Assembly: GCA_017542695.1 (NCBI GenBank)
Contig: JAFXWT010000374.1
Span: forward strand, 1 to 8,983
Origin: Clostridia bacterium
Lineage (GTDB): Bacteria > Bacillota_A > Clostridia > Oscillospirales > CAG-272
DNA length: 8,983 nucleotides
Direction of reading: 5' to 3'
A model generated the notes under the pieces. It saw nothing but the letters and a program-made list of their open reading frames with translations, was not told the DNA's origin and did not search any database. Positions 1-8,983 of this stretch are shown here, piece after piece. Every line of letters starts with the position of its first letter. Within the stretch, counting starts at the first letter, position 1. The position numbers and the translations under genes are program-made.

Positions 1-2
1 TC

Positions 3-542
3 ATGGCAAACAAATACGCGGGCACCAAGACCGAGAAAAACCTGTGGGCGGCCTTTGCGGGCGAATCTCAGGCGAGAAACAAATACACATATTTTGCGTC
101 GAAAGCGAAAAAGGAAGGCTACGAGCAGATTTCCGCGCTTTTCTTAAAGACAGCCGACAACGAGAAAGAGCACGCTAAAATGTGGTTCAAGGAGCTCGGC
201 GGCATCGGCACGACGGCCGAAAATCTCGAGGCAGCCGCTGACGGCGAAAATTTCGAGTGGACGGATATGTACGAGGAATTCGCAAAGACGGCCGAAGCCG
301 AGGGCTTCGTTGAGCTTGCGAAGAAATTCCGCGGTGTCGCGGCTATCGAAAAGCATCACGAGGAGCGCTATCGCGCCCTACTGAAGAATGTCGAAGCGCA
401 GGAAGTATTCAAAAAGAGCGAGGTCAAAGTCTGGGAATGCCTCAACTGCGGTCACATCGTGGTCGGAACGTCGGCTCCCGAGGAATGCCCCGTCTGCGCT
501 CATCCGCAGGCATATTTTGAGGTCAACGCCGAGAATTATTGA
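3..542 (+). CDS. rbr: Rubrerythrin (peroxide-reducing di-iron protein)
   Basis: Classical rubrerythrin of 179 residues: a ferritin-like di-iron four-helix domain (about 1-135) followed by a rubredoxin domain (about 140-179). Aligned from memory with the Desulfovibrio vulgaris protein, all di-iron ligands are present: E21, E54 with H57 (ExxH), E82 and E85 (GENFEW), and E116 with H119 (EKHH). The rubredoxin iron site is C146-x2-C149 and C162-x2-C165, in the typical [15 protein letters not shown] context. The family reduces hydrogen peroxide to water in the cytoplasm of anaerobes, with electrons passing from the rubredoxin iron to the di-iron centre. The start at the first in-frame ATG gives the usual N-terminus, but only two bases precede it, so its ribosome binding site and promoter lie outside the window. 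An intrinsic terminator follows directly, so it appears to end its transcript. Identity is secure; the symbol follows common usage. Confidence 0.97.
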
Positions 543-556
543 TTTTTCCGAGCAAC

Positions 557-590
557 AAAGGCAGGATGAAAATTCTGCCTTTTTATTTTT
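557..590 (+). terminator. Intrinsic terminator after rubrerythrin
   Basis: Perfect 8-bp inverted repeat AAAGGCAG (557-564) / CTGCCTTT (575-582) with a 10-nt loop, running into a T-rich stretch to 590. It lies 15 bases after the rubrerythrin stop and separates that gene from the sigma factor unit. Confidence 0.85.
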
Positions 591-599
591 CAAAAAATG

Positions 600-632
600 T
601 GACCTTGGGCATCGGTTTGTCGTTTATATAAA
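600..632 (+). promoter_or_regulatory. Candidate promoter for the sigma factor-serpin unit
   Basis: Two overlapping readings are possible. A housekeeping-type promoter would be TTGGGC (605-610), 16 bases, then TATAAA (627-632). An ECF-type promoter would be TGACCT (600-605), 15 bases, then CGTTTA (621-626), loosely resembling the TGAAAC/CGT pattern of Bacillus ECF sigma factors and so compatible with autoregulation. Neither is close to consensus. The position fits, between the upstream terminator and the sigma factor ribosome binding site (GGAAAGGAG, 642-650). Confidence 0.4.
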
Positions 633-656
633 TAAAGAAACGGAAAGGAGAAATAA

Positions 657-1211
657 ATGGAAGACCGCGAGATCGTTAAATTATTTTTTTCTCGCTCGGA
701 GGACGCGATATCCGAATGCGAGAAAAAATACGGACGGTATCTTATGTCGATAGCGAGCCGCATTCTTGGCAACGACGAGGATGCAAAAGAGACGGTAAAT
801 GACATTTACCTTTATGCTTGGAACAGCATGCCTCCCAAAATTCCCGACGACCTATGCGCTTATCTCGGAATGGTCTGCCGCTCACGCGCGATCGACAAAA
901 GAAAGAGCGAAACGCGCGAAAAACGCGGCGGCAACAGTTACGACGCATCGCTCGACGAACTTGTCGAATGTATTGCCTGTGAAGACGAAAACGTCGTTGA
1001 CAAGATAGCGCTCCGCGACGCGATGAACGCGTTTCTCGGCGAGCTTCCGAAAAAGAGCCGTGTAGTGTTCATGAAGCGGTATTTCTGGCTTCTCACCGTT
1101 TCCGAAATCGCGCAGTCGCAGGGCATGGGCGAAAGCGCCGTCAAAATGACGCTGTCGCGCGTCCGCGAAAAACTGAAAAAATACCTTATGAAAGAGGGTT
1201 TTGTTTTATGA
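657..1211 (+). CDS. ECF-type RNA polymerase sigma factor (sigma-70 family)
   Basis: A 184-residue protein with the two-domain layout of extracytoplasmic-function sigma factors. Region 2 spans about residues 12-88, with the core-binding helix around RILGNDEDAKETVNDIYLYAW and a DNA-melting/-10 segment ending in a basic stretch (RSRAIDKRKSETREKR, 75-90). Region 4 spans about 116-176, with an LPKKSRVVFMKRYF helix and a helix-turn-helix (TVSEIAQSQGMGESAVKMTLSRVREKL) that would read the -35 element. The ATG at 657 sits 6 bases after GGAAAGGAG. The stop overlaps the start of the serpin gene as ATGA, which implies translational coupling. In Firmicutes such sigma factors are usually held inactive by the membrane protein encoded next to them, so the serpin protein is the natural partner. 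Three cysteines (C74, C105, C108) occur, but no metal site can be claimed. The target promoters are unknown. Confidence 0.93.
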   Translation: MEDREIVKLFFSRSEDAISECEKKYGRYLMSIASRILGNDEDAKETVNDIYLYAWNSMPPKIPDDLCAYLGMVCRSRAIDKRKSETREKRGGNSYDASLDELVECIACEDENVVDKIALRDAMNAFLGELPKKSRVVFMKRYFWLLTVSEIAQSQGMGESAVKMTLSRVREKLKKYLMKEGFVL

Positions 1212-2644
1212 AAAAGAACGACATTTCCGAAGCGCTCGGCGCACTCGACGAGAAGTTCATCTCCGAGTCGTCACCGGCAAAAAAGAAAGTAAATCGCAAG
1301 GCGATCGCATGGTCGTCGATCATCGCCGCTGTACTCGTGATCGCCGTCGGCATCGGCGCGATATTCGGCGGCGGCACGAACAATCCGCTCATCATTGAAG
1401 CGCACGCCGTATATGAGGCGGAATATCCCAAAACGGTGCCGTATCCGAAAGTCGGGCTGTTCGGCGTGCCGAGCGAAAAAGGTTACGACGCATGGAACGA
1501 GAGTCGCCGCGAACGCTCGAAATTCTACGGTGCGGGCAAGGGGCTTGAAGCGTTTTTCGAGAAATCAACCGCCGAATTTCTTTCGGGCGCAGGCGACAAA
1601 AACGTCGTTTATTCCCCGCTCAACGTCTATATGGCGCTGGCAATGCTCGCCGAAATGACCGACGGAGACAGCCGCGCACAGATCCTCTCGCTCATAGGCG
1701 CGAAAGATATCGACTCGCTGCGTGAGCAGGCGCACGCAATCTGGAACGCAAACTACTCCGACGACGGAGCGGTCACGAGCATCCTCGCAAGTTCGCTGTG
1801 GATGAACAAGGACATCAACTTCAACGAAAATACCCTGAAAACGCTCGCAAAAAAATATTACGCCTCCTCATTCAAAGGCACGATGGGCTCCGCCGATTAC
1901 ACAAAAGCGTTCCAAAATTGGCTCAACAAACAGACCGGCGGACTGCTCAAAGATCAGATAAACGGGCTCGAGCTCGATCCCGAAACTGTGCTCGCGCTTG
2001 CGACAACGATATACTACCGCGCGAAATGGGACGGTGAATTTTCGAAGTCAGAGACAACAAAAGACGTTTTCCACTCCGCGACAGGCGACGTGACATGCGA
2101 TTTCATGCATCAGACACAGACTTTCGGAACGTACTACTGGGGCGACAATTTTTCAGCCGCAGCGAAGAGCATCGAGGGCAGCGGAAGCATGATGTTCATT
2201 CTCCCGGACGAGGGAATCACGCCTGAACAACTTCTTTCCGACGCGCAGGCGGTGACCTTTATGTTCTCGCGTCAAGGATATGAAAATCACAAGTCGATAA
2301 AAATCAACATGGCCGTTCCGAAATTCGACGTGAACTCAAAAGCAGACCTTATCGACGGGCTGAAAAACCTCGGTGTGAACGACGTTTTCAGCATAATCAA
2401 ATCAGACTTTTCCCCGCTCACGAGCGACGCGACAGCGTATGTGAACAAGGTCGAGCACGGCGCACGCGTCGCGATTGACGAGGAGGGCGTCGTCGCCGCG
2501 GCGTATACCGCCATGATGCTGGCGGGCTCGCCGATGCCGCCGGAGGACGAGGTCGATTTCGTCCTCGACAGACCGTTCATCTTCATCCTTACGGGTATTG
2601 ACGGGCTGCCTCTCTTTGTCGGCATTGTCAATAATGTAAATTGA
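1208..2644 (+). CDS. Membrane-anchored serpin, probable anti-sigma partner
   Basis: 478 residues in three parts. The cytoplasmic N-terminus (1-31, basic near its end) carries DISEALGALDEKFI, resembling the short cytoplasmic segment of many clostridial proteins encoded behind ECF sigma factors. One hydrophobic helix follows (about 32-54) with positive residues on its N-terminal side, placing the rest outside the cell. After a linker (55-110) comes a full serpin fold (about 111-478): NVVYSPLNVYMALAMLAEM (132-150), a TIYYRAKW strand region (267-274), a VPKFDV strand (370-375), and the hinge, reactive loop and C-terminal strands (422-478, ending RPFIFILTGIDGLPLFVGIV). The hinge EEGVVAAAYT (425-434) is of the inhibitory type. 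Serpins trap serine or cysteine proteases by inserting the cleaved loop. ATG 1208 is 9 bases after AGAGGG and overlaps the sigma factor stop. The serpin assignment is strong; the anti-sigma role is inferred from gene order and the N-terminal motif. Confidence 0.93.
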   Translation: MKKNDISEALGALDEKFISESSPAKKKVNRKAIAWSSIIAAVLVIAVGIGAIFGGGTNNPLIIEAHAVYEAEYPKTVPYPKVGLFGVPSEKGYDAWNESRRERSKFYGAGKGLEAFFEKSTAEFLSGAGDKNVVYSPLNVYMALAMLAEMTDGDSRAQILSLIGAKDIDSLREQAHAIWNANYSDDGAVTSILASSLWMNKDINFNENTLKTLAKKYYASSFKGTMGSADYTKAFQNWLNKQTGGLLKDQINGLELDPETVLALATTIYYRAKWDGEFSKSETTKDVFHSATGDVTCDFMHQTQTFGTYYWGDNFSAAAKSIEGSGSMMFILPDEGITPEQLLSDAQAVTFMFSRQGYENHKSIKINMAVPKFDVNSKADLIDGLKNLGVNDVFSIIKSDFSPLTSDATAYVNKVEHGARVAIDEEGVVAAAYTAMMLAGSPMPPEDEVDFVLDRPFIFILTGIDGLPLFVGIVNNVN

Positions 2645-2659
2645 ATTTACCCGCATTTT

Positions 2660-2692
2660 TACGGGCGGCAAAAGCCGCCCGTATATTTTTTT
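2660..2692 (+). terminator. Intrinsic terminator after the serpin gene
   Basis: Perfect 10-bp stem TACGGGCGGC (2660-2669) / GCCGCCCGTA (2674-2683) with an AAAA loop, then a T-rich tail (TATTTTTTT, 2684-2692). It starts 15 bases after the serpin stop and insulates the sigma factor-serpin unit from the next operon. Confidence 0.93.
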
Positions 2693-2702
2693 GTCATTTC
2701 AC

Positions 2703-2731
2703 TTGATTAAAACTTACATTTGTTGTATAAT
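2703..2731 (+). promoter_or_regulatory. Housekeeping-type promoter for the SGNH-ligA operon
   Basis: TTGATT (2703-2708), a 17-base spacer and a perfect TATAAT (2726-2731). Transcription would start near 2738. This places the in-frame upstream codons TTG 2691 and ATG 2736 at or before the transcript start and supports ATG 2766 as the real start of the following gene. Confidence 0.82.
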
Positions 2732-2765
2732 ACATATGAAAATAAAATTTACTTTGGAGTACTGT

Positions 2766-6102
<3,337 letters not shown>

Positions 6103-6103
<1 letters not shown>

Positions 6104-6621
6104 TGGCTGAACTCTGGGACTTATATGACGAACACCGCGCGCCGCTCGGGCGCACCGTCGAGCGCGGCAAACAGGACGGGTGCGCGGCGTATCATGTTGT
6201 CGTCGTCATCGCCGTCAAAAACAGCCGCGGCGAATATCTTATCACGCTCCGCGATAAAGATAAGGAATTTTTCGGCGGGCTTTGGGAGTTCACGGGCGGC
6301 TCGGCGCTCGCGGGAGAGTCGAGCGAAGATGCGGCGCTGCGCGAAACAAAAGAAGAAACGGGCATCGACCACAAAAACTCAAAGCGCGCTCTCGTTTTCA
6401 CGAAAACACGGATATGGGACGACGGAAAGCTCGGCTGGCACGGCGATTTCTGGGATTATTGGCTTTTCGAGGCGGATTTTGACAAAGAAGGCGTCGTCTT
6501 GCAAAAAGGTGAGACCGCCGACGCAAAATGGGCGACGATCGACGAACTTCTCACGCTCGACAAAGCGGGAAAATTCTTCAATCGGGATTACTTGAATCAG
6601 ATACTTAACATTAAGGGGTAA
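6103..6621 (+). CDS. Nudix hydrolase
   Basis: 172-residue Nudix-family protein. The Nudix box is complete: G66-x5-E72-x7-R80-E81-x2-E84-E85-x-G87-I88, which binds the metal and cleaves nucleoside-diphosphate-linked (or other diphosphate) substrates. The N-terminus WDLYDEHRAPLGRTVERG resembles the lead-in of Nudix proteins related to isopentenyl-diphosphate isomerase-like and housecleaning enzymes, but nothing here fixes the substrate. Its start overlaps the ligA stop by one base (TAATG), and obg begins two bases after its stop, so all three are translated from one message. A house-cleaning role for damaged nucleotides would suit a DNA-ligase neighbour but is only inference. Confidence 0.92.
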
Positions 6622-6623
6622 AT

Positions 6624-7904
6624 ATGGCAGATTTTTACGATCACGTCAAAATTCACGTAAAAGCGGGCAACGGCGGCAACGGCTGCATCGCCTTTCACCG
6701 CGAAAAATACATATCGCACGGAGGTCCGTCGGGCGGCGACGGCGGCAACGGCGGCAACGTCGTTTTCGTGATAGACGAGGGCAAGAATACCTTGCTCGAC
6801 TTCCGCACGCGCAAAAAATTCGTCGCACAGAACGGCGGCGACGGCGGCACGGAGAAATTCCACGGCGCGAACGCGCCGGATCTTATAATTCCCGTTCCCG
6901 ACGGGACTGTCATACGCGACGCAGAGACCGGACGGCTGATCAAGGACATGAGCCGATGCGAGCCGTTCACGCTCGCGCGCGGCGGACGCGGCGGCTGGGG
7001 CAACAAGCATTTCGCCACACCGACGCGCCAAGCGCCGCGCTTTGCCAAAAACGGCACCAAGGGCGAGGAATTCGACCTTGCGCTCGAACTGAAAATGCTC
7101 GCCGACGTCGGATTTGTCGGTATGCCCAACGTCGGAAAGTCCACGCTTTTGTCAATGATAAGCGCCGCGCGCCCGAAGATCGCCAATTACCACTTCACGA
7201 CCCTCACCCCCATGCTCGGCGTCGTCGACGTTCACGACGGAAAGGGCTTTGTCGCCGCCGACATTCCGGGGCTGATCGAGGGCGCGTCGGAGGGGCTCGG
7301 ACTCGGTCACGATTTTCTGCGCCACGTGTCGCGGTGCCGCCTGCTCGTTCACGTCGTCGACATTTCGGGCAGCGAGGGACGCGACCCCGTCGAAGATATG
7401 AAAATGATCAACGAGGAATTGAAAAAATACAGTGAAGAACTCGCGTCCCGCCCACAGATAATCGCGGCGAACAAGTGCGATATCCTCGACAAAAACAGCG
7501 TCGATCTTGACGGATTTGAAAAATACGCAGCCGAGCTCGGCTTCCCCGTTATTTACATCAGCGCCGCGTCGGGCGACAACGTCAAGGCGCTCTGCGGCGT
7601 CGTCTACGACCGCCTGCAAACGCTCCCGCCGATAACGATTTACGAGCCGGAGCAGGAGCCCGTTCCCGAGGAACCGTCGTCGCCGACTGACATCACCGCC
7701 GAAAAACGCGACGGCGTGTGGTACATCGAGGGCAAGTGGCTCGAATGGCTGATGAGCGGCATCAACTTCGACGACCGCGAATCGCTTAACTACTTCGACC
7801 GTATGCTCCGCCAGCATGGCGTGATGGACAAAATGCGCGAGCTCGGTGTCGCCGACGGCGACGAGGTCAATATGTATGATATCGAGTTTGATTTCGTGGA
7901 GTAA
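6624..7904 (+). CDS. obgE: GTPase Obg (CgtA), ribosome assembly and stress GTPase
   Basis: 426-residue Obg with all three domains. The glycine-rich Obg fold spans 1-158, with DHVKIHVKAGNGGNG and GGPSGGDGGNGGNV. The G domain spans about 159-330: Walker A GMPNVGKS (166-173), switch region with TT (192-193), DIPG (213-216), NKCD for guanine (283-286) and SAA (313-315). The C-terminal OCT domain (about 356-426) contains WYIEGKWLEWLMSGINFDD, typical of Gram-positive Obg proteins. The family binds the 50S subunit late in assembly and links growth to nucleotide state. ATG 6624 follows AAGGGG (6613-6618) by five bases and lies two bases after the Nudix stop. It is not next to rplU/rpmA as in many bacteria. 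Confidence 0.98.
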   Translation: MADFYDHVKIHVKAGNGGNGCIAFHREKYISHGGPSGGDGGNGGNVVFVIDEGKNTLLDFRTRKKFVAQNGGDGGTEKFHGANAPDLIIPVPDGTVIRDAETGRLIKDMSRCEPFTLARGGRGGWGNKHFATPTRQAPRFAKNGTKGEEFDLALELKMLADVGFVGMPNVGKSTLLSMISAARPKIANYHFTTLTPMLGVVDVHDGKGFVAADIPGLIEGASEGLGLGHDFLRHVSRCRLLVHVVDISGSEGRDPVEDMKMINEELKKYSEELASRPQIIAANKCDILDKNSVDLDGFEKYAAELGFPVIYISAASGDNVKALCGVVYDRLQTLPPITIYEPEQEPVPEEPSSPTDITAEKRDGVWYIEGKWLEWLMSGINFDDRESLNYFDRMLRQHGVMDKMRELGVADGDEVNMYDIEFDFVE

Positions 7905-7907
7905 CTT

Positions 7908-7922
7908 ATGACCTATGGGTAG
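7908..7922 (+). other. Five-codon mini-ORF (four sense codons) over the start of the next gene
   Basis: ATGACCTATGGGTAG sits six bases after GGAG (7898-7901), the best-placed start for that ribosome binding site. It encodes only M-T-Y-G, and its stop lies just inside the next gene, whose own ATG (7915) is 13 bases from the GGAG. It may act as a coupling or dampening element, or be chance. Confidence 0.35.
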
Positions 7923-8412
7923 ACAAGTAAATTTTTTTGCAAATCAACAAGACCTTGACGAACTTTTTGAATTCATTTCTTCTGTCGGCGGGATAGCTAT
8001 CGATCAGAACGGAAAAGAAATTTCGGAAAAATTATTTGACATTTTGTCAAGCAGCAAGATCGCGTGCTTTTTCATAAAAGCCAAAAACGTCGACGTTCTT
8101 TTCAATAAATATCATCCCGACACTGTTTGTCCCGCAGCGTCGGGCATTCTCGAACTTGATTTTTCGTTTTTCGAAAACGAAAAAGACGTTATATGTGGGA
8201 GGATTTATCTGAGTACGGGTATTTCTTCGCCTGACATCCCGGAAATACGAGAAATTTTCAATAGGATCAAAAAACACATCACGAAAAATTACGTTCATGA
8301 GAAAACGCAGTCAAATCAAAAAACGTATCTCGGGAAATTCGCGTTTGAAGAATTGTGTTCGGGCAATCGTCATATCGCCAATGCGCTCTGCGATTTTACG
8401 TTTTCAGATTAA
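7915..8412 (+). CDS. Hypothetical cytoplasmic protein, AT-richer than neighbours
   Basis: 165 residues, family not recognised with confidence. ATG 7915 is the only reasonable start, because an in-frame TGA lies at 7909-7911. It opens MGRQVNFFANQQDLDELFEFI and has mixed alpha/beta character: acidic and aromatic segments, a KEISEKLFDIL helix, and a middle ILELDFSFFENEKDVICGRIYLS strand region. There is no signal peptide, membrane helix or metal motif; cysteines are scattered. The similar-looking opening (MxRQxNFY...) recurs in small uncharacterised Firmicutes proteins, as I recall, but this is not a functional clue. Base composition falls sharply: sampled 60-base stretches are about 35-40% GC here, against about 65% in a sampled stretch of obg. 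That hints at recent acquisition. It starts 11 bases after the obg stop with no obvious terminator between, so it is probably read through from the upstream operon. Confidence 0.8.
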   Translation: MGRQVNFFANQQDLDELFEFISSVGGIAIDQNGKEISEKLFDILSSSKIACFFIKAKNVDVLFNKYHPDTVCPAASGILELDFSFFENEKDVICGRIYLSTGISSPDIPEIREIFNRIKKHITKNYVHEKTQSNQKTYLGKFAFEELCSGNRHIANALCDFTFSD

Positions 8413-8454
8413 AATCAAAAGGTTGAAAAAAATCAAAAAATCTTGCCTTTCCCC

Positions 8455-8483
8455 TTGACAAATGCGGTCTTTTGTGATATTAT
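8455..8483 (+). promoter_or_regulatory. Strong promoter of the rpmG transcript
   Basis: Consensus TTGACA (8455-8460), a 17-base spacer and TATTAT (8478-8483) preceded by TGA (8475-8477), an extended -10. Transcription would begin near 8490, about 190 bases before the rpmG start codon. It is among the best promoter matches in the window. Confidence 0.9.
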
Positions 8484-8489
8484 GATACT

Positions 8490-8677
8490 ACCTCGGCGCG
8501 TGCGCTGTTTTTTCATCACGCTGTTTTGAGGGAGGTACGAAAACGGGACCGCTATCGAAAGGAATAGTACGAAAAGCTAAAAAGCTCGATGTATGCTTAT
8601 TTTTTGTGTTAACGCTCCTGTTTGCTACTTCAAACGGGAGCTTTTTTGCTTCAAATATTTTTAGGAGGTGCCGAAAA
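8490..8677 (+). promoter_or_regulatory. Long structured 5' leader of rpmG, candidate attenuator or small RNA
   Basis: Untranslated stretch between the promoter and rpmG. It contains complementary TACCTC (8489-8494) / GAGGTA (8532-8537), an inner GCGTG (8498-8502) / CACGC (8517-8521), a small hairpin CTATC-GAAA-GGAATAG (8552-8567) with a GNRA-type loop, two direct copies of GTACGAAAA (8535-8543, 8567-8575), and a complete intrinsic terminator at 8614-8647. I could not match it to a named riboswitch or ribosomal leader. It either controls rpmG by premature termination or is a separate small RNA of about 155 nt. Confidence 0.55.
8614..8647 (+). terminator. Intrinsic terminator inside the rpmG leader
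   Basis: GCTCCTGTTTG (8614-8624) and CAAACGGGAGC (8631-8641) form an 11-bp stem with one T-G wobble and a CTACTT loop, followed by six Ts (8642-8647). It ends 30 bases before the rpmG ATG, and no second promoter fits between them. Confidence 0.88.
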
Positions 8678-8827
8678 ATGCGCGTCAGAATCACACTCGC
8701 TTGCAGCGAATGCAAACAAAGAAACTACGACACACAGAAAAACAAGAAGAATGACCCTGACAGACTTGAGCTGAATAAGTATTGCAAGTTCTGTAAGAAG
8801 CACACTCTTCACAAAGAAACAAAGTAA
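8678..8827 (+). CDS. rpmG: Large-subunit ribosomal protein L33 (bL33)
   Basis: 49 residues, the normal size for bL33: [24 protein letters not shown], then a second half with [14 protein letters not shown]. The zinc-ribbon form is complete (C9-x2-C12 and C36-x2-C39), so this is the zinc-binding type, not a cysteine-free zinc-starvation paralogue. It binds near the E site of the 50S subunit. ATG 8678 is seven bases after AGGAGGTG (8663-8670), an excellent ribosome binding site. An in-frame upstream GTG at 8606 lies before and within the terminator hairpin and is not credible. Expression must pass the leader terminator. In many Firmicutes secE and nusG follow rpmG; here a gene with a signal-peptide-like start comes next, 11 bases downstream. 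Confidence 0.97.
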
Positions 8828-8838
8828 GGAGAACGGAA

Positions 8839-8983
8839 ATGAAAAACAAAATTTTCGCAATAGTTCTTGCAGTTCTTTTCATCGTTTCCGTTTTCTCTGT
8901 AACGGTTTTTGCCGAAGACAGTGAATCGACCGAAGCGCCCACGCTCACGCTGACGGCGACGGAAGGCGAGGAAGCGACGGAGA
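8839..8983 (+). CDS. Start of a secreted or membrane protein, cut by the window end
   Basis: The first 48 residues are visible from ATG 8839, seven bases after TAAGGAG at the rpmG stop. Residues 1-25 form a typical signal peptide: MKNK, a hydrophobic core (IFAIVLAVLFIVSVFSVTVF) and VFA|EDS as a likely cleavage site. An acidic, Thr/Glu-rich stretch follows (SESTEAPTLTLTATEGEEATE), resembling a linker. It is probably co-transcribed with rpmG. The position would suit SecE, but the visible start does not look like a standard SecE, which lacks a cleavable signal. The protein may be an unrelated secreted protein or a SecE with an unusual N-terminal extension. Not decidable from this fragment. Confidence 0.8.
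   Translation, partial: MKNKIFAIVLAVLFIVSVFSVTVFAEDSESTEAPTLTLTATEGEEATE

Follow-up and report, generated by a model that had tools for sequence, protein, structure and literature searches.

The window, by which we mean the whole stretch of DNA analysed (8,983 nucleotides), carries two plus-strand genes whose open reading frames, of 184 and 478 aa, overlap by ATGA (Table 1). The first product matches the Pfam models Sigma70_r2, Sigma70_r4, Sigma70_r4_2 and Sigma70_ECF, all above the curated cut-offs, and so has the layout of ECF sigma factors, with regions 2 and 4 within roughly 180 aa; by structure comparison, which bore mainly on model residues up to 186, the sigma model of a related locus (L150) matches SigW, SigK and RpoE. 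The second product contains a complete domain of the serpin superfamily (Pfam PF00079, profile positions 18–369 of 370, E 7.8e-63), which resembles tengpin in a Foldseek search (2pef, E 3.2e-30). Hydropathy analysis places the 19 most hydrophobic residues of this protein at residues 38–56, and an AlphaFold2 model of the serpin without the sigma factor has a helix at residues 35–52. In 69 of 72 serpin partners, more basic residues precede the helix than follow it, which predicts that the N-terminus lies inside and the serpin outside. Open reading frames, Pfam and hydropathy therefore bear out an earlier note on this DNA, which had described an ECF gene and, overlapping it by ATGA, a gene whose product has a cytoplasmic tail, a single membrane helix and a whole serpin domain outside. 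The same note placed terminators on both sides of the unit. Hairpins with T-rich tails do occur in both gaps, and this part stands; their reading as terminators is less secure, because single matches are weak when a hairpin scan of the window gives 25 terminator-like sites and shuffled sequence gives 16.9 on average (sd 4.1). Both hairpins fall in expected intergenic gaps. An Rfam search of the window returned no match.

Table 1. Features of the sigma–serpin unit in the window.
Feature	Position	Strand	Basis and remarks
Terminator-like hairpin upstream of the unit	557–582	+	11-pair stem, T-rich tail; gap between rubrerythrin gene and sigma gene
Candidate ECF-type promoter, TGTGAC-N17-CGTT	598–624	+	read from the sequence; possible autoregulation (hypothesis)
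ECF sigma factor with regions 2 and 4 (184 aa)	657–1211	+	ORF and domain matches
Sigma region 4 (residues 124–173)	1026–1175	+	domain match; co-variation positions
Membrane serpin, putative anti-sigma-type partner, 478 aa	1208–2644	+	ORF and domain match; ATGA overlap with sigma gene
Predicted cytoplasmic tail, residues 1–37	1208–1318	+	motif at about residues 5–21, which may bind sigma
Predicted transmembrane helix, residues 38–56	1319–1375	+	hydropathy
A-H-A motif, residues 65–67	1400–1408	+	candidate signal-peptidase site 1 (hypothesis)
Serpin domain, residues 128–476	1589–2635	+	Pfam, Foldseek
Hinge and reactive-centre loop, P17 to P5', residues 425–446	2480–2545	+	P15 Gly427 and P1 Ser441 by alpha-1-antitrypsin register
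Hairpin resembling an intrinsic terminator, downstream of the serpin gene	2660–2683	+	10-pair stem, 8 G-C pairs, then T run

The sigma–serpin pair recurs across many genomes, which excludes that it is confined to that of the window. In a census of 184 serpin ORFs (8 of 192 dropped as incomplete), a non-random sample whose loci were picked by similarity to the window serpin or to its tail, an ECF gene lay directly upstream of 71 of 75 tail-bearing serpin genes and of 0 of 76 lipoprotein (lipobox) or short-anchored serpins; among the other 33 genes, 16 come after other sigma-like genes. Loci beyond the first returned sets comprise 40 more stretches, 20 of 27 more stretches and, among the matches listed, 60 more (with 30 loci); many of the places listed in the first of these searches, and 13 places listed without a locus in another, lie outside the sample. 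On a tree of the serpin domain, 10–11 of 12 independent contrasts agree with coupling between tail and ECF gene, and 0 run the opposite way. Within the clade of the coupled serpins, most uncoupled members look like lipoproteins. Eight tail genes had no ECF match in the pair listing: L228 and L280 are at contig ends, the L139 copy is second in a tandem, L089 has a weak tail match, L176 is a fragment, and L012 and L142 remain. The eighth, L146, does have an ECF gene by a separate analysis. Many carrier Clostridia are gut-derived, as judged from the titles of the named loci; one carrier known as a strain is Pseudoflavonifractor phocaeensis An507 (locus L004). Within the papers covered by a literature search, no description of a serpin-bearing sigma partner came up.

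The tail extends beyond serpins. Among the matches listed there were 158 unique sigma–tail pairs; the outer part is not a serpin in 86 of them, and the gap from sigma to partner is -4 in 118. The partner genes adjoin the sigma gene and are translationally coupled to it, as in the anti-sigma class. The conserved part of the tail is DISEALGALDEKFI, the N-terminal segment whose conservation the earlier note had proposed to test, and a tail model built from non-serpin partners only recovers the window tail (E 2.2e-13). No Pfam or NCBIfam model above cut-off fits the window tail. We conclude from these comparisons that the tail serves as a module of sigma partners in general, with exchangeable outer parts.

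We propose that the window protein is a transmembrane anti-sigma-type regulator with the serpin as its sensor, similar in kind to RsiV, in which attack on the reactive loop would free the sigma factor, and we give this reading a probability of roughly 0.55. It draws on gene coupling, tail–sigma co-variation, topology and an inhibitory-type hinge, all supported at the level of sequence. Alternatively, the serpin could be the output of the system: the tail would be a true anti-sigma segment, the sigma factor would govern production of a protease shield at the membrane, and the signal would come in by another route (membrane stress, or a site-1 protease that senses something else). The lipoprotein-like uncoupled serpins of the clade share the hinge and P1 of the coupled ones and make a protective role plausible, and a few operons have a second, untailed serpin gene downstream (L010, L145; a second serpin ORF follows in 4 of 64 cases, one of them a fragment of a broken gene). 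However, the same tail also carries beta-propeller, leucine-rich repeat and DUF4901 outer domains, as swappable sensors would, and serpins of this clade are also coupled to several other types of sigma factor. We consider this explanation rather unlikely, if a serious one.

Serpins are mousetrap-like protease inhibitors, and the loop of the coupled proteins was compared with that of inhibitory members (no loop could be parsed by pattern in 5 of the 86 coupled serpins, in 10 of the 49 uncoupled ones and in 31 of the 49 from the distant clade). Across the 81 parsed coupled serpins, P15 is Gly in 81, P12 Ala in 64, P10 Ala in 70 and P8 Thr in 64, P1 is Gly, Ala or Ser in 64, and the loop has its commonest length in 54. 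These residues follow the inhibitory hinge from P17 to P8 (E-x-G-[T/S]-x-A-A-A-x-T) with a canonical loop length and deviate from it at P14, which is Val or Cys instead of the usual Thr in 73, and at P9, which is Tyr or Phe instead of the usual Ala in 71. Alignments place PPE at P3'–P5', and the window serpin has Pro at P1', where many serine proteases tolerate it poorly; in the AlphaFold2 model without sigma, pLDDT falls below 50 at residues 436–449 of the reactive loop region. By its residues, the loop keeps an inhibitory-type hinge. Since hinge, P1 pattern and loop are the same in coupled and uncoupled serpins, nothing in the loop marks a sensor. The unusual P14 and P9 and the Pro at P1' would suit a serpin that senses without being cut, either by reversible binding of a protease or ligand or as a non-inhibitory ligand- or heat-sensing serpin, with binding alone exposing the stalk; RsiV is activated by binding without catalysis, as passages of PMC4183432 describe. 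The invariant Gly at P15, the mostly small residues at P12–P10, the prevailing loop length and the likeness to uncoupled loops argue against this variant, which we regard as improbable.

A regulator of the RsiV type, the reading we favour, would hold its own sigma factor through the tail, and this binding is supported by co-variation and by model confidence. The six strongest APC-MI cells between sigma and tail columns (137–20, 0.407; 136–20, 0.337; 146–7, 0.317; 129–17, 0.260; 183–5, 0.231; 129–16, 0.228), computed on 155 of the 158 pairs and open to inflation by shared ancestry, all exceed the maximum of 0.187 over 100 re-pairings. All six lie in tail columns 1–25, columns 26–50 having none above 0.187, and each beats 500 shuffles among the serpin pairs (n=70) and likewise among the non-serpin pairs (n=85). 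Co-varying residues show charge swaps such as R-E, D-R and R-D, including sigma 136/137 with tail 20, and four of the five sigma positions fall in region 4 (window residues 128, 135, 136 and 145), the fifth, 182, lying behind it. Only the link between sigma 136/137 and tail 20 was stable when columns were chosen on half of the data (10 of 10 halves). When within-genome matching drew its columns and weights solely from training halves, the cognate partner ranked first for 31–36 of 67 sigmas against a chance value of 24 (p 0.001 to 0.05, the latter in one of five held-out splits). The same matching with columns chosen on all data reached 55–56 of 67, a figure that leaks through the column choice; in both versions the genome groups were assigned by hand from locus tables.

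The tail, whose complex with the sigma factor the earlier note had suggested predicting, is also modelled with confidence next to sigma: its two blocks reach pLDDT 78 and 92 when linked to sigma but only 40 and 46 when the serpin is modelled by itself, the two AlphaFold2 models differing in sequence and alignment and being compared by confidence. The linked-chain model has two short helices in the tail and was built on an alignment (A5) of 46 sigma rows and three linked chains, so that its tail part holds three rows only. Alignments A3 and A4 were dropped because MAFFT had placed tail rows on sigma. Co-variation and model indicate interaction and not its sign, and the tail might instead be a positive co-regulator or membrane tether of the sigma factor. 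Yet known anti-sigma partners have the same gene order and translational overlap, and likewise a single helix behind a positive-inside tail. One anti-sigma factor, CnrY, belongs to a metal-response system. Passages of PMC7406223 on the class II pair CnrH/CnrY describe a short two-helix cytoplasmic segment placed on sigma4, by its first helix, and on sigma2; the window-type tail, modelled as two short helices, is likened to it by description and not by sequence relation. A non-inhibitory tail thus appears very improbable. A coincidental neighbourhood in which tail and sigma do not interact is scarcely credible given the contrast of 71/75 with 0/76, the tree-independent contrasts and co-variation beyond all shuffles, even with two loci (L012 and L142) that carry the tail and no ECF gene in the stretch examined.

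Within the 30 aa that follow the helix, 47 of the 72 serpin partners carry an AXA motif, an enrichment over shuffles (mean 26.5, maximum 37), and 25 lack it; the stalk motif was not parsed in 14 of the 86 coupled serpins, in 7 of the 25 with a lipobox and in 9 of the 24 others. Because AXA is also found in 7 of 15 parsed uncoupled, non-lipobox serpins, it could be a constitutive release site. All 8 genomes searched have a site-2 protease family, but so do all 14 controls, and its presence therefore says nothing specific. Upstream of sigma genes, TG[AT]AAC-N14-18-CG[TA] occurs in 12 of 151 regions (shuffle mean 1.3, maximum 3). ECF-like motifs are thus enriched yet rare (12–14 of 151), which leaves autoregulation hypothetical; the candidate site of the window does not fit this pattern. 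A search for dyads that could mark a shared promoter returned mainly A/T-run pairs and was set aside.

In the mechanism that we propose for the sensor serpin, the short cytoplasmic tail would dock on its cognate sigma factor at region 4, perhaps also at region 2, and retain it at the membrane, acting like a short class-II-like anti-sigma segment. The attacker would be an external serine protease preferring a small P1 (elastase- or subtilisin-like). Insertion of the loop into the central sheet, which takes the serpin from the stressed to the relaxed state and either traps the protease or leaves the loop cleaved, would alter the juxtamembrane stalk and expose the AXA site to signal peptidase; a site-2 protease would then release the sigma factor and switch on its regulon. 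Here we infer sigma inhibition, the protease as signal, the stalk change, cleavage at sites 1 and 2, and the regulon. The suggestion of the earlier note that loop cleavage or protease trapping could change the grip on the sigma factor is consistent with the inhibitory-type hinge and with AXA after the helix. We judge it an even bet that several different sigma/partner modules of Clostridia have, on repeated occasions, taken up serpins as protease sensors that work once, and that the change from the stressed to the relaxed state is the transmembrane signal that releases an ECF sigma factor.

The closest parallel is SigV/RsiV of Bacillus subtilis. According to passages of PMC4183432, RsiV is a lysozyme receptor anti-sigma factor encoded with an ECF gene; its outer domain recognises a host defence enzyme directly, and it has a conserved AXA near the helix with signal peptidase acting at site 1. 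The window protein differs in that its outer part is a serpin, its target would be a protease, and it would act as a one-shot conformational trap. The RsiV outer domains were not found in it (Pfam at E up to 0.001 gave only Serpin, NCBIfam no match). RsgI proteins of Clostridium thermocellum are likewise membrane anti-sigma factors with varied outer sensor domains, and in Clostridia, but their partner is SigI and not an ECF factor, and their ligands are polysaccharides (passages of PMC3990059 and PMC12484212). The window partner is an ECF sigma factor, not SigI, and Pfam detects no RsgI N-terminal domain in the window protein. Siropins and other Group T bacterial serpins are also inhibitory-type, some of them from gut Firmicutes (passages of PMC5127057 and PMC8233489). 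In the main text of the siropin paper (PMC5127057), the terms transmembrane, signal peptide, anchor and operon are absent, and sigma appears, among the matches listed, only as a supplier.

According to a serpin phylogeny paper (PMC8233489), the regulatory networks in which serpins of higher eukaryotes often take part are not used by prokaryotes. If our reading is true, the pair would represent bacterial proteolytic signalling through a serpin. Its conservation in Clostridia suggests a testable role in converting protease activity, from host elastases or competitor subtilisins, into gene expression, and the widespread sigma-partner tail, which has exchangeable outer domains and no Pfam or NCBIfam family name, may be a lead to many undescribed sensors.

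We conclude that the pairing of an ECF sigma gene with a membrane serpin gene is a real, recurrent system. In the window, the two genes overlap by ATGA, the serpin domain is complete and terminator-like hairpins bound the pair on either side (ORFs, Pfam and a hairpin scan), in agreement with the earlier note. Downstream, the GDSL-type hydrolase has a long region rich in Thr and Ser and, at its C-terminus, a hydrophobic segment that ends in basic residues; it is probably a surface protein. The 165-aa ORF near the end of the window had no match in Pfam or NCBIfam at E 0.001.

Genes of the window and the basis of their assignment
Feature	Position	Strand	Basis
Rubrerythrin	3-542	+	family search
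ECF sigma	657-1211	+	Pfam: regions 2 and 4 both found
Membrane serpin	1208-2644	+	Pfam: serpin domain complete
GDSL-type hydrolase with Thr-rich stretch	2766-4115	+	
Long ORF, presumably NAD-dependent DNA ligase	ends at 6103	+	by eye
Nudix hydrolase	6103-6621	+	
Presumably Obg-type GTPase	6624-7904	+	by eye
ORF	7915-8412	+	no family
Last-listed ORF, presumably ribosomal protein L33-like		+	by eye

Comparison loci were drawn from a genome-contig scan (15 loci) and from whole-genome searches with a profile of the cytoplasmic tail plus serpin, the samples partly overlapping. This profile matched in 14/14 genomes of the contig-scan loci, in 113/146 genomes of one family (E 0.001, tail-alone matches counted too), in 55/345 of that family's order (E 1e-80), in 13/391 of its class (E 1e-60) and in 38/250 genomes of a second family (E 1e-60). 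After de-duplication there were 192 serpin ORFs, 8 of them incomplete and excluded from the census. The window's serpin clade holds 135 genes; 74 have the tail, and a window-type ECF gene lies directly upstream of 70 of these. At locus L130 it lies about 230-250 bases upstream of the tailed serpin, at L139 one tailed serpin comes second after a sigma gene shared with another serpin, and at L012 and L142 no ECF gene was found in the stretch examined. Within this clade, the window-type ECF gene was upstream of none of the 25 lipobox (lipoprotein-like) and none of the 10 short-anchored serpins; the remaining 26 divide into 16 behind another sigma-like gene and 10 without one, 3 of which lie at contig ends. 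A distant serpin clade (49 genes) has tail and ECF gene together once (L045), the other 48 genes having neither.

The arrangement noticed in this genome, an ECF gene followed by a TM-serpin gene, thus recurs across multiple genomes: an ECF gene is directly upstream of 71/75 tailed versus 0/76 lipobox or short-anchored serpins in both clades (Fisher p 8.6e-39, kinship uncorrected). On a tree of the serpin domain only (162 rows, L130 scored as ECF-bearing), the tail is gained or lost no fewer than 26 times, and among 12 independent contrasts on supported branches 10-11 point in the same direction and none in the opposite one (p 0.001 to 0.002).

Some loci hold further serpin genes. In L010 (276-3814) a sigma gene, a tailed serpin and a lipoprotein-like serpin of a different clade form one run, possibly a sensor and a shield in a single operon. 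A second serpin gene directly follows the pair in L139 (tailed) and L145 (plain membrane anchor). L078 and L055, from genome G135, show two consecutive sigma-serpin units, the first serpin gene being broken, with its match split over two frames. L015, a Chloroflexi contig, has four tandem serpin genes and no ECF match.

The N-terminal segment, whose conservation the earlier note suggested checking, is conserved among the best 120 of 4620 homologues of the window serpin: a tail model matches 115, of which P0034 and P0047 show no cytoplasmic motif on visual inspection and owe their match to the helix. The consensus of 24 members reads MKSxKLQDAIGMVDExLVxRA, followed by basic residues and the helix. 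A second model, made solely from non-serpin partners, matches the window tail (E 2.2e-13) and 114 of the best 120 serpin homologues, and 0/61 lipobox serpins.

The tail partners sigma factors in general, not in serpins only. A profile of the tail by itself had matches in 114/146 genomes (E 0.01), and 30 loci retrieved from this search contain 31 tail genes, 30 behind an ECF gene and one exception near a contig end. We obtained 158 unique sigma-tail pairs (72 serpin, 86 non-serpin), with a 4-base gene overlap in 118; eight tail genes have no ECF match, most accounted for by contig ends, a tandem, a weak match or a gene piece. Among 85 non-serpin partners scanned with Pfam, the outer domains recognised include Beta_propel (5), DUF4901 (5), LRR_5 (3), DUF4179 (2) and LRR_8 (2), and at least 68 of the partners had no Pfam match at E 0.001. 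The NCBIfam 'anti-sigma factor' model touches 3/85 (best E 0.0003), with L242 scoring 15 bits against a cut-off of 100. Across L199-L288, the tail sits on many outer domains (beta-propeller, leucine-rich repeats, DUF4901, mostly unnamed). Tail matches number up to 15 per genome (G025).

Co-variation was computed over 155 pairs (effective number 130). The six top inter-protein scores link sigma columns 129, 136, 137, 146 and 183 to tail columns 5, 7, 16, 17 and 20, all above the maximum of 100 re-pairings (0.187), and no cell in tail columns 26-50, helix included, exceeds it. All but one of these five sigma positions fall within region 4. Each link also exceeds 500 shuffles in serpin pairs (n=70) and, separately, in non-serpin pairs (n=85). 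The pattern is chemical: Arg136 of sigma occurs with tail Glu20 in 58 pairs, and where Arg136 is absent position 20 is often Arg (GR 11, CR 10, AR 3, MR 3), with RR as a counter-case in 4 pairs; at sigma 137 and tail 20 the combinations are DR 11, NR 15 and RD 10. Specificity was tested in multi-pair genomes: with weights trained on pairs of <50% identity, fixed columns ranked the cognate partner first for 55/67 sigmas (chance 24), a figure into which the column choice leaks; five column draws from the helix gave 18-28 of 67. When the columns, too, were picked from the training half, the cognate came first in 31-36/67 (p 0.001 to 0.05 over five splits). The 136/137-20 link was among the top six in 10/10 training halves, the other five varying.

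Structure models were made of a linked chain (L150 sigma, read-through linker, tail and helix; pTM 0.76) and of the window serpin without sigma. In the former the tail is folded into two short helices; mean pLDDT is 78 for model residues 201-210 and 92 for 211-220, corresponding to tail residues 5-24. In the latter two short helices lie in similar places at pLDDT 40 and 46 (residues 1-20); the two models were built from different sequences and alignments. Structural matches of the sigma part are solved ECF sigmas, several of them in complex with an anti-sigma, and those of the serpin part are tengpin and further serpins. From residue 91 on, block means of the serpin model are 75-93, except 431-450 (52, 39), and its reactive loop is open (436-449).

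The loop could be parsed in 81/86 coupled serpins. Hinge residues are P17 Glu (74), P15 Gly (81), P14 Val (47) or Cys (26), P12 Ala (64) or Gly (16), P10 Ala (70), P9 Tyr (50) or Phe (21) and P8 Thr (64); P1 is Gly/Ala/Ser in 64 and P1' Ala/Gly/Ser in 58. By these counts, the loop is retained much as in inhibitory serpins, with a small P1. Loops of 39 uncoupled serpins are similar. Small P1 residues suit elastase- or subtilisin-like enzymes; in the window itself P1-P1' would read Ser-Pro, a poorer fit unless the actual site lies at another position.

In the 30 residues that follow the helix, 47/72 serpin partners carry an AXA motif (shuffle mean 26.5, max 37), against 10/85 non-serpin partners (shuffle mean 9.7); counted more narrowly, over parsed rows, it is present in 34/72 coupled, 0/18 lipobox and 7/15 other serpins. 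RsiV has a conserved AXA near its helix, its site 1 is cut by signal peptidase, and lysozyme binding opens that site (PMC4183432). In the serpin partners, AXA may alternatively serve for constitutive release. The earlier proposal of a serpin as anti-sigma protease sensor stands in part: the tail as sigma partner is well supported by coupling and co-variation, and we infer that the tail would act as an anti-sigma, that the serpin would sense proteases and that release would occur by regulated proteolysis.

Other sigma modules, too, are coupled to serpins of the window's clade; they were kept out of the tail statistics (tree contrasts and 71/75 versus 0/76) because they were recognised partly by their ECF neighbour. 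In eight genes (L031-L033, L060, L061, L064, L149, L152) the sigma is of a shorter ECF type and the serpin has another kind of cytoplasmic tail; a tail resembling this second type also occurs in L147, with no recognised upstream ECF gene. The serpin is coupled to another ECF in L077 and to divergent ones in L151 and L167/L168. Just before a tailed membrane serpin, L070 (2949-3398, - strand) encodes an XRE-type helix-turn-helix (HTH_3) fused to a sigma region 4, with no region 2 recognised by Pfam, perhaps a regulator that took over the sigma4 docking site. The upstream protein of L155 reads like it, the L071 counterpart begins alike, and L156, judged solely by score and an identical partner tail, is probably similar.

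ECF sigmas with a membrane sensor are known; for a serpin as the sensor domain we found no precedent. Among the papers listed by searches of a mainly open-access PMC collection, none treats a serpin as a regulator of sigma by its title or abstract, and in the main text of the siropin paper the terms transmembrane, signal peptide, anchor and operon do not occur (PMC5127057). A serpin phylogeny paper describes prokaryotes as lacking complex proteolytic signalling pathways and as making no use of the regulatory networks in which serpins of higher eukaryotes often take part (PMC8233489). The tail proteins form a large sensor family, as yet nameless in Pfam and NCBIfam.
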